Both the position numbers and the translations under genes were made by a program. Below the pieces are notes generated by a model. That model had not been told where the DNA came from. It saw nothing but the letters and a program-made list of their open reading frames with translations, and searched no databases. From NCBI RefSeq assembly GCF_026230175.1, contig NZ_CP104208.1:620001-684000 (forward strand): 64,000 nt of DNA, in the 5' to 3' direction. The first letter of the stretch is position 1. Each line of letters opens with the position of its first letter. The stretch comes from Desulfovibrio mangrovi. Its GTDB lineage: Bacteria; Desulfobacterota; Desulfovibrionia; Desulfovibrionales; Desulfovibrionaceae. This document shows positions 1-64,000 of the stretch, one piece after another.

Positions 1-335
1 TTGCGCGGGAGCTGAACATTCATCTTATCGAAACGGTGTGCATTTCCAGCTACAACTGGAAAGATCAGGACGAGCTGCGCATTCTCAAGCACGTGGAAGG
101 CGATGGCGAAGGCTGGCTGATCGTTGATGACCTCGTTGATACGGGAAACACTGCCAAGGTTGTGCGCGAAATGATGCCCAAGGCGTTGTTTGTCACCGTC
201 TACGCCAAGCCCAAGGGGCGTCCTCTGGTGGAGGAAGTCATTGCCGAAGTAAGTCAGGACACGTGGATACTGCTCCCCTGGGACAGTGCGGTGCAGTTCG
301 TGGAGCCTATTGTAAATTTGACGGAAGAAGGGTAA
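1..335 (+). CDS. gpt: Xanthine(-guanine) phosphoribosyltransferase, C-terminal part (5' end outside window)
   Basis: The gene is cut by the window edge; the frame is open from base 3 and stops at 333-335. The visible 110 residues include the PRPP-binding loop of type I phosphoribosyltransferases ([11 protein letters not shown]), which follows the EGDGEGW stretch seen in E. coli Gpt. The C-terminal part ([21 protein letters not shown]) also closely follows E. coli Gpt. The enzyme family converts xanthine and guanine to nucleotides using PRPP. Its position just upstream of a BMP-type nucleoside importer supports a purine-salvage role. Whether it prefers xanthine, guanine or hypoxanthine cannot be read from this fragment. 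Confidence 0.88.
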
Positions 336-453
336 TTTTCCTTTTTTGCGATACAGCTTCTGAATCGGCGCGAGGTGGGCGTTCCGCAGCGGATGTCCGC
401 AATTTTGCAACCCATTATCACAAATGACACTTTTCTGCGCTTGGAGGGATGTG

Positions 454-1524
454 ATGCGTAAACTGTTTGGTGTGCTGGCGCTTGTCGCCCTGGTCGCCAT
501 GCTCGGTATCGGGACCGTGCACGCGGCTGACAAGGAACTGAAGGTCGGCTTTGTGTATGTTTCTCCCATCGGGGATGCCGGTTACTCCTTTGCCCATGAC
601 CTTGGCCGTCAGGCCATTGCCAAGATGGACGGAGTTGAAACCTCCTATGTTGAATCCGTGCCGGAAGGTGCAGACGCCGAGCGTGTTATCATGAACATGG
701 CTCGCAAGAACTTCGATATCATCTTCACCACCAGCTACGGCTACATGGACCCCACCCTGAAGGTTGCCCAGAAGTTCCCCAACATCACCTTCATGCACTG
801 CTCCGGTTACAAGACCGCTCCCAACATGTCTGCGTACTTCGGCCGTATTTATCAGGCCCGTTACCTCGCAGGTATGGTTGCCGGCAAGATGACCAAGAGC
901 AACATCCTCGGTTACGCTGCCGCATTCCCCATTCCTGAAGTTATCCGCGGCATCAACGCTTTCACCCTGGGTGCACGTTCCGTGAACCCCAACGTGAAAG
1001 TACACGTTGTATGGACCAAGACCTGGTACGACCCGGCAACCGAAAAGGAAGCCGCCAAGTCCCTGCTTGACGTGGGCGCAGACGTTATCGCCCAGCATCA
1101 GGACTCCCCCGCAGCTCAGGAAGCTGCTCAGGAACGCGGTGTATACAGCGTTGGTTACAACTCCGACATGTCCGCTTTTGCCCCCAAGGCTCACCTGACC
1201 TCCGTTGTGTGGAACTGGGCTCCTTTCTACACCACTGTTGTGGAGAAGGTACGTAAGGGCGAATGGAAGTCCGACCACTACTGGTGGGGCCTTTCCGAAG
1301 GTGTTGTTGACCTCGCTCCCTTCGGCGAAATGGTGCCGCAGGACGTACGTGATCTCGTGAATGCCCGTAAGGCCGAGATCAAGGAAGGCAAGTTCAAGGT
1401 ATTTGCAGGTCCCGTCAAGGATCAGTCCGGCAAGGAACGCGTAGCTGCTGGCGACGTTGCTCCTGACGACATGCTGCTCGGCATGACCTGGTTTGTTGAA
1501 GGCGTTGTCGGTTCCAACGAATAA
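454..1524 (+). CDS. BMP-family ABC transporter substrate-binding protein (purine nucleoside type)
   Basis: The product is 356 aa with a clear signal peptide (MRKLFGVLAL...VHA, cleavage near residue 26) followed by KELKVGFVYVSPIGDAGY, typical of the Bmp/Med (PnrA-like) family. The start at 454 is chosen over an in-frame ATG at 424 because GGAGGG lies just before it and the signal peptide begins there. It binds the ligand in the periplasm and hands it to the permeases encoded next. The family is best known for nucleosides. The order gpt, binding protein, two permeases, ATPase points to import of purine nucleosides or bases. Codon usage is strongly biased, as expected for an abundant protein. 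Confidence 0.9.
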   Translation: MRKLFGVLALVALVAMLGIGTVHAADKELKVGFVYVSPIGDAGYSFAHDLGRQAIAKMDGVETSYVESVPEGADAERVIMNMARKNFDIIFTTSYGYMDPTLKVAQKFPNITFMHCSGYKTAPNMSAYFGRIYQARYLAGMVAGKMTKSNILGYAAAFPIPEVIRGINAFTLGARSVNPNVKVHVVWTKTWYDPATEKEAAKSLLDVGADVIAQHQDSPAAQEAAQERGVYSVGYNSDMSAFAPKAHLTSVVWNWAPFYTTVVEKVRKGEWKSDHYWWGLSEGVVDLAPFGEMVPQDVRDLVNARKAEIKEGKFKVFAGPVKDQSGKERVAAGDVAPDDMLLGMTWFVEGVVGSNE

Positions 1525-1563
1525 CGTCGGTTTCCAATCCGGTTTACTGGAGATTCCCGCTTC

Positions 1564-2664
1564 ATGCTAGGATTCAGAATAGCAAAGAGACAGGAGCCCC
1601 TTCAGTGGGGCTCCTTTTTTATTTTTTTCGCGGCGTTGGCGTTGTCGCTGGGTATAAGCTGCCTGTTGCTCGCCATTCAGGGCAAGCCCTTCATGCGTGC
1701 GCTCTTCCTGTTGTGGGAAGGGGCGTTTGCTCACGGCTACTCGCTGGAAGACACAGCCCTGAAGAGCATCCCCATTTTCCTGTGTTCTCTCGGCGTGGCG
1801 GTGTGTTTCCGTATGCAGGTGTGGAACATCGGTGCGGAAGGGCAATACGCCCTTGGCGCCGTGGGAGCTACCTGGGCGGTTCTTACCTTTCCTGATGCCC
1901 CTGCATGGGCGCTCATGCCGCTCATGTTCTGTGCCGCAGCCCTGCTTGGCGCATTTTGGGCGGCTGTTCCAGCGTTCCTGCGCCTTAAGTTCGAGCTGAA
2001 CGAAATCATTTCAACGCTGATGTTCAACTACATCGGCATTCTGCTGCTCGAATACTTCGTCTACGGCGATTGGAAGGACCCTGCCAGCTTCGGCTTCCCC
2101 ATGACGATCATGTTCCCGGATACGGCCATTATCGGCTCGCTGTTCGGACGCATTCACTGGGGTGCTGCCGTGTGCGCCGTGGTTGCCGCAATGCTTTCCG
2201 TATTCCTGAAGCGCACCCGTCTCGGCTTCGAGCTTATGGCAGGCGGTGAAAACCCGCGTGCTGCACGATATGCTCGCATGCCTTACAGTTTTCTCGTGAT
2301 GCTGGTCATGGTTCTGTGCGGTGCTCTTGCCGGTTGGGCCGGACTTATTGAAACGTCCGCCACCCTAAACCGCCTGCAGCCCAACGTAGTGGTCGGCTAT
2401 GGCTATACCGCCATTGTTGTGGCGTGGCTCGCCCGCCTGCGCATCACGTCCATTGCGGTCTTTTCCATTCTGCTGGCAGGCCTGCGCGTTGGCGTGGAGA
2501 ATCTGCAGCTTGAGCTTCAGGTTCCTGCCGCCTTTGCGGGTATCATGCAGGGCCTTCTGCTCATCACCGTTCTCGCCGGACAGTTCTTCAACTGGTATGA
2601 GATTCAGCGCGTTTCCCGCGTGGAGGCGGAGGCTGCCAAAGCCGATGAGGGAGGGAACGCCTAA
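1564..2664 (+). CDS. BMP/nucleoside-type ABC transporter permease 1
   Basis: A 366 aa polytopic membrane protein of the BPD_transp_2 (LivM/RbsC-like) family, with about 8-10 hydrophobic segments starting near residue 17. Motifs such as RMQVWNIGAEGQYALGA and ELNEIISTLMFNYIG are characteristic of the first permease of BMP-type importers. It starts 39 bases after the binding-protein gene, with GGAG upstream of the ATG. It shares one base with the next permease start (TAATG), so the two are translationally coupled. Unusually, codons 10-22 contain a perfect intrinsic-terminator sequence (separate entry), which may lower permease expression relative to the binding protein. Confidence 0.9.
   Translation: MLGFRIAKRQEPLQWGSFFIFFAALALSLGISCLLLAIQGKPFMRALFLLWEGAFAHGYSLEDTALKSIPIFLCSLGVAVCFRMQVWNIGAEGQYALGAVGATWAVLTFPDAPAWALMPLMFCAAALLGAFWAAVPAFLRLKFELNEIISTLMFNYIGILLLEYFVYGDWKDPASFGFPMTIMFPDTAIIGSLFGRIHWGAAVCAVVAAMLSVFLKRTRLGFELMAGGENPRAARYARMPYSFLVMLVMVLCGALAGWAGLIETSATLNRLQPNVVVGYGYTAIVVAWLARLRITSIAVFSILLAGLRVGVENLQLELQVPAAFAGIMQGLLLITVLAGQFFNWYEIQRVSRVEAEAAKADEGGNA
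1593..1628 (+). terminator. Terminator-like hairpin inside the start of the permease gene
   Basis: GGAGCCCC (1593-1600), a six-base loop, GGGGCTCC (1607-1614), then TTTTTT, one A and seven T. The stem is perfect 8 bp and GC-rich, and the U-tract is ideal. It lies 29 bases into the permease reading frame, so a ribosome initiating at 1564 would cover it. It may act as a translation-sensitive attenuator between the binding protein and the membrane components. Confidence 0.75.
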
Positions 2665-3584
2665 TGGCTCTTGAACTGATTATTCCCATTCTTGCGGCGA
2701 CCGTGCAGTCCGGCACGCCCATTCTTTACGCCACGTTGGGCGAAATGCTCACGGAGCGTTCCGGTGTGCTGAACCTTGGCGTGGAAGGCATGATGATCTT
2801 CGGTGCCTTCGGTGCCTTCCTGTTCACCTATTTCACCGGCAACCCGTGGGTAGGCCTGTTCATGGCCGGTATTTTTGCAGGCATTCTCGGTCTGCTGCAC
2901 GGCGTGGTCTGTCAGGTGTTCCAGGGCAATCAGGTTGTTTCCGGCCTTGCTCTCACCATTCTCGGTGTCGGCCTTGCAGACTTTCTCGGCACTCCCTATG
3001 TGGGCGTGGCGACCACCGGGTTCACTCCCTTTGCTTTCCCGGTGCTTTCTTCCATCCCCGTCATCGGGGGCATTTTCTTCAAGCACGACGCGCTGGTATA
3101 TCTTTCCTACACCTTGCCCTTCATTTTCTGGTTCTTCATGAACCGCACCCGTTGGGGCATGGCGCTTGCCGCTGCCGGTGAGCATCCGGCCGCATGTTCC
3201 GCTGCAGGTCTCAACCCCGTGCTCATGCGCTGGGCAGGCATGTTCTTCGGCGGCTTCTTTGTGGGACTGGGCGGCGCGTACCTCTCTCTTGCCTATACGC
3301 ATCTCTGGACCAGCAACATGACCGGCGGCCGAGGCTGGATTGCCGTGGCTCTGGTCATCTTCGCGTTCTGGCGTCCCGGTCGCGCCGTATTCGGCGCCTA
3401 TCTCTTCGGTGGCATCATGGCCTTCCAGATGCGCCTGCAGGCTCTTGGCGCAACCTTGCCGTCATCGTTGCTGCTGATGCTGCCTTATGCGCTGACCATC
3501 ATCGTACTGCTGTTCTCGTCGGCTCGCGGCAAGGGCCGCGCTGCGCCTGCCGCGCTTGGCGTGAACATTGAGCCCGGAGAATAG
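2664..3584 (+). CDS. BMP/nucleoside-type ABC transporter permease 2
   Basis: A 306 aa membrane protein, the second permease of the importer. The stretch TPILYATLGEMLTERSGVLNLGVEGMM near residue 18 is a hallmark of the second permease in BMP-type systems. About 8 membrane segments follow. It overlaps the previous stop codon by one base and ends 2 bases before the ATPase gene, so all four genes form one transcription unit. It forms the heterodimeric membrane channel with permease 1. Confidence 0.9.
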   Translation: MALELIIPILAATVQSGTPILYATLGEMLTERSGVLNLGVEGMMIFGAFGAFLFTYFTGNPWVGLFMAGIFAGILGLLHGVVCQVFQGNQVVSGLALTILGVGLADFLGTPYVGVATTGFTPFAFPVLSSIPVIGGIFFKHDALVYLSYTLPFIFWFFMNRTRWGMALAAAGEHPAACSAAGLNPVLMRWAGMFFGGFFVGLGGAYLSLAYTHLWTSNMTGGRGWIAVALVIFAFWRPGRAVFGAYLFGGIMAFQMRLQALGATLPSSLLLMLPYALTIIVLLFSSARGKGRAAPAALGVNIEPGE

Positions 3585-3586
3585 TC

Positions 3587-5128
3587 ATGAGCGAACGCGA
3601 GATCATCAATAAGCGAACGAACCGCAACGCCTTTGTGCACCTGCCCCCTCTGGTCAGGCTTGAGCATATCTGCAAGGTGTTCGGCAAGGTCCGGGCCAAC
3701 CACGACATTACCCTCGACATCCGTCCCGGCATGATCAAGGCTTTGCTGGGTGAGAACGGCGCGGGCAAGTCCACGCTCATGTCCATTCTATCCGGCCGGT
3801 TCGGTCAGACTTCCGGCAGCATCTATGTGGACGGCACCCTGACCCGTTTTGATTCGCCCCGCGACGCCATCAATGCGGGCATCGGCATGGTGTATCAGCA
3901 CTTCATGCTGGTCGAGTCCATGACTGTTGCCCAGAACGTGCTGTTGGGGCAGGAGAAGAGTTTCATCATTTCCCCCAAGGCCATGGAAGCCGAGGTGACC
4001 AAGCTGGCAGATATGTATGGTCTGCCCATCGATCCGGCTGCCCGTGTGTGCGATCTTTCCATGGGTGAAAAGCAGCGGGTGGAGATACTCAAGCTTCTGT
4101 ACCGCGACAGCCGTATTCTTATTCTCGATGAACCCACTGCGGTGCTCACCCCCGCCGAGACCGAGCAGCTCTTCGAGGCCATGTGGCGCATGGCGGATCA
4201 GGGTAAATCCATCGTCTTCATTTCGCACAAGCTCAAGGAAGTACTTGCGGTGGCGGATGAAATCGCCATTCTTCGCAAGGGCGAGATTGTTGACGAATTC
4301 CATGAGAGCGACGTGCCGAACGAGACGGTTCTTGCCAACCGCATGGTGGGCAGGGATGTCGTGCTTTCCATTAACGCCGAGCCCGTGAAGCCTGGCGGTG
4401 TGGTGCTGGATATTGCCAACCTGACCGGTGACGGCATGGACTCCATCAGCCTGACGTTGCGCAAAGGCGAAGTTGTCGCCATTGCCGGCGTGGCCGGGAA
4501 CGGCCAGAAGGAGCTGGTGGAAGTTGTCTGCGGCCTGCGCAAGCCCGTTGCCGGCAGGGTGGAGATTCTGGGGCTGGAGTGGAACAAGTTTTATCCGCGC
4601 CCTCCGCGCAAGGGCAAGTCACTCGCCTACATCCCTGAAGACAGACAGGGACTTGCTACCTGCAAGTATCTTGATCTGGTGGATAACTTCCTGCTCACCA
4701 CCCGTCATTCCTTTTCGAACGGTCCGTTTCTGAACCGCAAGGAAGCGACCGAGACCACGGTGAAGATTATTGACGAGTTCAACGTGCAGCCCGGACATAT
4801 TGAAGGCACCGCACGATCCCTTTCCGGCGGCAACCTGCAGAAGCTGGTTATCGGCCGTGAGTTCTTCCGGCAGCCGGACATCATCGTTGCGGAGAACCCC
4901 ACGCAGGGGCTGGATATCTCGGCCACGGAAGAAGTGTGGCAGCGCCTGCTGGAAGCCCGCAACCGTGCAGGCATTCTGCTCATCACGTCCGAATTGAACG
5001 AAGCACTGCAGTTGGCGGACTATATTGCGGTAATGTATCGGGGACGCTTCATGGACGTATTCCATAAGTCCGACACTGCCAAGGTGGATGCCATAGGCCT
5101 GATGATGGCCGGTGTGACAGCGGTGTAG
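3587..5128 (+). CDS. BMP/nucleoside-type ABC transporter ATP-binding protein (two ATPase domains)
   Basis: A 513 aa protein with two fused ABC ATPase domains. The first has Walker A GENGAGKST (residues 55-63), the signature LSMGEKQRVEI and Walker B ILILDEPT. The second has a degenerate Walker A (GVAGNGQKEL), the signature LSGGNLQKLVIG and IVAENPTQGLD in place of a full Walker B. This asymmetry is normal for the RbsA/NupO class, where only the first site is fully catalytic. It starts 2 bases after the permease stop and is the last gene of the operon, followed by an intrinsic terminator. It energises uptake through permeases 1 and 2. Confidence 0.92.
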   Translation: MSEREIINKRTNRNAFVHLPPLVRLEHICKVFGKVRANHDITLDIRPGMIKALLGENGAGKSTLMSILSGRFGQTSGSIYVDGTLTRFDSPRDAINAGIGMVYQHFMLVESMTVAQNVLLGQEKSFIISPKAMEAEVTKLADMYGLPIDPAARVCDLSMGEKQRVEILKLLYRDSRILILDEPTAVLTPAETEQLFEAMWRMADQGKSIVFISHKLKEVLAVADEIAILRKGEIVDEFHESDVPNETVLANRMVGRDVVLSINAEPVKPGGVVLDIANLTGDGMDSISLTLRKGEVVAIAGVAGNGQKELVEVVCGLRKPVAGRVEILGLEWNKFYPRPPRKGKSLAYIPEDRQGLATCKYLDLVDNFLLTTRHSFSNGPFLNRKEATETTVKIIDEFNVQPGHIEGTARSLSGGNLQKLVIGREFFRQPDIIVAENPTQGLDISATEEVWQRLLEARNRAGILLITSELNEALQLADYIAVMYRGRFMDVFHKSDTAKVDAIGLMMAGVTAV

Positions 5129-5165
5129 TCTTTTGTAATTCTTGTATCAGTTGAAATACATGAGT

Positions 5166-5207
5166 CAGGCCCGATACTGCAGTGCGGTTTCGGGCCTGTT
5201 TATTTTT
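5166..5207 (+). terminator. Intrinsic terminator of the BMP importer operon
   Basis: CAGGCCCGA pairs with TCGGGCCTG (with extra AC/GT pairs inside), followed by TTTATTTTTA. It lies 37 bases after the ATPase stop codon. Confidence 0.8.
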
Positions 5208-5250
5208 ACAGCAGATATCCTGTTGTCTGTATTTCGTGTTTCGGAACCTT

Positions 5251-5283
5251 TTGACATGTTGAGCTGATGTCGTGCAATATATC
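5251..5283 (+). promoter_or_regulatory. Possible sigma-70 promoter of the ThiF-like gene
   Basis: A perfect -35 box TTGACA lies at 5251-5256. The -10 is uncertain: AT-rich CAATATATC begins 18 bases downstream, about 45 bases before the start codon. Only the -35 is convincing. Confidence 0.35.
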
Positions 5284-5324
5284 GCAGTACACTTGGCGGA
5301 CTGTGCGGGGGCGCAGGAGAGCAT

Positions 5325-6170
5325 ATGAGTGAATCGGTACTGAAGGCTGCAGTGCTTGAGGCTGCCCGCGAGATGGTGCTGCCTGACGGCTCCGGCAAGG
5401 TGGTATTGTCGCTGGACGATACGAAAGCACTGGCGGAAAAGCATGGCTGCCCCCAGCGCGACGTGGAGCGTATAGCCCTGCTGGAAGGGGTGATGCCCGG
5501 CCGCTACATGCGCAACTACAGCCACATGGATTGTTCCGAGCAACTCAAGCTGCTTGATGCGCATGTGTTGCTTGTCGGGTTGGGCGGTCTTGGCGGTCAC
5601 GTGCTGGATCTGCTCGTCCGTATGGGCGTCGGTACCATTACCGGTGCAGACGGAGACTGTTTTGCCGAGAGCAATCTTAACCGCCAGCTCCTTTCCCGTG
5701 AAGACTCCCTCGATGTTCCCAAGCCGGTTTGCGCTGCACGCCATGTTGCGGCAATCAACAGCTCCACGACCTTTATCGGCATCCATGAATACCTGAGCGG
5801 CGATGCACTTCTTGCGGCCTGTCACGGCAAGACCGTGGTTATCGATGCCTTGGGCGGGCTCAAGTATCGCGCCGAACTGGAACGTGCAGCCGCGACGGCC
5901 GGTGTCCCCCTTGTCTCCGCCGTGGTGGCAGGGCTGAGCGGCTACGTTGTGGCGGTCTTTCCTGGTGAAACCGGACCAGCCGAGATGCTGGGCACCGGTT
6001 CTGCAGCGGAGGATGTGCTCGGTACGCCTTCTCCTGTGGTTGCCTGCGCTGCGTCAATGCAATGTTCAGAAGTGATGCGCATCATCATCGGTCGTCCCCG
6101 GATGCACGGGGTGCTATTCTTCGATCTTGCCGATCGCAGCTTCCAGAACGTGCTGTTCGAGGACGTGTAG
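5325..6170 (+). CDS. ThiF/MoeB/HesA-family E1-like adenylyltransferase
   Basis: A 281 aa protein. The nucleotide-binding glycine motif VLLVGLGGLGGHVLDLL lies near residues 82-98, followed by DGDCFAESNLNRQLL, the conserved Asp and Asn-x-x-Arg-Gln motif of E1-like enzymes. These enzymes adenylate the C terminus of ubiquitin-like sulfur carriers such as ThiS or MoaD. The usual zinc-binding CxxC pairs of MoeB/ThiF are not evident, and the first 80 residues are not recognised. No sulfur-carrier gene lies beside it, so its partner is unknown. The start follows a GGAG-like site (GCAGGAGAGCAT). The fold is secure; the pathway is open. Confidence 0.8.
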   Translation: MSESVLKAAVLEAAREMVLPDGSGKVVLSLDDTKALAEKHGCPQRDVERIALLEGVMPGRYMRNYSHMDCSEQLKLLDAHVLLVGLGGLGGHVLDLLVRMGVGTITGADGDCFAESNLNRQLLSREDSLDVPKPVCAARHVAAINSSTTFIGIHEYLSGDALLAACHGKTVVIDALGGLKYRAELERAAATAGVPLVSAVVAGLSGYVVAVFPGETGPAEMLGTGSAAEDVLGTPSPVVACAASMQCSEVMRIIIGRPRMHGVLFFDLADRSFQNVLFEDV

Positions 6171-6278
6171 TCTGCACGTCTTTTTTCCTGTCCGTAACCC
6201 TTCGTGTTGAAACCGATTTTCGCTCTCACGGCTGGACAGTTCGATCATATCTGCTATCCTGTGATGAGGAGTGCAAAT

Positions 6279-7190
6279 ATGGCATCAGCTGAAAAAACAA
6301 AAGCACATATATCGGCCGTTTGCCGAGTGACGTGGGTCGGCCTGTTCGTTAATGTCGTGCTTTCCGCCATCAAGGTGACGGCGGGTATTGCAGGGAACAG
6401 CCGTGCCGTACTGGCAGACGGTATTCACAGTATTTCCGACATGGTGACGGATGTGGCACTGCTTGTGGGAGTGCATTTCTGGTCCGCTCCGGCGGATGAG
6501 AATCATCCATACGGACATGGGCGGCTGGAAACGCTCGTCACGGTGTGCATCGGGCTGCTGCTTGCCGCTGCGGGTATCGGCATCGGCTGGGACGCCATTT
6601 CGGGGTTCCGGACGGGAGAGATACATCACAGCAAGCCTGTGGCCTTCTGGGCGTCATTTGTCTCTATCGTGGCAAATGAACTGCTGTATCAGTGGACTGT
6701 GCGAGAGGGGCGCAGACTCAATTCCTCGGCCGTTATTGCCAACGCATGGCATCATCGCAGCGATGCGCTCAGTTCCATTCCTGCCGCGTTGGCCGTGGGC
6801 GTGGCCATGCTGCTGCCGGAGTGGGCTTTTGTGGATCTGGTGGGAGCCATTGTGGTTGCCGTATTCATTCTGCATGCCGCGTGGTCCATCTGTTATCCGG
6901 CTCTGGAGATGCTGATAGACAGAACTGCTCCCACAGAGGTCATGGACAGACTCAACGAACTGGCCTGTTCCGTGCCGGGAGTGCTGAGCGTGCACAGGTT
7001 GCGTTCCCGCTACCAAGGGGCCGGCTTGCTTGTGGACATGCACATCGGTGTTGACGGTGGTATTTCCGTCAAGGAAGGGCACGATATTGCCGATGCCGTA
7101 GAGCGTCTGTTGCTGACGGAAGAGCTCGACGTGGCAGAAGTGCTGGTGCACGTTGATCCGTGGCTTCCGGAAGACGAGTCGTGCACCTAA
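6279..7190 (+). CDS. Cation diffusion facilitator family metal efflux transporter
   Basis: A 303 aa membrane protein. The start at 6279 is preferred over upstream in-frame codons because GATGAGGA lies 8 bases ahead. The N-terminal helices carry NSRAVLADGIHSISDMVTD, the conserved Asp-x-x-x-Asp-type metal site of CDF transporters. ENHPYGHGRLE and NAWHHRSDALSS supply the second metal-binding histidines and aspartates. The C-terminal cytosolic domain (about residues 210-303) is the usual ferredoxin-like dimerisation domain. It would export a divalent metal such as Zn, Fe or Mn in exchange for protons; which one cannot be read. It is followed by a bidirectional terminator. Confidence 0.9.
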   Translation: MASAEKTKAHISAVCRVTWVGLFVNVVLSAIKVTAGIAGNSRAVLADGIHSISDMVTDVALLVGVHFWSAPADENHPYGHGRLETLVTVCIGLLLAAAGIGIGWDAISGFRTGEIHHSKPVAFWASFVSIVANELLYQWTVREGRRLNSSAVIANAWHHRSDALSSIPAALAVGVAMLLPEWAFVDLVGAIVVAVFILHAAWSICYPALEMLIDRTAPTEVMDRLNELACSVPGVLSVHRLRSRYQGAGLLVDMHIGVDGGISVKEGHDIADAVERLLLTEELDVAEVLVHVDPWLPEDESCT

Positions 7191-7223
7191 ACTGAGGAGC
7201 AATTAGTCCTCCTACGAGAAATG

Positions 7224-7257
7224 AAAAAGCCGGACAGTACGATGTCCGGCTTTTTTT
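7224..7257. terminator. Bidirectional intrinsic terminator between convergent genes
   Basis: AAAAAGCCGGACA / TGTCCGGCTTTTTTT with a 6-base loop. It has a T-run on both strands, so it serves the transporter (+) and the flavoprotein operon (-). Confidence 0.88.
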
Positions 7258-7273
7258 CTTGCTCGGTGGGTGG

Positions 7274-8752
7274 CTATTCCGTCTCATCCTCGCATTGGCC
7301 TTGATAGCCGAACAGGAAACAAAGTCCCGAGCGTACCTTGGCGGAGAAGATTTTTTCGCCGATGAGCGAACCGGCAACACGTTTGTTGATTTCGCCGAGG
7401 GTGGGGTAGGGGTGTATGGCTCCTGCGAGGGTTGAGAGTTTTACGCCGCCGCCCAGCACGGCTACCCATTCGTTGATGAGCTCGCCCGCGTTAGGGCCGA
7501 CAATTTGTACGCCGAGTACCTTTTCTTTTTTATCCAGCAGCATCTTCAGGCAGCCTTCAGTTGCTCCCTGCGCGATGGCGCGGTCATTGTCTGCGAATCG
7601 TTCGATTCGGACCGTGTAATCAAGTCCCTTATCCTGCGCGGCCTTTTCGTTGAGGCCGATGGATGCAAGCTCCGGTTCCGTATACGTGACCCATGGCAAC
7701 CATGTGTAGTCTGCCTTGCGCGGCAGCTTGAACACCGCGTTGCTGACCACGATGCCGCCTTCATACCCGGCGGCGTGGGTGAACTGGTGGCGGCCCGTTA
7801 CATCACCGCAGGCAAAGATATGTTTGCAGGAAGTACGCATGCGGGCATCCACGTCAATGCCTTTGGGCGAATAGTCCACTCCGGCCTGCTCAAGGCGCAG
7901 ATCCTTTACGTTGGGGGTGCGCCCCAATGCAACAAGCAGATGCGTACCCGCAATGGTCTGCGTTCTGCCTTCATGCTGCACCACTTCTACCTCAATGCCG
8001 TTCCCTTCGTCCGACGAATTGCGGACGGCACGTACGGCCGTATTCAGAAGGAAGCGCACGCCTTCCTGTTCCAGTGCATCCTTCACTACATCAGCCATCT
8101 CCTTGTCCTCTTTGGAGAGGACCTGCCCGGAACGCTGGATGACCGTTACCGTGGAGCCGAGTCTGCGGAAGGATTGCGCCATTTCAAGGGCAATGGGGCC
8201 GCCGCCGAGAATGACGAGGGATTCCGGCAGGTGGTTCAGCGAGAAGATGGACGTGTTGGTCAGGTAGGGCACTTCGTCGAGGCCGGGGATGTTCGGAACA
8301 GAGGCTGTCGAACCGGTGGCTATGACGATTTGTTTGCCGCTGACCATTCTGGTTCCTTCGGCACAGGTGATGCTTATGGTGTGCTCATCCACAAAGGTCG
8401 CATTGCCAAAGAGCACCTTGGCTCCCAGTCCGGTGAAGCGTTCAGGCGAGTCGTGCGGCTGGATGGTCTCAATAACCGAGCGGATGCGTGCGGCAACATG
8501 GGAAAAGTCAACCGGGGGCAGGTCCGGCTGCGGCAGGCCCCAGCGGGCGGCATTGGCCATGCGGTGCCGGTTGCGGGCTGTGGTGATGAGCGTCTTGCTG
8601 GGGACGCAGCCGTAGTGGAGACAATCGCCGCCGAGATTGGCTTCCCGTTCCACAAGCAAGACCTTCACGCCCAGTTGGGCGGCTCCGGCGGTGGTGGTGA
8701 GGCCGGCAGCGCCGCCGCCAAGGACGATCATGTCATAGTCGTAAGCCGTCAT
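7274..8752 (-). CDS. FAD-dependent pyridine nucleotide-disulfide oxidoreductase (MerA/Lpd-like)
   Basis: A 492 aa protein. The N-terminal FAD-binding motif is VLGGGAAGLTTT. The redox-active disulfide motif GGDCLHYGCVPSK follows, with Cys-x4-Cys as in dihydrolipoamide dehydrogenase and mercuric reductase. The NAD(P)H-binding motif ILGGGPIALEMAQSF lies mid-protein, then the ACGDVTG FAD motif. The C-terminal dimerisation domain has HPYPTLGE in place of the usual HAHPTLSE. No N-terminal heavy-metal domain or C-terminal vicinal cysteines are present, so mercury reduction is unlikely. It is probably cotranscribed downstream of the TVP38 gene (15 bases apart), a pairing seen in other bacteria. The electron acceptor is unknown. 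Confidence 0.88.
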   Translation of the reverse strand: MTAYDYDMIVLGGGAAGLTTTAGAAQLGVKVLLVEREANLGGDCLHYGCVPSKTLITTARNRHRMANAARWGLPQPDLPPVDFSHVAARIRSVIETIQPHDSPERFTGLGAKVLFGNATFVDEHTISITCAEGTRMVSGKQIVIATGSTASVPNIPGLDEVPYLTNTSIFSLNHLPESLVILGGGPIALEMAQSFRRLGSTVTVIQRSGQVLSKEDKEMADVVKDALEQEGVRFLLNTAVRAVRNSSDEGNGIEVEVVQHEGRTQTIAGTHLLVALGRTPNVKDLRLEQAGVDYSPKGIDVDARMRTSCKHIFACGDVTGRHQFTHAAGYEGGIVVSNAVFKLPRKADYTWLPWVTYTEPELASIGLNEKAAQDKGLDYTVRIERFADNDRAIAQGATEGCLKMLLDKKEKVLGVQIVGPNAGELINEWVAVLGGGVKLSTLAGAIHPYPTLGEINKRVAGSLIGEKIFSAKVRSGLCFLFGYQGQCEDETE

Positions 8753-8767
8753 GCATACCTCCTGTGG

Positions 8768-9508
8768 TCAGCGGTTGCGTCTGCGCAGGAATTCAAGCGT
8801 CTTGCGGGCAATGAGCGGAAAGAGGCCCAGAAGGGCGAATGAGGCAAGCAGTGAAGGGGAAAGGATGCCGGAAAGGGTTTCGATTTTTCCCAGCTCCTTG
8901 CCTGCGTTAACATAGACCGCTGTTCCGGGCAGCATCCCTAACTGGGACACCCAGTAGAAGGTTCGTATGGGCAGTGAGGTCAGTCCCATGCCCAGATTAA
9001 TGAGAAAGAAGGGAACTACGGGAACAAGCCTCAGGGTGAAAAGGTAGAAAGCACCCTCCTTGGCTATGCCTTCGTCCATGCGTTTGAGGCGATGTCCGAA
9101 CCTTGCCCGGACCCAGTCCCTGAGCAGGTAACGGGAAACCACGCAGGCCAGTGACGCACCGATGGAGGACGCAAAGGAAACGACGACCATCGCCGTCCAG
9201 AAGCCGAACAGGGCTGCCCCGCCGAGGGTGAGAATGGTTGCCCCGGGCAGCGACAGGGCCGTGCTCAGGATGTAGATGATGGAATACCCCGCTATAACGG
9301 CCACCGTGTGTTCCTGATAGAGCGTCTGCAGGTCGTGCTGGCTTGCTTTGATGGAGTCCAGCGTCAGGTACCGGTTCAGGTCGAAGATGAAGAACAGGGC
9401 AACCAGCGCGGCTATCACACCAAGCAGAATGAGTTTTTTCTTGTCCGTTCGCGGTGCGGTGGCACCGGATGCGGTTTCTGGTGCTGTGGTCCGGTCAGGA
9501 GAGGTCAT
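8768..9508 (-). CDS. TVP38/TMEM64 (SNARE-associated/DedA-like) membrane protein
   Basis: A 246 aa protein with a soluble N terminus of about 25 residues and 5-6 hydrophobic segments. The central stretch ALSLPGATILTLGGAALFGFW and the later LRLVPVVPFFLINLGMG are typical of the VTT domain, which contains re-entrant helices. Family members are linked to lipid scrambling or transport, but no substrate can be assigned here. The stop lies 15 bases before the flavoprotein start, so the two are likely coexpressed. Confidence 0.85.
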   Translation of the reverse strand: MTSPDRTTAPETASGATAPRTDKKKLILLGVIAALVALFFIFDLNRYLTLDSIKASQHDLQTLYQEHTVAVIAGYSIIYILSTALSLPGATILTLGGAALFGFWTAMVVVSFASSIGASLACVVSRYLLRDWVRARFGHRLKRMDEGIAKEGAFYLFTLRLVPVVPFFLINLGMGLTSLPIRTFYWVSQLGMLPGTAVYVNAGKELGKIETLSGILSPSLLASFALLGLFPLIARKTLEFLRRRNR

Positions 9509-9552
9509 TTCGCGTTCTCGCAGGTTTCAGGTGGCGCAGGGAGATAATGCGT

Positions 9553-10509
9553 TCAGGAACGGTTCAGGTGCATGACTGCCAGTTGGGCGGCTCCCCACAG
9601 GCCGAACTCCTCATTGGTGTTCAGGTGTACGGGAATGTTCCGTAGCAGGTGTCCGTGTGTGTCGCTGTCCAGAAATGCCTCTGCAAAGGCAGGATGGCGG
9701 ACGATGCAAGGATTGCCGGAAGCGACGCCGCCTGTGATGACCAGCCCCCCGAGAGCAAGGGTCTTCAGCACGAAGTCGTGGCAGGCCCGGCCAAGAAAAC
9801 GGGCAAACAATGCCAATTCTGGCGATGCCTGTGTAAGGCGCGACGTTACCTCTCGTGATGGCAGCCGTTCGCCTGTGAAGAAGGTATGCAGATTGCGTAT
9901 GCCGGAGCCGGAAACAACCATGTCGCCGATGACCTGCGGCCGGCCGGTTTCCTTGCGGAGGAAGTCGGCAAAGGCGTTTTCTTCAGGACCGATGAACGGA
10001 AAATGGGCGTGCCCGCCTTCTGACGGTATGGCTTTGTACTGTCCGGGGCTCACTTCGATGAGCAGGGCGTGGCCGAAACCGGTGCCAGCACCAAGTATGG
10101 CGATGGGAGCATCGGCAACAGGCGTGCCAGAAAGAATGGGCGTTGCTTCGCGCATGGCCGGACTAAGGCAGGCATAGGCCTGTGCCAGAAAGTCGTTCAC
10201 CAGCAGGGCGTTTGCGCAGCCGCAGGATGCAGGCAGCGTTCTCAGGTCAAGGTCCCAGGCAATGTTGGGCAAGGCGGCGCGTTTGCCGTGTTCAACAGGT
10301 CCTGCCACGGCAAGGACAATGGCGTCTGCCGTGTGCGGTGAGCAGGGCAGAGAGGAGGCCGCAAGCTGTTCCAGCAGTTGTTCAAAGCTGGCTGCCTGCG
10401 TTGTGGAAAGCCACACGCTTGCCTCGCGCCTGAGTTCGCCGTCGCTGTGCGTAAAGGCGGCAAAGCGGCTGTTGGTGCCGCCGATATCGGCAACAAGTAT
10501 GCGTTTCAC
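9553..10509 (-). CDS. glk: Glucokinase (Glk family)
   Basis: A 318 aa protein. The GTG start at 10509 is chosen because GGAG sits 6 bases upstream and the product then begins MKRILVADIGGTNSRF, the family's phosphate-1 ATP-binding motif. An in-frame TTG at 10524 would add five residues. The later motif ILGAGTGFGHALLIE matches glucokinase GTGLG(V) motifs, and EGGH near residue 150 is the sugar-binding Glu/His region. It phosphorylates glucose to glucose-6-phosphate in the cytosol, feeding glycolysis or glycogen turnover. It stands apart from other sugar genes. Confidence 0.88.
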   Translation of the reverse strand: MKRILVADIGGTNSRFAAFTHSDGELRREASVWLSTTQAASFEQLLEQLAASSLPCSPHTADAIVLAVAGPVEHGKRAALPNIAWDLDLRTLPASCGCANALLVNDFLAQAYACLSPAMREATPILSGTPVADAPIAILGAGTGFGHALLIEVSPGQYKAIPSEGGHAHFPFIGPEENAFADFLRKETGRPQVIGDMVVSGSGIRNLHTFFTGERLPSREVTSRLTQASPELALFARFLGRACHDFVLKTLALGGLVITGGVASGNPCIVRHPAFAEAFLDSDTHGHLLRNIPVHLNTNEEFGLWGAAQLAVMHLNRS

Positions 10510-10561
10510 GGAAGGCTCCTGCAAGCCGGATAATTCGCCATCCGGCCAAGATGCTCAGTCG

Positions 10562-10993
10562 TTATTCGGCTCTGGTCAGAATGACTTCCCACGTGGAGAG
10601 CAGTTGTCCCTCCATGAACAGGGCTCCCCTGTTTTCATAGGTGCCTTCATCCAGTTGGCGCAGGGTTTCTATGTTGGCTCCCTGCGGTGTGTTTGCGCTG
10701 GAAAGAATGGTGTTGCCCACAATGGCGAAGTTGCCGGAGATCCTTCCCATGGGCAGGGTTTCCGCAGTCCATGTGGTGGAATAGGTTTCCGGGTCAAGCG
10801 GGGTAATTTCATAGACGCATTCAATGTCCGTGACCGGCTGGGTATGAATCAGCATGGCCGACCTGTTATACCAGATCTTCCGTTCGTGCGTGATGATGCT
10901 TGAGCCGGTGACGGGATAGGCATTACCGTTGCTATCCTTGAAGAAACCCTTGGCCTGCCATGTTCCAGGTGAGACGAGGTACGTGTGTTTCAT
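10562..10993 (-). CDS. Conserved-looking protein of unknown function
   Basis: A 143 aa soluble protein with no signal peptide, no membrane segment and no cysteine cluster. It is rich in predicted beta-strand (alternating hydrophobic and polar residues, many Thr, Ile and Val). The N terminus TYLVSPGTWQAKGFF and the end QLLSTWEVILTRAE suggest a small beta-barrel or lipocalin-like fold, which is inference only. It lies between glucokinase (53 bases away) and MsrA on the same strand. Composition matches its neighbours, so it is very likely a real gene. I do not recognise the family. Confidence 0.7.
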   Translation of the reverse strand: MKHTYLVSPGTWQAKGFFKDSNGNAYPVTGSSIITHERKIWYNRSAMLIHTQPVTDIECVYEITPLDPETYSTTWTAETLPMGRISGNFAIVGNTILSSANTPQGANIETLRQLDEGTYENRGALFMEGQLLSTWEVILTRAE

Positions 10994-11075
10994 GCGCGTT
11001 CCGGAAAATGTGTTTGTGTGAAGACGGGGGCGTGTTCGTGTGCCCCCGTCCTGTGAAAACGTTATCTGCAGGATG

Positions 11076-11699
11076 TCATTTGGTTTCCCACAGCTTTTTC
11101 AGGCGCTGGTCGCGCCCGCAGTTATAGCGGTAGAATTTGTAGCGGACCGGATTCTTCTTGTAATAATCCTGATGATAGTCTTCTGCGGGCCAGAAGGTTG
11201 AAGCCTTGATGATCCGCGTATCCACAGGTCTGTCAAACCTGCCGGATTTGTTCAGGGCCTCCTTCGAGGCTTCCGCTGCCACCCGTTGTTCTTCGGAGTG
11301 GTAGAAAATGGCTGTACGATACTGTTCCCCCTTGTCGCAGAATTGGCCGTAGGGGTCCAGCGGATCAACGTTTTTCCAGAAGACGTCGAGCAGGGTTTCG
11401 TAGCTGACTTTTGCAGGGTCATACGTCACCTGCAGGGCTTCAAGATGACCGGTGATGCCGGAAGAGACTTCCTTGTATGCAGGATTATCCTTGTATCCGC
11501 CCGTATAACCGGAGGTTGTTTCCAGCACGCCGTCAAGGTTGTCGAAGGGCGGTTCCATGCACCAGAAGCAGCCGCCCGCGAAGGTGGCCACGGCCGTTTG
11601 GGCGGGCGAGTCTGCCGCGTGTGCAGGGGCGGGATTGCCAATGACGAGCAGGCTGCCTGCAATGAATGCTGCGCCAATGAGGGTCAGGGGTATGTTCAT
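11076..11699 (-). CDS. msrA: Peptide methionine sulfoxide reductase A, exported form
   Basis: A 207 aa protein. The start at 11699 is chosen because GGGAGGT lies 4 bases upstream; a longer in-frame ATG exists at 11726. Residues 1-28 form a signal peptide ending AHA, so the enzyme works in the periplasm. The catalytic motif is GGCFWC with the nucleophile at Cys44. It is followed by GYTGGY, and later by GITGHLEALQVTYDP and DPYGQFCDKGEQYRTAIFY, which are all MsrA signatures. It repairs oxidised methionine (S-sulfoxide) in exported proteins. No MsrB domain is fused or adjacent. Oxidative protein repair fits an anaerobe facing transient oxygen. Confidence 0.93.
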   Translation of the reverse strand: MNIPLTLIGAAFIAGSLLVIGNPAPAHAADSPAQTAVATFAGGCFWCMEPPFDNLDGVLETTSGYTGGYKDNPAYKEVSSGITGHLEALQVTYDPAKVSYETLLDVFWKNVDPLDPYGQFCDKGEQYRTAIFYHSEEQRVAAEASKEALNKSGRFDRPVDTRIIKASTFWPAEDYHQDYYKKNPVRYKFYRYNCGRDQRLKKLWETK

Positions 11700-11838
11700 G
11701 CCTACCTCCCGTTTGAGATCATTCATGGAGATGACGCTGTTGCGCGTTTCCAGTGAATATAAGCCTTTCTTTCGGAAAAGGGGAGGGGGCAGAGTTTTTC
11801 TTCGTTACCCATAAGTGGCAGGGACAGACTGCACTATC

Positions 11839-12789
11839 TCAGGCGTTGGCCTCGCATGCCTCGCGCCAGCGTTGCTCAATGGTCTGTCCATGGCGGAGCA
11901 GGATGTGCATGTAGTCCAGTTCCATCTGGATCATTTCCTGATCGTCGCGGCGCAGCCATTCGGAGAGCCATGCAAAGCGCAGGGCGCATGTGAAGGGGAG
12001 CAGCCACGGCAGCGTTTTTTCATTGAGGATATGCTCTGCGCGGAGTTCGGTGACAAGGGCGGGTACAAGGCCCCTCACAAGCCAGTCGGGATGCTCGAAG
12101 CCAACACAACCTATGCAGTTTGCCGCATCATAGAGAACGGGTTTGCGTCCGGCGAACTCCCAGTCGATGACGCCGCGAATCTCGTTCGCCCCCCAGATGA
12201 TGTTCAGCGGATGGCAGTCGCCGTGCGCGGCGGCTGTGGGCAGATGTGGCAGCATGGTGAACAGCGGCGTGAAGTGGGGCAGTATGTCCGCAATGCGGGC
12301 ATGAATGCCGGGTTCGCGCTGCCTGATGGTTTCCGCCAGCGAGGCCACATAGGCGGGCAGGGCGGGCGTGTTGGCCTCCGGTATGTCGGGCAGGGCGGTT
12401 CCGGCCTTTTGCAGGCCCGCGATGAAGCGTCCGATGAGGCGGCCTCGCCATGCGTCATCGATGTATTCAGGGCGGGGCAGTTCTTCGCCGATGATGAACG
12501 GGCTGCATTGCCAGAAGCTTTTGTCGGCTTCAAGAATATGATGCCCTTCAGCCGTCTTTCTGGGGGCATGAATAAAGGGGGCGTTTTCGTGCGCCAGTCC
12601 GTCGAGCAGACCCGCCACGGTGGCGCGGCTGGCCGCCTGATTTCCGCCGAGTCGTTCCAGAAGCCACAGGCTGCCGTCGTCCGTTTCGATAACCGTGCGT
12701 GTTATGCAGCGTTCAGGGCTGCCGGGAATGGCCAGATCATGCCGGATATGCGAGAGTGTGAGGCCGAAACGGGAAAGAATTGTCTGCAT
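11839..12789 (-). CDS. APH-family phosphotransferase (kinase fold, substrate unknown)
   Basis: A 316 aa protein. The start at 12789 has AGGA about 7 bases upstream; an in-frame ATG at 12825 is less favourable. The kinase catalytic loop AAHGDCHPLNIIW and the metal-binding motif GVIDWEFAGR (Asp in IDW) define the aminoglycoside/choline/homoserine kinase superfamily. The ATP-binding N lobe is recognisable only by position. Chromosomal members usually phosphorylate metabolites such as homoserine or choline rather than antibiotics. No neighbouring pathway gene narrows this down. Confidence 0.8.
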   Translation of the reverse strand: MQTILSRFGLTLSHIRHDLAIPGSPERCITRTVIETDDGSLWLLERLGGNQAASRATVAGLLDGLAHENAPFIHAPRKTAEGHHILEADKSFWQCSPFIIGEELPRPEYIDDAWRGRLIGRFIAGLQKAGTALPDIPEANTPALPAYVASLAETIRQREPGIHARIADILPHFTPLFTMLPHLPTAAAHGDCHPLNIIWGANEIRGVIDWEFAGRKPVLYDAANCIGCVGFEHPDWLVRGLVPALVTELRAEHILNEKTLPWLLPFTCALRFAWLSEWLRRDDQEMIQMELDYMHILLRHGQTIEQRWREACEANA

Positions 12790-13100
12790 GCGTGCTTCCT
12801 GTGGATTTTGGGAGTGGAGTGGCACTGTTTCACAGCGGCAACAGGATGTCCATACTTGGGTTGTTCTGTCGGATGAGGGATGTATTCAAGCGCCGGACAT
12901 ATTTCGGAGATTGCGTAAAAAGGCAGCAACGCATAGAATATGCGCTTCTGTGGAAGGTGGTGAATGGAGCGTGAAGAAGGGCTGCGTCATGATTGCAGCT
13001 TTGCACGGTCGCTCCGGAAGCAGGCTTGCATGCCGCCCTCCGCAGTGTGTTGCGGCGTCCTGTTCCCGAGAGACATGAATTCCGTCATGGAGTTGCGCAG
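12790..13100. other. 311-base gap with helicase promoter and long leader
   Basis: No convincing gene lies here. The region holds a promoter at 12911-12939 and a leader of about 150 bases for the helicase. An open frame from 12993 joins the helicase but lacks a ribosome binding site and family similarity. Long leaders are common for cold-inducible RNA helicases, but no specific element was recognised. Confidence 0.5.
12911..12939 (+). promoter_or_regulatory. Sigma-70 promoter of the DEAD-box helicase gene
   Basis: -35 TTGCGT (12911-12916), 17-base spacer, -10 TAGAAT (12934-12939). Confidence 0.55.
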
Positions 13101-14540
13101 GTGAGTTTCGCCCGGTTGTCTTTGCATCAGTCCCTGCTTGAGGCAGTGGAAGAGCAGGGGTTCATTGCCCCCACGCCCATTCAGGAACGAGCCATTCCTC
13201 CGGCCAAGGAAGGCAGAGATGTGCTCGGGCTGGCCCAGACCGGCACGGGAAAGACTGCAGCATTTGTCCTGCCCTTGCTGGACAGGCTGGTGGAAGGGCC
13301 GCGCAATGTTGTCCGTGCGCTCATCGTTGCCCCGACACGGGAGCTGGCCGGACAGATTCACGACGATATCCGCATGCTCGGCCGCAGGGCGCGGTTGCGC
13401 AGTGTGCCTGTTTTCGGCGGTGTGGGATTCCACGGACAGGTCATGCAGATGCGGGGGGGCGCGGAGATTCTGGTCGCCTGTCCCGGGCGTCTGCTCGACC
13501 ATGTACGACAGGGGACGGTTGATCTTTCCGCCGTGGAAGTGCTGGTGCTCGATGAAGCGGACATGATGTTTGACATGGGCTTTCTGGATGATGTGCGCGA
13601 GATTCTGCGCCTGACATCCGGCAGGAATCAGACGCTGTTGTTTTCCGCCACCATGCCTGAGCCTGTGCGCGTGCTTGCGGATGAGTGTATGCGTGATCCC
13701 GTGCTGGTGGAAGTGGATATTTCCACTCCTGCCGAGACCGTTTCACATTCCCTGTATCCGGTGGCGCCGCATCTGAAGACTCCGTTGCTCAAGGCCATGC
13801 TGCGGACGCTGGGGTATGAATCCATGCTCGTGTTCACAAGAACCCGTCATGGCGCGCGGCGGCTCTGGCAGCAGTTGGGTAAGGTGGGGTTCAATGTCAC
13901 CTGCCTGCAGGGTAATCTTTCCCAGCGCAGGCGGCAGGCGGCTCTGGATGGCTTCAAACGCGGCAAGTTCGCCATCATGGTCGCAACGGATATTGCGGCA
14001 AGAGGGCTTGATATTTCCTCCATTTCCCATGTCATCAACTACGATTTTCCCCCGTCAGTCGATACCTACATCCATCGCATCGGGCGCACCGGCAGGGCAA
14101 GCCGTACGGGTATGGCGTTGACCTTTGTCACGCCTGAGGATGAGGCTCTGGTGCGCACGTTGGAACGCGCCATGGAAGAAACGCTGGAACGCTGCTACTT
14201 GCCCCGTTTTGAATACAGCGAACAGCAGCGAAGCGCGGAAGCACGTCCGGCCAAACTCAGGCGCGTGCCGCGTCCCCGTCGTATGGCCCGTGCCTTCATG
14301 CCCACGCAGGTGGAAAAGGAACCGGCCGAACCGCTCAGAAACCAGCGCCCGCCGAGGCAGCCGGCTCCCAACCCCGCACAGGTGCGCGTCATATCGCGGC
14401 CGCAACCCAAGCCGCCGGTGCAGCCGGAAAAGCCGGAAATGCGTCCGGCATCGCGTGCCGTGGCCAAGCAGGCCCCGACTCCCCGCGGCCCTCGTCATAC
14501 TGTGCAGGAAACCCGCGAAGCGCAGGAACAGGACGACTAG
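13101..14540 (+). CDS. DEAD-box ATP-dependent RNA helicase (RhlE-like)
   Basis: A 479 aa protein. The GTG at 13101 is chosen because GGAG lies 8 bases upstream and the product begins just before the Q motif (FIAPTPIQ). Motifs in order: AQTGTGKT (I), PTRELAGQ (Ia), VLDEADMMFD (II, DEAD), FSATMP (III), VFTRTRHGA (IV), VATDIAARGLDI (V), HRIGRTGRA (VI). The last ~115 residues form a basic, proline-rich tail that probably binds RNA, as in RhlE/CsdA types. It remodels RNA in ribosome assembly or mRNA decay. It stands alone. Confidence 0.93.
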   Translation: MSFARLSLHQSLLEAVEEQGFIAPTPIQERAIPPAKEGRDVLGLAQTGTGKTAAFVLPLLDRLVEGPRNVVRALIVAPTRELAGQIHDDIRMLGRRARLRSVPVFGGVGFHGQVMQMRGGAEILVACPGRLLDHVRQGTVDLSAVEVLVLDEADMMFDMGFLDDVREILRLTSGRNQTLLFSATMPEPVRVLADECMRDPVLVEVDISTPAETVSHSLYPVAPHLKTPLLKAMLRTLGYESMLVFTRTRHGARRLWQQLGKVGFNVTCLQGNLSQRRRQAALDGFKRGKFAIMVATDIAARGLDISSISHVINYDFPPSVDTYIHRIGRTGRASRTGMALTFVTPEDEALVRTLERAMEETLERCYLPRFEYSEQQRSAEARPAKLRRVPRPRRMARAFMPTQVEKEPAEPLRNQRPPRQPAPNPAQVRVISRPQPKPPVQPEKPEMRPASRAVAKQAPTPRGPRHTVQETREAQEQDD

Positions 14541-14568
14541 TCTTTCCGGAAGCTCCATTTCACTGCTC

Positions 14569-14597
14569 TTGCTGGCACGCGGGCTGTCTGGTACAAC
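14569..14597 (+). promoter_or_regulatory. Sigma-70 promoter of the YajQ-family gene
   Basis: -35 TTGCTG (14569-14574), 17-base spacer, -10 TACAAC (14592-14597), 45 bases before the start codon. Confidence 0.5.
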
Positions 14598-14641
14598 GCC
14601 GCGAACAATGACGATAACCGACATCCAATGGAGGAAGACAT

Positions 14642-15133
14642 ATGCCGTCCTTTGACGTCGTGAACAAAGTGGATTTGCAGGAAATGGACAACGCCGTGAA
14701 CAACGTGAAGAAGGAAGTGGAAACCCGCTACGACTTCCGTGGTTCCAATACTGAGATTTCTCTGGATAAGGGAAACAAGCGCGTCAGCATTATCGCGGCT
14801 GACGAAATGAAGATGCGTGCCGTGGCAGAAATGCTGCAAGCTCACTGCATCAAGCGCAAACTTGATCCCAAGGTGCTGGAATTCAAGGATCCCGAGCCCA
14901 CTTCCAAGGGGGCCGTGAAGCGTGATGTGTGCATCCGTGAAGGCATTAGCAAGGAGCAGGCCCAGAAGATCGTGAAGGACATCAAGGCCAGCAAGATCAA
15001 GGTACAGGCTGCCATTCAGGATGACCAGGTGCGTGTGACCGGTAAGAAGATCGACGATCTTCAGGAAGTCATTGCCTTGCTCAAGGGCGGCAACTATGAC
15101 GTACCCTTCCAGTTCGTGAACATGAAGTCCTGA
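14642..15133 (+). CDS. yajQ: YajQ-family nucleotide-binding protein
   Basis: A 163 aa protein of the usual length. It begins [19 protein letters not shown] and contains ETRYDFRGS near residue 29, both diagnostic of the YajQ (DUF520) family. Members bind cyclic di-GMP or nucleic acid and have two ferredoxin-like domains. GGAGG lies 6-10 bases before the ATG. It is followed at once by a bidirectional terminator. In other bacteria YajQ proteins link cyclic di-GMP to transcription; the role here is not shown by context. Confidence 0.92.
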
Positions 15134-15157
15134 TTTTTTCCTGCGATTCGAAATGAT

Positions 15158-15188
15158 AAAGCCGGAAGGGGTGTCCCTTCCGGCTTTT
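15158..15188. terminator. Bidirectional intrinsic terminator
   Basis: AAAGCCGGAAGGG, loop GTGT, CCCTTCCGGCTTTT. It separates the convergent YajQ gene (+) and the unknown gene (-). Confidence 0.85.
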
Positions 15189-15208
15189 CTATTGTCTTGC
15201 GGTGTTGG

Positions 15209-15592
15209 TTATTCGCCTTCTGCCAGCACCTTGACCGAGTCTATGAACGTTTCGAGGTCGTTCTTTTCTCCGGGCTTGTGGTCTTCCGGATACAGCAGGG
15301 CTGACATGTAGAAAACCGAGCCGATGCGTTTCGCTACGGAGGCACTCTGTGAAAAGCGCGACAGCCTGTCGCTTACGGTTCCCCGTTCGTGTTCCGGCAG
15401 GTGCGAGACGAGAGGGGCTGCTTCTTCGGCCAGATTGGCGAGCAGGGTGGCTTTTTCCAGCATGATCTGCCGGTATTTGTTCTGGTCCTGATCGTCATGC
15501 AGGACTTTTTCGGCTTTCGATTCAAGCGTGCGGATGGCCTGTGCGCGGCCCTCCAGCCAGTCTTTCAATGTGATGAACGCCTTGGTACCCAT
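15209..15592 (-). CDS. Small helical protein of unknown function
   Basis: A 127 aa protein. The start at 15592 has AAGGAG 7 bases upstream; an ATG at 15616 lacks one. The sequence is mostly charged alpha-helix, with heptad-like hydrophobic spacing from about residue 15 to 75 (probable coiled coil). There is no signal peptide or metal motif. It lies between YajQ and a chemoreceptor on its own transcription unit, ending at the shared terminator. I do not recognise the family. Confidence 0.7.
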   Translation of the reverse strand: MGTKAFITLKDWLEGRAQAIRTLESKAEKVLHDDQDQNKYRQIMLEKATLLANLAEEAAPLVSHLPEHERGTVSDRLSRFSQSASVAKRIGSVFYMSALLYPEDHKPGEKNDLETFIDSVKVLAEGE

Positions 15593-15658
15593 GGCGCGGC
15601 TCCTTGGTTTGTGCATACCATAGCGATTCTGGTTCGCAGACGCAACTGTCGTCCATTA

Positions 15659-17512
15659 TTAACGTAAGGGACGGAGCGGGGAGAGAGTGGCCTTTGTTTC
15701 AAAGGCATTGTGGATGCTCTCTCTGTCATAATGGGTGCTCTTGAAGTAGTCGCACTTGGCGCAGTTGGCTATCTTCTTGGCAAAGGTTTCCTGAACCACG
15801 CCGCCACAGTATGTGCCGGTGACCGAGGCGCAACTGTAGCCGTGGTTTGGCCATGCGGGACATACGCCCATTTCCTTTTCCTTCTTGCCACCCTTTTCGC
15901 GGCCGCAATTCTTGTAGACCCAGCATGGAACAGTCTTGCCTTCTTCATCCGCTCCACAGCTGCCGGACTGCATGCGGGTGAGAAGGAGCTTCAGGTCACT
16001 GGCGCGTCCTGTCAGGCTGAATACGTCTGTTGCCGCCTTGTTCATGGTCTCCATTGTGTCGGTGGCAATATGGGTAATCTCGTCAACAGCGCCGTTGATC
16101 TGTTCTGACGTGGCGGACTGCTCTTCGGCTGCCGTTGCGATGGACTGCACCTGAGAGCTGGTCTCGTCCGCAAGGGAGACGATGGTATTGAGCGCCTCTC
16201 TCGATACATGGGCGCTGGAGGTTACCCGTTCCACTGCGGAAAGGGCCTGCTGCATCTCGCCGGATGCTGCTTTGGAGCTATCCTGAATGGAGCGGATGAC
16301 GCCACCGACTTCGTTGGTGGCCTGCATGGTTTTTTCCGCCAGTTTACGCACTTCATCCGCTACCACGGCAAACCCGCGGCCAGCTTCGCCAGCTCGGGCG
16401 GCTTCAATGGCGGCGTTCAGGGCCAGCAGGTTGGTCTGGTCGGCAATGTCGTTGATCACGTTCATGACCTGACCGATGTCGACAGCCCGGGTGCCCAGGT
16501 CGGTAATGCGGTCACCCAGAGCGGCAATTACATTGCCGACGCTGGAAATTTCCTGTTCAAGGGTGGACATGCGTCCGGCCCCTTCCGAGGAATGCTCACG
16601 GGTGCGCGCGGCAAGTTCTGCGGCATCGCTTGCGCTGCGGGCCACTTCCATGACCGTGGCATTCATCTGTTCCATGGCTGTTGCCGTTTCCATGGTGCGG
16701 TTTTGCTGTCGGGTTGCGCCGGAGTTGGCGCTTTGAATACGTTCAGCAAGATGCTCGGATGCGTCATTCACCTGCTGTGCGGAGCTAAGCACTTTTTGGG
16801 TCAGGTCTGCGATGCGTACCTTCTCCTCCACAAGTTCCTTTTCCTGCATGCGGGATTCGGTAATGTCCTTCACTGCGAGGCAGATGCCGAGGAGGTTTTG
16901 CGTGCCTACATCCTGCATGGGCGTGACGGTAAAGATGAGAGTTCGCGGGGTGGAATCTCTGGTGATGACAATATCTTCCGATACACGGCTCCTGCTTTTC
17001 AGAGCGCGTTCAACAAGCGTAATCGCGTTGCTGTTTGTTTCAAGCAGGTTGCGAAGGTCGTTGCCAAGGTAGTCTTGGTGGCTTCCCTTCTGTCCAAGAG
17101 TTGGGAGGGCTGCTTCGTCAAGATATGTCACATTGCCGGAGTCGTCCGTAATAATGATGGAGCAGGCTTCAGCCAGGGCATCCAGAGCTTGATCGAAAAC
17201 CTGACAGTGGTTGGCACGGTCTTTTCGTAGAACCATGATGGCTTCGGCTATTGCTTTCATGGAGCCGTGCAAGTTTTGTGAAGCACATCCGCCAGCTGCA
17301 ACATTTGAAAGTTGTTCAAGGGGGGTGCCTATGAATATACGGCAGAGGAAAGCAATGGTGAGGCCAGTGGCTGCAACAGTGGCGATGGAGATGGAAATCA
17401 TACTTGCAAGGTTTGATATGTTGTTCAGGTAGAGTCCTAAAGCGCTTGCAAGTCCCGCAATCAGAGCCGGAAAAATAATAATGGGATACTGAAAATGTGA
17501 ATGTCTAGCCAT
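15659..17512 (-). CDS. Methyl-accepting chemotaxis protein with cysteine-rich C-terminal domain
   Basis: A 617 aa protein. Two adjacent membrane helices lie near residues 10-55 with almost no periplasmic loop, so the sensor is cytoplasmic or in the membrane. A PAS-like domain covers about 105-230 ([18 protein letters not shown]). The signalling domain follows (about 270-515) with the conserved tip [19 protein letters not shown] and flanking methylation helices. The last ~95 residues carry at least nine cysteines ([33 protein letters not shown]), resembling a two-CW-type metal or Fe-S domain. The cysteine tail could sense redox state or metal; this is inference. GAGGGA precedes the start. Confidence 0.9.
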
Positions 17513-17774
17513 GATTGTCCCTCAAATTGCCATATCTGATGGTGAAAGTAGGCACGTTATTGATTTGATGCAGTGTCTATAGGTATATCTTGCGTAGAAA
17601 TGCAATGAGAATGTTGCGGCACTGTAAAAAAGTGTAGTCGTGTTGTGTGTGTAAGTGCTTGCTTGCGTTGTCTATCAGTGGAGCTCTGCACGCTCTATGC
17701 GCCCTTGCCGTTTCGGGTGGGTGCGGCTACAAGGGGACCCACATTCATGACGTATTCATTCAAGGACAGCATAT

Positions 17775-19727
17775 ATGGCAATGATTAGCATCCAAAACGC
17801 GAGTTTGACCTTGGGCGGCCCTCTGCTGCTTGATGACGTGACCCTGCAGATAGAGGAAGGGCAGCGCGTCTGTCTGCTCGGACGAAACGGCGCGGGCAAG
17901 TCTACCTTCTTGCGGGTAATGCATGGCGACGTTCCGCTGGACAAGGGCATTGTTGCCCGCCAGCAGGGGCTTCGCGTATCCATGCTGCCGCAGGATGTTC
18001 CTCAGGGCATCAGCGGACAGGTTTATGGGGTTATTGCCGAGGGGATGGGCGAGGCTGGCAAGGCTCTTGCCGAATATCATGCCGTGAGCGTTCTGCTGGA
18101 GGCGGGGGAGTCTTCACCGGAATTGTCGGCGCGATTGCAGAAAGCTCAGCAGGGCCTTGATATCGGCGACGGCTGGACTGCTCATCAGACCGTTCAGAGC
18201 GTCATCAATCACCTGAAGCTGGATGCCGAGGCAGAGTTTGCAAGCCTTTCCGGAGGGATGAAGCGTCGCGTGATGCTGGCCCGGGCCCTTGCCGCGGAAC
18301 CCGATGTGCTGCTCCTTGACGAGCCCACCAACCATCTGGATGTGGATTCCATAGACTGGCTTGAAGAGTTTCTGCTCCGGCGGGTGCGCACGCTGGTGCT
18401 CATCACCCATGACCGTATGTTTCTGCGCAAGGTGGCAAACCGGATTATCGAACTGGACCGGGGGCATCTTGCAGACTGGTCCTGCGATTATGATACGTTT
18501 CTGGAGCGTAAGGACGGGCAGTTGCACGCGGAACAGCAGGAATGGGCCCGTCTCGACCAGAAGCTTGCCGAAGAGGAAGTCTGGATACGCAAGGGGATCA
18601 AGGCGCGCCGCACCCGTAACATGGGGCGCGTACGGGATCTCTACGCCTTGCGTGAGGAGCGCGCCAAACGTCGCGAACGGCTCGGCACCGTATCCATGCA
18701 GGTGCAGGAGGCGGAGCGCTCCGGCCAGCTCGTGGTGGAAGCCCGGAATCTGACCTACACCTATCCGGATGCCGATAAGCCCGTCATCAGCGATGCTTCC
18801 CTTGTCATCAGCCGTGGTGACAAGGTCGGCCTGCTCGGGCCAAACGGTGTGGGCAAGACCACCATGCTCAAACTGCTGCTAGGTCGTTTGCAACCGCAGT
18901 CCGGTACGGTGCGTCATGGCACGAGGCTGGAGATTGCCTATTTTGACCAGCTTCGGGCTGAGCTGGATGACAGCAAGTCCGTTCGGGACAACGTTGCAAA
19001 CGGGAACGATACCGTGGAGATCAACGGAGCCAGAAAGCATGTCGTCGGCTATCTCAAGGAGTTCCTGTTTGATCCTCAGCGCATTCACATGCCTGTCAGC
19101 TGTCTTTCCGGCGGGGAGCGGAACCGTCTGCTGCTCGCCCGTCTCTTCACCAAGCCGTCCAACGTGCTTGTTTTCGACGAACCTACCAACGATCTGGATA
19201 TGGAGACGCTGGATCTGCTGGAGGAACTGATTGCAGGCTATTCCGGTACGGTGCTTGTGGTCAGCCATGACAGGGCGTTTCTTAATAATGTGGTGACCTC
19301 CACCCTTGCTTTTGAGGGCAACGGCCGTGTCTGCGAATATGTGGGCGGCTATGATGACTGGTTGCGCCAGCGTCCGGAACCTGTTGCGCAGGCGGTTCCC
19401 CGTGAATCTGCGAAAAAGGCTGCGTCCAAGAGTGCCGAGGAGGGGGGAGCAGGACGCCAGAAGAAGCTCTCCTTTAATGAGCAGCGCGAACTGAGCGCTC
19501 TTCGAGAGGAGCTGGAGGCGTTGCCGGCCCGGGTCGCGGCTTTGGAAGAAGAGCAGCATACGTTGGAGGCGGATATGGCAGATCCCGGTTTCTACACGCG
19601 CGATCCGCAGGGCTTTGCTGCGGCAACGGACCGTCTTCAGGAGCTGGAGATGGAGCAGCTTGATTTGCTCGAACGCTGGGAGGCAGCCGAGCAGCGTGTG
19701 GCAGAGCTTGAGCAATTCAGGGAGTAG
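17775..19727 (+). CDS. uup: ABC-F family ATPase (Uup-like)
   Basis: A 650 aa cytosolic protein with two ABC domains and no membrane segment. Walker A sites are GRNGAGKST (residues 36-44) and GPNGVGKTT (355-363). Signatures are LSGGMKRRVMLA and LSGGERNRLLLA, with Walker B LLLDEPTNHLD and LVFDEPTNDLD. The linker between domains is rich in Arg and Lys, as in ABC-F proteins. The C-terminal ~100 residues form a coiled coil as in Uup, which contacts DNA or the ribosome. ABC-F proteins act on the ribosome rather than in transport. AAGGA precedes the ATG; ATG at 17781 is an alternative. Confidence 0.88.
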   Translation: MAMISIQNASLTLGGPLLLDDVTLQIEEGQRVCLLGRNGAGKSTFLRVMHGDVPLDKGIVARQQGLRVSMLPQDVPQGISGQVYGVIAEGMGEAGKALAEYHAVSVLLEAGESSPELSARLQKAQQGLDIGDGWTAHQTVQSVINHLKLDAEAEFASLSGGMKRRVMLARALAAEPDVLLLDEPTNHLDVDSIDWLEEFLLRRVRTLVLITHDRMFLRKVANRIIELDRGHLADWSCDYDTFLERKDGQLHAEQQEWARLDQKLAEEEVWIRKGIKARRTRNMGRVRDLYALREERAKRRERLGTVSMQVQEAERSGQLVVEARNLTYTYPDADKPVISDASLVISRGDKVGLLGPNGVGKTTMLKLLLGRLQPQSGTVRHGTRLEIAYFDQLRAELDDSKSVRDNVANGNDTVEINGARKHVVGYLKEFLFDPQRIHMPVSCLSGGERNRLLLARLFTKPSNVLVFDEPTNDLDMETLDLLEELIAGYSGTVLVVSHDRAFLNNVVTSTLAFEGNGRVCEYVGGYDDWLRQRPEPVAQAVPRESAKKAASKSAEEGGAGRQKKLSFNEQRELSALREELEALPARVAALEEEQHTLEADMADPGFYTRDPQGFAAATDRLQELEMEQLDLLERWEAAEQRVAELEQFRE

Positions 19728-19814
19728 CGGGGCTTAGACTGGTTATTGTTGTAATATAGATGTTTCTGTAATTGTCGTACCATCTCATGAACCCTTTTAT
19801 ATAAGGAGTATGGT

Positions 19815-20594
19815 ATGTGGCACGACAAGAATGGAAATCCTATCCTTACGAATGGTTATCAGTCTGGCCTTTCTTTGGGCTCTTCGTTTGCAGTCCCTTC
19901 GGCAGCGGAAGAGCGGTATGTTGCCAAGTTCAGGAACCTTCAGTTCGAAAGGGAATCCCTGCACAACAACCTCTGCTTCGTTCCCATCAGTCTTGGGCAG
20001 GATTACCACGAGGGCAACAAGCTCGACTCAATTATGCGGCTTGTGGAAAAGACCTTCCGCGAGTGCGTCATCATCGTTTCGGATATGCTGCACAGGCATA
20101 CGTTGCGTATTGCCGATCCGGAACTTTCTGTGGAGCGGGCCTTCGTCAAGTCCGTCAATGTGGGCAAGCGGTGGGTTGAGGAAAATGCCGGAGCGTGGGC
20201 CGGCCTTTCCATTCCCTATCGCCTTGTCTATTGGAGCGACCTGCTCGGCATGGAAGCCTATCCGGACCACCGGAAGCAGCTTGATGCCTTTTGTGGGCGT
20301 GACAGTGCGGCAAGCAACCTCGTGGATACCATGGTGAGTCACTTTGTTGACTCCGCCTGCCGGGAAGAAACGCCTGAAGAGGAGCGCGCACGGGTTGCGG
20401 TATTGAGCAGGGAATACCTGCTTGAAGAACATGCCATCCAGTTGCGAATGCTTCCTGAGATGTTCCCTGATCATCATTTCATCTATCCGCACACCAATCG
20501 GCTTGATCCTCTCATGGATTTCTATGAGCGGATGACAGGCAATGTCTGCCGGTGGCTTCGCGTGCGTATTAGCAGAAAGGGGAAGAGCGTATAG
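19815..20594 (+). CDS. tRNA-dependent cyclodipeptide synthase homologue (XYP type)
   Basis: A 259 aa protein. The stretch CFVPISLGQDYHEGN (residues 54-68) matches the AlbC region that carries the nucleophilic serine, placing it at Ser59 (AlbC Ser37). REYLLEE (199-205) supplies Tyr201 and Glu205, the equivalents of AlbC Tyr178 and Glu182 with identical spacing. FIYPH (222-226) supplies Tyr224-Pro225, the Tyr202 position followed by Pro, which defines the XYP subfamily. This family joins two aminoacyl-tRNA-bound amino acids into a diketopiperazine. No oxidase, P450 or methyltransferase tailoring gene lies beside it. TAAGGAG sits 6 bases before the ATG. The amino acid substrates cannot be predicted. 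Confidence 0.75.
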   Translation: MWHDKNGNPILTNGYQSGLSLGSSFAVPSAAEERYVAKFRNLQFERESLHNNLCFVPISLGQDYHEGNKLDSIMRLVEKTFRECVIIVSDMLHRHTLRIADPELSVERAFVKSVNVGKRWVEENAGAWAGLSIPYRLVYWSDLLGMEAYPDHRKQLDAFCGRDSAASNLVDTMVSHFVDSACREETPEEERARVAVLSREYLLEEHAIQLRMLPEMFPDHHFIYPHTNRLDPLMDFYERMTGNVCRWLRVRISRKGKSV

Positions 20595-20644
20595 CGGGAG
20601 AGATGTGGCTTTTTTTTGACTCGGACCTGACAATCTAACTGATT

Positions 20645-20702
20645 GCCCATCTTTCATGAAGTGTTGTACGTTGTAACATCTGAATGAAAGGTGGGCTTTT
20701 TT
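20645..20702 (+). terminator. Terminator hairpin that contains the next gene's Shine-Dalgarno
   Basis: GCCCATCTTTCAT (20645-20657) pairs with ATGAAAGGTGGGC (20684-20696) over 13 bp with one G-U pair. The loop holds a further GTGTT/AACAT stem. Six T follow, and the ATG of the binding-protein gene starts at the next base. The ribosome binding site AAGGTGGG lies in the right arm. It therefore looks like the end of the cyclodipeptide synthase transcript and also like a block on expression of the next gene. Confidence 0.75.
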
Positions 20703-21443
20703 ATGCGAAGACTGCTTCTGCTGTTGGCATTGGTGGTATTCTTCCCCGGGGGGGGATCTGCTGCCGGCATTGATAAGGTGATAGTCGTGGGACCTTCGTG
20801 GGACCGTTTCACCAATATGGACGGAACAGGGCTGTATCATGAGATATTGAACGAGGTGTTTGCCCTGCACGGCATAACTGTCGTTCGCGAATATGTACCT
20901 TCCGAGCGGGCCTACGATCTTGTCAGAGCTGGCAGGGCAGACATGATGACCTGTCATGACGTGGCGAAAGCCCCCTTGCAACTGGCAAAATATCCTATGT
21001 TTGCCGGGCCTTACCATGTATTTTACAATAAGGAACGCGTTGGGGAGTGGAAAGGGGAGGAAAGCCTTCGTGACAAGGTCGTAGCCTGGCGAATCGGCTA
21101 TTACACGGTAAAGAATTTTCCTGTTCCCATACAGCCAAAGGAAGTGAAGACGGGGACTTCTGCCCTCGGCATGGTGCTTCTCGGCAGAGCAGATTTTTAT
21201 GTGGATGATCTGTCTTTTATAGATACGTCCATTAAGGAAAACAAACTTCCGTTCGATAGGGCAGACTATGATGTCCGCATGGCCGGATACCGCACCTACC
21301 ATCCGGTGTTGTTGGAGTCTGAGCGGGGAGAGCGGATCAAGACATTGTATGATCAGGGCATGGAGCAGCTCATCCATAACGGAAAGCTGCGTGAGATCTT
21401 TGCCAAGTGGGGGTTTGAGTACCCGCCTTATACCATTGAGTAG
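20703..21443 (+). CDS. Orphan periplasmic amino-acid-type substrate-binding protein 1
   Basis: A 246 aa protein with a signal peptide (residues 1-20, ending near SAAG). The rest fits the SBP_bac_3 family (type II periplasmic binding fold). The start at 20703 is set by the signal peptide; a GTG at 20691 would add residues before it. No permease or ATPase gene is nearby, so it may serve sensing rather than transport. It is a tandem paralogue of the next gene: both have GPSW, the FTN-DGTGLYHEILN block, ALGMV and LGRADFY-DDL-FI. Its start codon abuts a terminator hairpin. Confidence 0.82.
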   Translation: MRRLLLLLALVVFFPGGGSAAGIDKVIVVGPSWDRFTNMDGTGLYHEILNEVFALHGITVVREYVPSERAYDLVRAGRADMMTCHDVAKAPLQLAKYPMFAGPYHVFYNKERVGEWKGEESLRDKVVAWRIGYYTVKNFPVPIQPKEVKTGTSALGMVLLGRADFYVDDLSFIDTSIKENKLPFDRADYDVRMAGYRTYHPVLLESERGERIKTLYDQGMEQLIHNGKLREIFAKWGFEYPPYTIE

Positions 21444-21564
21444 GGCTTGGGGTGTGGACCCAGGGGCTTTAATCGCTTGGTGATAGGGTGCGACTGTGTT
21501 TGATCATGCCGTGGTGGTTGCTTGGCAGAAATGATTATATGGATTTATTGCCTCCGGGGGATTC

Positions 21565-22308
21565 ATGAAGCGGTACGTGCTTTCTTTACTTCTTGTCCTG
21601 CTTGTTTCTTCGTGGGGACATGCTGCCGACTTGGGTGAAATAGTTGTTGTAGGTCCTTCATGGAACAAATTCACCAATCATGACGGCACGGGTCTGTATC
21701 ATGAGATCCTCAACAAGATTTTTACGGAGCAGGGGGTGCCTGTCCGCCGCATTTATGTCTCTTCTCAGCGGGGAAACGACCTTGTTGCCGCCGGCAAAGC
21801 GGATATGATGACGTGCAGGGACCGCGCCCCTTCTCCATTGTTTCTGGCTCGCTATGCCATGTATGAAGGTGAGTTTCATTGCTTCTTCAATCTCAAACGG
21901 CAGGGCGTCTGGCAGGGGCCGGAGAGCATGGCAGGCAAGTCTGTTGTCTTCCGGCTCGGTTACTATGCCCCGAAGAATTTTCCTGAAGGTACAATCCTCA
22001 AGGAAGTAAAAACGGCAGATGCCGCTCTGGGCATGGTTGTTCTGGGGCGGGCAGACTTCTACATTGACGATCTGAATTTTATCAATGAGTCCGTCAAAGC
22101 GAGTACTGTTCCGTTCAGCAAGGACGATTACGATATTCAGGTGGCCGGGAGACGTCAGTATTTTCCAGTTCTTAGAGACTCGCTTCGCGGCAGACAGATA
22201 GAAGAGATGTATGCAAAGGGAATTGAGAGGCTTCATGCTTCCGGAGAGTTACAATCGATTTTTGAAAAGTGGGGATTCCCCTATCCTCACTACGAGTTTT
22301 CTGAATAG
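21565..22308 (+). CDS. Orphan periplasmic amino-acid-type substrate-binding protein 2
   Basis: A 247 aa protein with a signal peptide (MKRYVLSLLLVLLVSSWGHA) and an SBP_bac_3 fold. It is the tandem paralogue of the preceding gene, with roughly half the residues shared and the same block order. Ligand-contact regions differ in places (for example MTCHDVAKAP against MTCRDRAPSP), so specificity may have diverged. It ends 14 bases before the hybrid sensor kinase, and no transporter subunits are present. This suggests that it delivers a ligand signal to the kinase. GGGGGA lies just upstream of the ATG. Confidence 0.83.
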   Translation: MKRYVLSLLLVLLVSSWGHAADLGEIVVVGPSWNKFTNHDGTGLYHEILNKIFTEQGVPVRRIYVSSQRGNDLVAAGKADMMTCRDRAPSPLFLARYAMYEGEFHCFFNLKRQGVWQGPESMAGKSVVFRLGYYAPKNFPEGTILKEVKTADAALGMVVLGRADFYIDDLNFINESVKASTVPFSKDDYDIQVAGRRQYFPVLRDSLRGRQIEEMYAKGIERLHASGELQSIFEKWGFPYPHYEFSE

Positions 22309-22322
22309 TTCCGGAGCGCTGC

Positions 22323-24797
22323 ATGGCCGAAGCTAAACGCAGTCCTTTTTTCGTACCTATCAAGAACTCGGTGGCAACCTTGCTGTTACGCAAGGTGTTT
22401 TTGCTGTACGTGCTGGTCACGTGCCTGCTTACGGCAGGGCAACTGATCAATGAATACATCTCCACCCATGACAAAGTGACCCGGTCGATTGCCTCTCTGG
22501 AAACTGTTGTTTCCGAGGGGTTGGCTGCGGCCATTTATAATGTGGATGACTTGCAGATCCGTACCATCGTGAACGGCATGCTTGAGACGCCGGAACTGGT
22601 GGGAGTGCGCGTTGAAACGGAGTTTCAGGGGGCATTTGAAGCCAATTCGCTTGAGAGGCCCCTGCCGTTTGCCGCTCCTGCATTCGGCGAGAATGGCATG
22701 TTGCTTAATGTCGAAGGAACAGGAGAACGGGACAGCCTTTTCTGGAACACCTTCCCGATCATGTACATGGAATCGGGCGGGCAGCCCTATGTAATTGGGG
22801 CGTTAACGCTGTTTTCCAGTGAGAATATTGTTCTCAGCGAAGTGTGGGAAGATCTCATCATCATTCTCGTCAATGCCCTTATCAAGGCTGTTGCCTTGTG
22901 GGTTATCTTCCTCTGGTTTGCCCGCAAGATACTTTCCCGTCCGCTCGAAAAATTGACCAGCGCCACAGCCATGGTCAGCATGGATAATCTTGAGAGTATT
23001 CAGGTTGCCATGGAGTCGGATAGCCGCAACGAACTGACGGTTCTTGCGGAAGCCTTCAATGCGATGCTGGCCAATCTGCTCGTCATGCGTAAGGAGTCGG
23101 AGCGGCTTGCCGTAAGCTTGCAGGATGCCAGCCGCCAGATTGAGGAGTACAGCTGGTCGCTTGAAGACAAGGTTGAAGAACGGACCCGTCAATTGGATGA
23201 GAAGAATGCCGAGCTGCAGGTTGCCATCGACAAATTGCAGAAGGCCAAGGAGCAGGCGGAGTCCGCCACGCGTTCCAAAAGCCAGTTCCTCGCCACTATG
23301 AGCCACGAAATCCGCACCCCCATGAATGTCATTCTCGGAATGGCGGAGGTGTTGACCGAGGCAGAGCTTTCAAGAGAGCAACAGGAAAATGTGAAGGTGC
23401 TGCGCCAGGCTGGTGAGGGACTTATGGAACTCATCAACGACATTCTGGATCTCTCCAAGGTCGAGTCCGGCCAGTTCATGCTGGAGCATATTGAATTCGA
23501 TCTGCAGAAGGTGGTGGACAAGACGCTCAGATCTCTGGCTGTGCGGGCGCATGAGAAAGGACTGGAAATTGGATGGCGTCTGGCTCCACACGTGCCGCAT
23601 CGGTTGAAGGGAGATCCCACGAGGCTGCGTCAGGTTCTGATCAATCTGATCGGCAACGCGGTCAAATTCACAGAGCGGGGCGAGGTCATTCTTGAGGTGA
23701 ATGCCAATCCGGACAGTATGGATCCGGGCAACCTTCTTTTCACGGTCCGGGACTCGGGGATTGGTGTGCCTCCTTCCCTGCATGGCAGAATATTCGAGAC
23801 CTTTTCGCAGGCTGATTCCTCGACGACGCGAAAGTTCGGTGGAACCGGACTTGGTCTGGCTATCTGCCGCCATCTTGTCAGTCTTATGGGCGGGCATATC
23901 GGGGTGGAAAGCGATGGGTTTTCCGGCTCCATTTTTTCTTTCACGGCCAACTTTGAAGTCTGCAGCAGGCAGCTTGCAAAGACCAAAGGGGCGAAGACCG
24001 TGGCCGGCAAACGTGTGCTTGTGGTAGAGCCCCACGTCTTTACCCGCAGCTTGCTGCATGAATATCTGGAAGATTTTGGTGCAGCCGTGGAAGTGCTGGG
24101 CAGTCTGGAGGGGGCGGCCGTATGCATTCGGGAACTTGCGGCACAAGGGCGCCCCGTCGAACTGGTTGTGACGGTTCTGCCAAATGAACGGGCAGAGGTG
24201 GGAGGGCAGAGCGTCGCTTCGTATCTGGGAGCACTGGTGGATGAAGGCGTACGGCGATCCGTGTTGCTTTGTACGCTTGGATGCGGGGTCGGAGCAGTTC
24301 CTGGCGGGCTTTACTATACTTCTTTGGTAAAGCCGATTGCTCCGCATTCGCTTGCCGAGGCGCTGGATGAGGTGCTGGCTTCAAAAGCGGAACCGGAAGA
24401 GCCTGCTTCGCATGCAATGGGGGATGGCCGCGCTCTGCGCATTCTGCTCGTGGACGATTCTCCCAATAACCGCATGGTGGTGGAACTGTTCCTGCGCCGA
24501 ACTCCTCACGAGCTTGTCATGGCGGAGAATGGTCAGGATGGGGTGGACCGCTTTGCGAATGAATTCTTTGACGTGGTGCTCATGGATATTGAAATGCCGG
24601 TCATGGATGGTCTGACAGCAACATCACGTATCCGTGAATTGGAGCGGCAACGGGGAGGGGGGCAGGTGCCCGTCATCGCGCTTACTGCCCATGCCCTTGA
24701 GGAAGAGAAGAAAAGGGCTTTTGATGCCGGCTGTACCGGATTCTTGACCAAGCCAGTGCATAAGAATGTTTTGCTTACAGAATTGTCGCAGCTGTAA
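22323..24797 (+). CDS. Hybrid sensor histidine kinase with two receiver domains, the first degenerate
   Basis: An 824 aa protein. Transmembrane helices lie near residues 20-42 and 180-200, flanking a periplasmic sensor of about 135 residues. A HAMP domain (about 200-255) and coiled coil follow. The HisKA box is SQFLATMSHEIRTPMN with His328. The ATPase domain has N-box LINLIGNAVKFTE, then DSGIGVP and GGTGLGLAIC. A receiver-like domain (RVLVVEPHVFTRS, about 562-680) lacks the acidic pair and phospho-acceptor. A second receiver is complete (ILLVDDSPNN, phospho-acceptor Asp755, later Thr and Lys). No DNA-binding output is fused. It follows the binding-protein gene within 14 bases. Confidence 0.9.
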   Translation: MAEAKRSPFFVPIKNSVATLLLRKVFLLYVLVTCLLTAGQLINEYISTHDKVTRSIASLETVVSEGLAAAIYNVDDLQIRTIVNGMLETPELVGVRVETEFQGAFEANSLERPLPFAAPAFGENGMLLNVEGTGERDSLFWNTFPIMYMESGGQPYVIGALTLFSSENIVLSEVWEDLIIILVNALIKAVALWVIFLWFARKILSRPLEKLTSATAMVSMDNLESIQVAMESDSRNELTVLAEAFNAMLANLLVMRKESERLAVSLQDASRQIEEYSWSLEDKVEERTRQLDEKNAELQVAIDKLQKAKEQAESATRSKSQFLATMSHEIRTPMNVILGMAEVLTEAELSREQQENVKVLRQAGEGLMELINDILDLSKVESGQFMLEHIEFDLQKVVDKTLRSLAVRAHEKGLEIGWRLAPHVPHRLKGDPTRLRQVLINLIGNAVKFTERGEVILEVNANPDSMDPGNLLFTVRDSGIGVPPSLHGRIFETFSQADSSTTRKFGGTGLGLAICRHLVSLMGGHIGVESDGFSGSIFSFTANFEVCSRQLAKTKGAKTVAGKRVLVVEPHVFTRSLLHEYLEDFGAAVEVLGSLEGAAVCIRELAAQGRPVELVVTVLPNERAEVGGQSVASYLGALVDEGVRRSVLLCTLGCGVGAVPGGLYYTSLVKPIAPHSLAEALDEVLASKAEPEEPASHAMGDGRALRILLVDDSPNNRMVVELFLRRTPHELVMAENGQDGVDRFANEFFDVVLMDIEMPVMDGLTATSRIRELERQRGGGQVPVIALTAHALEEEKKRAFDAGCTGFLTKPVHKNVLLTELSQL

Positions 24798-25007
24798 CGG
24801 TTTGATATTTTTATTTTTTACAAAAAAAATGAAAAAAAATGCACTTGCCCCCTTTTCAAGGCGGAAAAGTGATTTATTATCCCGTCAGCGTTCGGGAAGC
24901 TTATTCCCGACGTTGATTTCTCCCGCTTTTTCAGCGGGTATTTTATGTACATAACTTGCGGTGCCCGTTCCGCTGTATGCGGAACCTGCCTTTGAAAAGA
25001 CCATGTG

Positions 25008-25036
25008 TTGCAAGCGGGGGCAGGAAGGGGTATATA
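25008..25036 (+). promoter_or_regulatory. Promoter of groESL
   Basis: -35 TTGCAA (25008-25013), 17-base spacer, -10 TATATA (25031-25036). Transcription should begin near 25043, just before the CIRCE element, so HrcA bound there would block it. Confidence 0.7.
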
Positions 25037-25047
25037 TCCGCGCGGTA

Positions 25048-25074
25048 TTGGCACTCGACTCGTTTGAGTGCTAA
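25048..25074 (+). promoter_or_regulatory. CIRCE operator (HrcA binding site)
   Basis: TTGGCACTC, nine bases, GAGTGCTAA. The consensus is TTAGCACTC-N9-GAGTGCTAA, so only one base differs. It is the binding site of the heat-shock repressor HrcA. No hrcA gene lies in the window. Confidence 0.93.
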
Positions 25075-25114
25075 CAGAAAAGTCGAATATGAAAAAATGT
25101 TGGAGGGTTATAGT

Positions 25115-25399
25115 ATGAATCTGAAGCCTTTGAGCGATCGCGTTCTGGTTAAGCGTCTTGAAGCCGAAGAAAAGACCGCCGGTGGTCTTTACATTCCTGA
25201 TACCGCCAAGGAAAAGCCCTCTCGTGGCGAAGTCGTTGCGGTAGGCCCCGGTAAGGTTGAAAACGGCAACACCATTGCCATGACCGTTGCTGTCGGCAAT
25301 GTTGTTCTCTTCAACAAGTACGCTGGTACCGAGATCAAGATCGACGGTAACGACTTCCTCGTAATGCGCGAAGACGACATTCTCGCCATCATCGCCTAA
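25115..25399 (+). CDS. groES: Co-chaperonin GroES
   Basis: A 94 aa protein beginning [19 protein letters not shown], the standard GroES N terminus. GGAGGG lies 7 bases before the ATG at 25115. The mobile loop region ([16 protein letters not shown]) and the end DDILAIIA are typical. It caps GroEL during protein folding in the cytosol. It is the first gene of the CIRCE-controlled operon, 39 bases before groEL. Confidence 0.97.
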
Positions 25400-27073
<1,674 letters not shown>

Positions 27074-27100
27074 ATCGCCGTCTGGCAAATCTGCCTCTTT

Positions 27101-27130
27101 GGGCCGGAGTTTTCTCCGGCCCTTTTTTTT
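27101..27130 (+). terminator. Intrinsic terminator of groESL
   Basis: GGGCCGGAG, loop, CTCCGGCCC followed by eight T. Confidence 0.9.
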
Positions 27131-27214
27131 ATCCAAAAACTGAGCTATGCATTGTTCTGTGTAAGGTGATTTGATGAAGACACACGTTTTTGGGGAATGG
27201 CAAAGGAGTCCTGA

Positions 27215-27538
27215 ATGGTTTTGAACAGGCAGGGGGCGATGCGCATGTTGGGTATCGACCCGGAATCGTATGATGAGTTGCTAGCCATTATGCGCAGCGA
27301 GTTGTGCAATTGGTTGGACTATTTCAGTGAAACTGGGGGAAATGGGCTGGATGTCATGCGTTCGCGTGCGCATCGGCTCAAGAGTGATGCCGCCAATATC
27401 GGTGCGGAGAGGGTGCGGCATACTGCGCGGGCTTTGGAGCAATCCATCCGTGAAGGACAGGATGAGGGTTCGGTGGAACACTTCCGGCGCGTTCTGGTGC
27501 AGGATCTGCGCGACCTTCAGCGTGAGATCGGTCCATAG
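27215..27538 (+). CDS. Free-standing histidine phosphotransfer (Hpt) domain protein
   Basis: A 107 aa protein made of one Hpt four-helix domain. The motif AHRLKSDAANIGAERV carries the phospho-accepting His53; the family pattern is H-x-L-K-G-x-A-x-x-(L/I)-G. A Ser replaces the usual Gly, which is tolerated. AAAGGAG sits upstream of the ATG. It would relay phosphate between receiver domains. The hybrid kinase 2.4 kb upstream ends in a receiver and lacks its own Hpt, so it is a possible partner, though groESL lies between. Confidence 0.8.
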   Translation: MVLNRQGAMRMLGIDPESYDELLAIMRSELCNWLDYFSETGGNGLDVMRSRAHRLKSDAANIGAERVRHTARALEQSIREGQDEGSVEHFRRVLVQDLRDLQREIGP

Positions 27539-27568
27539 AAAGCGTCTCGGTTCAGCATAATACCGTCA

Positions 27569-27593
27569 CCCCCTAAAGGGATGGGGGCATTTT
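27569..27593 (+). terminator. Weak terminator-like hairpin after the Hpt gene
   Basis: CCCCC (27569-27573), loop, GGGGG (27583-27587), then CATTTT. The stem is short and the T-run weak. Confidence 0.4.
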
Positions 27594-27681
27594 GACGATG
27601 AGGGAGTGTAGGACTGCAGAAGACTGTCTTCTGCCGCGCCTTCCCGATAATCAGAATGGACCATGAGCAGGGGAACGGGCC

Positions 27682-28407
27682 ATGAAATATATGCACTTCC
27701 GGCATAAGGCGCTTGCTGCCGCACGGCTGGCGGTGGTGCTTGCACTGGCTGTGTCGCTTTCGGCGTGCGCGCTGTATCGTTCGCAGCTGCCGGTCGCGAC
27801 GACATATGAGGCGGAATCGCAATACAAGATGCAGTCGGCGGGGCACTGGCAGGTGCTTGCTTCAGACGTGGCAGACAGGATATTCAAGGCAATTGAGGAT
27901 CGTGACGATCTGCTCATGAAACCCCTGTATATGGAGCCGCCCAACAGCAGGCCTTTCTCTCTGGGCTTTTACAAGCTGCTGACTTCCGAGCTTGTTTCGC
28001 GCGGCATACAGGTTTCTCTGGAACGTGAAAGCGATGTGGTGGATGTGGAGTACGACGTTCTTGCGGTTCTGCACAATGATCGCATGCAGCGTCCGCCCAT
28101 TGGCACCTTCACGGCCATCAGTACGGGAGTGAGCGCTGCGCGTGCGCTGAACTCCATGGCGGAATGGATTCCTGCCGCCATAGGCGCTGGCGTACTTGCC
28201 GACTTTGCCAGCGGCGCCGTCACCTCCACTTCCAATCGCGAAGTTCTTATCTCCGTGTCCATGTCCTACAACAACAGGTATGTGGTGCACACCTCCTCAG
28301 TCTATTACATCAACGATCCTGACTATGAGCAGTTTGTGGACCCCATGGCCCGCGGGCACTACGTGCAGGAATTCAAGCCCCGCCCCGTGCGGGTTACGGC
28401 CCAGTAG
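27682..28407 (+). CDS. Outer-membrane-type lipoprotein of unknown function
   Basis: A 241 aa protein with a lipoprotein signal: hydrophobic ALAVSLSAC with the lipobox cysteine near residue 29. The mature part has an alternating beta/alpha pattern (FYKLLTSELVSRGIQVSLE) similar in style to the FlgO-like protein encoded next. A Gly/Ala-rich stretch (IPAAIGAGVLADFASGAV) lies near residues 160-178. It ends 9 bases before the FlgO-like gene, so the two are cotranscribed. It probably sits in the outer membrane and works with its neighbour, perhaps in flagellar or envelope assembly. That role is inference. Confidence 0.72.
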   Translation: MKYMHFRHKALAAARLAVVLALAVSLSACALYRSQLPVATTYEAESQYKMQSAGHWQVLASDVADRIFKAIEDRDDLLMKPLYMEPPNSRPFSLGFYKLLTSELVSRGIQVSLERESDVVDVEYDVLAVLHNDRMQRPPIGTFTAISTGVSAARALNSMAEWIPAAIGAGVLADFASGAVTSTSNREVLISVSMSYNNRYVVHTSSVYYINDPDYEQFVDPMARGHYVQEFKPRPVRVTAQ

Positions 28408-28416
28408 GAGGAGAGC

Positions 28417-29286
28417 ATGAAACGTCTTTCTCTGTTGTTGGTGCTGATTCTGCTCCTGCTGAGTGTTGTTGCCGCAATGGCCGGACCGGGCGCCATACCG
28501 AGACAGCCCGCGCAGATTGAAGCTTCGCTGGCGGCGTTTCCTCAGGGTTCGCTGTTGACCGGCACCAGTCAGATGGCTGCGGATGCGCTGCATCAGGTCA
28601 TGGCGGGGCGTGTAAGCAAGGATAGTCCCGTTCTCGTTACTGCCATGGTGGAGCTTGATGATTTGCAGAAAAGCTCCACCTTTGGTCGTGTGGTGATGCA
28701 GCAGGTGGGGTCCCGGCTGAGTCAGTACGGGTATCGTCTTGTCGAATCCCGTTTGGGTCAGAATATGATCATCCGTCCCCGTGAAGGGGAGTTCATGCTG
28801 ACCCGTGAGGTTGCCCGTCTGATGCAGACCCAGTATGCCGCACAGGCCGTACTGGTGGGCAGCTATGTTGAGACGCCTGTGACCGTGTACTGTTCGTTGC
28901 GCCTTATCCGGCTCGATGACGGAGCGGTTGTGGGAGCGTATGAGTATCAGCTGTCAAACAGCGGCGAGGTACGCAGTATGCTGCGTAAGGAGAAGAAGTC
29001 TCCTGTGGATGTGGATCCGGCGTGGAACGAGTTCTCGCGCAGGCAGGCAGCCTACACGCCCAACGGCGCGGCCTTGCCGCCCGTGCAGAACTTTGCGCCA
29101 CAGCGTGCGGATGTCCCCGTTTTTCAGGGGAACACCTTCCAGGGGGGGGGAGCAGGGCGGCAGCCTGCCGGGCCGATGAATGCTCCGGTTATTACGCCGC
29201 CTCAGCGGGTGATCACGCCTACGCCTCCTTTAGGGGCAGCGGATGCTCCGACGCCGCTTGGTCCACCTGAGCCAGCCATTCGATGA
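28417..29286 (+). CDS. FlgO-family exported protein
   Basis: A 289 aa protein with a signal peptide (residues 1-22, ending AMA). The core (about 50-190) has the FlgO pattern: SSTFGRVVMQQVGSRLSQYGYRLVE, then LTREVARLMQTQYAAQAVLVGSY, then SLRLIRLDDGAVVGAY. FlgO-like proteins are outer-membrane factors linked to flagellar stability in Vibrio. The last ~90 residues are low-complexity, rich in Pro, Gly, Ala and Gln. GGAGGAG lies before the ATG, and a terminator follows. No flagellar genes are in the window, so a motility role is not shown. Confidence 0.72.
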   Translation: MKRLSLLLVLILLLLSVVAAMAGPGAIPRQPAQIEASLAAFPQGSLLTGTSQMAADALHQVMAGRVSKDSPVLVTAMVELDDLQKSSTFGRVVMQQVGSRLSQYGYRLVESRLGQNMIIRPREGEFMLTREVARLMQTQYAAQAVLVGSYVETPVTVYCSLRLIRLDDGAVVGAYEYQLSNSGEVRSMLRKEKKSPVDVDPAWNEFSRRQAAYTPNGAALPPVQNFAPQRADVPVFQGNTFQGGGAGRQPAGPMNAPVITPPQRVITPTPPLGAADAPTPLGPPEPAIR

Positions 29287-29300
29287 TACAGCCTCATGGT

Positions 29301-29326
29301 AAGCACCCCTTAAGGGGTGCTTTTTT
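29301..29326 (+). terminator. Intrinsic terminator after the FlgO-like gene
   Basis: AAGCACCCCT/AGGGGTGCTTTTTT, a perfect stem with a T-run. Confidence 0.88.
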
Positions 29327-29427
29327 ATTTTGTTGCGCCGACCTGCTGTGCTAGAGGGATGTGAGCTTTTACTTTTACTATGGATTCAGTTTCATTTAGC
29401 TGGATGCTAACAACTAGGGGGTAGCCC

Positions 29428-30054
29428 ATGTCTTTTATCCATTTCTTTTCTCGGCAGGCCCGCAGGCCCTCCGGGCTGTTCGGGAGGTTTGTCATGTCCC
29501 GCGTGTTCGACAGGGGGAATGCCGAGTTGAACGCCTTTGTCAGAGAACTGGTAGATCCGCAAGCCAATGATCATATTCTCGAGATTGGTTTCGGAACCGG
29601 CAGGCTGCTGCATGAGCTTGCAGCTACTGTAAAGGACGGGATAGTTGAGGGGGTGGATTTCTCGGAGGCCATGGTGCTGCAGGCGCAGAAGAACAATGCC
29701 CGCCTCATGTCAGATGGTCGTGTGTCCTTTAGACAGGGGGCTTTTGAAGACATGGTATGGACTGACAGTTCGTTTGATACCGTATGCAGTGTGAATACCG
29801 TATATTTCTGGAAGAATCCGCTGGATACGGCGCAAAAGATCAGACGTCTGCTCAAAGCGGGCGGCAAGCTGGTTCTGGGCTTCGGCGATAAGGCTGAACT
29901 AGGAAGAAAGCCCCTCAGCGCAGATGTCTTCAACCTGTATACGCCGGAGGAAGTGGTTTTCTTTTTGCGGCAGAGCGGCTTTTCGGGAGCTATTTATAAT
30001 AGGAAGCGGCAGGGTAGCGCGCATATTCTTCACTGCGTAGTCGCGGAAAAGTAG
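29428..30054 (+). CDS. Class I SAM-dependent methyltransferase
   Basis: A 208 aa protein. Motif I is ILEIGFGTGRLLHEL (near residues 52-66). It is followed by VEGVDFSEAMVLQA (motif II acidic residue) and by FDTVCSVNTVYFW and LLKAGGKLVLGF (motifs IV and V). This is the Methyltransf_11/25 type, often acting on small molecules or lipids. GGGGG precedes the ATG. It stands alone between terminators, so the substrate is unknown. Confidence 0.82.
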   Translation: MSFIHFFSRQARRPSGLFGRFVMSRVFDRGNAELNAFVRELVDPQANDHILEIGFGTGRLLHELAATVKDGIVEGVDFSEAMVLQAQKNNARLMSDGRVSFRQGAFEDMVWTDSSFDTVCSVNTVYFWKNPLDTAQKIRRLLKAGGKLVLGFGDKAELGRKPLSADVFNLYTPEEVVFFLRQSGFSGAIYNRKRQGSAHILHCVVAEK

Positions 30055-30359
30055 AATGTCGTGCGTATGTTGCAGGCGCATCGCTACCGTAACATATGCT
30101 ATGGCAGGCGTTCTTGCCATGGTGCTTTTCGGGAGGATAGCCGTCATGTTGAGGAAAAAACTGGCCTGCGCCATCTTTCCGCTTGTAATTATGGGTGAAA
30201 CAGCCTATGGATTTTCCCGCGATACCGTTAGGCGGTCGGCTGTGACCGGCTTTATGCTGAGCTTTCCGGTGAATCGCGAGAACATTCCCCTTGTCATGCT
30301 TGACGCGGGCCGTTTTACACTGTAAAAAGGTCCGTTCATTTTTTTAAAGGAGTAACCCC
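30055..30359 (+). other. 305-base gap upstream of rpmH
   Basis: A 89-codon open frame (30056-30325) lies here with no ribosome binding site and odd composition (early CVCCRR), so it is probably not a gene. The 3' part holds candidate promoters for the rpmH operon. The better one is TTGACG (30300-30305) with 17 bases to TAAAAA (30323-30328); TTGTCA (30291-30296) with TTTACA (30314-30319) is the alternative. Confidence 0.4.
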
Positions 30360-30494
30360 ATGAAGAGAACGTATCAGCCGAGCAAAGTCAGACGTGCCAG
30401 AGCTTGTGGCTTCCGCGCCCGCCTTAAGTCCGCTAGCGGCCGCGCAGTACTGAGCCGTCGTCGTGCGAAGGGGCGTAAGAGATTATCCGCTTAA
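30360..30494 (+). CDS. rpmH: 50S ribosomal protein L34
   Basis: A 44 aa protein, [20 protein letters not shown] and so on, ending GRKRLSA. Length and composition are typical. AAAGGAG lies 7 bases before the ATG. It is the first gene of the conserved rpmH-rnpA-yidD-yidC-jag-mnmE cluster. The usual THGF motif reads ACGF here, a minor variant. It was too short for simple ORF calling but is certain. Confidence 0.97.
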
Positions 30495-30514
30495 CGCATT
30501 CACGCGAGCATCGC

Positions 30515-30871
30515 TTGATCCGGCGGCCTGATTTTGTCAGCTGTTACAATGAAGGCCGCCGTTACTTTTCCAAGAATTTCATCCTGTTTGTGCTGCCTCG
30601 TTCCTCGGCTCTGCTGAGTTGGCGTATGGGCATGGCAGTGACGAAAAAAACAGGAACGGCAGTCGTGCGTAATCGCGTCAAGCGCGTGATTCGCGAGTTT
30701 TTCCGACTCAACCAGCGCGAGGTCTGCGACGGATTCGATGTCGTGGTAGTGCCCAAGCGCAGTCTCAACCCCGAGCGGGTAAGTCTCGAAATGGTTTCGC
30801 AGGAATTATCGCCGATAATTCATAACGTCTGCGGCCAGCTTGCCCAAGAGGCGGGAAACGAAGCGCCATGA
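30515..30871 (+). CDS. rnpA: Ribonuclease P protein component
   Basis: At least 118 aa. The RNA-binding motif is [19 protein letters not shown] (RNR motif) and the N-terminal part is [15 protein letters not shown], as in other RnpA proteins. It forms RNase P with the M1-type RNA and matures tRNA 5' ends. The first standard start codon is TTG at 30515. Family similarity continues upstream as [16 protein letters not shown], and the frame is open only back to a stop at 30476. An ATT or ATC start at 30482 or 30485, overlapping rpmH, is therefore possible. The stop overlaps yidD (ATGA). Confidence 0.92.
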
Positions 30872-31122
30872 AGTCATTTGCCCGAACCATACTGGTGCTG
30901 CCTATCCGCTTTTACCAGTTGTGCATTTCACCGCTTACGCCCCCTGCCTGCCGTTTCGTCCCCACGTGTTCGGAGTATGCGGCCGAGGCTATCTCTCGTC
31001 ACGGCGTCCTGAAAGGCTCCGGCCTTGCCGTTTGGCGAATTCTCAGGTGTCATCCCTTCAGCCGCGGCGGCTACGATCCCGTTCCACCTTCCCGGCATCA
31101 ATCCCCCCTCGGACAGGAGTAA
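30868..31122 (+). CDS. yidD: Membrane protein insertion efficiency factor YidD
   Basis: An 84 aa protein. The motifs [16 protein letters not shown] and [15 protein letters not shown] are signatures of YidD, with an N-terminal amphipathic helix that attaches to the inner membrane. The pattern [15 protein letters not shown] completes the family. It assists YidC-dependent membrane insertion. It starts within the rnpA stop codon (overlap ATGA), so it is translationally coupled, and yidC follows 13 bases later. Confidence 0.95.
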
Positions 31123-31135
31123 TTGAGGTCCAATC

Positions 31136-32752
31136 ATGATGGATAATAAGCGTTTATTGATCGCTGTAGCGCTCTGTTTGGCAGTTACCGTAGGCTGGAA
31201 TTTTCTGGCGCAGCATATGGGCTGGTTGCCCGAGCCGGTTGAGCAGCAGCAGGTAGCGGCAGCTCCCGAGGCCAATTCCGGAAACGCGCAGGCTCAGACC
31301 GCCCTTGGTGTGGATCAGCCTGCCGTTCCTGTTTTCCAGCCCTCCGAAGGGCGTGAAGTGACCGTTTCCACCCCCCTGTACAAGGCAGTTCTGCATAGTC
31401 AGGGTGGCGTAATGAAGAGCTTTTTCCTGAATGACTACAAGGTGAGCATCAATGCCGGTTCTCCTGCCGTTGACATGGTGGGTGGTGAAGCTTCTCAGCT
31501 TGGCGCTCTCGGTATCATGCTGGACGGCAAGCGTTCCTGGATTGACGGGCAATGGAGCTTTGCCGGAGACAATCTTTCCCTTGATGGCAACGCCAGCGGC
31601 TTGCTGGTGTTCACTGGTGAAGTGGATGGCATCCGCGTTGTTCGCGAAATGCACTTCTTTGCCGATACATATGTGGTGAAAGAGAAGGTTCGCCTTCTGA
31701 ATTCTGGCGACGCTCCCCGCAGTGTACGTCTTGATTTCACCCTTGGTGCAGGCCACCTTGAATCTGCCGATAACCGTTACAATCCCACCAAGATTGCATG
31801 GTTCTCCGATTCCGAAGGTCTGGATTACGAAGCCGATCTGGAAGAGCTGGAAAAGGGCTTTGCCAAGAGCCTGCCCCTGCGTTGGGCCGGTGTAGAGAGC
31901 AACTACTTCCTCGCCGCTGTTGCGCCTGAAGGAACCGACGTTGCCCTCAAAGCAAAATTCCAGCATGGCGTCTATCGTGTTGCCATCGAGCGTGACGCCA
32001 TCGGCCTTGCTCCCGGAGCCGAATTTGAAGTCGGCACCAATTACTACCTTGGCCCCAAGCTTGCCAAAGCTCTGGAAAACGCTCCCAACATGCTCGGAGC
32101 CTCCATTGACTTCGGCATGTTCAGCATTCTGGCCAAGCCCTTGTTGAAGATGATCAACTTCTTCCACGAGTATGTGGGGAACTACGGTGTAGCCATCATC
32201 ATCTTGACCATTCTGATCAAGCTGCTGTTCTGGCCTCTTTCCCACAAGAGCTACAAGTCCATGGAGCAGATGAAGAAGCTGCAGCCCATGATGCAGAAGA
32301 TTCGCGAAAAGTATGCTGACGACCGCGAACGGCAGAACCAGGAGGTCATGAACCTCTACAAGACCTACAAGGTCAACCCTGCCGGCGGCTGTCTGCCCAT
32401 GCTCGTTCAGATTCCCGTGTTCTTCGGCCTGTATCAGGCTCTGCTGAACTCGATTGAACTGCGTCACGCTTCTTTTATCACACATCTGCCTTTTACGGAC
32501 ATGATCTGGCTGGCGGACCTTTCCGCCTCCGACCCCTTCTACATTACCCCCATTGTCATGGGGCTGACCATGCTGTTGCAGCAAATGATGACGCCCAGCA
32601 CCGGCGACCCGGTACAGAAGAAGATGATGATGTTCATGCCCCTGGTGTTCACCTTCATGTTCCTGAACTTCCCCGCGGGCCTCGTCGTTTACTGGCTGGT
32701 TAACAACGTACTCTCCATCGCCCAGCAGTGGTTCATGCTCCGCAAGGCGTAA
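31136..32752 (+). CDS. yidC: Membrane protein insertase YidC
   Basis: A 538 aa protein. An N-terminal membrane helix (about residues 5-22) is followed by a large periplasmic beta domain (about 50-330), as in Gram-negative YidC. The conserved insertase core with five helices follows: YGVAIIILTILIKLLFWPLS, then the cytoplasmic loop MKKLQPMMQKIREKY, then NPAGGCLPMLVQIPVFFGLY. It inserts membrane proteins with or without SecYEG. ATG at 31136 or 31139 could be used. It is part of the rpmH cluster. Confidence 0.96.
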   Translation: MMDNKRLLIAVALCLAVTVGWNFLAQHMGWLPEPVEQQQVAAAPEANSGNAQAQTALGVDQPAVPVFQPSEGREVTVSTPLYKAVLHSQGGVMKSFFLNDYKVSINAGSPAVDMVGGEASQLGALGIMLDGKRSWIDGQWSFAGDNLSLDGNASGLLVFTGEVDGIRVVREMHFFADTYVVKEKVRLLNSGDAPRSVRLDFTLGAGHLESADNRYNPTKIAWFSDSEGLDYEADLEELEKGFAKSLPLRWAGVESNYFLAAVAPEGTDVALKAKFQHGVYRVAIERDAIGLAPGAEFEVGTNYYLGPKLAKALENAPNMLGASIDFGMFSILAKPLLKMINFFHEYVGNYGVAIIILTILIKLLFWPLSHKSYKSMEQMKKLQPMMQKIREKYADDRERQNQEVMNLYKTYKVNPAGGCLPMLVQIPVFFGLYQALLNSIELRHASFITHLPFTDMIWLADLSASDPFYITPIVMGLTMLLQQMMTPSTGDPVQKKMMMFMPLVFTFMFLNFPAGLVVYWLVNNVLSIAQQWFMLRKA

Positions 32753-32793
32753 TGCCTTGCCTTTTAATCGCGAGTACCTCTTGAGGTGAATGC

Positions 32794-34170
32794 ATGGATG
32801 CATACAAGGAGTTCCAGGGTAAGACTCTGGACAGCGCGATCGAAGCAGCTTGCAGCTACTTCAATAGCGCACGGGAAAAACTTGAAATTGAGATAGTCAA
32901 TGACGCCAAGACCGGTATTTTCGGTCTTGTCGGTGCCAAAAAGGCGAAGGTTCGCGCCCGCCGTATGCAGGTTGCGTTCGATAGCAATGTGTTGAACGGC
33001 AGCGCTCCTGCTGCTGAAACCTCCGGCCGTGACCGTAAGAAGGCTGCGGAAGGAAGGGAAGACAAGGGCCAGCGCGAAGAGCGCAGACAGCGCGATGACC
33101 GTAAGCCCAGAGAAAAGGGTGCCAAGGCCGAAGACGCACAGCGTCAGGCCGATGCAGCCCCTGCGCAGAAGGAACGCAAGGAAGGTCCCCGTTCCGGCCA
33201 GCGCGACCAGAAGCCTGCCCGTCGTGAAGCGCGCCGTGATGAGCGCACGGAAGAGGGCAAGGAAGAACGTAGCGAAGCCGGTGAACGTCGTCAGGAACGT
33301 CGCGGCGGTGAAAAAAGCCGCTCCGAAGGACGCTCTGACGCTCGACCCGAAGGCCGTGCAGAAAAGGGCAGAGGCAATCGCCAGCCCAAGCGGCCTAAGG
33401 ATGCCGAAGCTTCTGCGGCATCTGCAGCGGAAGAGACCGAAACTGCTGAACGCCAGAGCTCTTCCTCCGAAGAAGGCCGTTCTTCCAGCCGTCGCAGCCG
33501 AGGCGGTCGCCGTCGCAGTCGTGGCGGTCGTGGACGCGGTCGCAAGGAAGAGGGCGCTGCTGCCGAGGGCCTGCCGGCAAAGGCAGACGCAGTGGTGGAT
33601 CTGCCTGAAGGTGCCCAGGGTGATTTCGATACTTCGTTCGATGACGACATGATGGACGACATCTCCGCCGAGCCCATGCCCGAAGCGAATCTTGCCGAAT
33701 TGGATCAGGATAAGCTTATCGAGGTTGTGAACGGCGTTGTAGGCAAGCTCATCACTCCTGTCATCGGTGAAACGCCTGTGGCTTCCGCCATTGAAGATAA
33801 CCGCGTTAAGGTGACCATCTCCAGTGGCGACAACTCCGGCCTGCTGATCGGACGCGAAGGACAGACGCTGGCAGCATTCCAGTATCTTACCAACCGTATC
33901 GTGGCCAAGGAGATGGGCGTTGCCGTTCGTGTCCAGCTGGATACCGGCGACTACCGTGAACGTCAGGACGATAAGCTGCGTGAAATTGCTCTGCATCTTG
34001 CCGATAAGGCCAAGACCCTCGGCAAGCCCCAGTCCACGCGTCCTCTCAGTTCCTACCATCGCCGCATCGTGCATCTTGCACTGCAGGGTGATGAAGATAT
34101 TCAGACCCGCAGCAAGGGCGATGGCCCGCTGAAGCGGGTTATTATCGGACGCAAGCGCAAGAGCGCCTAG
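32794..34170 (+). CDS. jag: Jag/KhpB RNA-binding protein with long charged linker
   Basis: A 458 aa protein. The Jag N-terminal domain covers about residues 1-50 ([17 protein letters not shown], then [16 protein letters not shown]). The C-terminal half has a KH domain with [15 protein letters not shown] near residue 348 and an R3H domain (about 385-458). Between them lies about 250 residues of Arg/Glu/Lys/Ala-rich low-complexity sequence with an RGG-like patch ([19 protein letters not shown]). This makes it much longer than the ~200 aa Jag of Firmicutes; long linkers are usual in this group. It probably binds RNA and affects cell-envelope gene expression. Confidence 0.92.
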
Positions 34171-34191
34171 CATCCAACCGGAAATGCATGC

Positions 34192-34220
34192 AAAAGGAGG
34201 CTCACCGAGCCTCCTTTTTT
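34192..34220 (+). terminator. Intrinsic terminator between jag and mnmE
   Basis: AAAAGGAGGCTC, loop ACC, GAGCCTCCTTTTTT. It splits the cluster, so mnmE may depend on readthrough or on its own promoter. Confidence 0.88.
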
Positions 34221-34277
34221 CTTGAATGCCACAGCAAACACCTTGCCCGTCTGCAGGGCCGGGGCTACATACTATCT

Positions 34278-35648
34278 ATGCATCATTCAGATACCATCGC
34301 CGCCATCGCCACTCCTCTGGGACAGGGGGGTATAGGGATTATCAGAATCAGCGGACCAGACGCCGCCGCCATCCTGCAGCGCCTGTTCCGTTCTTCATCC
34401 GCATCCTTTGCAGGCTTCCGGCCGCGGGTGCTGCATCATGGACGCATTACGGATGCGATCGGCGAGCCCCTTGATGATGTGCTGGCTGTGCACATGCCCG
34501 GCCCTCGTACCTTTACCGGCGAAGATGTGGCTGAGGTCCACTGCCATGGCGGACCTGCCATTGTTTCTTCCGTGCTTGAGGCCGTGTTTGCCTGCGGAGC
34601 CCGTCCTGCCGATGCAGGCGAGTTCACCAAGCGCGCTTTCCTGAACGGAAGAATGGACCTGACGCAGGCCGAGGCCGTGGCCGAGATGATTGCCGCGCCG
34701 GTTAAAAGCGGCGTGCGTTTGGCTCAGGCCAAGCTTGACGGCATGTTGGGGCGTCGCATTGCCGAACTGCGAGGCCAGCTCGAGCTCGTGCGCATGAAGC
34801 TGTGCGTTGCTGTGGATTTTCCTGAGGAAGACATTGAATGCCTGAGCCCTGAGGAATTTCTGGATGATATTTCTTCCGTCCGTGAAGCCATAGGTGAACT
34901 GCTCCGCAACTATGAGCGGGCCCGTTGCTGGCGTGAAGGCGTGCTGGTGGTGCTGGCGGGACAGGTTAATGCGGGCAAGTCCAGCCTCATGAACGGCCTT
35001 CTGGGCCGTACCCGCGCCATCGTGACGGACATTCCCGGTACCACCCGTGATTTTCTGGAGGAGCAGCTCAGTTTTGAAGGGCTGCCCGTCAGGCTGGTGG
35101 ATACCGCCGGTCTGCGCGAAACCGGCGATATCGTTGAGCAGGAAGGGGTACGGATCAGCCGCGACCTGGCCTCTCAGGCAGACCTTGTGTTGCTGGTTGT
35201 GGATGCCCGCAATGGCGTTGGGCATGCCGAAGAAGAACTCATTACCTCTGTGGGAGCAGACAGGGTTCTGGTGGTCTTGAACAAGGTGGACCTTGTTGAG
35301 ACGTTGCCTATCGTGCCTGCAGGCTGTGCCCACGTGGCGGTTTCCGCCAAGCGGGGAGAGGGGCTTGATTCCCTTGTAGCCATGGCTCGCGGTCACGTGC
35401 TGTCCCGAAGAGACGGTGGGGAACCGCAGGCTGGCGACCTTGTTCCCAATCTGCGGCAGAGCAGGGCGCTGCGCGATGCTCTTGAAGAGCTTGATCTTCT
35501 GCAGCAGGATATCAGCCTGCAATTGCCTTATGATATCCTCGGAGTCAGGCTGGAAGCTGCGTGCACCATTCTTTCCGAGATTACCGGCGAGACTACGCCG
35601 GACGATATCCTGAACAGAATTTTCGAAAGCTTCTGTATCGGCAAGTGA
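34278..35648 (+). CDS. mnmE: tRNA modification GTPase MnmE
   Basis: A 456 aa protein. The N-terminal tetrahydrofolate-binding domain begins [19 protein letters not shown]. An upstream open frame from 34188 runs through the terminator and is unlikely to be translated. The G domain has G1 [10 protein letters not shown] (from residue 228), G2 GTTRD, G3 DTAGLRET and G4 NKVD. The C terminus ends CIGK, the conserved zinc- or FAD-linked motif CxGK. With MnmG it makes the 5-carboxymethylaminomethyl group on wobble uridine. The ribosome binding site is weak, consistent with low expression. Confidence 0.96.
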
Positions 35649-35666
35649 TGCGAATCCGGCTTTCGC

Positions 35667-35701
35667 AGGCCGTCTCATGAGATTGTTACGGACGGCCTTT
35701 T
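35667..35701 (+). terminator. Weak terminator after mnmE
   Basis: AGGCCGTC and GACGGCCT separated by 16 bases, then TTTT. The loop is long for a strong terminator. Confidence 0.45.
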
Positions 35702-35739
35702 GGTATGCTCTACGTCAGTCTTTGAATCCTTTCGGCGGA

Positions 35740-35755
35740 TGTGACATATGTCACG
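35740..35755 (+). promoter_or_regulatory. CRP/FNR-family (HcpR-like) operator
   Basis: TGTGACATATGTCACG fits the CRP-family pattern TGTGA-N6-TCACA. Flanking GGCG and CGCC extend the symmetry. It lies about 50 bases before the Fe-S protein gene. In Desulfovibrio this motif type is used by HcpR, which responds to nitrosative stress. The assignment to HcpR rather than another CRP-family regulator is inference. Confidence 0.65.
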
Positions 35756-35802
35756 GACGCCGTTTTTTCTATTGGCTAGTTTGAAACCAACAAGGAGTTC
35801 CC

Positions 35803-36459
35803 ATGTCCTCACCTGCAATCGCTCCCTACGAAATAACTGTCTGCCGCGGCATGCAGGCGCAGACGAACTGTCGCTTTGCCATGGAAGTGGGAGAGGGATT
35901 CGCCACACGGCTTGAACAGTGCGTGCAGGATAGCGGCTGGCCTGTATTTTTGCGAAATGCCATAACCGGCCCGTTGCTGCATCATCATGCCTTCCGAATT
36001 GCCGCCTCCGCTTGTCCCAACGGCTGCTCCCGCCCGCATGTGGCGGATATAGGCATTATCAGGGCTTGCGTGCCGTTGCTCGACCCGGAACCCTGTTCCT
36101 GCTGCGCCCTCTGTTACAAGGTATGTCCCGACAGAGCCATCGCCATGGACAGGCAGGGGCCGATGTTCGACTACGGCAAGTGCATGCAGTGCGGGATGTG
36201 TGTGGCCAAATGTCCGGAGCGGGCCTTGAGCTGCATGGAGAATGGGTATCGTGTGGTTCTCGGCGGCAAGTTGGGCAGGCATCCCCGCCTTGCCACGGAG
36301 CTTCGGGGAATTCATGACGAAGACGTTGTTCTCTCGATTGTATCGGGCTGTCTGGATATCTACATGCGTGAATACCGGAAGGGCCTGCGTTTCGGAGCTC
36401 TTGTTGATGAACTGGGTGACGCTCTGGACGAAGAACTGGAACTGCTGACAGGGAAGTAA
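35803..36459 (+). CDS. 4Fe-4S protein related to sulfite/nitrite reductase domains
   Basis: A 218 aa protein. The N-terminal part (about 1-70) resembles the ferredoxin-like half-domain of siroheme sulfite/nitrite reductases. It is followed by SACPNGCSRPH (Cys71, Cys75), like the second half of their cluster motif; the first CX5C half is missing. Two ferredoxin clusters follow: CSCCALCYKVCP (from Cys98) and CMQCGMCVAKCP. It is probably a cytosolic electron carrier or a reductase-like protein that does not bind siroheme. The next gene starts 4 bases after its stop. A CRP/HcpR-type site upstream suggests control by redox or nitrogen oxides. Confidence 0.78.
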   Translation: MSSPAIAPYEITVCRGMQAQTNCRFAMEVGEGFATRLEQCVQDSGWPVFLRNAITGPLLHHHAFRIAASACPNGCSRPHVADIGIIRACVPLLDPEPCSCCALCYKVCPDRAIAMDRQGPMFDYGKCMQCGMCVAKCPERALSCMENGYRVVLGGKLGRHPRLATELRGIHDEDVVLSIVSGCLDIYMREYRKGLRFGALVDELGDALDEELELLTGK

Positions 36460-36463
36460 CAAG

Positions 36464-37843
36464 ATGCATCAAGCCTCGGAATTGGAAGCGCGTAGCAATG
36501 GAGCCTGCGGGAAGCCGGCAGGACCTGTAATGGGTTGGGCTTTGTTGAGCGTGCCTATGCTGGGGCTGATTTTGCTTGGGGCTCATTCCCTGCGGGCCGG
36601 AACAATGTGGGATCTGTTTGCCGTGCTTGTGGTGGCAGGCCTCTGCCTGACAAGGCAGTCATGGGGGCGGCTCATAGCTGCGCTTGTTCTTCTGGGGGGA
36701 TGCTTTGTCTGGGTGAGGACCGGCATGGGGTTTGTGCAGATGCGCATGATGCTGGGACAGGACTGGATGCGCCTTGCCTGCATCATGGGCGGGGTGACGG
36801 TGTTTTCCTTCGCCGGAGCGCTGGTTCTGCTCTCCGGCCGTGCAGACAGACGGTTTCATGCGCGAAAGAGTACAGCGCTGCCGCAGGCCTTCAGCTTTGC
36901 GCTGACGGCCGTGCTCCTATGGGTTTGCAGGGAGAAGGCGGCCCGTATCAATCTGCTTCTGGCGGATCGTTTCATTCCGGATAGCGGGGTGCTGGAAATA
37001 GCGCTTGTCGCGGTTTACGGGGCTGTTGTCTGCGGTCTTTTGCTGGACCGCAAGAAGGCCCGTAAGGTACGTCCATTTATCTGGGCCATGTTTTCGGCCG
37101 TGTTTTTCGGGCAATTGGCGCTGGGGCTGGCAGGCGTGGAACGTCTGCTCATGACCGGTGATCTGCATCTCCCCGTACCGGCTCTGATCGTTGCCGGTCC
37201 GCTTTTTCGCGGCGGCGGGTTCTTCATGCTCATTCTCTTTGCCGTTTCTGTATTGTTGGTCGGTCCGGCGTGGTGCAGCCATCTCTGTTACATCGGAGCA
37301 TGGGATGACAGGCTGAGTCGTATGCAGCATGGCGCCCCCAAGCCGTTGCCCCGGTGGGCCACGTATTTTCGATGGGGGCTTGCCGCGGTCGTTCTCGGGG
37401 CCGCTTTGGCTATGAGGCTGGCCGGTGTGTCGGTTCTGGTTGCGGTGTGGCTTGCAGCACTGCTTGGATTGGCCGGCGTGACAGTCATGGTTGTTGTCAG
37501 CTCCCGTACAGGAACCATGGCGCATTGTTCCGCATACTGCCCCCTGGGGCTTGTAGGGAACGTGCTTGGCCGCATTTCCCTTTGGCGCTTACGGATTACA
37601 GATCGCTGTACGCGATGCGGTGCCTGTCAGCGTGTCTGCCGTTACAATGCGTTGCCGGATGATGCACTTGAACTGGGCAGGCCGTCCCTGAGCTGTTCTC
37701 TGTGTCGGGATTGTACGACGGTTTGCACCCATGGTGCCATGGAACTGCGATTTCCCGGCCTTTCGTCTGCCACATCCGAGCGGCTGTTTGTTACGATTGC
37801 GGCAACGCTGCATGCTGTATTTGTTGCCGTGGCCCGAATGTAG
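36464..37843 (+). CDS. NapH/polyferredoxin-like integral membrane Fe-S protein
   Basis: A 459 aa protein with about ten membrane segments. The motif GPAWCSHLCYIGAWDD near residue 268 is the NapH/NosR-type C-x3-C-x(3) motif, and a related CSAYCPLG lies near residue 350. The cytosolic C terminus holds two ferredoxin clusters (CTRCGACQRVCRYN and CSLCRDCTTVC). Such proteins carry electrons from quinol to soluble partners. It is coupled to the preceding Fe-S protein gene, so the two likely form a membrane-to-cytosol electron pathway. The terminal acceptor is not apparent. Confidence 0.8.
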   Translation: MHQASELEARSNGACGKPAGPVMGWALLSVPMLGLILLGAHSLRAGTMWDLFAVLVVAGLCLTRQSWGRLIAALVLLGGCFVWVRTGMGFVQMRMMLGQDWMRLACIMGGVTVFSFAGALVLLSGRADRRFHARKSTALPQAFSFALTAVLLWVCREKAARINLLLADRFIPDSGVLEIALVAVYGAVVCGLLLDRKKARKVRPFIWAMFSAVFFGQLALGLAGVERLLMTGDLHLPVPALIVAGPLFRGGGFFMLILFAVSVLLVGPAWCSHLCYIGAWDDRLSRMQHGAPKPLPRWATYFRWGLAAVVLGAALAMRLAGVSVLVAVWLAALLGLAGVTVMVVVSSRTGTMAHCSAYCPLGLVGNVLGRISLWRLRITDRCTRCGACQRVCRYNALPDDALELGRPSLSCSLCRDCTTVCTHGAMELRFPGLSSATSERLFVTIAATLHAVFVAVARM

Positions 37844-37961
37844 CCTGTATCAGGCAACCGGATTTACATCTGCAAAAAGCCTTTACGGTACTGGATGCTT
37901 GTTGTATTAATGGCGACCGTCCTTGGTGCCCTTTGTGGCATGTTAGTATGAACGCCAAAAA

Positions 37962-38576
37962 ATGAATATGAGAAACATTCCAGAGCGATACAAACGAAAG
38001 ATTACCAAGGATGAGATAAACGAGTTGCCCCTTCACAGATATGAGGGGCAGGTGGAACTGGTACGGACGGAAGAAGAACTTGCTGCAGCAGTGCAGCGTA
38101 TGCGGCAGGAAGACCTGCTGGGCTTTGATACCGAAACGCGCCCCACTTTTCGGAAGGGCAAAATAAACCTGCCTTCGCTGGTGCAGTTTGCCTGTAGCGA
38201 TATTGTCTATCTCATTCAGCTGAATTGGCTCCCCTTGACTGATTCAATCAAAGACCTGCTTGCCGATGCTTCGATAGTGAAAACGGGCGTGGCTGTGCGG
38301 GACGACATTAAGGACCTTCAAAAACTGTCCTATTTTGATGATGCCGGGGTGTTGGATTTGGGAGAGGTCGCCCGTTCCATCGGATTGGAAACACACGGGC
38401 TTCGCAATCTTGCAGCAAACCTTTTAGGGGTCCGGATTTCAAAAGGAGCACAATGCTCCAACTGGGCCAGCCGGGAACTGACCACGCAGCAGATACAATA
38501 CGCTGCAACGGATGCGTGGATCAGCAGGGAGATTCATCTTTGCATGGTGTCTCTGGGATTTCTCGGCAACGAGTAG
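37962..38576 (+). CDS. 3'-5' exonuclease, DEDDy type (RNase D-like)
   Basis: A 204 aa protein. Exo I motif is LGFDTETRP, Exo II is VKTGVAVRDDIKDL and Exo III is IQYAATDAWISREIH with the Tyr and Asp of the DEDDy class. No HRDC domain is present, so it is the short single-domain form. It degrades single-stranded RNA or DNA from the 3' end. It stands alone, followed by a strong terminator. Substrate preference is not shown by the sequence. Confidence 0.85.
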   Translation: MNMRNIPERYKRKITKDEINELPLHRYEGQVELVRTEEELAAAVQRMRQEDLLGFDTETRPTFRKGKINLPSLVQFACSDIVYLIQLNWLPLTDSIKDLLADASIVKTGVAVRDDIKDLQKLSYFDDAGVLDLGEVARSIGLETHGLRNLAANLLGVRISKGAQCSNWASRELTTQQIQYAATDAWISREIHLCMVSLGFLGNE

Positions 38577-38616
38577 TACGTGTAACCTGCTTGTCACGTA
38601 ACCTTTTCAAGGTGAC

Positions 38617-38653
38617 AAAAAAGGCCGGAACAGTTTTGTTCCGGCCTTTTTTG
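38617..38653 (+). terminator. Intrinsic terminator after the exonuclease gene
   Basis: AAAAAAGGCCGGAACA, loop, TGTTCCGGCCTTTTTT, with a T-run on both strands. Confidence 0.9.
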
Positions 38654-38739
38654 TTTCCTTGTCACGCCATTTTGCTTTTTAACAACAAGAGGTAGTAATT
38701 AAAGGAAGTGTTGTGTATTTTGCAGAAAGGCTCTGCCAA

Positions 38740-38779
38740 ATGTCACACATATGTAACGCAGTTTGCATATTTCCGTCAC
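38740..38779 (+). promoter_or_regulatory. Pho-box-like direct repeats upstream of the response regulator
   Basis: ATGTCAC (38740-38746), ATGTAAC (38751-38757) and CCGTCAC (38773-38779) lie in steps of 11 and 22 bases. PhoB sites are 7-base repeats with an 11-base period. The regulator probably controls its own operon. Confidence 0.55.
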
Positions 38780-38822
38780 GGGTTACTGGTTTATCTGCTC
38801 TCGTACTACCGGAGGAAATTGA

Positions 38823-39512
38823 ATGACCAAGGAAAAGATTCTCGTTGTCGAGGATGATGAAGATATTCTTCAGCTCCTGACGTTCACCTTCGAATCAGCC
38901 GGATTCGATGTGCGCACAGCCTCAACCGGACGCGATGGCGTGACCAAGGCCGTGAGCTTTCGTCCTGATCTTGTCCTGCTGGATCTTATGCTACCCGGCA
39001 TGAGTGGTCTGGATGTCTGCAAGGAGCTGCGCAGGAATCCCGATCTGGCCTCGGTTCCGGTCATCATGCTTACCGCCCGTGGCGAAGAGGTGGACAGGAT
39101 CGTCGGTCTCGAGCTTGGAGCTGACGACTACATCGTCAAGCCTTTCAGCCCCCGCGAGCTTGTCTTGCGTATCAATGCGGTGCTCAGAAGAACCAGGGGG
39201 CCGGAAGAGCCGGTGGTCCGTACGCATCTTGGGATAGACGGACTATCCATAGATATGGATGCCCACCGTGTCGAGATTGACGGCGAGGAAGCGCAACTCA
39301 CCGCAACCGAATTCAAGCTGCTCACCGAGCTTCTGAAGAACAAGGGGCGGGTGCGTACCCGTGACCAGCTGCTGAATACGGTATGGGGGTACGAGTTCGA
39401 AGGGTATGCGCGTACGGTTGATACCCATGTGCGCAGACTGCGCCAGAAAATCGGATCGTATGCAGATTACATAGAAACCATTCGAGGAGTCGGCTACCGT
39501 TTCAAGGACTAG
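38823..39512 (+). CDS. phoB: PhoB-type response regulator
   Basis: A 229 aa protein. The receiver domain (1-120) has VEDDEDI, phospho-acceptor Asp in LVLLDLMLPG, Thr in MLTARGE and Lys in DDYIVKPF. The OmpR-type winged helix follows (about 135-229: LTATEFKLLTELLKNKGRVRTRDQLL, then RTVDTHVRRLRQKIG). GGAGG lies upstream of the ATG. It heads the phoB-pstB-phoU operon and so should govern the phosphate-starvation response. No phoR kinase gene is adjacent, which is unusual. Confidence 0.88.
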   Translation: MTKEKILVVEDDEDILQLLTFTFESAGFDVRTASTGRDGVTKAVSFRPDLVLLDLMLPGMSGLDVCKELRRNPDLASVPVIMLTARGEEVDRIVGLELGADDYIVKPFSPRELVLRINAVLRRTRGPEEPVVRTHLGIDGLSIDMDAHRVEIDGEEAQLTATEFKLLTELLKNKGRVRTRDQLLNTVWGYEFEGYARTVDTHVRRLRQKIGSYADYIETIRGVGYRFKD

Positions 39513-39551
39513 CCGCCTGTTTGTCAGAGCCTCACTCAATTGGACCAACGC

Positions 39552-40301
39552 ATGAAAATGTATTCCAAAGACCTGAACTTCTACTACGGTGATTTTCAGG
39601 CGCTTCATGGCGTTAATCTGGAATTCGAGAAGAACCAGGTTACCGCCCTTATCGGGCCTTCCGGTTGTGGTAAATCCACCTACCTGCGCTGTCTTAACCG
39701 CATGAACGACCTTATTCCCATTTCGCGGGTGGAAGGCGAGATCATGCTGGAAGGCATGAATATTTACGATCCCAAGGTGGATGTAGTAGAGTTGCGCCGT
39801 CGTGTGGGCATGGTGTTCCAGAAGCCCAACCCCTTTCCGAAGACCATTTTCGAGAACGTGGCCTACGGCCTTCGCGTAAACGGCGTAAAGGACAAAACGT
39901 ATCTTGCCGATAAAGTGGAAGAAAGCTTGCGGCACGCCGCGTTGTGGGAAGAAGTGAAGGACCGCCTGAATTCATCGGCGCTGGGGCTTTCCGGTGGGCA
40001 GCAGCAGCGTTTGTGCATTGCCCGCGCTCTTGCCGTTGAGCCGGAGGTGCTGCTTATGGACGAGCCTGCTTCGGCGCTTGACCCCATCGCCACTCAGAAG
40101 ATTGAAGAACTGATTCATACGCTGAAGAAGAATTACACGATCATCATCGTGACACACAGTATGCAGCAGGCTGCGCGCGTTTCCGACGTGACGGCATTCT
40201 TCTACATGGGACGCCTCATTGAAGTGGGCGATACCGAGAAGATGTTCACGAGACCCGGTAACAAGCAGACGGAAGACTATATTACGGGCCGGTTCGGCTA
40301 G
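39552..40301 (+). CDS. pstB: Phosphate ABC transporter ATP-binding protein PstB
   Basis: A 249 aa protein. [23 protein letters not shown] is the PstB N terminus; an in-frame TTG at 39540 is less likely. Walker A is GPSGCGKST, with [11 protein letters not shown] after it, which is specific to PstB. The signature is [14 protein letters not shown] and Walker B is [13 protein letters not shown]. It energises high-affinity phosphate uptake with PstSCA, whose genes are not in this window. It ends 11 bases before phoU. Confidence 0.95.
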
Positions 40302-40312
40302 GAGATACAGTT

Positions 40313-40972
40313 ATGGAAACGCATTTTCATGGCCAGCTTGAAAAGATGCGCATCAAAGCGCTCGAAATGGCGGCCCATGCACAGATAGCCATTGAAGACG
40401 CCTGCAAGGCGCTGTTGACCCGTGACGGCGATCTGGCGCAGAAAGTCATTGATGGCGACCTGCTCATCAACCAGCTTGAGTGTGAAATTGACGACATGAG
40501 CCTTCGTCTGCTTGCGCTTGATCAGCCCATGGCGGTTGACCTGCGTTCCATTGTCGGCATCATGCGGGTTTCCGTTAACCTTGAGCGTGTTGGCGACGAA
40601 GCCGTGAACATTGCCGAGAAGGCCATGTTCTTGTCTTCCCGGCCGCCCCTGCCGTTTCACGATCAGCTCAAGGCTCTGAGCGACACGGCGCTTGAAATGT
40701 TCCGTGCGGCCATCACCGCCTTTCGTGAAGGCAATCCGGACCTCGGCCGGGACATCTGCCGCTGGGACAGCCACTGTAATGCTCAGGATGTGCAGGTCAT
40801 CAAGGATCTGGTGAACTACATGGGGACGGAGGCTCCCGCTGTGGAGCGTGCCGTGAACACTGTTCTCACCTCCCGTAGCCTTGAGCGCGTGGGCGATCTT
40901 TCCACGAACATTGCGGAGGCCGTGGTATTCATTGTGGAAGGCGTGAGCATAAAACACCGCATTTGCCGCTAG
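40313..40972 (+). CDS. phoU: Phosphate uptake regulator PhoU
   Basis: A 219 aa protein made of two PhoU three-helix repeats. The acidic metal-binding motifs are VDLRSIVGIMRVSVNLERVGDEAVNIAE and, in the second repeat, SRSLERVGDLSTNIAEAVVF. PhoU links the Pst transporter to PhoR/PhoB signalling and dampens phosphate uptake. It is the last gene of the operon, followed by a terminator. Confidence 0.95.
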   Translation: METHFHGQLEKMRIKALEMAAHAQIAIEDACKALLTRDGDLAQKVIDGDLLINQLECEIDDMSLRLLALDQPMAVDLRSIVGIMRVSVNLERVGDEAVNIAEKAMFLSSRPPLPFHDQLKALSDTALEMFRAAITAFREGNPDLGRDICRWDSHCNAQDVQVIKDLVNYMGTEAPAVERAVNTVLTSRSLERVGDLSTNIAEAVVFIVEGVSIKHRICR

Positions 40973-40994
40973 AAAGTAAGTTGATTGTTCTCAT

Positions 40995-41027
40995 ACGGCG
41001 CCCTCGCATGGGGGCGCCGTTTTTTTA
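40995..41027 (+). terminator. Intrinsic terminator of phoB-pstB-phoU
   Basis: ACGGCGCCC/GGGCGCCGT with eight T after the stem. Confidence 0.9.
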
Positions 41028-41119
41028 TTTTCGTCTCCCTCTATGCAAGCGGGGAGTGCTCGCGTATATTTGGGTACATTCATGAGAAGACCGTGCTTTG
41101 CGGTATGAAGGAGATGACA

Positions 41120-41359
41120 ATGACCAAGACTGGTAAACGTAAAGTCGAGCTGCCCATCAAGCCTGAAGAAGTTCCCGCCATGCTGAAGCAGCTGGGCGAA
41201 CAGGCTGAACAGGGTAAGCTTGTCCTTGGCAACAAGGAAATTGAAGTGGACGAGTATGACACCTTCTCCGTGTCGTTCCGTCAGACCAAGGCCGGTATGC
41301 GCCTTCGTGTGAAGGTGAAGTACGGCAAGGCCGAACAGGATGATGATTCCGACGATTAG
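41120..41359 (+). CDS. Small amphi-Trp-like domain protein
   Basis: A 79 aa protein. The start at 41120 is set by AAGGAG 6 bases upstream; the open frame extends further up but runs through the phoU terminator. The sequence KRKVELPIKPEEVPAMLKQLGEQAEQGKLVLGNKEIEVDEY resembles the amphi-Trp domain, a short alpha/beta module. The end is acidic (EQDDDSDD). It is cytosolic. The function of this family is not well described. It stands alone and ends at a terminator. Confidence 0.7.
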   Translation: MTKTGKRKVELPIKPEEVPAMLKQLGEQAEQGKLVLGNKEIEVDEYDTFSVSFRQTKAGMRLRVKVKYGKAEQDDDSDD

Positions 41360-41386
41360 TCGTCGCAGGATATATTCCTTTGAGAG

Positions 41387-41418
41387 AAGCGCCCCGCAAA
41401 AGCGGGGCGCTTTGTTTT
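41387..41418 (+). terminator. Intrinsic terminator after the amphi-Trp-like gene
   Basis: AAGCGCCCCGC, loop AAAA, GCGGGGCGCTT, then TGTTTT. Confidence 0.82.
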
Positions 41419-41540
41419 GTGGTGCAGTAATTTGTGCAGGTTCCAACTGGCTAATTTATTTCTTTATAATAGACAGGTTAGGACTTTGTGATACGTTGTG
41501 TCAGATATAGAGGGCATTATTTGTTGAAAGGACTCTGGCC

Positions 41541-42323
41541 GTGAAGAAATGGTTGTATCTCTTTATTGCTGTATTCGTGGCAGCAGGATGTGTCTGCAGG
41601 ACGGCATCTCCAGTATTGGCGATGCAGGTCTGTATTTCAGGGCGTGTGCCCTACGAGTATGTCACGGAATCAGGATATGCCGGTGTAAGCATGGAGATAT
41701 TTGCAGAGATTCATCAGAGGATGGGGGAAGAAGAGCTTTGCCTTTCCCAGGTTCCGTGGAACAGGGGGCTTCGGTCAGTGGAAGAGGGACTCTGCGAGGT
41801 CTTGCTTTCCGGTGTATGGGATGAGGAGCGGGAAAAACGATGGAGCTTTCCGAAACAGCCCATTGGTAGCATAGCGTGGCAGTTCTTTGCCAGAGAGCCA
41901 GGGGTTGCGTTAAAAGGTTCGTGGGGAGGTGTGCGCGGTTTCTCTTACCCTTCTGCGTTATACTTGCAGGTGGAAGGTTTACGGCGTGATGTGGATGCCC
42001 CGACACAGGAGAGTTTGGTAGAGAAGCTGATCAACGGACGGACTGATCTTGTTGCCATTGAATTGGGGAGTGCACAGATCCTTGCAAAGGAGTTGGGAGT
42101 TACACTATACCCCGTCGGCAAGCGGATTTATGTGCCGCTGTTTGCTTTTTTCAATAAGAATGTGCCCCAGAGCGTGATTGATCATTTTGACGAAGTGACC
42201 AGCAGGTTGTGGGATGAAGGTTTTATTGCGCGGGTGTATGAGAAATACGGGTTGATCCGGCCCCATTTGGCATCTCGTGATATATTGATAATGGATGAGG
42301 AGTATCCTCCTGTTACTCCATAG
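41541..42323 (+). CDS. Orphan substrate-binding protein, SBP_bac_3 type (possible lipoprotein)
   Basis: A 260 aa protein. The N terminus MKKWLYLFIAVFVAAGC ends in a lipobox-like AAGC, so it may be a lipoprotein; otherwise it is cleaved near residue 27. The mature part follows the SBP_bac_3 pattern: ISGRVPYEYVTESGYAGVSMEIFAEI, VPWNRGLRSVEEG, and late IARVYEKYGL. No transporter subunits are near. It is one of four solitary binding proteins in this window. The ligand is unknown. Confidence 0.78.
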   Translation: MKKWLYLFIAVFVAAGCVCRTASPVLAMQVCISGRVPYEYVTESGYAGVSMEIFAEIHQRMGEEELCLSQVPWNRGLRSVEEGLCEVLLSGVWDEEREKRWSFPKQPIGSIAWQFFAREPGVALKGSWGGVRGFSYPSALYLQVEGLRRDVDAPTQESLVEKLINGRTDLVAIELGSAQILAKELGVTLYPVGKRIYVPLFAFFNKNVPQSVIDHFDEVTSRLWDEGFIARVYEKYGLIRPHLASRDILIMDEEYPPVTP

Positions 42324-42353
42324 AATCATAGTGCTTCCCAGAGTGTTGTTCAT

Positions 42354-42383
42354 AAAAAAACGCCCCGCAATGCGGGGCGTTTC
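42354..42383. terminator. Bidirectional terminator (alaS and the binding-protein gene)
   Basis: AAAAAAACGCCCCGC, loop AAT, GCGGGGCGTTTCT. The stronger T-run is on the minus strand, serving alaS. Confidence 0.85.
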
Positions 42384-42405
42384 TATTTATCACCAGAGGC
42401 ACGGG

Positions 42406-45051
42406 CTAGGCGTTGAGCAGTTCCTTCAGTTTGGCGAAGGCGGCATCAATGCCGGCAGGGTTATTGCCGCCAGCCTGGGCCATATCGGGGCGTCCGCCGC
42501 CCTTGCCGCCCACTTCGGCTGCAATGGCGCCGACGATGGCACCAGCCTTGAAGCGGTCGGTCAGGTCCTTGGTCACGGCCACGAGCAGGGTCACCTTGTT
42601 GTCTTCCTCAACGGAGGCAAGGCAGGCAATGCCGGAACCGATCTTGGAACGGACATCGTCCATCAGCGTGCGCAGGGCGTTCACGTTGGGGGCGTCCACC
42701 TTGGCAGCCAGCACCTTCACGCCGTTCACTTCTGCTACGTTGTCCATCAGGTCGCCGCCCTGACCGGAAGCCGCCTTGGCAGCCATGCGTTCCATCTCCT
42801 TGCGCTGGGTGCGCAGCTCCTGCTGCAGCGCCTGCACACGGGGAGCAACCTGACCGGGCTTGCCCTTGACGAGGCCTGCCACTTCCTGCAGTTCCGCGCG
42901 CTGATCCATGACCAGCTTGAGAGCGTTCCAGCCGGTGACGGCTTCGATACGACGGATACCTGCGGCAACGCCGCCTTCGGAGACGATGAAGAAGGAACCT
43001 GCCTGACCGGTGGCGCGCAGGTGCGTACCGCCACACAGTTCCACGGATTCGTTTTCCACGGATACGACGCGGACGTCTGCGGCATACTTCTCGCCGAAGA
43101 GAGCCATGGCACCCTTGGCGACAGCATCGTTGTAAGACATCTCTGCGGTGGCGAGCGGGACGTCGGCCATGATGGCGCGGTTCACGTCATTTTCGATGGC
43201 AACCAACTCTTCGGGCGTCAGCGCGGAAATGTGGGTAAAGTCGAAACGCAGGCGGTCGGGACCCACGAGGGAGCCGGACTGCTTGACGTGATCGCCCAGA
43301 ATGCGGCGCAGGGAGGCGTGGAGCAGGTGTGTGCAGGTATGGTTGCGGGCGGAGGCGATGCGGTCGCCTTCAGCCACTTCCATGCTGACAGCCTGGTTTT
43401 CGAAGATTTCACCTTCTGCAATTTCAACTTCATGCACGGTGAGCTCGGCATTGGGCTTGAGCGTGTTGAGCACGTTGGCCTTGCCGGTTTCGCCGATGAT
43501 GACGCCAAGGTCGCCCATCTGACCGCCGGATTCGCCGTAGAAAGGCGTGCGGTTGGTGACGATGTAACCCTTGGTGCCCTTGGGCAGCGTATCCACGGCT
43601 TCGGCTTCTGCATTCATGAGCACGGCAATGCGAGCCTCGCCCTTGAGGAAGTCGTAACCGATGAATTCGCTGCGCAGACCTTCTTCAAGCAGAGACTGGA
43701 AGCGGGCGGCGAGGGTTTCCTTGCCACCGGCCTTCCATGCGGCCTTGGCGCGCTGCTTCTGTTCCTGCATGCAGGCCTTGAAGCCATCTTCGTCCACGGT
43801 AAAGCCGCGCTTTTCAGCAACGTCGTTCACGATGTCGAGGGGGAAGCCAAAGGTGTCATACAGCTTGAAGGCGGTTTCGCCCTGCACTTCGGACTTGCCG
43901 GCAGCCTTGAGGGCGGCCAGTTCGTCTTCCAGCATGGCAAGGCCCTTGTCGAGGGTCTTGTTGAAGCGTTCTTCTTCTTCCGTCACCACGCGGGCCATGA
44001 AGTCGGCGTTTTCGCGCAGTTCGGGATAGTGCTCGCCCATGATGTCCACGATCTTGAGGGCGGTCTTGTAAAGATAGGTGCCGGTAAGGCCGATCATGCG
44101 GCCGAAGCGGTAGGCGCGGCGGATGAGGCGGCGCAGCACGTAGCCGCGGCCTTCGTTGGAGGGCAGAATGCCGTCTGCGATCATGAAGGCGATGGCACGG
44201 CTGTGGTCGGCGATAACGCGCAGGGCGGTATCCACGTCGTCATTCTGCTTGCGGTACTGCACACCGGCCAGTTCGGCGGTGTAGCCGATGATGGCCTGGA
44301 ACAGGTCGGTATCATAGTTGGAGTTCACGCCCTGACATACGGCGGCAATGCGCTCAAGACCCATACCCGTGTCGATGGAGGGGTTGGGCAGGGGGGTGCG
44401 GGTGCCGTCTGCGGCCTGATCGAACTGCATGAACACGAGGTTCCAGATTTCGAGGAAGCGGTCGCAGTCGCAGGAGCCGATGCCGCAGTTGGGACCGCAG
44501 GTCATGTGCTCGCCCTGATCCACGTGGATTTCGGTGCAGGGACCGCAGGGGCCGGTATCGCCCATGGACCAGAAGTTGTCCTTCTCGCCGAGACGGAAGA
44601 TGCGCTCTGCGGGCACTCCGGCTTCGGACTGCCACAGGGCGTGCGCTTCATCGTCATCATTGTAGATGGTGATGTAGAGATTTTCCTTGGGCAGCTTCAG
44701 GTCTTCGGTGATGAATTCCCATGCGAAGCGGATGGCGTCCTTCTTGAAATAGTCGCCGAAGCTGAAGTTGCCCAGCATTTCGAAGAAGGTGTGGTGGCGT
44801 GCGGTACGGCCCACGTTTTCAAGGTCGTTGTGCTTGCCGCCTACGCGCAGACACTTCTGGGACGTGGTGGCGCGAACATAGCCGCGCTTTTCCTGGCCGA
44901 GGAAGGTCTTCTTGAACTGCACCATGCCCGCGTTGGTAAAGAGCAGGGTGGGGTCGTCGTTGGGGATGAGTGCGGAAGAGGCGACGACTTCGTGTCCCTT
45001 CGACTTGAAATAGTTGAGGAATCTGGTGCGAATTTCGTTTGCGGTAATCAC
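42406..45051 (-). CDS. alaS: Alanine-tRNA ligase
   Basis: An 881 aa protein of usual length. The GTG at 45051 is chosen because AAGGGAG lies upstream and the product begins [23 protein letters not shown], the AlaRS N terminus. The class II catalytic core has [15 protein letters not shown] and [22 protein letters not shown]. The editing domain holds [13 protein letters not shown] and [11 protein letters not shown] with the zinc-binding Cys and His. The C-Ala domain ends with [14 protein letters not shown]. It charges tRNA-Ala in the cytosol. It lies downstream of recA on the same strand. Confidence 0.97.
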
Positions 45052-45108
45052 TGTTGGCTCCCTTGAAAAAACTCTATCTGGCATCGTCCCGGCATTTGGC
45101 GGAGTAGA

Positions 45109-45141
45109 CGAACGCCGCCCATGGGCGGCGTTCGGTTTTTT
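45109..45141 (+). terminator. Terminator-like hairpin oriented against the recA-alaS direction
   Basis: CGAACGCCGCCC/GGGCGGCGTTCG, a perfect 12 bp stem, then GTTTTTT on the plus strand. On the minus strand, where recA and alaS run, no T-run follows. It may stop antisense transcripts, or act on the minus strand only as an RNA hairpin. Confidence 0.6.
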
Positions 45142-45164
45142 CGTCTTGTGCCGGCGTGTTATTG

Positions 45165-46211
45165 CTATTCGGCAATTGCTTCTTCGGCGATCGGTTCCTT
45201 CACGCCGAAGTGGGTGAGTAGCTTGTCTTCAATCTGTTTGGCAAGCGCTTCATTCTCCTGCAGCAGCAGGCGAACGTTTTCCTTGCCCTGACCCAGACGT
45301 TCGGACCCGAAGGCGTACCACGCGCCGCTCTTGTCGATGATGTTGTTTTCAACACCAAGGTCGATCAGTTCGCCCAGCCGTGAGATGCCCTGACCGTACA
45401 GGATGTCGAAGTTGGCTTCGCGGAAAGGCGGTGCCACCTTGTTTTTCACGATCTTGGCGCGCACGCGGTTGCCGTATACCTCTTCCTTGTCCTTCAGGGA
45501 CTGGATGCGGCGTACGTCTATGCGGATGGAGCAGTAGAACTTGAGCGCGTTACCACCGGTGGTGGTTTCGGGGTTGCCGTAACCCATCGTGCCGATCTTC
45601 ATGCGGATCTGGTTGATGAAGATAACGCTGGCGCGGGACTTGTGGATGGTGCCGGTGAGCTTACGCATGGCGTGCGACATGAGGCGCGCCTGACTGCCTA
45701 CCTGCGTTTCACCCATGTTGCCTTCCAGTTCCGACTGGGGAATCAGTGCGGCTACGGAGTCCACGACAATGACGTCAACGGCGCCTGAACGGACGAGCAT
45801 GTCGGCCACGTCCAGAGCCTGTTCGCCGTAGTCGGGCTGCGAGATGAGCAGCTCTTCGGTGTTGACGCCGAGACGCTTGGCATAGGAAGGGTCAAGGGCG
45901 TGTTCTGCGTCGATGAAGGCTGCGGTGCCACCCTGCTTTTGGCATTCGGCAATGATGTGCAAGGCAAGGGTTGTCTTACCGGAAGATTCAGGGCCGAAGA
46001 TCTCCGTAACACGGCCGCGCGGAATGCCGCCGACGCCCAGGGCAAGGTCCAGTCCGATGGAACCTGACGGGATGACGGGGATGCTGACATGCGCGCTGTC
46101 GTCAAGGCGCATGACCGAGCCTTGTCCGTATTTGCGTTCAATGGAGCTGAGTGCGGTATTCAGCGCGTCGCGGCGCAGGTCTTCGGGATTCTGAGCGGGT
46201 TTTTTTGCCAT
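45165..46211 (-). CDS. recA: Recombinase RecA
   Basis: A 348 aa protein. Walker A is GPESSGKTT, then [15 protein letters not shown], and the DNA-binding loop L2 region [23 protein letters not shown]. The N terminus [19 protein letters not shown] is typical. It forms filaments on single-stranded DNA for repair, and triggers LexA cleavage in the SOS response. A candidate operator lies about 130 bases upstream (separate entry). The C terminus is acidic and ends in a short repeated EEAIAE, as is common. Confidence 0.98.
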
Positions 46212-46336
46212 TGGCTATGGTCTCCGGTGCGGATGGATGTTCATTCTGAGCCCTGTTTCCATACCAGAAGGCAGCGCGCTGGGCAACTTCTCTTCCGCAT
46301 GCCGTAGTGCGGGATTCCGCAAAATCATGTTTATAA

Positions 46337-46347
46337 TTACCGTGTAA
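46337..46347 (-). promoter_or_regulatory. Candidate LexA-type operator upstream of recA
   Basis: TTACACGGTAA read on the recA strand is a TTAC-N3-GTAA palindrome, the LexA motif reported for Bdellovibrio. A TATAAA box overlaps its downstream side on the recA strand. Assignment to LexA is inference. Confidence 0.45.
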
Positions 46348-46405
46348 GTATGGCATGGTATGCTATGATTGAAAACGCAGCATAATCAATACGGGGAGAG
46401 ATAAT

Positions 46406-47161
46406 ATGCGTAAGCTGATTGTGGCGTGCGTCTTGCTGCTAGTGACGAGCATCGGCGTGCAGGCTTCGGAAGAGGCGGCATCGTTGCGCTTTGTCACACA
46501 GGATTTCCCGCCCTTCAGCTATGCGGAAAACGGTAAGGCGGCTGGCCCTTTCAAGGATATAGCGGACGCCGTGTGCAAGGAAGCCGGACTGGAATGCCCT
46601 GTTGTCGTGCTGCCGTGGGGCAGGGCACAGGATCTTGTGAGAAAGGGGGGGGCTGATGTCCTGTTTCCCATAGGCTGGAACAAGGACAGGGGGGAATGGC
46701 TGCGTCCTTCTTCGGCTGTCGTCCGGACGGAATACGGCTTCTTTGCCAACGCGGGATCAGGGTACACCTACGCTGCCGAGGAGGATCTGATGGGCCGGAA
46801 AATCGGCGTGTATGGTCCTTCCAACACCTCGCATCTCCTGCATACTTTATGGAAGCGCTTGAAGTGGTTTACAATAGATATGCGGCCGGACAGCGAATCG
46901 GGCTTTTTCAAGCTTGGCAAACGTCGAGTCGACCTCGTATTTTCCAATGTTGATGTAGGCAAGGCAATTATTCGTCAAAACGGCATTCAGGACGTTGTTT
47001 ACGCAGGAACCTACCAATCGGTTGAATATGTCTTTGGCTTCACGCTTGTCGATTCGAAGCAGGAATATATAAATAAGTTCCTTGTCGCCTTCGAGACGCT
47101 CAAGAAGCGGGGGGTGGTGAGCAAGGTTCTCCTGGGCTATGGCTTGCATCCGGCTCCCTGA
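46406..47161 (+). CDS. Orphan periplasmic substrate-binding protein, SBP_bac_3 type
   Basis: A 251 aa protein with a signal peptide (residues 1-20, ending VQA). The mature part begins LRFVTQDFPPFSYAENGKAAGPFKDIADAV, a typical SBP_bac_3 opening. It has VLPWGRAQDLVRKGGADVLFPIGWNKDR and VDLVFSNVDVGKAI later. No permease or ATPase is nearby. It is divergent from recA, with which it shares the upstream region. The ligand is probably an amino acid or small peptide, but nothing in the context proves this. Confidence 0.82.
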   Translation: MRKLIVACVLLLVTSIGVQASEEAASLRFVTQDFPPFSYAENGKAAGPFKDIADAVCKEAGLECPVVVLPWGRAQDLVRKGGADVLFPIGWNKDRGEWLRPSSAVVRTEYGFFANAGSGYTYAAEEDLMGRKIGVYGPSNTSHLLHTLWKRLKWFTIDMRPDSESGFFKLGKRRVDLVFSNVDVGKAIIRQNGIQDVVYAGTYQSVEYVFGFTLVDSKQEYINKFLVAFETLKKRGVVSKVLLGYGLHPAP

Positions 47162-47288
47162 GGTTGTTTGGGGGCTGGGAGGGATACGGCTTGCAACATC
47201 CGTCTTCGGGCCTTGGCGGTTGACCGGAGACAGGCTGGCGGCCTGCAGTCCGGTCTGCTGTCCCTGACGGGAATATGCGGTCCCGTGC

Positions 47289-48467
47289 ATGTCAGTTCTT
47301 GCTTTTTGGCGTGATGCGCCTTATCTGCCTCGCATGCATTCGGATACCAACAACACCACAGCTGACTCCCGCTACGATGCGGTCGCCCTGCTTTCCGGCG
47401 GGCTGGACTCCATTTTGGCGGTCAAGGTCATTCAGGATCAGGGCTTGCGGGTCAAGTGCCTGCACTTTGTTGCGCCTTTTTTCGGCAAGCCTCATAAGCG
47501 CAAGCATTGGGAAGCCCTGTACGGCATAGATATCGAGAACGTCGATATCTCCGAAGAGTATGTCCGCCTGCTGACCGAGCGCCCTGTGTACGGGTTCGGA
47601 AAGGTGCTCAACCCTTGCGTTGACTGCAAGATTCTCATGATGCGTAAGGCCAGTGAGCTTATGCATCACTATGGCGCAAAGTTCATCATTTCCGGAGAAG
47701 TGCTGGGGCAGCGTCCCATGTCGCAACGTCAGGATACCCTGAACGTCATTCGTCGCGATGCGGAAGTGAAGGAAGTGCTCCTGCGTCCTTTGTGTGCCAA
47801 GCATCTTGATCCTACCGAGGTGGAGCTGAGCGGCCTTGTGGACCGCGAGCGCCTGCTCGGCATTAAGGGCAGGGGACGTTCTGAACAGCTGGCGCTGGCC
47901 AAACATTACGGTTTTGCAGAGATCCCCACTCCCGGTGGCGGCTGCAAGCTGGCTGAGAAGGAGAATGCCCGCCGGTATTGGCCCATTCTCAAGTTCTCGC
48001 CAAAGCCTTCCGTTCGCGACTTCAAGCTCTCCAATATCGGCCGCCAGTACTGGGCGGAAGATCGCTGGATGATTGTCGGTCGCAACCATATGGATAATTC
48101 GGCACTGCTCAAAGTTTGCGGGGATGCAGATCTTGTTTTCCGTTTGCGCGGGTTCCCCGGCCCCATTGCCGTGGGACGTCAGTTTGACGGAAAGCCGTGG
48201 ACGCAGGATGAGATCGCCGATGCCGCTGCGCTTGCAGCATCGTTTTCTCCCAAGGCCGTACAGTCAGGCAAGCCTGTCATGGTGCGTGTTGTCGCTGCGG
48301 CCAATCTGCGCAGGCTGGCTGAACAGGGTGGCGAGCATGCTCCCGTGGAAGGTGAAGTGGTGTTTACGGTTGAGCCGAAGCGTGTGACCGACAAGGGCTG
48401 GAGCGAATCTGACTGGCCCACTGTGCGTGAGGAAATACGGGCCGACATGCGTGACAAACGCGCGTGA
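47289..48467 (+). CDS. PP-loop ATPase, tRNA thiouridylase-like
   Basis: A 392 aa protein. The PP-loop motif is VALLSGGLDSILAVKV near residues 30-46. The middle has NPCVDCKILMMRKA, a CxxC that could carry sulfur, and IISGEVLGQRPMSQ. IPTPGGGCKLAEKENARRYWPIL is typical of this anaerobe-rich family, often annotated as tRNA 2-thiouridylase or MnmA-like. The C-terminal ~150 residues form a second, unassigned domain. ATG at 47334 could be the true start; neither site has a strong ribosome binding site. It probably thiolates a tRNA base in the cytosol. The promoter of the RNA gene downstream overlaps its 3' end. Confidence 0.78.
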   Translation: MSVLAFWRDAPYLPRMHSDTNNTTADSRYDAVALLSGGLDSILAVKVIQDQGLRVKCLHFVAPFFGKPHKRKHWEALYGIDIENVDISEEYVRLLTERPVYGFGKVLNPCVDCKILMMRKASELMHHYGAKFIISGEVLGQRPMSQRQDTLNVIRRDAEVKEVLLRPLCAKHLDPTEVELSGLVDRERLLGIKGRGRSEQLALAKHYGFAEIPTPGGGCKLAEKENARRYWPILKFSPKPSVRDFKLSNIGRQYWAEDRWMIVGRNHMDNSALLKVCGDADLVFRLRGFPGPIAVGRQFDGKPWTQDEIADAAALAASFSPKAVQSGKPVMVRVVAAANLRRLAEQGGEHAPVEGEVVFTVEPKRVTDKGWSESDWPTVREEIRADMRDKRA

Positions 48468-48482
48468 GAGCTTATATATATT
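48451..48482 (+). promoter_or_regulatory. Promoter of the structured RNA
   Basis: -35 GTGACA (48451-48456), 16-18 bases to TATATA (48473-48480), and an AT-rich TATATATTAT extension. It overlaps the last codons of the PP-loop gene. Confidence 0.6.
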
Positions 48483-48485
48483 ATG

Positions 48486-48690
48486 CCTGGTAGACGCGTG
48501 AGACGCTGGCACGGAGGCAGAATCAATACGTTATAAGCCGGGCGACTCGCCGTCGTCACTATGGGGGATTGAGTTACTCCCGACGGCGGCTGCCTGAAAC
48601 TTTGCAAAAGAGATTTTGCATGTGACTTCGCCCACGATCTCACCGGGTTATTAACAAGCCCTCCCGCTTCGGCGGGAGGGCTTGTTTTGT
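48486..48690 (+). ncRNA. ssrS: Structured small RNA, 6S-like candidate
   Basis: About 200 bases with no coding potential, flanked by a promoter and a terminator. The 5' end (CCTGGT...CGTG) pairs with CACG...ACCGGG (around 48632-48648), giving an interrupted closing stem. Inside, AGGCAG pairs with CTGCCT and CGCCGTCG with CGACGGCG, forming a long apical arm. A separate hairpin TGCAAAA/TTTTGCA sits on the 3' side of the central bubble. A closing stem, an open bubble with a 3'-side hairpin and an apical arm is the architecture of 6S RNA, which binds sigma-70 RNA polymerase. Identity as 6S is inference from structure; another regulatory RNA is possible. Confidence 0.5.
48653..48688 (+). terminator. 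Intrinsic terminator of the structured RNA
   Basis: AACAAGCCCTCCCGC, loop TTCG, GCGGGAGGGCTTGTTTT, a very stable stem. Confidence 0.92.
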
Positions 48691-49125
48691 ACTGACTGGC
48701 AAATAAGAAATTGGCGGTTATCTGTCTTGCGCATGTCCGACTTAAGGAGAGCAGGGCTTGCCGCTCGATCAGATCGGTAGAAAGTGGTTTGTGATGAATC
48801 GTTTGCGGTATTTGCGTTGAGCTTGCTAATGGTTTGCTGATTTTGTCAAATTCGGACAGTTTGTTGATTGATCTTGAAATCGTGAGGATAACAGTCTACA
48901 GGTGGCGCGGTGCTCTCGTTAAAGAGCAGGTGGCGTGTCCGGGATTTCAACAGAAATCATGGTCAGGGGGGGATTCTTCCTGCTGAATACAGGCATGCCG
49001 CTGGTGTGGGACCGCTTTGGCGTGAGCCCCATTGAGGAGGATCGGGAATGCGCGTTTTCGGGGAAAAGAAGCGCGCAAGAGGGATTGTTGCATCCCGCAA
49101 AGCCGCTTAAACCAAGGATGAATTC
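48691..49125 (+). other. 435-base region: promoter and long structured leader of the NSS transporter
   Basis: No gene is supported. A weak promoter TTGATT, 17 bases, GATAAC precedes 48900. The leader then forms several hairpins: GCTCT/AGAGC near 48912-48926, GCGCGTTTTC/GAAGCGCGC near 49049-49075 and GGGAT/ATCCC near 49080-49096. No known riboswitch consensus was matched. An 81-codon frame from 48935 overlaps the transporter start and lacks a ribosome binding site. Confidence 0.4.
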
Positions 49126-50484
49126 ATGTCCGGTATCATTAACAAGCAGGAAGGGTTTGCCACGCGTCTCGGCGTGCTGACCGCTACGCTGGGTTCCGCC
49201 GTCGGACTCGGCAATATCTGGAAATTTCCTTACATGACGGGTGACGGCGGCGGCGCTGCCTTCCTTGTCGTTTACCTGCTGGCCACCTTCCTGGTGGGGC
49301 TGCCCGTCATGATCGGCGAGATCATGCTCGGTCGTGAAGCCAAGGCCAACGCCGTGGGTACGTGGAAGAAGCTTGCCCCCGGTACCCCCTGGTTCCTCGT
49401 GGGCGCAGCCGGCGTTCTGGCTGCTTTCCTCATCATGGCATTCTATACCGACGTCGTGGGCTGGGTGTTCTCCTTCATCGTCCGTGCGGCAACGGGAGAA
49501 CTGAATGCTGTGGATCCCAAGGTCGGCGAAGCTGCTTTCGGGGCCATGGTTTCCAACCCCTGGCATTCCCTGTATTGGCAGTGGGGCGTGTTGGCTCTGG
49601 TGGGCCTGATTCTTGTGGGCGGCGTTTCCAAGGGTATTGAAAAGACCACCAAGGTTCTCATGCCCGTGCTCTTCATCATGCTTGTCGGCGTGTGCATTCG
49701 TTCTCTCATGCTGCCCAAGGCGCCTGAAGGTCTTGCCTTTCTGTTCCGTCCCGACTTTTCCAAAGTGACCGTGGACGTGGTGCTGAATGCCATGGGCCTT
49801 GCTTTCTTCAAGCTCTCCATCGGCATGGGCACCATGATGACCTATGGAAGCTACTTCCGTGATGATGCCGATATTCCGCTGACCACCATGCGCGTCATGC
49901 TGGCAGACCTGGTAGTATCCCTGCTGGCCGGTATCGCCATCTTCCCCGCCGTGTTCAACTACGGCTTCGAGCCCACTGCCGGCCCCGGCCTGCTTTTCAT
50001 GACCATGCCTGCGGTCTTCAGTTCGCTTCCCTTCGGTCAGTTCTTCATGACTGTCTTCTTTGTTCTTACGGGTATTGCTACCATCGGCGCCATGATGTCC
50101 CTGTTTGAAGTGCCCGTGGCCCTGCTTTCCGGCAGCGGCTGGATGGGCCGCAAGCAGGCGGTTATCGCCACTGCGATCGGTCTTGCCCTGTTCGGTATTC
50201 CCGCAACCCTGTCCTTCAGCACCCTTGCCGATGTGACCATCTTCGGGAAGAACTTCTTTGACCTGTACGATTTCCTCAGCTCCAACATTATCCTGCCTCT
50301 CGGCGGCATTTGCATCTGCCTCTACTGCGGCTGGGTGTGGGGCATATCCCAGTCCCGCAAGGCGCTCAGCAACAGCGGTTCGCTTTCCAACAGCGGCCTG
50401 ATCGACCTCTGGTTCATGCTGGTGCGTTACCTGACGCCCGTGCTGGTGGTGCTGGTGCTGCTCAAGGGCCTCAAGGTCTTCTAG
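49126..50484 (+). CDS. Sodium-dependent neurotransmitter-symporter (NSS) family transporter
   Basis: A 452 aa protein with 11-12 membrane helices. The first helix has TLGSAVGLGNIWKFPY, the unwound substrate and Na+ binding segment of LeuT-type transporters. Helix 6 matches GLAFFKLSIGMGTMMTYGSYF. It imports an amino acid (often Trp, Tyr, Ala or similar) with sodium. The start follows AAGGATGAATTC. The C terminus has about 40 soluble residues then a final helix. It is preceded by a long structured leader and followed by a terminator. The substrate is not predictable. Confidence 0.92.
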   Translation: MSGIINKQEGFATRLGVLTATLGSAVGLGNIWKFPYMTGDGGGAAFLVVYLLATFLVGLPVMIGEIMLGREAKANAVGTWKKLAPGTPWFLVGAAGVLAAFLIMAFYTDVVGWVFSFIVRAATGELNAVDPKVGEAAFGAMVSNPWHSLYWQWGVLALVGLILVGGVSKGIEKTTKVLMPVLFIMLVGVCIRSLMLPKAPEGLAFLFRPDFSKVTVDVVLNAMGLAFFKLSIGMGTMMTYGSYFRDDADIPLTTMRVMLADLVVSLLAGIAIFPAVFNYGFEPTAGPGLLFMTMPAVFSSLPFGQFFMTVFFVLTGIATIGAMMSLFEVPVALLSGSGWMGRKQAVIATAIGLALFGIPATLSFSTLADVTIFGKNFFDLYDFLSSNIILPLGGICICLYCGWVWGISQSRKALSNSGSLSNSGLIDLWFMLVRYLTPVLVVLVLLKGLKVF

Positions 50485-50517
50485 CGCTCCATCCGGACTG
50501 GCTATCAATGCACATGG

Positions 50518-50543
50518 AAGGCTCCCGCAAGGGAGCCTTTTTT
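50518..50543 (+). terminator. Intrinsic terminator after the NSS transporter
   Basis: AAGGCTCCC, loop GCAA, GGGAGCCTTTTTT. Confidence 0.88.
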
Positions 50544-50806
50544 ATGCGCTGGTATCGATAGCAAGGGGTATTGATAAGGGGAGTGAGGGCATGGCGCTAA
50601 AGCAGGGGACGAAGCAAAGGCTGCTCTGCTTTGACGAACACCACACTGAAGCTTGTCGTGCGTTGCGGCTGTGGGAGTTAACATGGCGAATGTCAGCCGC
50701 TCTGCGGGGGGCAGAGCGAGGTAGGCAGCCTGATGGTTTTACAGGGGGCTAAGCGGGTAGAGCTTGTCTCTTGGAGGGGGGCCTTTTGCTACTGGATATG
50801 TTTGCC
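50544..50806. other. Gene-free spacer between convergent genes
   Basis: About 260 bases between two terminators. No reading frame, RNA-like structure or repeat stands out. It may be remnant sequence. Confidence 0.5.
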
Positions 50807-50839
50807 AAAAAAAGAGGCTCCCACAGGGGAGCCTCTTTT
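50807..50839 (-). terminator. Intrinsic terminator of the chemoreceptor gene
   Basis: On the minus strand GAGGCTCCC, loop, GGGAGCCTC, then seven T. The plus strand also has TTTT. Confidence 0.85.
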
Positions 50840-50862
50840 GATGTTCGTCGTGCAGCGAAAGG

Positions 50863-53289
50863 CTAGCGCGCTTCCAGCGCCAACTCGTCAATGAGTTCCT
50901 TGAGCTGCTGGGCGAGAGCGGCGAGTTCGTTGACCGCGTCGGAGGACTGCTCCATGGCCTGTGCGGTTTCTCGGCTCAGGTTGTTGATCTCGTCTGTTGT
51001 GCGGGTGATCTCTTCAGAGGTGGCGGACTGTTCTTCGGCAGCCGTCGCAATGGAACGGACGCGGTCGGAAGTACCCAGAACCGTCTCTACGATGCTCTTG
51101 AGGGAATCGCCTGCCTTGTGGGTTTGTCCGGCGCTCTGGGAGACGAGCTTGGCCACATCCTTCATGTGCCCGAGGGTGCCCGTTGTGCTGGACTGGATGG
51201 CCTTGACTACGCCTTCCACTTCCTTGGTGGCGGTCATGGTCTTTTCGGCCAGCTTGCGTACTTCGTCGGCGACAACGGCAAAGCCGCGGCCGGCCTCACC
51301 GGCGCGGGCGGCCTCAATGGCGGCGTTCAGTGCCAGCAGGTTGGTCTGGTCCGCAATGTCGTTGATGACGCCGATGATCTGACCTATGCCTTCTGCCTGT
51401 GATCCCAGCTCCTTCAGTGTGCTTTCCATCTGTTGGGTATGCTTGTGCACCTCATCCGTGGAGCGGATGACGTCCTGCACAACCTGAGCGCCCTGATCGG
51501 CAATCTGCTGGGCTTCTTCCGCCTTTTCAGCAGCTTCGCCTGCGTTTTGTGCCACCTCAAGGGTGGTTGCGTTCATCTCTTCGATGGCTGCGGCCGATTC
51601 GCCGATGCGGTCGCTTTGCAGCGAGGAGGCCTGCGTTGCTTCGGATATCTGTTCTGCAAGTTGCCCTGCGGCATCGGATACCTGGTCGGCAATGTTGTTG
51701 GCGGTGGCTGCCGTCTGGGCGATCCGTTCATTCTGAGCCTTGATGCGCTGTTCGCTTTCCTTGACAGCGGTCAGATCGTACCAGAACGAGATGGAGCCGA
51801 GGATGTTTCCGTCGGGGTCATAGAAGGGGGTCGTACTGATATCAACGTGATATTTCTTGCCTGAAGGCGCAGTGTATTCGACTTCGCGGTTATATGCGGT
51901 TCGTTCTTTGATCGCCTTGTCGGAAAGGGTTTCCCGGTTGCGGTCATTCCAGAAGAATTCGCCGGACTGCATGCCTACATAGTCTTCGGGGGATTTGGTT
52001 TTTTCAAGCATGGTGCAGACCTGCTTGTTGGTCCAGAGCATCTTGAAATCCGGACCGACTATGCCGCAGGGAGTGGGAATACCGTTCAGAACCCCTTGAG
52101 CAAAGCCAAGCCTGTTCTTCAGTTCCCCCACCATGGCGGTGACGGAATGCACCGTTTCGCCGATGGCGTCATTGGCCGTGTACTCGCTGCGGGCGTTGAG
52201 ATCGCCTTCGGCAATGCGCTTGGTAACGACGGAAAGGTCGTTCAGGGGGCGCAGCAACAGGCGGATAATGAAGGAGAACAGTACGATTGCGGCAAGGGCT
52301 CCGCCGATGATGATGGCAGACGAGGCAAACATCGCTTTGTCGTCGGCACCGAGGTACATCTTCTTTTCAGGCAGCGCAAAGCCGATGTGCCAGTCCCAGG
52401 GCTCGTAGTAGCGTTTGTAGGCGATGTGGTCGACGCCGTCCTTCATGAAATGCAGGAACCCTTCCTTGGAGTCGAGAAAAGCCTTGCCGTGATCCAGTTC
52501 GGTGATTGCGGCGTCTGTTTCAAGGTTCTTTCCGTAGACGTATTTGCCGTTGGAAAGGGTGATGACGGTTTCGCCTTCACCGTCATAGGAAAGCTTTTCA
52601 ATGACGGACTTGAGTTCCGGAGTCATCATGTTACGTCCAACGTAAATGACGGCCACGATCTTGCCATCTTCATCCTTGATGGGCTTGTACGCCGTAACAT
52701 ACCAGTCGTTTACCACAAAGGCTTTGCCACGGAAGGTTTCGCCCTTCATGATGGTTTTGTAGACAGGGCTGTCTGCAGGGATATAGGTGCCCACTGCACG
52801 GGAGCCGTCCAGTTTCTTCACGTTGGTGGAAACGCGGAGCAGTTTGCCGGGAAGAACCTGGAAAATGGTGGCCGTGCCGCCAAGGGTCTTCTGAACCTGA
52901 TCCACCAGCATGAAGTTGTTATTCATGGTGATGCCGGTAAGACCGTCCCCGATTTGCAGGGTGGGAATGGTGACCTCTTCTTTTTCCTTGGTCACCTGAT
53001 TCACGATTGTCGTCGTTATGGTTTCATCTTCCGATATGAACAGGGAGCCGAGGGACTTGATGTCCCGCTCCATGACGACGAGGTCGGAATCAAGCTTTTC
53101 CTGCGTGATCTTGTTCTGCAATTCGATGGTGTCTTCCAGTTCTATGAGCAGGGAAGAGATGAAGCGTTGGCCGAGGATGTGAAGGGTGCTTTTGGAGGTC
53201 GCATAGAAGTACACGCCGGAAATCAGGAGCATGGCAACCACAGTCGCAACAATGCTGAGGAGGAGTTTTCTGTTGAAGTTGAGTTGCAC
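50863..53289 (-). CDS. Methyl-accepting chemotaxis protein with Cache sensor and PAS domain
   Basis: An 808 aa protein. The GTG at 53289 is chosen because GGAGGT lies 4-5 bases upstream; the frame extends further without a site. A membrane helix (about 8-30) precedes a large periplasmic Cache_3/Cache_2-type sensor (about 35-310: [34 protein letters not shown]). A second helix lies near 320-345, then HAMP and a PAS domain (about 400-520). The signalling domain has [19 protein letters not shown]. No C-terminal CheR-binding pentapeptide is seen. Cache sensors of this type often bind small organic acids; the ligand is unknown. Confidence 0.93.
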
Positions 53290-53484
53290 GGAGACCTCCA
53301 GTATCGAATGTGTTTCGGCAAAGGTGAACGGACTGGGCTGGTGTAGCTCCTGTCCCGATTGACGCAATACGCAATGAACCCATCAGGCAATATGCAGCAA
53401 GAAATGGTTTGCCTGTTGCTACAACATGTTGTCAAGGCAGAGATTTTTTCCTTCGGCTCCACTGCGGAAGGGCCGATGAAAATA

Positions 53485-53934
53485 CTACCATCCTTTTTTG
53501 CCGCCGAAATAGGGCTTGGCGTACCCCTCGTCGATAAGCAGGGTGGAAAGACTGATCTGCTGTATTACCACATCGGCGATCAGGCGGAAATATTTACCCC
53601 TTTTTACATCTTTGAGGCGAACTTTCTTTCCCTGCAGCAGAGTGGTTACGAAGGATTTAGCCTGTTGCGCGAGAGCCCGTTTTTCAGGGCGCTTGTCGTG
53701 AAGCTCCGGTGTATCGCATCCGGAAATGCGAATGCCGATATTCTTTCCGATCACTGGAGGAAGATCGGGAATATCCACAATGATGGTGTCACCATCCACC
53801 ACCCGTACAACGACTGCCTCCATGTCCCCGTAGTTTGTCTCATGCGCCTTTGCAGCTGTAGGATAGACAAGCAGGCAGACCAGCAGGACGAGGGCAGGCA
53901 ATCCGTTGGCTGAGGTGGTGGATTTGAGAAACAT
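53485..53934 (-). CDS. Secreted thermonuclease (SNase) family protein
   Basis: A 149 aa protein with a signal peptide (residues 1-30, ending AKA). The SNase motif VVRVVDGDTIIVDIPD is followed by GIRISGCDTPEL, which carries the catalytic Arg and Glu region, and later KYFRLIADVVI with the second Arg. It is slightly shorter than typical (about 150-180). It would cut DNA or RNA outside the cytoplasm, using calcium. It stands alone. Confidence 0.85.
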   Translation of the reverse strand: MFLKSTTSANGLPALVLLVCLLVYPTAAKAHETNYGDMEAVVVRVVDGDTIIVDIPDLPPVIGKNIGIRISGCDTPELHDKRPEKRALAQQAKSFVTTLLQGKKVRLKDVKRGKYFRLIADVVIQQISLSTLLIDEGYAKPYFGGKKGW

Positions 53935-54045
53935 AAATATAGATAATTATATATTCACAACCATGTCAACGGACAGCGGGCAAGTTCTCTTTTCTTTCAT
54001 AAGATGAATAAGGAATGCTATTTGCAAAAAGTCCTGAGTGCAGGC

Positions 54046-54080
54046 AAAAAAATGGCGCTGCCAATGATGACAGCGCCATT
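54046..54080 (-). terminator. Intrinsic terminator of the MoaE-like gene
   Basis: On the minus strand ATGGCGCTG, loop of 10, CAGCGCCAT followed by a run of T. Confidence 0.82.
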
Positions 54081-54107
54081 TGGGTCGCAGATTTTTGCAG
54101 GATGGGG

Positions 54108-54470
54108 TTACCCGAAGACTTCTTCCTTGGTGACGGCTTCGGCTTTGACGCGATCCAGCAGTTCAGCGAAGACTTCCTTGACGTTCTCGCGGATGTCGCC
54201 GGCAACAATGAGGAAGAGTAGATCGTCACCGGGTTGGAGTTCGCCTTCGTTGGCCTCGGCAACGATGCGGAAGATGCCTTCGCGTTGCTGCATCTCCTTG
54301 CATATGGCGGCGATTCTGTCATGATCGGGCTTAACACGCACTGCCACGACGTTGTTCTTGTCTTTGCGGGACCAGCTGCGGACAACCCCGTTGTGAATGA
54401 GCATCATGCCTACATGGTCTGCAAAGCCTGGCTCACGTTTCAGGTCTGCAAGGGCCTTGTTGATATCCAT
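54108..54470 (-). CDS. MoaE-like protein (molybdopterin synthase catalytic subunit fold)
   Basis: A 120 aa protein. It starts MDINKALADLKREPGFADHVGMMLIHNGVVRSWSRKDK, where the G-x-VR segment fits MoaE. The region EGELQPGDDLLFLIVAGDIRENVKEVFAELLDRVKAEAVTKEE parallels the MoaE end, including the two lysines of DRVKAEAVTKEE. It is shorter than MoaE (about 150 aa), and the usual HR and WK motifs are altered. No MoaD gene is adjacent. It may have a related rather than identical role. It is divergent from the CCHC/TPR gene with 33 bases between. Confidence 0.65.
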   Translation of the reverse strand: MDINKALADLKREPGFADHVGMMLIHNGVVRSWSRKDKNNVVAVRVKPDHDRIAAICKEMQQREGIFRIVAEANEGELQPGDDLLFLIVAGDIRENVKEVFAELLDRVKAEAVTKEEVFG

Positions 54471-54503
54471 AAAACCTCCGCGATCGTAAGAATGGGATAG
54501 ATA

Positions 54504-57116
54504 ATGGCCAGATTGTCCTCACTGCTTAGCAAACTCCCGCAGTTCAAGGAAGCCCGAATGGTGGCGGCCGGTTATGGCCTTTGGACAAGCTGGGATGGTG
54601 ATCTGAACCTTTCCATTACCCAGACTCTTCAGGATTACGGTGGGTTGCTACTTGCTAACGAACGCGATCAGGCCGTCTGGTTTTTCTTTTCCACAGATGT
54701 TTTTCTTGCGCTTGCCCGTCTGGAAATATGGGGGAAGTTCAATAAACTGCCCGTATTTGCACAGATATTTCCTGCCAAACTGCTTTTCAGCAGTAAGCGT
54801 GAAATTAATCTTTCCGTTGATACGGTGATATCGGCCCAGACCTCCATCGTACCGGAGGATCTGGAAATATGGGTTCATCCCAAGGCTCGAGAAGATGGCA
54901 AAGGTCTTCCCGGCTTTTCATTTGTGGAGACCAAGCCCTATACCGGCCTTGCTTCCCTTCACTGGTTCCTCTTCCACGCGGACCCGCGGTTGCCGTATCA
55001 GTCTCAACTGGGTTGGTATGGGGTGCTGAAGCCGCTGGGCAATCCTCTGGAAAAGGGATTTCAAGCTGGTTGGCGAGAATTCTTCAAGGAAATTGAAGAG
55101 ATATTTCAGCGACTCAAGATCAAGTTCATGCTGTTTGAGAACTATGTGTTCTTTCAGCTTGAAAATTTGCGCACGCTCCGCTTGTGGTGCAAGGATTATC
55201 TGACCGCCATCGCCTCGTTGAAGGAATCAAACCCTGAGCGTTACTGGCCCTGTGTACAGGCATTGGTGGACCGCAAGGGGCTCAACTTCAATAACGAGCT
55301 GCACAAGAAAGTACGCCTTGACTGGGATCAGCTGGTGCCTGATTTCCCGCATATGAGTTACCGCAACGCCTATCTCATGGGCGAAGGTTTCGAGGTTCAC
55401 GATACGCGTTTCAACGTGGAATCGAGCAGCGTGGACGACTGGTGCAATATCAACATGTCCACCCTGGGCGAGGATGCGGTGGGCATGCTGCCCGTTGTCA
55501 TTTCCAACAGGCTTGTAGCCGGGGCGAACAACCACTGCTTCTACTGCGGCATGCGGACGCATGAACCTGCCGCCTGTCCCACGCGAAGGCTGGAAGAGTT
55601 GGACTTGGGGATTTGGCGGAAGGTTGCCGCCATGGATTTTGATACCTTCAATTCCGGCTTCAAGGGTATTGAAGATGCCCTTCAGGGCGACGTGCATGAA
55701 GGTATTGCAGCCATCATGGGACGGGATGGGTTGGATAGCCTGATTCTCAAGTCCGTTTTCGCTGTCACCGATACCTTTCAACTGCGTATGATGCGGCGCA
55801 TGTGGCTTGCGCGCGGCAAGGATTATCCTGCCGGGATAGAAGATCAGGCCCCCCGCGACGAAAATCCTGTCTGGGGTGTGCTGAATACCCTGTTGGCGGG
55901 TGAGCATATCCATGCCGAAAAGGAACTGCAGCAGATTCAGATCCGCTATCCCAGAGACTTCCGGTCCCGTACCATCAACGGCTTCATCGCCATGGAGCGC
56001 GGTGACCTTGTCCGTGCCCAGCAGCTGTGGAAGGAGGCGGAATCCTTCTGCACTTCGCCGTTGCTGCAGGCCTATCACGTATTCCTGCAGGCGAGAAACC
56101 TCGAAATACAGGGGCGTTTTCAGCAGGCAAGCAACATGTACAAGCAGGTCATGCGTCTTTGTCCCATGTGGCTTGAGGCGTTGTATCGACAGGCCGTGTG
56201 TCAGGTGAAGATGGGCTTTGCCGATCAGGCTATGGGATTCCTGCTGGGGCTGATTGAAAAAGACCCCAACATGTTCAATCGCGTGTTACTGGATCCTGAA
56301 ATGGAGCGTGGCCACATTCAGATTCTGTCTTCCCTTAATATTCCATGGACCGAAGCCGAAACACAGGCCGGAAGGATGCGTGAAGGGCTTGAGAAGCTGC
56401 GGCTGGATATTGCCATGTGGTTCCCTGAGGAGCACCCCTTTGCGGAGCAGGCATCGGCCCGTATAAGCCGTCTGCTGCAACTGGCGGAGGTGAAGAATTT
56501 TGTATCCTTCATGGGGCTGGTGCAGGGGCGTGAGCGCATTGATCGCGACTTGCAGATCCGCGTGAATCAGGAAGCCAGAGATCTGAAACAGAAGTTCAAA
56601 TACTTCATGGACCGGCTTACGTACATACGCGACGAGGCCGCATGGTTCCCCTTCCCGAAGATCCTGATGGAATTCAACAAGCAGTACAACCTGTGCGCCG
56701 CCAACCTCAACTGGGCCCTGAAGACCCATTTTCAGGTGGCGGAAACCTTCAAGCGTGCGCAGAAGATGGCAGAGCAGGAGGAGGAACGGCTTGTTCTGCT
56801 CGAGGGCAGGCTGCGGTTCCTTCGTGTGGTGCGCGATGCCACGTTGTTCATGCTTATTTTGGGCAAGACGTTCTTCTGGCTGGAACTGGCCTTTCTGCTG
56901 CTCACTCTCGTTGGCTTGCCGCTGACCATTTACTACGGGCAGACCAGTGGCGCGGAATGGGCCACTGGCTTGCTTGTGAAGCAGAAATGGCAGATTCAGA
57001 AGGGGCTTATCATCATTCTTTCCGTGTTCGCTCTTGGCTTGGCCGCTTTGCGGACAGCCGTGGTGTTCGAGAAAACCCGTGAAAAGCTGTTCCGAAAGGC
57101 CAGAGGACAGGGCTAA
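54504..57116 (+). CDS. Large membrane-anchored TPR protein with a CCHC zinc knuckle
   Basis: An 870 aa protein of no recognised full-length family. The N-terminal 330 residues are a soluble region rich in Trp and Phe. At residues 345-358 lies CFYCGMRTHEPAAC, exactly Cys-x2-Cys-x4-His-x4-Cys, the retroviral-type zinc knuckle. TPR-like repeats follow (about 465-600: VWGVLNTLLAGEHIHAEKELQQI and ALYRQAVCQVKMGFADQAMGFLLGLI). A helical segment (about 640-780) leads to two membrane helices near 780-812 and 833-855, and a short basic cytosolic tail. GGGATAGATA precedes the ATG. Such a TPR protein probably tethers partners at the membrane; the knuckle suggests RNA or DNA contact. Function unknown. Confidence 0.8.
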   Translation: MARLSSLLSKLPQFKEARMVAAGYGLWTSWDGDLNLSITQTLQDYGGLLLANERDQAVWFFFSTDVFLALARLEIWGKFNKLPVFAQIFPAKLLFSSKREINLSVDTVISAQTSIVPEDLEIWVHPKAREDGKGLPGFSFVETKPYTGLASLHWFLFHADPRLPYQSQLGWYGVLKPLGNPLEKGFQAGWREFFKEIEEIFQRLKIKFMLFENYVFFQLENLRTLRLWCKDYLTAIASLKESNPERYWPCVQALVDRKGLNFNNELHKKVRLDWDQLVPDFPHMSYRNAYLMGEGFEVHDTRFNVESSSVDDWCNINMSTLGEDAVGMLPVVISNRLVAGANNHCFYCGMRTHEPAACPTRRLEELDLGIWRKVAAMDFDTFNSGFKGIEDALQGDVHEGIAAIMGRDGLDSLILKSVFAVTDTFQLRMMRRMWLARGKDYPAGIEDQAPRDENPVWGVLNTLLAGEHIHAEKELQQIQIRYPRDFRSRTINGFIAMERGDLVRAQQLWKEAESFCTSPLLQAYHVFLQARNLEIQGRFQQASNMYKQVMRLCPMWLEALYRQAVCQVKMGFADQAMGFLLGLIEKDPNMFNRVLLDPEMERGHIQILSSLNIPWTEAETQAGRMREGLEKLRLDIAMWFPEEHPFAEQASARISRLLQLAEVKNFVSFMGLVQGRERIDRDLQIRVNQEARDLKQKFKYFMDRLTYIRDEAAWFPFPKILMEFNKQYNLCAANLNWALKTHFQVAETFKRAQKMAEQEEERLVLLEGRLRFLRVVRDATLFMLILGKTFFWLELAFLLLTLVGLPLTIYYGQTSGAEWATGLLVKQKWQIQKGLIIILSVFALGLAALRTAVVFEKTREKLFRKARGQG

Positions 57117-57256
57117 CGGTTCTGGCACCGATGGACGTACGGTTCAGGTGCCGCATCCTCTCCCTAATCTGCCCTTGTAATTGCCACTGCAGGTGAAGCC
57201 GTCTGGCTTTTCCCGTGGTCACTTATTCGGCGAACTCTGTCCGGCGTGTCCTGTTG

Positions 57257-58144
57257 TCAGGCTGCCGCCCAGATAGACCGTACTTCCTGAATAAGCGCGG
57301 CAATGAGAGGATCATCCTTTCTGGCCGTGAGGCAGGCTATGCTGAGCGGTACGCTGAGCGGTTCATCCCACGCCCCTGCCAGACCTTCCGTTTCCAGCAG
57401 TTCCGCCATGTCTCTCCGCAGGATGGACGCGCCTTTGCCATTGGCCACCATCTCCCTGACAATGGCTTCATCCAGAGCATCCGCAACGGGGTGGGGCTTT
57501 ACACCGTGTTCGGCCATCCTGTCGGCAACAAGCTTGTGGAAAGGGCAGTCGCAGGTTGTCCAGAGCCACGGCAGTTCCGCCAGGGTTTTCCATGTGAAGT
57601 CGGACACCTTGTCCACCCGCTTGAGAAAGCGGGTGGGAATGACCACGGCCAGCGGCACGTCGGCCAGAAAGGTTTCCGAGATGCCTTCATCGCGGCTGAT
57701 GCCGAAGCGGAAACCCGCATCCAGAACCCGTTCATGCAGCAGGCTGGTTGTAGCCAGCGTCTGCGAGGTGATGAACTCAAGCATGAGGGCGGGATAGAGC
57801 TTTTCCATCCGGGAATCGAGCGTTCGCATGCGCAGAAAGAGGGGGTCTGTGTTCAGCCCTATGGTTAGCGATCCGCTCAATTCCGTATTCAACCTGCCCG
57901 CCGCGACTTTCATGGAGTCTGCGGCATCCAGTATCATGCGTGCCTGACTGAGCAGTGTCTTGCCGTTTACGGTTAGCTGCATGCCCCGCGCCTTCCGTTC
58001 GAAAAGGATGACGCCGAGGGATTCTTCCAGTCCGCGAATCTGTGTGCTGAGCGCGGATTGGCTTATATGCAGCACCCGTGCCGCCTTTGTCAGATTCTGC
58101 TCCCGGGCGACACACACGAATGAACGAAGCTGATTGAGTTCCAC
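57257..58144 (-). CDS. LysR-family transcriptional regulator
   Basis: A 295 aa protein. The GTG at 58144 is used because GGGAGGT lies 3 bases upstream; the frame extends further without a site. The helix-turn-helix is LTKAARVLHISQSALSTQIRGLEESLGVILFER. The C-terminal effector-binding domain covers about 90-290. It is divergent from the permease gene and separated by an inverted repeat that could be its operator, so it probably controls that permease. The inducer is unknown. Confidence 0.9.
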   Translation of the reverse strand: MELNQLRSFVCVAREQNLTKAARVLHISQSALSTQIRGLEESLGVILFERKARGMQLTVNGKTLLSQARMILDAADSMKVAAGRLNTELSGSLTIGLNTDPLFLRMRTLDSRMEKLYPALMLEFITSQTLATTSLLHERVLDAGFRFGISRDEGISETFLADVPLAVVIPTRFLKRVDKVSDFTWKTLAELPWLWTTCDCPFHKLVADRMAEHGVKPHPVADALDEAIVREMVANGKGASILRRDMAELLETEGLAGAWDEPLSVPLSIACLTARKDDPLIAALIQEVRSIWAAA

Positions 58145-58200
58145 GCAACCTCCCTTGGCGTTGCTTGAGCCCTCGGATCGGGGTTGGAGCTGAGTTGCAT

Positions 58201-58227
58201 GCAGCGTTCTGCAGAACAGAATGCTGC
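58201..58227. promoter_or_regulatory. Inverted-repeat operator between LysR and permease genes
   Basis: GCAGCGTTCTG (58201-58211) and CAGAATGCTGC (58217-58227) form an 11-base inverted repeat with one mismatch and a 5-base spacer. It lies in the divergent promoter region, a usual place for LysR sites. Confidence 0.55.
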
Positions 58228-58306
58228 CTTCGGATAATTCTGTTGGAAAGAATGCTCCTGACCGGGCCATACTGCAAAAACATCATGTATTGCAAGGAGT
58301 GGCGTT

Positions 58307-59566
58307 GTGAAGAATGGCAAACTGGGTCCTTTCATGCTGAGCGGATTGATGGTCGGTCCGGTGCTCGGTTCCGGCATATTCATTCTGCCGCCTCTGGTGC
58401 AGCAAGCGGCGGGAGAATGGGCCGTTCCCGCATGGCTGGTAACCGTGTTCCTGAACGCCGTGTTCGCCTTTGTATTCGGTTTTCTCTCCATTCAGTTTCC
58501 GGGCAACGGCGGGGTGGCAGATGCAATTGCCCATGTGTTCGGAGCCAGAGCCAAACGGCTTGCTTCGTATTATCTCATCTCCGCAGTCATATTCGGTCCT
58601 GCGGCGGTGTTGCTGACCATTGCGCAGTATCTGCCCCTGCCGTGGCTGGATACAGTTCCCGGAGGGCGCATGGGAGTGGCGCTTTGTCTGGTTCCTTTCG
58701 GCTTCATCCTGTTGCTGCAGCGTATCCGTGCCATAGGCACTATCGCACTTGTGGTTTCATCCGTATCGGCTGTGCTGCTCTTCGCAGGCAGTGTGCTGGT
58801 CGTGCTTACCTATGGAGAGGGCATGCCCCTTGTTCCGCGTCCGGCCAGCTTCGACGCGGGCGTTTTCGGTCACAGCTTGCTTATGCTGTTCTGGATCATC
58901 GTGGGGTGGGAGGTGGTGGGGAACTACAGCGGCGATGTTGATGGCCCGAAGCGGACCATCCCCCGTGCGGTCATGGGCAGCGTGGCGGCCGTTACAGCCG
59001 TTGAGCTGTGTGTTGCCTTTGCCATGCAGGCACAGGCGGTACCGCAGCAGGCGGGGTATGGCGTAGCGCGGATGCTGTATCCCATGTTCGGACCGTATGG
59101 TGGCCTTGTATGCTCTCTGCTTGTGACAGCCTTGTGCGTGACGACATACCTGATGTTTGTGGGTGGTGTGGCCCGTCTTATGGCCTCTCTTGCCGATGAC
59201 GGTGCGCTGCCTGCGGCGTTCGGCAAAACAAGGGGCGGCGTGCCGGTTGTCTCTGTGGCCGCCCTGTGCCTGATGCAGGCAGGATCGCTGGTGGCTTGTC
59301 TGTCCGGTCTTGCCCGTCTGGAGTCGCTTGTGGCCATTGCCAGCGGCTTCTTTCTTGCCAATGCGCTGATAGGCATCGGCACTGGAATCGTCATGCTGTC
59401 ACGCATGTGGAAGCGCGTCTGTGCAGCCTTGCTGGCAGTGGTGCTGCTTGTCGTGTTCGGGCAGTCGGAATGGTTTGTCCTGTTTGCAGTGGGCGTATTG
59501 GCCATCTGGTGTTTGAAGCCGGTTTCGCGTGTGGTTTCCGGTGAGGAATCCGTGACAGGCAGATAG
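58307..59566 (+). CDS. APC-superfamily amino acid permease (YjeH-like)
   Basis: A 419 aa protein with about 12 membrane helices. The N terminus MLSGLMVGPVLGSGIFILPP has the glycine-rich G-S-G-I-F substrate motif of APC permeases. The start is GTG at 58307 with AAGGAG 7 bases upstream. The shape is closest to YjeH-type amino acid exporters. It is probably controlled by the divergent LysR gene, a common arrangement for amino acid efflux. Direction of transport is inference. Confidence 0.85.
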   Translation: MKNGKLGPFMLSGLMVGPVLGSGIFILPPLVQQAAGEWAVPAWLVTVFLNAVFAFVFGFLSIQFPGNGGVADAIAHVFGARAKRLASYYLISAVIFGPAAVLLTIAQYLPLPWLDTVPGGRMGVALCLVPFGFILLLQRIRAIGTIALVVSSVSAVLLFAGSVLVVLTYGEGMPLVPRPASFDAGVFGHSLLMLFWIIVGWEVVGNYSGDVDGPKRTIPRAVMGSVAAVTAVELCVAFAMQAQAVPQQAGYGVARMLYPMFGPYGGLVCSLLVTALCVTTYLMFVGGVARLMASLADDGALPAAFGKTRGGVPVVSVAALCLMQAGSLVACLSGLARLESLVAIASGFFLANALIGIGTGIVMLSRMWKRVCAALLAVVLLVVFGQSEWFVLFAVGVLAIWCLKPVSRVVSGEESVTGR

Positions 59567-59650
59567 ATTTTTTCTGCAAGGAGAAGGACATTCCTCTCGT
59601 GAGGTTTACATCCTGACGGTGAGGTCTTACAGTGCCTTCGATCTGTGCCG

Positions 59651-59662
59651 GTTTGATCAAAC
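59651..59662. promoter_or_regulatory. Palindrome upstream of rubrerythrin
   Basis: GTTTGATCAAAC is a perfect 12-base palindrome about 120 bases before the rubrerythrin gene. It could be a regulator site; the regulator is unknown. Confidence 0.4.
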
Positions 59663-59700
59663 GGTCAAATACGTGCGCAGTACAGCGCATGTTGAACAGG

Positions 59701-59740
59701 TTGCCCTCTGCGGTTGGTTTAGCAGCCGTATGCAGGGCAA
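59701..59740 (+). promoter_or_regulatory. Leader hairpin upstream of rubrerythrin
   Basis: TTGCCCTCTGC and TGCAGGGCAA pair across a 20-base region. It lies 43 bases before the start codon with no T-run, so it is not a terminator. It may stabilise the mRNA. Confidence 0.35.
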
Positions 59741-59782
59741 TGCTCCAAGTGAAAACGCCACTACCGACAGGAGTCACTGACA

Positions 59783-60361
59783 ATGTCCAAGTCCATCAAG
59801 GGAACCCGTACGGAGCAGAACCTGCTGAAGTCCTTTGCAGGTGAATCTCAGGCCCGCAATCGTTACACCTACTTTGCCGCAATCGCCCGCAAGGAAGGCT
59901 ATGTACAGATTTCTCATATCTTTGAAGAAACCGCTGACCACGAGAAGGAACACGCCAAGCGCATGTTCAAATTCCTTGAAGGCGGCGAGGTGGAGATTAC
60001 CGCAACCTATCCCGCAGGCAAGCTCGGCACCACGCTGGAGTGCCTGAAGGCTGCTGCGGACGGTGAACACGAAGAGTTTGTTTCCCTGTATCCTGAATTT
60101 GCCCGCATTGCCGACGAAGAAGGCTTGCCCGACGTGGCGGAAATGTATCGCAGCATCTGCGTGGCAGAGGAATACCATGAAGAGCGCTACCGTGCGTTGA
60201 TCAAGAATATCGAAACCGGTCACGTGTTCCGCAAGGACTCCGAAATCGTGTGGCGTTGCCGTAACTGCGGCTACAACCATAAGGGAAGCGAAGCACCTGT
60301 TCAGTGTCCGGCATGCGTGCATCCGCAGGCCCATTTTGAAGTCAAGGCGACCAACTGGTAG
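59783..60361 (+). CDS. rbr: Rubrerythrin
   Basis: A 192 aa protein. The diiron domain (about 1-145) carries SFAGESQARNRY, FEETADHEKEHAK, and later ICVAEEYHEERYR with the metal-binding Glu and His. The C-terminal rubredoxin domain has WRCRNCGY and CPACVHPQAHF, two CxxC motifs binding one iron. Rubrerythrin reduces hydrogen peroxide to water, protecting anaerobes. ACAGGAG lies upstream of the ATG. It stands alone with its own leader and terminator. It is a hallmark of Desulfovibrio-type bacteria. Confidence 0.97.
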   Translation: MSKSIKGTRTEQNLLKSFAGESQARNRYTYFAAIARKEGYVQISHIFEETADHEKEHAKRMFKFLEGGEVEITATYPAGKLGTTLECLKAAADGEHEEFVSLYPEFARIADEEGLPDVAEMYRSICVAEEYHEERYRALIKNIETGHVFRKDSEIVWRCRNCGYNHKGSEAPVQCPACVHPQAHFEVKATNW

Positions 60362-60405
60362 CAGCCTGTGTTGTGAAAAGGCGGAAACTCTGCCTATGGA
60401 ATTGG

Positions 60406-60436
60406 AAAAGCCGGAAGCGTATGCTTCCGGCTTTTT
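60406..60436. terminator. Bidirectional intrinsic terminator after rubrerythrin
   Basis: AAAAGCCGGAAGC, loop GTAT, GCTTCCGGCTTTTT. Confidence 0.88.
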
Positions 60437-60493
60437 GTTTCATGTAGCCTTGGGGATTGCTCGTCTTGCAGGATGAGGTTTCTGCCTGCCGAA

Positions 60494-62224
60494 CTATTCT
60501 CCGCGCAGTTCGTTCAGATGCGTACGGGCGAATTCGATGGATGGATCGATGTCCAGTGCGGCCGTCAGGTATTCCTCGGCCTCGGCACGCTGGTCAAGGA
60601 ACTTGCAGCACAGCCCGAGGTTGGCAAGGTCGATGGCCGAGCCCTTGTCCAGATCCTTGATGAGCGTGCGGAAGTCGTCCGCGGCTTCGGCGTACATGCC
60701 CAGTTTGAAGCGTGTGACGCCGCGGAAGTTGAAGTATTCCTTCATTTCGGGGCACAGCGCCACGGCGCGGTCCAGACCGGACAGGGCTGCTTGCCAGTCT
60801 TCTTTCAGCGTATGGCAATAGCCGCTGTAGAAGGCGGCCAGCCCCTGCGCATCGGCTTCGGGCTGCAGCGGTTCGGCCTGTTCGAAGAAGGTGCAGGCCT
60901 CGTCAAAGGCTTCTGCGCGCAGGGCGAGCATGCCCTTGAAGAAGGGCAGGAAGTGGGCGTTGGGATAGATGTCTTCCAGCGCAGACAGTCCTCGTGCTGC
61001 CGTGGGAGCGTCGCATTCTTCGCTGAGAATGCGGCCCACAAAGAGGCCGAGGCTGGCGTTCTTGTCGCGTTCGCGGAACTGGAAGCCGGGAACGATGTTG
61101 TAGTTGGCGGAAACGTTCAGTTCCGGATTGGTGGTCTGAATGGAGAAGAGGCTGTAGCCTTGCGTCTGCAGACCGCGAACGAGCGCCATGAGTTCTTCGT
61201 AGATGTCGCCGTTTTCCACCGTGGGCAGTTCATCAAGATTGACCTGCGGGCCATCCAGCAGCCAGCCCAGTTCCTCCGTGCGTGCGTACTTGGGCAGGCC
61301 GGAGGCTTCGTAGCAGGCTCCGGATTCAAAGTCGCCTGCAAGCTGGGCTACTTCTGTCAGGGCTCGTACGGCGGCCTTGACGGGGGAGGAGGCTGTGCCG
61401 GCGGTATAGACGATCTCCGACTGGTAGGGGAAGGTGGCCGGGTCCCATGCAATGGCAGCGACTGTGGGGACGGGCATGCCCTGCGAGAAGTCCTTGAGGA
61501 TGACGACAATGCCGTTATCCGTGAACTTGCTGTAGAGATTCACCAGCACCGGATCGGTGAAGGAAGCGGGGCTGATGGTGGGCACGGGCTTGCCTGCGCG
61601 GTCTATGACGCAGCAGACATGGCGTTCCACCAGTTCGCAGGCTCCCTGAAAGATGGATTCCTCATCGGTGTTGCCCGCGGATGAGCCGTTGAATTCGCCC
61701 AGCTTGCGGAACCAGTCCAGCGGAATGATGCGCTCTTCGCCGGTGTGAACGTCCGTGGCGGGACAGAACCACCATTCGGTCAGATCCATCACGCGGGCGG
61801 CTTTATCATGAGGCAGCGATTCGGAGACGGACTGCAGAATAACGTCCATGCCGATCAGTTTGTCGCCAAAGCGCGTTGCCGCTTCCGTCCAGGTGCAGCG
61901 TACCATGTCTGGTTTGCGTTCCCAGAAGGTCCAGTAGCTGTAGCGCTCCATCAGCTCCATCAGGGCAGAGGCTTCGGCCTGCTCCACGGAAGCGCCTTTG
62001 CCCATCTGCTTGCGGGTGGGCATGAACTTGCGGGCGTCCGCACCGCATACGGAAAGAAAGACGGGGATATCAAGGCGACCCGTGTCGATACGGCGGGTTT
62101 CCGCCAGAATCTGTGTTTCCAGTTCGGCGAGGCGGGCTTTCACGCGGGCCACGGTCTCTCCGGGAGTCATGACCTTGTCCTGATCGGCGGTGTAGTGCTT
62201 GGGGCAACTTGAAAGTCGTATCAT
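60494..62224 (-). CDS. ycaO: YcaO-domain protein with C-terminal TPR region (E. coli YcaO type)
   Basis: A 576 aa protein, close to the 586 aa of E. coli YcaO. The YcaO ATP-binding motifs are ASALMELMERYSYW near residue 85 and SSAGNTDEESIFQGACELVERH near 185, which supply the Glu residues that bind Mg-ATP. The C-terminal part (about 410-570) is TPR-like helical repeats (AAFYSGYCHTLKEDWQAAL, FNFRGVTRFKLGMYAEAA). E. coli YcaO assists methylthiolation of ribosomal protein S12. No peptide precursor or cyclodehydratase partner is nearby, so it is not a TOMM cluster. It is coupled to the preceding methyltransferase with one base between. Confidence 0.85.
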   Translation of the reverse strand: MIRLSSCPKHYTADQDKVMTPGETVARVKARLAELETQILAETRRIDTGRLDIPVFLSVCGADARKFMPTRKQMGKGASVEQAEASALMELMERYSYWTFWERKPDMVRCTWTEAATRFGDKLIGMDVILQSVSESLPHDKAARVMDLTEWWFCPATDVHTGEERIIPLDWFRKLGEFNGSSAGNTDEESIFQGACELVERHVCCVIDRAGKPVPTISPASFTDPVLVNLYSKFTDNGIVVILKDFSQGMPVPTVAAIAWDPATFPYQSEIVYTAGTASSPVKAAVRALTEVAQLAGDFESGACYEASGLPKYARTEELGWLLDGPQVNLDELPTVENGDIYEELMALVRGLQTQGYSLFSIQTTNPELNVSANYNIVPGFQFRERDKNASLGLFVGRILSEECDAPTAARGLSALEDIYPNAHFLPFFKGMLALRAEAFDEACTFFEQAEPLQPEADAQGLAAFYSGYCHTLKEDWQAALSGLDRAVALCPEMKEYFNFRGVTRFKLGMYAEAADDFRTLIKDLDKGSAIDLANLGLCCKFLDQRAEAEEYLTAALDIDPSIEFARTHLNELRGE

Positions 62225-62225
62225 G

Positions 62226-62945
62226 CTATTTGGCTCGCAATCTGTGGATGGTAAACAGGGCGCGGTCTGCGCTGTCTTCGTTTCCTGCGGTGGTTTTGGC
62301 GCCTACGGTCTGTTCCTGCATGCGGAAATCACGCTCTGCAAGCTTGAAGAATTTCTTGGCCTTGCGGCGGTAGTCCTTAGCAAGGATCGCCTCCGCTTCG
62401 GGACGCTTTGCGAGGTGGTGGTTGATGAACTTGACCAGCGCACGGTGCAGGGGCTCAAGATACAGAATCTCGGCTCCCACGATGTAGTCGAAGCTGCGAT
62501 CCATGCGGGTGGTCTGGATGTCTACCTTGCGGACGGAGACCCGGTCTTCCATGCCGTTCTGCAGTACGTTGATACGTGCAAAGAGCAGTGCGTCTTCGTT
62601 GATGTCCGAAATCACCACCTCGGAAAAGCCCTGTGTGGCGGCTATGAGGCCAGTTACGCCGCAGCCTGCGCCTATTTCCAGCAGGGATTTGTCTTTGGAG
62701 GGGGCATGGCGCAGAAAGTGGCCCAGCATGAAGGCGGCAGGCCATATCTTGGCCCAGAGTGGCAGAGCGCTCAAAGCGTCTTCCTTGATGGTGGGAACAA
62801 GGTTGTCGAGATATTCCTTCATGTTCTGCACCTGCAGAACCTCGATTTGGGCATCTCCCACGGCCAAAGGCTCGAACGCAACCTCAAAGCGTTGACGGGC
62901 CATATCAAGTAGTTCGTCCAGCGGTGCATCCAGACGGTATTGCAT
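62226..62945 (-). CDS. SAM-dependent methyltransferase, protein-lysine-like (METTL21/PrmA-like)
   Basis: A 239 aa protein. The start at 62945 has AAGGA about 6 bases upstream; the frame goes on to 63020 without a site. Motif I is SLLEIGAGCGVTGLIAATQG, with VVISDINEDALLFARIN next (motif II acidic Asp) and FDYIVGAEILYLEPLHRAL later. LPLWAKIWPAAFMLGHFL just before motif I is typical of METTL21-type protein methyltransferases. It is directly upstream of, and coupled to, the YcaO gene. A shared protein target is plausible but unproven. Confidence 0.82.
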   Translation of the reverse strand: MQYRLDAPLDELLDMARQRFEVAFEPLAVGDAQIEVLQVQNMKEYLDNLVPTIKEDALSALPLWAKIWPAAFMLGHFLRHAPSKDKSLLEIGAGCGVTGLIAATQGFSEVVISDINEDALLFARINVLQNGMEDRVSVRKVDIQTTRMDRSFDYIVGAEILYLEPLHRALVKFINHHLAKRPEAEAILAKDYRRKAKKFFKLAERDFRMQEQTVGAKTTAGNEDSADRALFTIHRLRAK

Positions 62946-63215
62946 AGTGTTTCCTTGGCTATGTATAGGGGCCCGCAGCGGCAACCCCACGTCGCCGTTA
63001 GGCGGGCACACAGGGTTCATGCACTATGCGGAACGATTGTGCAAGGCACATGCTGGGAGAAGAAAGGGTAAACGGGTATGGGGTGCCTGGAGGGAGAACA
63101 GAATACTCTGGCAGGAGATGTTGCTGGCAGGGGGCTGACCTTGCTGCCTTTTTCTGATAGATGAAGTCATGGCGCCAGCCGCCGAAATGTAACAGCGAAT
63201 TACGCAGGAGAACTC

Positions 63216-63722
63216 ATGGAAAATCCGTACGTACTGCTCGAGACCACCTTGGGCGATATTCTCATAGAACTGCTGCCGGAAAGTGCGCCCAAGAGCGTAG
63301 CCAACTTCCTGCAGTATGTGGACGCCAAGCATTATGATTACACCATCTTTCACCGCGTTATCCGTGGTTTCATGATTCAGGGCGGAGGGTATGACAACCG
63401 CCTGCAGCGCAGAGAGGCACTGCCTCCTGTGGAGAACGAAGCCAAGGGCGGTCTTTCCAACCTGAAGGGTACCGTGGCTCTGGCCCGTGCCACGGAGAAG
63501 GACTCCGCCAGCGATGAATTTTTCATCAACGCGGAAGACAACCTCGACCTCGACCATATGGACGACACTGATGAGAACTACGGCTACACCGTGTTCGGTC
63601 GTGTTGTGGAAGGTATGGATGTCGTGAAGAAGATCAACTGGAAGGTTACCAAGCCCCGTAACGACTTTGACGACCTGCCGGTGGATGACATCGAGATCAT
63701 TTCCGCACGTCGGTTCGAATAG
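63216..63722 (+). CDS. ppiB: Peptidyl-prolyl cis-trans isomerase, cyclophilin type
   Basis: A 168 aa cytosolic protein. The cyclophilin motifs are TIFHRVIRGFMIQGGGY near residues 48-64 (catalytic Arg), GTVALARAT, and SASDEFFINAEDN. The end has YGYTVFGRVVEGMDVV. It catalyses proline isomerisation during protein folding. No signal peptide is present. CAGGAG lies upstream of the ATG. Confidence 0.94.
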   Translation: MENPYVLLETTLGDILIELLPESAPKSVANFLQYVDAKHYDYTIFHRVIRGFMIQGGGYDNRLQRREALPPVENEAKGGLSNLKGTVALARATEKDSASDEFFINAEDNLDLDHMDDTDENYGYTVFGRVVEGMDVVKKINWKVTKPRNDFDDLPVDDIEIISARRFE

Positions 63723-63748
63723 AATCAAGAAGAATAAGTGATGTATTC

Positions 63749-63775
63749 AAGGCGGTCTTCGGGCCGCCTTTTTTT
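63749..63775 (+). terminator. Intrinsic terminator after the cyclophilin gene
   Basis: AAGGCGG, loop, CCGCCTTTTTTT. Confidence 0.85.
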
Positions 63776-63842
63776 GTGCGTTGAGTGAGGCACCACCGCA
63801 GTTCGGGATAACGACGGGGGGCTGCAGCGTTCAGGCTAAAAC

Positions 63843-63875
63843 GCAAAAGAAGAGGGCCGGTCATGGACCGGCCCT
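63843..63875 (-). terminator. Intrinsic terminator of tRNA-Gly
   Basis: On the minus strand AGGGCCGGTC, loop CAT, GACCGGCCCT, then CTTCTTTT. Confidence 0.75.
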
Positions 63876-63881
63876 GAAATC

Positions 63882-63956
<75 letters not shown>

Positions 63957-64000
63957 TAAGGAATATATGTTTGCCTTTCGGCTGTCCGACGAGTGGAGCG

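Follow-up and report, generated by a model that had tools for sequence, protein, structure and literature searches.

A divergent XYP-type cyclodipeptide synthase homologue beside binding-protein and hybrid-kinase genes in the sulfate reducer Desulfovibrio mangrovi

Results

Gene content of the uup-groES interval

We analysed a 64,000-nucleotide window of the Desulfovibrio mangrovi genome (contig NZ_CP104208.1, positions 620,001 to 684,000; positions below count from the first letter of this window), in which a predicted XYP-type cyclodipeptide synthase (CDPS) gene lies at 19815–20594 on the forward strand, starting with ATG, encoding 259 residues and preceded by an AAGGAG sequence at 19803–19808. 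Upstream is a Uup-like ABC-F ATPase gene (17775–19727); downstream follow an RNA hairpin (20645–20696), the genes of two SBP_bac_3-like binding proteins, SBP1 (20703–21443) and its tandem paralogue SBP2 (21565–22308; 53% identical to SBP1), a hybrid histidine kinase gene (22323–24797) and groES-groEL (25112–27073), all on the forward strand. The uup gene and groES-groEL are constant neighbours that we treat as flanks outside the unit. An antisense ORF (20028–21377, minus strand), longer than the CDPS ORF, overlaps it, and this analysis found no support for it as a gene. The genome carries dsrA, at 644 bits against a cut-off of 393, in agreement with the initial description of the organism as a sulfate reducer.

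The ORF listed for SBP1 begins at GTG 20691, and ATG 20703 is the more likely start. Both binding proteins match the SBP_bac_3 profile below its cut-off and have N-termini that look signal-peptide-like by eye; a predicted model of SBP1 resembles amino-acid-binding proteins, with just one of five models good (pLDDT 82 versus 51–67). The kinase comprises an N-terminal sensor region with a weak CHASE5-like match only, followed by HAMP, HisKA, HATPase_c and receiver domains. Its core resembles models of TorS, BarA and LuxQ, all 25 listed scores falling below cut-off and these matches leaving the sensor region uncovered. A hybrid kinase and a periplasmic binding protein are thus encoded side by side here, with export judged by eye, as in LuxPQ- and TorTS-type systems, which pair a periplasmic binding protein with a hybrid kinase; the window locus differs from these in its sensor region and in having binding proteins of the SBP_bac_3 kind. 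We recognised no permease gene between uup and groES, and no tailoring enzyme among 14 neighbours scanned (uup, SBP1, SBP2, the kinase and ten more, four of these ten being without a Pfam match), which agrees with the initial annotation on the latter point. That annotation contained neither the adjoining two-SBP/hybrid-kinase operon nor the conserved hairpin, nor the occurrence of the SBP-kinase module without a CDPS that is described below.

The encoded protein is a divergent member of the CDPS family

The two available family profiles both match the protein with significant E-values and with scores under their curated cut-offs: PF16715 (Pfam CDPS) covers residues 55–203 at E = 3.2e-5 (24.2 bits versus 27) and TIGR04539 (NCBIfam) covers residues 53–209 at E = 1e-9 (38.3 bits versus 45). 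A curated cut-off is a threshold for naming and no property of an enzyme, and membership of the family is carried here by tests of structure, fold and residues. A phmmer search of sequences with solved structures places the Fluoribacter dumoffii CDPS (5ocd) first, over residues 37–225 at E = 2e-19, followed by 9i5m (1e-10), 5mlq (1.1e-10) and 5mlp (5e-8), among which are Nocardia (1e-10) and Rickettsiella (5e-8) enzymes; a profile built from the CDPSs of four species lifts the 5ocd match to E = 1.6e-26. An AlphaFold2 model computed from a four-sequence alignment has a pLDDT of 82.3 and a pTM of 0.78, with residues 2–9 and 11–31 below 50. Searched with Foldseek, this model again finds 5ocd best (E = 1.6e-16, TMq 0.75), then the Rickettsiella, Nocardia and other CDPSs including AlbC (9.6e-7), and then tyrosyl-tRNA synthetases (about 3e-4), so that the predicted fold is Rossmann-like and of the class Ic aminoacyl-tRNA synthetase kind. 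Among the 50 Foldseek matches listed, no structurally solved CDPS exceeds 24% identity to the window protein. Neither outcome that the initial annotation named as refuting, a lack of significant profile matches or a predicted fold of another kind, was observed, with the profile matches significant by E-value and below the curated cut-offs. Taken together, the protein is almost certainly a CDPS homologue, as initially proposed, and a distant branch of an established family.

The catalytic residues lie where the initial annotation had placed them. Ser59, Tyr201, Glu205 and Tyr224 are separated by 142, 4 and 19 positions, nearly the spacing of Ser37, Tyr178, Glu182 and Tyr202 in AlbC, for which Snou-CDPS (AlbC) numbering in PMC7566563 and PMC13062777 gives 141, 4 and 20. 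The Fluoribacter enzyme and other XYP enzymes are nearer relatives of the window protein than AlbC is. Ser59, Gln62, Tyr201, Glu205, Tyr224 and Pro225 are invariant in all four orthologues, and all of them except Gln62 remain fixed, among nine columns in total, when three distant enzymes, one from Endohaliclona and two from the same order, are added to give an alignment of seven CDPSs.

Assignment to the XYP type is likewise upheld by sequence, fold and catalytic residues. The subfamily is defined, in PMC13062777, by position X40 (any residue, Asn in NYH enzymes) and by P203 after Y202, to which Gln62 and Pro225 correspond. XYP enzymes are also described, in PMC7566563, as having basic beta2 (K-phi-X-F) and beta7 (L-R/K-F-K-K) strands; the C-terminal strand of the window lineage is basic, reading RWLR[VI]RISR in all four species (beta7 L248-R249-V250-R251), and the beta2 motif is only approximate on a by-eye reading, with F39 fitting, Val36 at the Lys position and K38 and R40 nearby. 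With the Fluoribacter CDPS, its nearest solved XYP relative, the window protein has in common the fold, the catalytic Ser/Tyr/Glu/Tyr set, the Tyr-Pro pair and the basic C-terminal strand. It differs from that enzyme in sequence (22–24% identity in the structural alignment) and in a C-terminal motif of its own, HHF(V/I)YPHTxRLDPLM, kept in all four species.

For substrate pocket 1 (P1), positions given in PMC5816076 translate, counting from Ser59, Glu205 and Tyr224, into F55, P57, I208, Q209 and F222, with W140 plausible for position 119. Among XYP-like rows of Table 2 of that paper, the one that looks nearest is a Tyr/Tyr row, FPLCWISE, whose assignment to an enzyme is our own, and which points, weakly, to an aromatic residue in pocket 1.

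Codon comparisons indicate that the gene is under purifying selection. The closest pair of carriers has dN 0.20 and dS 1.33, and the other pairs have dN 0.32–0.36 and dS 1.9–3.0, with dS near saturation.

CDPS genes in the order and beyond

Within the genus the CDPS is found in four of ten genomes, the window genome included, and in all four the order is uup-CDPS-SBP1-SBP2-hybrid histidine kinase-groES-groEL, kept while the proteins diverged to 58–77% identity. In the six non-carriers groES-groEL follows uup at a distance of about 0.5–0.7 kb. SBP1-like genes (E ≤ 1e-10) occur in the same four genomes, two in each, so that each genome of the genus has either the full set of CDPS, SBPs and kinase at the uup-groES locus or none of it.

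The four-species CDPS profile retrieves four of the 348 genomes of the order. PF16715 at E ≤ 0.01 retrieves nine of the 348, three of them over the cut-off, and none of 14 control genomes; three of the nine belong to the window lineage, the fourth carrier (G003) being missed by Pfam, and the others are three further CDPSs over the cut-off (G076, G281 and G225), a short CDPS-like ORF (G121) and two weak matches (G068 and G119). Among 395 genomes drawn from the phylum the same profile matches two, the window genome and G121. The G225 enzyme is of the NPYLGIS type (PF16715 30.6 bits; locus L028, 6786–8761, minus strand) and lies just downstream of a gene of the PAD_porph family (agmatine-deiminase-like). 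The G121 ORF (179 residues; TIGR04539 9.4e-9; locus L030, 4888–6488) matches the first half of the profile only, is directly followed by an integrase-core transposase-like gene and is possibly a CDPS broken by insertion. Searched against genome contigs, the window protein alone finds no match and the profile finds one, in a congeneric MAG; phage records and viral contigs gave no CDPS match.

Sulfate reducers with a CDPS were known before. PMC2922099 describes, in 2010, a CDPS with Mur ligase and SelA-like genes for Desulfovibrio (Pseudodesulfovibrio) aespoeensis, and G281 carries this same set of CDPS, Mur ligase and SelA (locus L027). The D. aespoeensis-type enzyme resembles the window CDPS in family, in order (Desulfovibrionales) and in its Tyr-Pro pair, whereas the window lineage differs from it in sequence (19% identity), in active-site loop (GISINN in G281) and in gene neighbours.

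A CDPS on a plasmid of Candidatus Endohaliclona renieramycinifaciens, a sponge symbiont of the Legionellales, is 29% identical to the window protein over residues 46–230 (MK748464; 26–29% overall range) and has the same catalytic residues and Tyr-Pro pair. It too is directly followed by a two-component system, but no SBP genes adjoin it, its kinase has PQ-loop and PAS domains, and its response regulator is separate. A plasmid search with four further CDPS queries returned the same four Endohaliclona records, or none for one query, and because these records are near-identical the case counts as a single lineage. The protein (QCC21406.1, renieramycin plasmid; locus L031, 7896–10956) is annotated as hypothetical.

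A conserved hairpin contains the likely SBP1 ribosome-binding site

Between the CDPS and SBP1 (20645–20696, + strand) lies a predicted RNA hairpin with a 13-bp stem and a loop of 24–27 bases, present in 4/4 CDPS-bearing species; the likely SBP1 ribosome-binding site lies in its 3′ arm, and its loop keeps TGnTGTAnGnT. Each of the four folds better than all 200 of its dinucleotide shuffles (z −3.9 to −5.8), and 51 of the 52 cells pair, a fraction that drops to 42–49% when the partner is slid by one to three columns. Compensatory changes are frequent: both sides change in 7 of the 13 pairs against 3.3 in shuffles (seven is reached by 1 of 500), and none of the 500 attains the observed covariation score; the number of further pair types, 10 versus 8.9, is not unusual (174 of 500). 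These statistics come from four related sequences, with the structure read off the same sequences. A covariance model scores 63–72 bits in the four carriers among the ten genomes, with 150 first-look candidates scored per genome; the next matches at that depth are these hairpins read on the reverse strand, at 24.4 bits or below, and one of 20.1 bits in G005.

We considered whether this element is a simple terminator or a known RNA. The T-run that follows it is uninterrupted (TTTTTT) in the window genome only, broken in G006 and lacking in G004 and G003, and we rejected the reading of the hairpin as a terminator alone; because only the window genome has the uninterrupted run, masking of the ribosome site is the feature that the four hairpins have in common, and the window hairpin may also terminate transcription. 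A terminator scan does not list the hairpin, the loop of which is longer than the scan allows. An Rfam search of 19500–25500 returned one sub-threshold match, elsewhere (24880–24948), and we set aside a known RNA family as well. Our preferred reading is that the hairpin probably insulates SBP1 from read-through, in that it would stop translation of SBP1 from CDPS transcripts that run on; a riboswitch or thermometer is possible. In G004 a separate terminator-like hairpin with a T-run lies between uup and the CDPS (locus L007, 9569–9779, minus strand), an arrangement that suggests a separate promoter for the CDPS in that genome.

SBP-kinase modules that lack a CDPS

Identity to the window uup is 77–100% in carriers versus 67–68% in non-carriers. 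By this measure the four carriers appear to form a single clade, and because uup identity separates the two groups, co-occurrence of CDPS, SBPs and kinase can be the outcome of a single gain or loss. Members of the SBP family at E ≤ 1e-20 occur in 51 of 345 genomes of the order, the four carriers included, with at most eight candidates scored per genome. Of 20 such SBP loci examined outside the carriers (19 genomes), five, from four genera, have the same kinase sensor region next to them, and none of the 20 stretches contains a CDPS (0/20). One of these loci, in another genus of the family (G118; locus L063, 3971–10846), has uup, then about 174 bases further on SBP, SBP and hybrid kinase.

Among 30 aligned SBPs, 8 from carriers and 22 from elsewhere, 13 positions (W37, T41, D44, G45, G47, Y49, R73, W120, D168, Y170, D172, D173 and R201) each carry one residue in at least 28 sequences. 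Since these 13 residues are kept with or without a CDPS, the alignment suggests a common ligand that is independent of the CDPS. Six positions (V33, R66, D76, A92, A198 and F242) are fixed in all eight carrier SBPs and are each found, by the rule of our script, in at most 8 of the 22 others; two of them, V33 and R66, also predominate where SBPs adjoin the kinase but no CDPS.

Discussion

The best overall explanation of the data, to which we assign a probability of roughly 0.83, is that the window gene encodes a working XYP-type CDPS that makes a cyclic dipeptide. The computed basis is homology, predicted fold, a catalytic set intact in four species and purifying selection; activity and each reaction step are drawn by analogy to characterised CDPSs. 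By that analogy, a first aminoacyl-tRNA would pass its aminoacyl group to Ser59, the aminoacyl group of a second would then be added to give a dipeptidyl-enzyme, with Tyr201 and Glu205 anchoring and catalysing, and the cyclic dipeptide would be released with the help of Tyr224. Homology is no guarantee of activity, since 10 of 42 CDPSs, XYP members included, were inactive in E. coli tests according to PMC5816076. The protein might instead be a CDPS-fold enzyme that uses aminoacyl-tRNA for another product, such as a linear dipeptide, or for aminoacyl transfer to another acceptor, and the identity of at most 24% to listed enzymes of known structure and the scores below both family cut-offs would be in keeping with this; however, the full catalytic set, the cyclising Tyr224 included, is invariant, and we give this alternative only a slim chance. 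We retain the reading that the CDPS is probably active and that, as initially proposed, the organism likely makes a diketopiperazine. With no modifying enzyme recognised in the vicinity, the product probably serves in unmodified form; that it acts as a signal, the other suggestion of the initial annotation, is speculation.

The relation of the CDPS to its neighbours is best weighed from two sides. The four genes could form one cell-cell signalling unit, in which the CDPS product, once outside the cell, would be captured in the periplasm by SBP1, SBP2 or both, and the hybrid kinase would respond to docking of the ligand-bound SBP, much as LuxP reports to LuxQ. Several observations are compatible with such a unit, among them the joint presence of CDPS, both SBPs and kinase in four genomes of the genus and their joint absence from the uup-groES interval of the other six, the signal-peptide-like SBPs in an interval with no recognised permease gene, the six SBP positions uniform in carriers and rarer elsewhere, and the unrelated Endohaliclona plasmid, on which a CDPS directly precedes a PQ-loop/PAS histidine kinase and a response regulator. 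Several points weigh against it: the carriers look like one clade, so that co-occurrence may be one event; the SBP loci of other genera have the kinase in 5 of 20 cases, one of them right after uup, and a CDPS in none; many SBP residues are the same whether or not a CDPS is present; and the plasmid case is one lineage with a kinase of another type. For the first two of these reasons we do not take co-occurrence to prove that the pair is dedicated. Synthase and receptor genes do co-occur in the genus, and the existence of the SBP-kinase module without a CDPS argues against dedicated CDPS-sensor pairing. We regard the signalling unit as unlikely on this comparative evidence, which does not favour signalling. 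Its fuller form appears a little more doubtful still, namely a self-contained cyclic-dipeptide signalling unit of CDPS, SBP1, SBP2 and kinase in which the ribosome-site-masking hairpin tunes receptor output, with the Endohaliclona plasmid as a second, independently assembled CDPS/two-component pair.

The other possibility, towards which we lean, is that the CDPS is a passenger, brought by chance to a place between uup and an SBP-kinase operon that was already there, its product acting elsewhere, for instance in competition, in metal or redox chemistry or through effects on neighbours. The G118 arrangement speaks for this, with uup followed by SBP-SBP-kinase and no CDPS in another genus; so does the hairpin at the CDPS/SBP1 junction, which masks the SBP1 ribosome-binding site as insulation would, and the T-run hairpin between uup and the CDPS in G004 points the same way. 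Against it stand the intact CDPS-SBP1-SBP2-kinase order despite divergence to 58–77% identity and the all-or-none presence of these genes at the locus in the genus. In our best overall explanation, the CDPS gene would have been either gained by the SBP-SBP-hybrid-kinase locus or lost from it elsewhere; a functional link between CDPS product and sensor is possible and is not our default.

Curated profiles used at their cut-offs miss this CDPS lineage, and its members are therefore likely annotated as hypothetical proteins. Literature searches covering titles and abstract openings returned, among the matches listed, no CDPS with a binding protein and a histidine kinase. The interest of the locus lies in its gene context rather than in the presence of a CDPS. 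Where no tailoring enzyme is recognised, the role of a CDPS is not obvious; in this free-living sulfate reducer the gene precedes those of binding proteins and a hybrid kinase, which makes product, receptor binding and kinase output testable at one locus.
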